Part shown: positions 1 through 7,059 of the stretch, in pieces
Layout: each line of letters opens with the position of its first letter
Position numbering within the stretch: the first letter of the stretch is position 1
Source of the DNA: Chloroflexota bacterium
GTDB lineage: Bacteria > Chloroflexota > Anaerolineae > Anaerolineales > Villigracilaceae
Assembly: GCA_021796315.1 (NCBI GenBank)
Contig: JAJYOH010000317.1
Location: forward strand, 1 to 7,059
DNA length: 7,059 bases
Reading direction: 5' to 3'
Notes under the pieces: generated by a model
The model's input: the letters and a program-made list of their open reading frames with translations, nothing else
What the model was told of the DNA's origin: nothing
The model's database searches: none
Translations under genes and position numbers: made by a program

Positions 1-126
1 GTTACCATTGGAATCGTTGACCGGCTTGAAGAACGCGCCTACCGCGAACAATGCGCCGAAAGACTTGTGGAGATCATTTTGAGTATCGAAAATTATCTCG
101 GCGTCGGGCGAATTTATATTCCTTGA
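1..126 (+). CDS. C-terminal end of an unidentified protein (5' partial)
   Basis: Frame 1 is open from the window edge to a TGA at 124-126, giving 41 residues that begin VTIGIVDRLEER and end GVGRIYIP. The segment is mixed alpha/beta in character, with a charged helix (RLEERAYREQCAERLVEII) and a short hydrophobic end. I do not recognise the family from this tail. It lies 45 bp upstream of the DUF503 gene on the same strand, so the two could be co-transcribed. That it is a real coding end is supported by the open frame and balanced composition only. Confidence 0.55.
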   Translation, partial: VTIGIVDRLEERAYREQCAERLVEIILSIENYLGVGRIYIP

Positions 127-152
127 GCCAGCAATTTATATTTCCATAAATT
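111..152. repeat. AT-rich direct and inverted repeats before the DUF503 gene
   Basis: The 10-mer AATTTATATT occurs at 111-120 and again at 133-142, exactly 22 bp apart, or about two helical turns. The second copy also starts a perfect 7-bp inverted repeat, AATTTAT at 133-139 and ATAAATT at 146-152, with a 6-base loop. This could be an operator or only local AT-richness. The first copy lies within the upstream coding end, so it is also constrained by protein sequence. Confidence 0.3.
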
Positions 153-171
153 CTAAACCAAACAATAGACT

Positions 172-453
172 TTGCTCGCCACCCTCACCATTCATCTCCA
201 CCTTCCCGCCTGTGCCTCGCTCAAAGAAAAGCGCGCACGGATCAAGCCGCTCATTGCGCGTCTGCATCGCGAGTTCAACGTCTCTGCCGCCGAAATGGAT
301 TTGAACGATCATTGGCAGGAGGCGGTCATTGTCTGCGCGATAGTTGGAAACAACGCGGCGCAGTTACAACGGTCTTTGCAATCTGTGGCAAAATGGGTGG
401 AAGCGAATTGGGAAGATGGTCAAATCATTGACGAAAAAATTGAAGTAATCTGA
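172..453 (+). CDS. DUF503 / YlxP-family protein
   Basis: This 93-residue protein matches the DUF503 (YlxP-like) family in length and in its N-terminal signature: a beta strand (LTIHLHLP), then the conserved SLKEKR at about 17-22, then KPLIARLHREFNVSAAE. The family is widespread in bacteria and often lies near rbfA, nusA and infB in Firmicutes; its molecular function is not firmly known, and that context is not visible here. The TTG start is close to forced: an in-frame TAG at 166-168 lies just upstream, and the protein begins where family members do. No clear Shine-Dalgarno sequence precedes it, so translation may be weak, leaderless or coupled to the upstream gene. Family assignment is confident; function is unknown. 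Confidence 0.85.
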   Translation: MLATLTIHLHLPACASLKEKRARIKPLIARLHREFNVSAAEMDLNDHWQEAVIVCAIVGNNAAQLQRSLQSVAKWVEANWEDGQIIDEKIEVI

Positions 454-478
454 AAACAGGTCAGCGCATCAAATTATA

Positions 479-513
479 AGATTGCCACGACCCCTTCGGG
501 GTCTCGCAATGAC
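479..513. repeat. REP-like palindromic element
   Basis: The outer arms ATTGC (481-485) and GCAAT (506-510) and the inner arms GACCCC (489-494) and GGGGTC (497-502, through the TTCG turn) form an imperfect hairpin. Reverse-complemented, it reads GTCATTGCGAG followed by the GC-rich arm, a form typical of short interspersed palindromes found in many copies in some bacterial genomes. It lies between the DUF503 gene and the reductase, ending about 20 bp before the reductase start codon. Copy number cannot be judged from one window. It could also act as a weak terminator or mRNA stabiliser, although no T-tract follows. Confidence 0.6.
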
Positions 514-532
514 AGGCGAAAAGGAGAATCCG

Positions 533-1459
533 ATGAAAATTGTAATCATGGGAACAGGCGGTGTTGGAGGCTATTATGGCGCGATGCTCGCAAAGCAGGG
601 CCACGATGTAACCTTTGTTGCGCGCGGCGCACATCTGAAAGCCATCCAGGAAAACGGGTTACAGGTCAAAAGCATATTTGGGGATTTTCACCTCAAGCCA
701 GCCAAAGCCATGGACGATCCCGCTCAAATCGGACCCGTGGATTTGATCCTGATCTGCACGAAAACTTACGACATCGACGATGCCGTTCAGAAGATCAAAC
801 CAATCGTTGGGAAAGAGACGACCGTTCTGAGTCTGCAAAACGGCGTGGATGCTGTCGAGCGGATCGGGAAAGTGATCGGCGCGGATCACATCGTCGCCGG
901 CGCGACCTGGATCTCGTCCGCGGTGGAGGCGCCGGGAGTCATCAAGCACGTATCCGATTTCCGCCGCATCGTAATCGGAGAGTTGGACGGACACACCACG
1001 CCGCGCATCCAGGCCATTTATGATGCGTTCAAGCAAACCGGTGTCACCATTGAACTTTCAGAGAATATCCTGAAAATCCTGTGGACAAAATTTGTGTTCA
1101 TTTCATCGGCCAGCGGTTTTGGCTCACTGACGCGTTTACCGATGGCCGAATTCCGCACTATTCCTGAGACGCGTGCGCTTATCATCAGCCTGATGCGCGA
1201 GGTGGAAGCTGTTGCGCGTGCACAGGGAGTGGCGCTTGACGCAAACGTTGTTGAACAGGCGTTGGGCTTTATGGACAACGCCGGGCCGCATATCAAGGCC
1301 TCCATGCAGTTGGATGTGGAATCCGGCCACCGCACCGAGATCGAGTCAATGATCGGTGTGATCAACCGCAAAGGCCGCAAGCTGGGCGTGCCCACGCCGG
1401 TTGCCGATGCAATTTATGCCCTGATCCTGCCGTTGGACATAAAAGCGCGTGGAAGGTAG
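533..1459 (+). CDS. Ketopantoate reductase family protein (2-dehydropantoate 2-reductase, PanE/ApbA-like)
   Basis: This 308-residue cytoplasmic enzyme belongs to the family that reduces 2-dehydropantoate to (R)-pantoate with NADPH in pantothenate and coenzyme A synthesis. The N-terminal Rossmann domain has the dinucleotide-binding loop GTGGVGG at 7-13 and the family segments ICTKTYD (74-80) and LQNGV (101-105). The C-terminal helical domain has LWTKF, whose K186 fits the catalytic lysine, and the late S-x3-D-x3-GHRTEIE block (258-271) that binds substrate in this family. Length is normal. I chose ATG 533 over an in-frame TTG at 482 because AAAGGAGA (520-527) precedes it at good spacing, the protein then begins directly with the Rossmann strand, and the longer form would translate the palindrome. 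No other pantothenate gene is nearby, and many family members act on other 2-oxo acids, so the substrate is uncertain. Confidence 0.88.
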   Translation: MKIVIMGTGGVGGYYGAMLAKQGHDVTFVARGAHLKAIQENGLQVKSIFGDFHLKPAKAMDDPAQIGPVDLILICTKTYDIDDAVQKIKPIVGKETTVLSLQNGVDAVERIGKVIGADHIVAGATWISSAVEAPGVIKHVSDFRRIVIGELDGHTTPRIQAIYDAFKQTGVTIELSENILKILWTKFVFISSASGFGSLTRLPMAEFRTIPETRALIISLMREVEAVARAQGVALDANVVEQALGFMDNAGPHIKASMQLDVESGHRTEIESMIGVINRKGRKLGVPTPVADAIYALILPLDIKARGR

Positions 1460-1481
1460 CTGTTATTTATAAAAAATTTAT

Positions 1482-1509
1482 TTGACTTTGCTCAGAATTG
1501 TTATACAAT
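1482..1509 (+). promoter_or_regulatory. Sigma70-type promoter for the leader RNA / thioredoxin-like-cstA operon
   Basis: A -35 box TTGACT (1482-1487) and a -10 box TACAAT (1504-1509) are separated by 16 bp, in an AT-rich stretch starting 23 bp after the reductase stop codon. An overlapping TATACA at 1502 has worse spacing. Transcription would begin near 1516, giving a leader of about 220 nt before the next start codon. This is read from consensus only. Confidence 0.65.
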
Positions 1510-1515
1510 AAAAGT

Positions 1516-1684
1516 AATTAATTTCGGCAACCATTTAGCATATCCGGTGTTTTAGCTTTGGAGAAATCTTCTCACTGTTGGGAGTACTCTCAAGGAATGA
1601 AACCTAATTGCTCGTTGCTCTCCCTCTTCCAATCATTGGACTGGCAAATGAATATTGCCATGCCAAACGGATAGGTATGTGTAC
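1516..1684 (+). ncRNA. Structured 5' leader RNA, candidate riboswitch or small RNA
   Basis: The stretch between the promoter and terminator has no plausible gene but holds many complementary segments. A long-range stem pairs TATCCG (1541-1546) with CGGATA (1668-1673) and continues as TTTGG (1557-1561) with CCAAA (1663-1667). Inside are hairpins GAGAA/TTCTC (1561-1573), TTGGGA/TCTCAA (1578-1593, GUAC loop, one G-U pair), CCAA/TTGG (1629-1639) and TGGCAA/TTGCCA (1642-1660). The enclosing stem, multi-hairpin core and downstream terminator resemble riboswitch architecture. I checked by eye for signatures of TPP, SAM-I, cobalamin, glycine, lysine, c-di-GMP-I, T-box and yybP leaders and found no convincing match. 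A partly rod-like alternative fold, pairing 1576-1584 with 1620-1635, is possible, so a free-standing RNA is not excluded. Boundaries are approximate. Confidence 0.5.
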
Positions 1685-1727
1685 GTGCCATTGAGTTATG
1701 AAAATTGCTCGATGGCACTTTTATTTA
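1685..1727 (+). terminator. Intrinsic terminator/attenuator upstream of the thioredoxin-like gene
   Basis: GTGCCATTGAG (1685-1695) pairs with CTCGATGGCAC (1708-1718) over 11 bp with a single U-G wobble and a 12-base loop, followed at once by TTTTATTT (1719-1726). It sits downstream of the promoter and only about 20 bp before the start codon at 1740, so readthrough would be needed to express the operon from that promoter. CTCAA (1589-1593) could pair with TTGAG (1691-1695) and TGGCA (1642-1646) with TGCCA (1686-1690), offering possible but short antiterminator contacts. Confidence 0.75.
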
Positions 1728-1739
1728 GGAGTAAAGAAG

Positions 1740-2132
1740 ATGAAAGAACCTTTGCTGGTAGAGATCATAGCCTATGCGCCGACCGCTTTTTACCACTGCA
1801 CACATTGTGAGGTAGCTTGGCGCGAGATGGGTGCGAGCAATCGCATCCACGAAGAACAACTGGAGAGCAGTTTGCCTAAAGACCTTATCAACGAATACCA
1901 GGCCATATCTGACTGGGTGCAGGAAGCTTTTCGAGTCCATTGCGACCGAATTCTGGTGAAAGTAATCGATGCGGCTTCCCTGGAGGGCTTCTATAAATCG
2001 CTCAAATACAACGCGCGCCGTTACCCCGCCATTATCGTTGACCAAAAGGCACGCTTCATGGGAAGTCGCACACTGCAATCTGCTGCCGATGAAATCTCCC
2101 GACTATTGGCAGACCAGCCTGTTCCGGCATAA
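1740..2132 (+). CDS. Small thioredoxin-like fold protein with CXXC
   Basis: This 130-residue soluble protein has no signal peptide. It opens with a beta strand (LLVEIIAYAP), followed by the redox-type motif C20-T-H-C23 and a helix, as in thioredoxin-fold proteins. A charged helical middle (about 38-66) precedes a second strand (ILVKVIDA, 71-78). RYPAIIVD (94-101), with P96, sits where the cis-proline of thioredoxins is expected. An extra cysteine, C68, lies in the helical insert. A thiol redox or metal-handling role is inferred, with no known partner. I chose ATG 1740 because AGGAG (1727-1731) precedes it by 8 bases; the upstream ATG at 1698 lies in the terminator loop. It is followed after 127 bp by cstA on the same strand and probably shares its transcript. 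Confidence 0.75.
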   Translation: MKEPLLVEIIAYAPTAFYHCTHCEVAWREMGASNRIHEEQLESSLPKDLINEYQAISDWVQEAFRVHCDRILVKVIDAASLEGFYKSLKYNARRYPAIIVDQKARFMGSRTLQSAADEISRLLADQPVPA

Positions 2133-2259
2133 CCAGCGTTGCGGCACAAAAAGGAGGTCCCTGCATCGAACAAATAATTTTCTCTCACGCAGACTACACA
2201 ATTTGCATTAAAGCTGATCTGTTCTTCATTATTCCTGCTAAAGGAGGAACCAATCAATT
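2133..2259 (+). other. 127-bp spacer with an orphan strong Shine-Dalgarno-like site
   Basis: AAAAAGGAGGT at about 2147-2157 is as good a match to the 16S rRNA 3' end as the real cstA site, but no ATG, GTG or TTG with a meaningful frame follows at suitable distance. The cstA ribosome binding site is a second one, AAAGGAGG at 2240-2247, 12 bases before the ATG at 2260. The first site may be a relic, a ribosome standby site, or the remains of a small gene. I see no promoter or terminator here. Confidence 0.35.
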
Positions 2260-4155
2260 ATGAACACTCTCTGGATCGTGCTAATTGCAGCGGTCATCAT
2301 CTATCTGGCCTATAATTTTTATGCCAAAGTAGTGGACCGCGACATCATCCAGGCAGACGTCAAGAAAGCCACACCTGCCAAGATGTATATGGATGGCGTT
2401 GACTTCATGCCTACCAATCGAAATGTGTTATTCGGCTATCACTTCAAATCCATCGCGGCAGCCGGACCAATCGTCGGCGTGATCACCGCTGCCAATTTGT
2501 GGGGCTGGCTCCCGTCCCTGCTCTGGCTGATGATCGGCGTCTCGTTCATCGGCTGGGCCAGCGACTACAGCGCCATTGTCGTGGCAGTCCGCAATGATGG
2601 CAACAGCCTGAGCGCCATCAGTCACAAACTGATTGCCCCGCGTACCCGCAATATCATGTTCGTGTTCATTTTCTTCTACCTGTTGCTGGTAGCCGGCGCC
2701 TTCCTCGGCATTATGGCCGCTTTGATGGCCGCCCGCCCGGATGTGCCCTTCGGCATCGTCATGCTCGGCGTGATGGGCTTCCTGGCTGGACAGATGTTGT
2801 ATAAGTGGAAGATGGATTTGATCCTGGTAACCGCCATCGTGGTGATCGTGACCATTGCCGCCATGATCTTCGGTCCATTCGGCGCAGTTACCCCAGACGG
2901 AAAGCTTGACTTTACAAAAGGACCAATCAGCTCGGTGGTGGTCGGATTCAATAAAGCCGTTGACAGTTTGAGCGGCGGCAGTGCGCTTATGAAAGTGACC
3001 GATCCAACCGGGTCTGATCCGCGCATTCCTGTTCCGGGTGCGGATGGTAAACGGCCCACCACAGCCCTCTATGATGCCTCAACCGGTCTGATCAACACAT
3101 TGCCTTCCTATTTATGGTGGGCGCTCGTCCTGCTGATCTTTTCATATCTGGCATCCACATTACCCATCTGGCGTTTTGCCCAACCGGTTAACTATATCGG
3201 GTTCTGGATCACATTGATAACCATCGGCCTCAGCGCCCTTGGCGCGGTGCTGGCCCCATTCATCAAACCTGCTGTCGGTGCGTTCGCCCTGGATGCAGTC
3301 AAGATGCAATCCTGGGTACCGCTGGCTGGCAAAGCCTGGCAGCCAATTTGGCCGATGCTGTTCGTAACCATTGCCTGCGGAGCCATCTCCGGCTGGCACG
3401 CCCTCTTCGGCTCGATCGGTACCGCCCGTCAGTTGGAATACGAGACGGATGCCCTGCCGGTTGGCGGCGGTGCGATGTTCACCGAGAATACGCTGGCATT
3501 GCTCTCATTGGTTGCCGTTTCCATCGCCGGAACCGGCGGCGGCGCAGGCCGCTTCGCGGCAGGAGTTGGCAGCCTGCTGACGGTCATCTTCGGTGACGGC
3601 TTCAAGTTATTCGGCACGGCTCTTGGCTTCGGCGCCTTTATGGTCATCGTGCTGACCGTGACACAGTTGGTCTTCCGTGTAATGCGCGTGACGCTTTCAG
3701 AATGGGCCGGTGAAGTAATGCCCGCGCTGAAGAACATGCACGTTTCAACCTTTGTTTCAATGTTATTGACCATCTTGCTCGTGCTGACGGGCACCTGGGT
3801 TTACCTGTGGCAGTTGTTCGGTGCGGCCAATCAGTTGATGGCGGCGCTCAGCCTGCTGATCGTCACTGTCTGGCTAAAACAGCAGAAGAAAAATCCAGCT
3901 TACGCGTTGTGGCCCATGCTGTTCATGTACATCACGACACTGGCGGCCACACTAGTCACAGCCCGCAACCTGTACGTCACCATCGTCCCGATGGGCGGCA
4001 CTGAAGGGGCTGGCGCATGGGCCATGGTGATCATTTCCGTTCTGCTCTTCCTGGCTGCACTCTTCATTGGCTGGGACGGCTATCAGGCTTATCAGCGATA
4101 CGCCAAGGGCACTGGCGAAGCCAAGAAGAAACCGGCTTCGGCTGCAGCAGATTGA
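2260..4155 (+). CDS. cstA: CstA-family carbon starvation protein, membrane transporter
   Basis: This 631-residue polytopic inner-membrane protein belongs to the CstA family, whose studied members import pyruvate and have been linked to peptide uptake during carbon limitation. Family blocks are clear: FGYHFKSIAAAGPIVG (58-73), then LWLMIGVSFIGWASDY and VRNDGNSL (110-117), a central GAISGWHALFGS (about 374-385) followed by QLEYETDALPVGGGAM, and a late YLWQLFGAANQLMAA. Most of the remainder is strongly hydrophobic with many membrane segments. A polar stretch at about 210-280 (rich in Gly, Asp and Lys, with DPTGSDPRIPVPG) looks like a large external loop. The lysine/alanine tail (KKKPASAAAD) is probably cytoplasmic. 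The protein is somewhat shorter than the roughly 700-residue E. coli CstA. AAAGGAGG at 2240-2247 supports the start. It follows the CXXC protein and so falls under the same leader RNA. The substrate is inferred from the family only. Confidence 0.92.
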   Translation: MNTLWIVLIAAVIIYLAYNFYAKVVDRDIIQADVKKATPAKMYMDGVDFMPTNRNVLFGYHFKSIAAAGPIVGVITAANLWGWLPSLLWLMIGVSFIGWASDYSAIVVAVRNDGNSLSAISHKLIAPRTRNIMFVFIFFYLLLVAGAFLGIMAALMAARPDVPFGIVMLGVMGFLAGQMLYKWKMDLILVTAIVVIVTIAAMIFGPFGAVTPDGKLDFTKGPISSVVVGFNKAVDSLSGGSALMKVTDPTGSDPRIPVPGADGKRPTTALYDASTGLINTLPSYLWWALVLLIFSYLASTLPIWRFAQPVNYIGFWITLITIGLSALGAVLAPFIKPAVGAFALDAVKMQSWVPLAGKAWQPIWPMLFVTIACGAISGWHALFGSIGTARQLEYETDALPVGGGAMFTENTLALLSLVAVSIAGTGGGAGRFAAGVGSLLTVIFGDGFKLFGTALGFGAFMVIVLTVTQLVFRVMRVTLSEWAGEVMPALKNMHVSTFVSMLLTILLVLTGTWVYLWQLFGAANQLMAALSLLIVTVWLKQQKKNPAYALWPMLFMYITTLAATLVTARNLYVTIVPMGGTEGAGAWAMVIISVLLFLAALFIGWDGYQAYQRYAKGTGEAKKKPASAAAD

Positions 4156-4183
4156 ATCTGAATCAGCGTTAGAGAAAACAAAA

Positions 4184-4211
4184 GGGGAGACGTGGAAACC
4201 CGCGCCTCCCC
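4184..4211. terminator. Bidirectional intrinsic terminator between cstA and the minus-strand gene
   Basis: GGGGAG (4184-4189) pairs with CTCCCC (4206-4211), and after one A-C mismatch CGTGG (4191-4195) pairs with CCGCG (4200-4204) around an AAAC loop. Read on the minus strand, the hairpin is followed by a T-rich run (complement of AGAGAAAACAAAA, 4171-4183), a strong terminator for the gene ending at 4237. On the plus strand ATTTCTTA follows, a weaker tract that can still serve cstA, whose stop is about 30 bp upstream. Confidence 0.8.
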
Positions 4212-4236
4212 ATTTCTTACGCAAATATCCTGACGT

Positions 4237-4887
4237 TTATTTCCGTTCACCAACGGCTTGAGCCAGACTTCGCAAAGCTTCAAAATAATTCGCCGCATTT
4301 GTGGTTCGATGATCCGGGAAGGGAACATGAATTTCCAGGTTGGGCGTGTTCTTACGCAGACTTAAGCGCGTATAACGCTGTGAAAGTTTTTGCATGGGCG
4401 CGACAAGTTGATTAAGTGTTGCAGCCGCCAAATCCAAATGACCCCTGGGCGCCATTAATTGCATGTCCTGATAAGGCCTGCTTTCCCAGTTGCGGTTTGT
4501 AACATCCTTCAAAGCGGCGCGTCCGCTCCAGGATTTTGGGTCAGCCAGCTCGAGGTCCAGGAACGGAGGCGTAGTGGTGGCAGCGCGAAAGATGACGGTA
4601 TCGCGGCGTCCTTGAAAGATGGATAGAATCATCATCCAGAAAACATCTCGAGGCGCAAGCACCAGCAAAATATCCAGCCGCCGAAATGGTTTTTTTGCCT
4701 GGGTGATTCCGAGTTCGGCAACCGAGGTGCCAAGCCATCGAAAGGTCGTACGCGGACCGATGGCAGGAAGCCCAGCCTGCATCCATTTGAGTAGAACTTC
4801 TCCGCGGCGCAAATTGAAAATTACGCCGAAAGCGAACCAACTCATAATTATGACTATCGCAATGACCAGGATATATTGAGGATTCAT
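4237..4887 (-). CDS. Unidentified membrane-anchored protein, 216 aa
   Basis: I do not recognise the family. The protein begins with one hydrophobic segment (about 5-25, YILVIAIVIIMSWFAFGVIF) followed by NLRRGE, fitting an N-in signal anchor with the rest in the cytoplasm by the positive-inside rule. The soluble part starts KWMQAGLPAIGPRTTFRWLG and has alternating strands (LDILLVLAPRD, DTVIFRA) with a short hydrophobic helix between (FWMMILSIFQ, 84-92). The C-terminal half carries LDLELAD, RPYQDMQLMAPRGHLDLA and a final helical EALRSLAQAVGERK. No enzyme motif is evident. I chose the ATG at 4887 because GAGGTG lies just upstream on this strand and the protein then begins at the membrane segment; a longer form from 4971 would overlap the divergent gene. 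It converges on cstA and diverges from the ATPase operon. Confidence 0.75.
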   Translation of the reverse strand: MNPQYILVIAIVIIMSWFAFGVIFNLRRGEVLLKWMQAGLPAIGPRTTFRWLGTSVAELGITQAKKPFRRLDILLVLAPRDVFWMMILSIFQGRRDTVIFRAATTTPPFLDLELADPKSWSGRAALKDVTNRNWESRPYQDMQLMAPRGHLDLAAATLNQLVAPMQKLSQRYTRLSLRKNTPNLEIHVPFPDHRTTNAANYFEALRSLAQAVGERK

Positions 4888-4926
4888 TCTGCACCTCGGT
4901 GATCGTTCAAAATTATTGGCATGAGT

Positions 4927-4956
4927 ATAATATGAAAAGTAAGGAAGCTCAATCAA
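4927..4956 (-). promoter_or_regulatory. Probable promoter of the minus-strand gene, overlapping the divergent operon's start
   Basis: On the minus strand, TTGATT (complement of 4951-4956) and TATTAT (complement of 4927-4932) are 18 bp apart, about 40 bp before the ATG at 4887. The same AT-rich spot reads TATAAT on the plus strand (4926-4931), directly against the ATG at 4932, but with no good plus-strand -35. The promoter lies partly inside the first codons of the divergent gene, so the two units may influence each other. Confidence 0.45.
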
Positions 4957-5234
4957 CAAAAGGAAAAACAAATCTCCGGCAGGTTATCCATGATTTTCTT
5001 TATGGAATGCTTGGAATGGAGTTTGCCGAACACGCGCTCGAAATGCGTTCCAGTTTGGAAAGCTTGTTTATGCTGGGAACCGTCGGCGACATGATTGGCG
5101 TCCCGGTACTGCCGCCATATTATAGTCTGCGCCTGCTTCCTTATATTGTGCCCCAAATCTCGACTTGGAAGCGGCGGGTGTTGCGCGAGCGCGAATTCAC
5201 TGATGAGCACGACTATCATCTGGACGGTCTTTAG
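4932..5234 (+). CDS. Small protein of unknown family, first copy of a tandem pair
   Basis: This is a 100-residue protein of a family I do not recognise. Residues 1-13 are polar and lysine-rich; 14-45 are probably helical (LRQVIHDFLYGMLGMEF, then AEHALEMRSSLESLF). The core, about 52-86, is hydrophobic and proline-rich (GDMIGVPVLPPYYSLRLLPY, then IVPQISTWKRR), followed by a charged tail ending in HDYHLDGL. The hydrophobic stretch with a following basic cluster could associate with or insert in the membrane. The core is nearly identical to that of the next gene, so this is a tandem duplicate. The ATG at 4932 aligns best with the length of the paralogue, but no Shine-Dalgarno is visible; an in-frame GTG at 4899 is the alternative. 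It heads a co-directional set leading into two ArsA/Get3-like ATPases, suggesting a partner or client role (inference). Confidence 0.72.
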   Translation: MKSKEAQSTKGKTNLRQVIHDFLYGMLGMEFAEHALEMRSSLESLFMLGTVGDMIGVPVLPPYYSLRLLPYIVPQISTWKRRVLREREFTDEHDYHLDGL

Positions 5235-5522
5235 GCATTATGCAAGTCTAAATTCATTTCTGAAAGGATCTATTCGATGAGCCAAGAAAAACCCGAAAAG
5301 AAGAGCTTCTGGCAGAACGCAAAGGAAGTAATCTACGGCATGGCTTCACATGATATGAGCCGCTACGCCGTGCGAACGCGCGCCAGCATGGAACATCTTT
5401 TCATTTTGATTACGATGGGCGATATGATCGGCGTCCCGATTTTGCCGCCGTATTACAGCCTGCGCCTGCTTCCTTACGTTGTGCCTCAAATCTCGACCTG
5501 GAAGCGGCGATTGTTACGCGAG
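5085..5522 (+). repeat. Imperfect direct repeat: 105-bp conserved cores of the two small genes
   Basis: The blocks 5085-5189 and 5418-5522 align without gaps and agree at 90 of 105 positions by my hand count. Most of the differences are silent, and only three codons change the residue, conservatively. Flanking coding sequence is much more diverged, so either strong purifying selection or gene conversion maintains the core. The coordinates span both copies and the sequence between them. Confidence 0.85.
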
Positions 5523-5549
5523 AAAGATGTATCTGACGCCATGTTCTAG
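5277..5549 (+). CDS. Small protein of unknown family, second copy of a tandem pair
   Basis: This 90-residue paralogue of the preceding protein starts 42 bp after it. The N-terminus is polar (MSQEKPEKKSFW), followed by AKEVIYGMASHDM, which aligns with the FLYGMLGM region of copy one. The core (48-82) shares 32 of 35 residues with copy one, with only Val/Ile and Val/Leu exchanges, and ends in the same QISTWKRR basic patch. It lacks the histidine- and aspartate-containing tail of copy one. The start is supported by GAAAGGA (about 5261-5267) at normal spacing. Its stop codon overlaps the ribosome binding site of the ATPase gene 11 bp downstream, so co-translation with that ATPase is likely. Function is unknown; the context implies work with the ATPases, possibly at the membrane. 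Confidence 0.82.
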   Translation: MSQEKPEKKSFWQNAKEVIYGMASHDMSRYAVRTRASMEHLFILITMGDMIGVPILPPYYSLRLLPYVVPQISTWKRRLLREKDVSDAMF

Positions 5550-5560
5550 GAGAACTGACA

Positions 5561-6535
5561 ATGTCACTAAAACAGGTTTTTGAGGAACACCCCGAACGAC
5601 GCTACATTATGTTCGGCGGTAAGGGAGGGTTGGGCAAAACCACATTCTCGGCCGCGACTGCCTATTGGCTGGCAAAGCAGGGCAAGAAGGTGCTGGTCTT
5701 TTCAGTTGACCCACAGGCAAGCCTTTCCGATATTTTTCAGAAGGATATCTTCGGCAAGGGTCCCGTGAAGATTATGGATAATTTGTGGGCGCAGGAAATT
5801 GACGCCGATTCGCACATCAAGAACTATCAGAATGACATCCGCAAGAAAATTTTGGACATGTACGGTTTCGATCAGGTGCCTGATGAGATCGAACAATATA
5901 TCCAGGCTGCATCCGCAGAACCGGCCATGGAAGAAAGCGCCATCTTCGATGCCGTGGTGGACATCGTGATTGGCGGCGAGTACGACTATTATATTTATGA
6001 CCTCGTCCCACTCGGCCATGCTCTCTACTATCTAAGCATGGCAAAAGTGTACGACGAGTGGATCAACAAGATCACCAAATTACGCGAAGAGATGCGCGAG
6101 TACGAAGAAATGGTCTCCCGCTTAAAACGCGAGAAGGAGACCGAGGAAGATCAGATCCTCACCGAACTGCAATACATCCGCACGCGCATCAACGCATCGT
6201 CGAGCATCCTGACAGACAAGGAAAAGACCGGCTTCTTCTTTGTCGTAATTCCAGAAGAAATGATCCTGATCGACACAGCCAAGGCTGCTGAATTGTTCGC
6301 CAAATTCGATGTGCCGATCATGGGCTACGTGGTCAATCGTGTTGTGCCGCGTGAACTGCTCTCCCAAAATATCCCATCCTACCTGAAGAACCGCATCGAG
6401 ATGCAGGATAAATACCTGGAAGAGATCAAGACCATGTTCGGCCAGCAGGTGGCGGCGCACGTTCCCGAATTGGAACGCGACGTGACCGGCCTGGATATGA
6501 TCAAGCAGCTTGCAGAAATCATGTACGGAAAGTAG
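5561..6535 (+). CDS. ArsA/Get3-like P-loop ATPase, first copy
   Basis: This 324-residue soluble ATPase belongs to the ArsA/Get3 branch of the SIMIBI class of P-loop NTPases, dimeric enzymes that drive arsenite efflux or tail-anchored protein targeting. Visible motifs are the deviant Walker A GGKGGLGKTT (19-28, with signature lysine K21), Switch I SVDPQASLSD (48-57) with the putative catalytic D50, and a Switch II position reading YDLVPLGHAL (146-155) instead of the usual FDTAPTGHTL. A charged, probably coiled-coil helical region (about 166-200) sits where Get3 has its client-binding helices. VVNR (257-260) fits the adenine-contacting Asn, and PELERDVTGLD (302-312) fits the C-terminal family block. 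There are no cysteines, so neither the ArsA metalloid site nor the Get3 CXXC zinc site exists. AGGAGA (5548-5553), overlapping the previous stop codon, drives translation. Confidence 0.9.
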   Translation: MSLKQVFEEHPERRYIMFGGKGGLGKTTFSAATAYWLAKQGKKVLVFSVDPQASLSDIFQKDIFGKGPVKIMDNLWAQEIDADSHIKNYQNDIRKKILDMYGFDQVPDEIEQYIQAASAEPAMEESAIFDAVVDIVIGGEYDYYIYDLVPLGHALYYLSMAKVYDEWINKITKLREEMREYEEMVSRLKREKETEEDQILTELQYIRTRINASSSILTDKEKTGFFFVVIPEEMILIDTAKAAELFAKFDVPIMGYVVNRVVPRELLSQNIPSYLKNRIEMQDKYLEEIKTMFGQQVAAHVPELERDVTGLDMIKQLAEIMYGK

Positions 6536-6540
6536 GAGGA
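6534..6540 (+). promoter_or_regulatory. Ribosome binding site overlapping the stop codon of ATPase 1
   Basis: AGGAGGA begins within the TAG stop (6533-6535) of the first ATPase and ends four bases before the ATG at 6545. This fixes the start of the second ATPase and implies translational coupling, hence roughly matched production of the two proteins. Confidence 0.8.
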
Positions 6541-6544
6541 TGCC

Positions 6545-7059
6545 ATGACAACTTCAATTGAAACCTCCATGAAAAAATATGTCAGCGACCACCAGCGCTT
6601 GAAGTACCTGTTCTTCGGCGGCAAGGGCGGCGTGGGCAAAACCGCCCTGGCGGGCGCGACGGCCATTTGGCTGGCGAAGCAGGGCATGCGCGTCATGCTG
6701 GCATCCACCAATCCCGTTCACAGCCTGAGTGGATTACTGGGACAAAACGTCTTCGGCAAGCCGACTGCGGTCAATGGCATCCCAAATCTATGGGCGTATG
6801 AAATCGACACAAAAGAGACCATCGAGCGTTCCAAACAGGAAATCCGCGACAAGATCCAATGGTTCCTAAAGTTCGCGGATATTTCCACGAAGGCCGAAGA
6901 GTTTGTCGAGTCGGCTACCATGAACCCGGCTTTTGAAGAATCAGCCATGTTCGAAAACATGGTGGACCTGATGCTAGGCGGCGAATATGATGTGTATGTT
7001 TTCGACACCGCCCCCACCGCCAACGCCCGCCGTTTGCTGGCCGAACATGGTCTTGATCT
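6545..7059 (+). CDS. ArsA/Get3-like P-loop ATPase, second copy (3' partial)
   Basis: The frame is open to the window edge, giving the first 171 residues of a paralogue of the preceding ATPase. Walker A is intact: GGKGGVGKTA (25-34). Switch I reads STNPVHSLSG (54-63), so N56 stands where ArsA/Get3 proteins have an Asp (D57 in yeast Get3, the residue that activates the attacking water). Switch II reads FDTAPTANAR (153-162), keeping DTAPT but replacing the usual Gly-His with Ala-Asn. The NPAFEESAMF and LGGEYDVYVFD segments match the first copy closely. No cysteine is seen in the visible part. It may bind ATP but hydrolyse it poorly, acting as the regulatory half of a heterodimer (inference). It lies 9 bp after copy one. 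The helical client-binding region and C-terminus are outside the window. Confidence 0.88.
   Translation, partial: MTTSIETSMKKYVSDHQRLKYLFFGGKGGVGKTALAGATAIWLAKQGMRVMLASTNPVHSLSGLLGQNVFGKPTAVNGIPNLWAYEIDTKETIERSKQEIRDKIQWFLKFADISTKAEEFVESATMNPAFEESAMFENMVDLMLGGEYDVYVFDTAPTANARRLLAEHGLD

Follow-up and report, generated by a model that had tools for sequence, protein, structure and literature searches.

Paired ArsA/Get3-family ATPases and CstX-type small proteins beside a CstA-family transporter in a Chloroflexota bacterium

Gene content and distribution of the locus

What do two paralogous small proteins and two paralogous ATPases do together when their genes lie side by side in a Chloroflexota genome? 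The four genes occupy the end of the window, the whole 7,059-nucleotide stretch of DNA that was analyzed. The small proteins S1 (4932 to 5234; 100 residues) and S2 (5277 to 5549; 90 residues) are followed on the same plus strand by the ArsA/Get3-family ATPases A1 (5561 to 6535; 324 residues) and A2 (6545 to 7059), the frame of which is still open at the window end. The open reading frames confirmed the coordinates and spacing of four codirectional genes with gaps of 42, 11, and 9 bp, as given in the initial annotation, and the overlap of stop codons with ribosome binding sites was also found, the TAG codons of S2 and of A1 overlapping AGGAG/AGGAGG just before the next gene. The two proposed paralogies held as well, with 47 identical residues out of 86 between S1 and S2 (E value of 2e-36) and 66 out of 159 between A1 and what is visible of A2 (E value of 6e-37). 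Both ATPases matched Pfam ArsA_ATPase (1.7e-75 for A1 and 4.5e-39 for A2).

The window ends in 25 bases (7035 to 7059) that form an exact inverted copy of positions 6423 to 6447. At the point where the window end differs from its relatives, A2 continues with RRLLGMS in 67 of the 67 long rows. Because of this inverted copy and of the break in a conserved continuation, the 25 bases are probably an assembly fold-back at the contig end rather than genuine A2 sequence.

A CstA-family transporter is encoded in the same window at 2260 to 4155 on the plus strand (631 residues; Pfam CstA, 3.7e-104 in three stretches) and had been overlooked in the initial annotation. It is followed by M (4237 to 4887, minus strand; 216 residues), a protein with a predicted single membrane helix and a cytosolic domain, the gene of which diverges from that of S1. 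Upstream of CstA lies T (1698 to 2132, plus strand), a thioredoxin-like protein with a CxxC motif whose match to DUF1525 (E value of 0.003) is below the cut-off. The order in the window is CstA, M, S1, S2, A1, and A2, of which the first half is present.

Such gene sets have a precedent. The relevant parts of Castillo and Saier (2010; PMC2963123) report 26 CstA-ArsA associations, 24 of them with the small protein CstX, and ArsA genes lying side by side as pairs in two organisms (their cluster 15). The window is a member of the CstA-CstX-ArsA kind that was proposed there, and by size and topology M is perhaps the counterpart of CstY, a protein of approximately 210 residues with one transmembrane segment (TMS) that the same parts of the paper describe in five archaea. 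A literature search, with most subscription journals outside it, found no experimental follow-up or biochemistry on CstX or a CstA-linked ATPase, and no paper on "cory-CC-star" or on carbon starvation together with CstA and Get3.

The small proteins have no match in Pfam. Searches of PDB sequences with S, CstA, and M gave no or unrelated matches, and a search of PHROGs gave nothing useful. A Kyte-Doolittle value of 1.6 over 19 residues is the customary line for a membrane helix. S1 and S2 peak at 1.45 and 1.53 over a 19-residue window, so their description as hydrophobic needs qualification: both remain below that line. The size and place of S2 fit those of CstX (approximately 90 residues, single TMS), with the peak of 1.53 to be set against 1.6; the likeness of the window proteins to the published CstX and CstY is one of size, place, and topology. 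A predicted model of S2 has two low-confidence helices, at residues 9 to 51 and 65 to 89 (pLDDT of 61).

S1 and S2 matched the NCBIfam family NF041419 (cory-CC-star) with 31.4 bits (E value of 1.4e-7) and 34.3 bits (E value of 1.7e-8), respectively, under the cut-off of 80, which supports homology to the cory-CC-star protein at the level of sequence. The C-terminal CC of that family, as taken from its name and from the loci read, is absent from S1 and S2, which contain no Cys at all; A1 and the visible A2 translation are likewise devoid of Cys. All four Actinomycetota loci that scored over the NF041419 cut-off encode an adjoining CstA and one ATPase, and in all four the small protein ends in CC. 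Six annotated plasmid records were found, and the three that were opened (Pseudochrobactrum, Paracoccus, and Cytobacillus) all carry CstA, cory-CC-star, and an ArsA-family ATPase. A search of plasmids with S2 gave no match, and a megablast of locus L114 against plasmids gave 2% coverage only.

To survey the distribution of the gene set, an S profile built from 12 rows was scanned against a collection described as 84,980 species genomes. Of the 375 coding places detected, the best 80 were retained; these 80 loci are biased toward close S2 relatives. In a separate scoring, 5142 of 5143 candidates were relatives of S2 at an E value of 1e-3 or better. The record titles of the 80 loci, nearly all of them metagenome bins, name seven phyla: Chloroflexi, Acidobacteria, Proteobacteria, Desulfobacteraceae/Thermodesulfobacteriota, Gemmatimonadetes, actinobacteria, and one "Bacteroidetes" bin. 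S homologues adjoin ArsA/Get3-like genes: among these best 80 of 375 loci found through S2, an ATPase of the A1 type occurs in 78 and one of the A2 type in 72. In the two loci without A1 and a further six without A2, the contigs end inside A1 or at most 140 bases after S2 or A1. The view of the four genes as a single conserved system therefore stands, but the system is not undescribed, as CstA-CstX-ArsA operons were already published in 2010, according to the parts of PMC2963123 cited above.

A CstA homologue is present in 67 of the best 80 loci, on the same strand and at most 3.5 kb upstream of S2 in 63. In the other four it lies 4.3 kb (L023) or approximately 7.5 kb (L065) away, is a distant fragment (L006), or is downstream (L025); the last locus is rearranged yet its gene set is unchanged, S1-S2-A1-A2-CstA-M-T. 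Among the 13 loci without CstA, six are on contigs that end within 1.3 kb upstream and seven have no CstA there. Homologues of M and T were found in 54 and 32 of these 80 loci, respectively. The number of S copies is one in 13 loci, two in 51, three in 15, and four in 1, with some contigs truncated, and an extra S follows A2 in 16 of the 60 loci with room for one. S2 is 70 to 97% identical to that of the window in all 80 loci, which were found through S2. Median identities to the window are 80.5% for S2 and 80.2% for A1, the most conserved parts, 67.3% for CstA (counting the 59 loci in which coverage by the CstA of the window reached at least 60%), and 39.1% for M.

Active sites of the paired ATPases

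The A1 or A2 type was assigned by the best-scoring profile, as the two ATPases cross-match in tblastn. After removal of ORFs shorter than 250 residues (six A1 and three A2), 74 long rows of A1 (73 loci and the window) and 67 of A2 were available. All 67 A2 rows and 73 of the 74 A1 rows retain the P-loop signature. Switch I of A1, which keeps its Asp, reads SVDP in 78 of 78 frames, and that of A2, in which Asn replaces the Asp, reads STNP in 72 of 72, truncated frames included in both counts. Switch II is DLVPLGHALYYLS in 74 of 74 long rows of A1 and FDTAPTANARRLL in 67 of 67 long rows of A2, and the A2 of the window likewise has STNP and DTAPTANARRLL. Thus, instead of the canonical STDP and DTAPTGHT of Get3, A1 has SVDP and a rewritten DLVPLGHA, and A2 has STNP and DTAPTANA. 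The Asn of A2 aligns with the switch-I Asp of the archaeal proteins 3ug6 and 3zq6. In contrast with the pair, the single CstA-linked ATPases have canonical STDP and DTAPTGH motifs in seven of seven checked.

Single-domain ArsA homologues are treated by Castillo and Saier (PMC2963123), where the D of an SXD motif is stated to be replaceable only by N. The DTAP motif is described there as remarkably conserved in all homologues examined, less so in the single-domain ones, and homodimers were suggested.

We placed the ATPases in a midpoint-rooted tree of 45 sequences (19 A1, 19 A2, 4 single, and 3 other, one of the single rows being long-branched). The A1 clade (support of 100/100) and the A2 clade (100/99) each have a single origin among the sampled sequences and are sisters (99/95), and the branch next to them holds single CstA-linked ATPases. 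The sister clades and the invariant motifs point to one duplication common to the sampled phyla, followed by the fixation of complementary changes.

Hydrolysis by yeast Get3 requires D57, and the D57N substitution traps the ATP state, as reported in the pertinent part of PMC12506534. Because the Asn of A2 is the natural equivalent of this hydrolysis-dead residue, A1 and A2 probably form an obligate heterodimer in which A1 provides the one hydrolytic site and the site of A2 would hold ATP. The complementary changes in the active-site motifs speak for the hetero-complex that had been suggested as one outcome of the two-plus-two arrangement. The other suggestion, one small protein for each ATPase, is unlikely, as a locus may have one to four S copies but at most one A1 and one A2. 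If the assignment is correct, the locus provides a natural Get3-type pair in which a mutation used in the laboratory to block hydrolysis has been fixed in one subunit.

Co-occurrence of CstA and YbdD across genomes

In E. coli, uptake of pyruvate needs CstA and the small protein YbdD, according to the sections consulted of PMC5847655. We searched for CstA (PF02554) and YbdD (PF04328) in the 50 genomes behind 50 of the 80 loci, hereafter module genomes, the module being S1/S2 with A1/A2. CstA was detected in 49 of the 50, the exception being G045, and in the seven module genomes in which it does not adjoin the module, it is encoded elsewhere in all seven. YbdD was found in 0 of 50, with E. coli and Corynebacterium glutamicum as positive controls. 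Two module genomes, G021 and G042, have a second unbroken CstA without YbdD.

Among 81 Chloroflexota genomes, CstA was found in six, the S profile matched eight, and YbdD was found in none. The eight comprise the same six and two genomes with an S match and no CstA, G111 (stop codon inside the match) and G135 (E value of 6.6e-4, stop codon inside). Two of the six, the chosen centre, G001, and G035, were already among the 80 loci. For the 80 other Chloroflexota, the chance of the observed five-out-of-five overlap of CstA with S is approximately 1e-6 if the two are independent, a figure uncontrolled for relatedness.

The 60 Actinomycetota genomes include 16 with CstA, 8 of which have YbdD and 7 S/CC-star (one being the chosen centre); none has both, and one has neither. 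All 44 genomes without CstA also lack YbdD and S/CC-star. Among 60 Pseudomonadota, 34 have CstA, accompanied by YbdD in 9, by S in 1 (the chosen centre), and by neither in 24. The CstA neighborhoods of these 24 were opened and gave no match to S, CC-star, YbdD, or the ATPase. In five of them CstA has an RCC tail of its own; in the other 19 no partner was present in the stretch fetched, which in one case, G228, stops with the contig 174 bases past the CstA frame. YbdD ends in CC in eight of the nine proteins read, resembling the RCC tail of the five Pseudomonadota CstA proteins; E. coli CstA and that of one actinobacterial genome with YbdD lack this tail.

YbdD is thus unseen with the module, yet CstA is not always partnered. 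The general rule that every CstA is accompanied by YbdD or CstX holds in 15 of 16 Actinomycetota and 6 of 6 Chloroflexota genomes with CstA but fails in 24 of 34 in Pseudomonadota. We also considered YbdD as a detectable homologue of S/CC-star and rejected it, with an hhalign probability below 1%.

Proposed function and comparison with known systems

The module and CstA very probably constitute one system: the transporter is the probable partner because of the linkage in 67 of 80 loci, the co-occurrence in 49 of 50 genomes, and the 0 of 50 for YbdD. As to function, we lean toward a reading in which S1/S2 and A1/A2 are accessory subunits of the upstream CstA, with a CstX-linked ATP cycle acting on uptake. 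The four proteins would then stand in for the YbdD that accompanies CstA in E. coli. A1 and A2 would associate into an obligate Get3/ArsA-type heterodimer that binds ATP at both sites and hydrolyzes it at that of A1 only, and the CstX-type small proteins would link it to CstA by putative physical contact. Coupling of ArsA ATP hydrolysis to CstA by the approximately 90-residue CstX was the proposal of Castillo and Saier, in the parts of PMC2963123 concerned. The cycle would open, energize, or license CstA so that it takes up a small carboxylate such as pyruvate. That ATP gates or energizes transport rather than assembling CstA is, on balance, slightly favored. Against this explanation count the occurrence of CstA without such an ATPase in the 24 of 34 Pseudomonadota genomes, the second CstA without YbdD in G021 and G042, and the predicted fold of M, which favors a role in assembly.

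An alternative, which we regard as possible but doubtful, is that of a dedicated biogenesis machine, in which a Get3-like heterodimer and a CCDC47-like M would insert, fold, or assemble the many-pass CstA and/or S, with transport free of ATP thereafter. It draws on the predicted fold of M, which resembles a membrane-protein biogenesis factor. The predicted fold of M matches that of a subunit of the eukaryotic translocon, with CCDC47 the most likely candidate (CCDC47/TtfA-like), and the model of M has the CCDC47 layout of a membrane helix and a cytosolic domain of that fold. The structural alignment has 8% identity, and no sequence homology was detected when 49 M members were compared with Pfam and their profile with the PDB, the matches being weak and unrelated. 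According to published papers, prokaryotes lack CCDC47. The broader idea that bacteria encode, beside one transporter, a dedicated assembly-and-energy machine made of a half-active Get3-type heterodimer and a CCDC47-fold single-pass protein is unlikely; if true, the Get3 and CCDC47 lines would have cooperated on multipass proteins at a time long preceding the ER. The predicted fold itself bears on the origin of the eukaryotic multipass translocon.

Another reading, in which the genes are a sensor or switch that adjusts CstA to the nutrient or energy state and A1-A2 would be an ATP/ADP-dependent clamp and not an energizer or chaperone, appears quite improbable. By analogy with Get3 D57N, A2 would hold ATP unhydrolyzed; CstA and YbdD are tied to carbon starvation in the pertinent passages of PMC5847655; and the medians for S2 and A1 exceed that of CstA. 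Against it, no regulatory domain was found among the parts scanned. Resistance to arsenite or another metalloid through a non-ArsB carrier, which the ArsA-family ATPases and the neighboring CxxC protein T might evoke, can be dismissed as highly improbable, as the initial annotation had argued from the missing Cys residues and ars genes: A1 is Cys-free in 71 of 74 rows, no ars gene other than the ATPases occurs among the window proteins scanned (seven and three more), the carrier is CstA, and the arsenical pump ATPase ArsA (TIGR04291), with two fused domains and essential Cys residues, was rejected as an identity for these single-domain proteins, which score 111.9 bits where the cut-off is 650.

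On the favored reading of an ATP cycle acting on CstA, a "hypothetical" gene set of seven phyla, by record title, becomes a testable CstA accessory complex, and the powering or gating of a secondary carrier by ArsA/Get3 relatives is now directly testable.

Several known systems resemble parts of this one. A1 is close to Get3/TRC40 (TIGR00345, 240.2 bits for A1 and 130.7 for the truncated A2, with a cut-off of 135; E value of 2.6e-63 for A1 with archaeal 3ug6), but the switches are rewritten, the window A1 has no Cys, the genes are paired, and the context is that of CstA. BagA/BagB of mycobacteria (Rv3679/Rv3680) are also two Get3-like ATPases, solved in one entry (PDB 6bs3), but the relation is distant (51 bits with NF053622, the cut-off of which is 400). 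CstA-YbdD of E. coli similarly combines CstA with an adjoining small protein needed for uptake; in contrast, no ATPase gene lies alongside, and YbdD is not detectably homologous to S/CC-star. The cory-CC-star system (NF041419) has a homologous small protein beside CstA and a single ArsA-family ATPase, but that ATPase is canonical, and the small protein has a C-terminal CC, unlike the Cys-free S1 and S2.

The closest likeness is to the CstA-CstX-ArsA set. Here as there, CstA adjoins an ArsA homologue that has a single domain of approximately 330 residues, a CstX-sized protein of approximately 90 residues is present, and no other ars gene was found among the proteins scanned. The window differs in that Asn is fixed in A2, DTAP is rewritten in A1, S is mostly duplicated, and the gene of M is divergently oriented; in the passages of Castillo and Saier on the motif (PMC2963123), the Asn is not tied to one member of a pair. 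What is new is thus the fixation of Asn in one ATPase of the pair with a rewritten DTAP in the other, together with the lack of YbdD in the module genomes, the link to CC-star, and the predicted fold of M.

Genes flanking CstA and the contig end

The gene for M, a single-helix membrane protein, lies on the minus strand at 4237-4887, between the transporter gene cstA and that of the first CstX-type small protein, S1. M has no match in Pfam or NCBIfam. Its structure, predicted with a pLDDT of 95, resembles in fold a subunit of a translocon, for which CCDC47 is the likeliest candidate. The mycobacterial protein TtfA is also similar in fold to the predicted structure, but less close than the translocon subunit. 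According to two papers, components of PAT are absent from prokaryotes or bacteria.

Upstream of cstA, positions 1698-2132 encode T, a thioredoxin-like protein with a CxxC motif, whose database matches (DUF1525, ArsE-like) are all weak. T is retained in 32 of the 80 loci found through S2, the paralog of S1. The last 25 bases of the window (7035-7059) are an exact inverted copy of 6423-6447, which is probably an assembly fold-back.

Additional copies of the small proteins

An extra CstX-type protein follows A2, the second ArsA/Get3-family ATPase, in 16 of the 60 loci with room for one, as at positions 12243-12524 of locus L001. In genome G013, CstA is adjoined by its own S copy (locus L099), but no neighbouring gene there matches an ATPase; a separate contig (L028) carries the ATPases together with another S. 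Pfam domain PF25952.1 is precomputed on relatives of S2 (P0001-P0120), and our local Pfam copy reported it neither in three scanned relatives nor in S1 and S2.

Partner type and the CstA profile match

Where YbdD, the E. coli partner of CstA, is encoded, CstA matches the PF02554 profile unbroken in 7/8 Actinomycetota and 9/9 Pseudomonadota genomes. Where S or the homologous cory-CC-star protein is encoded, the match is broken near profile positions 353-410 (7/7 Actinomycetota), a break also possible in CstA without a partner. The stretch around 353-410 may be a partner-binding site.

Two module genomes, G021 and G042, carry a second, unbroken CstA; YbdD was not found in either.

C-terminal Cys-Cys tails

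YbdD ends in Cys-Cys in eight of the nine sequences read. In five Pseudomonadota genomes (L162, L163, L164, L165, L166) that have a long CstA and no match to YbdD, the RCC tail borne by YbdD sits at the C-terminus of CstA itself; it is near to the Cys-Cys tail of cory-CC-star proteins. Such a tail may be a working part common to some CstA systems. The version with paired ATPases lacks it on S1 and S2.
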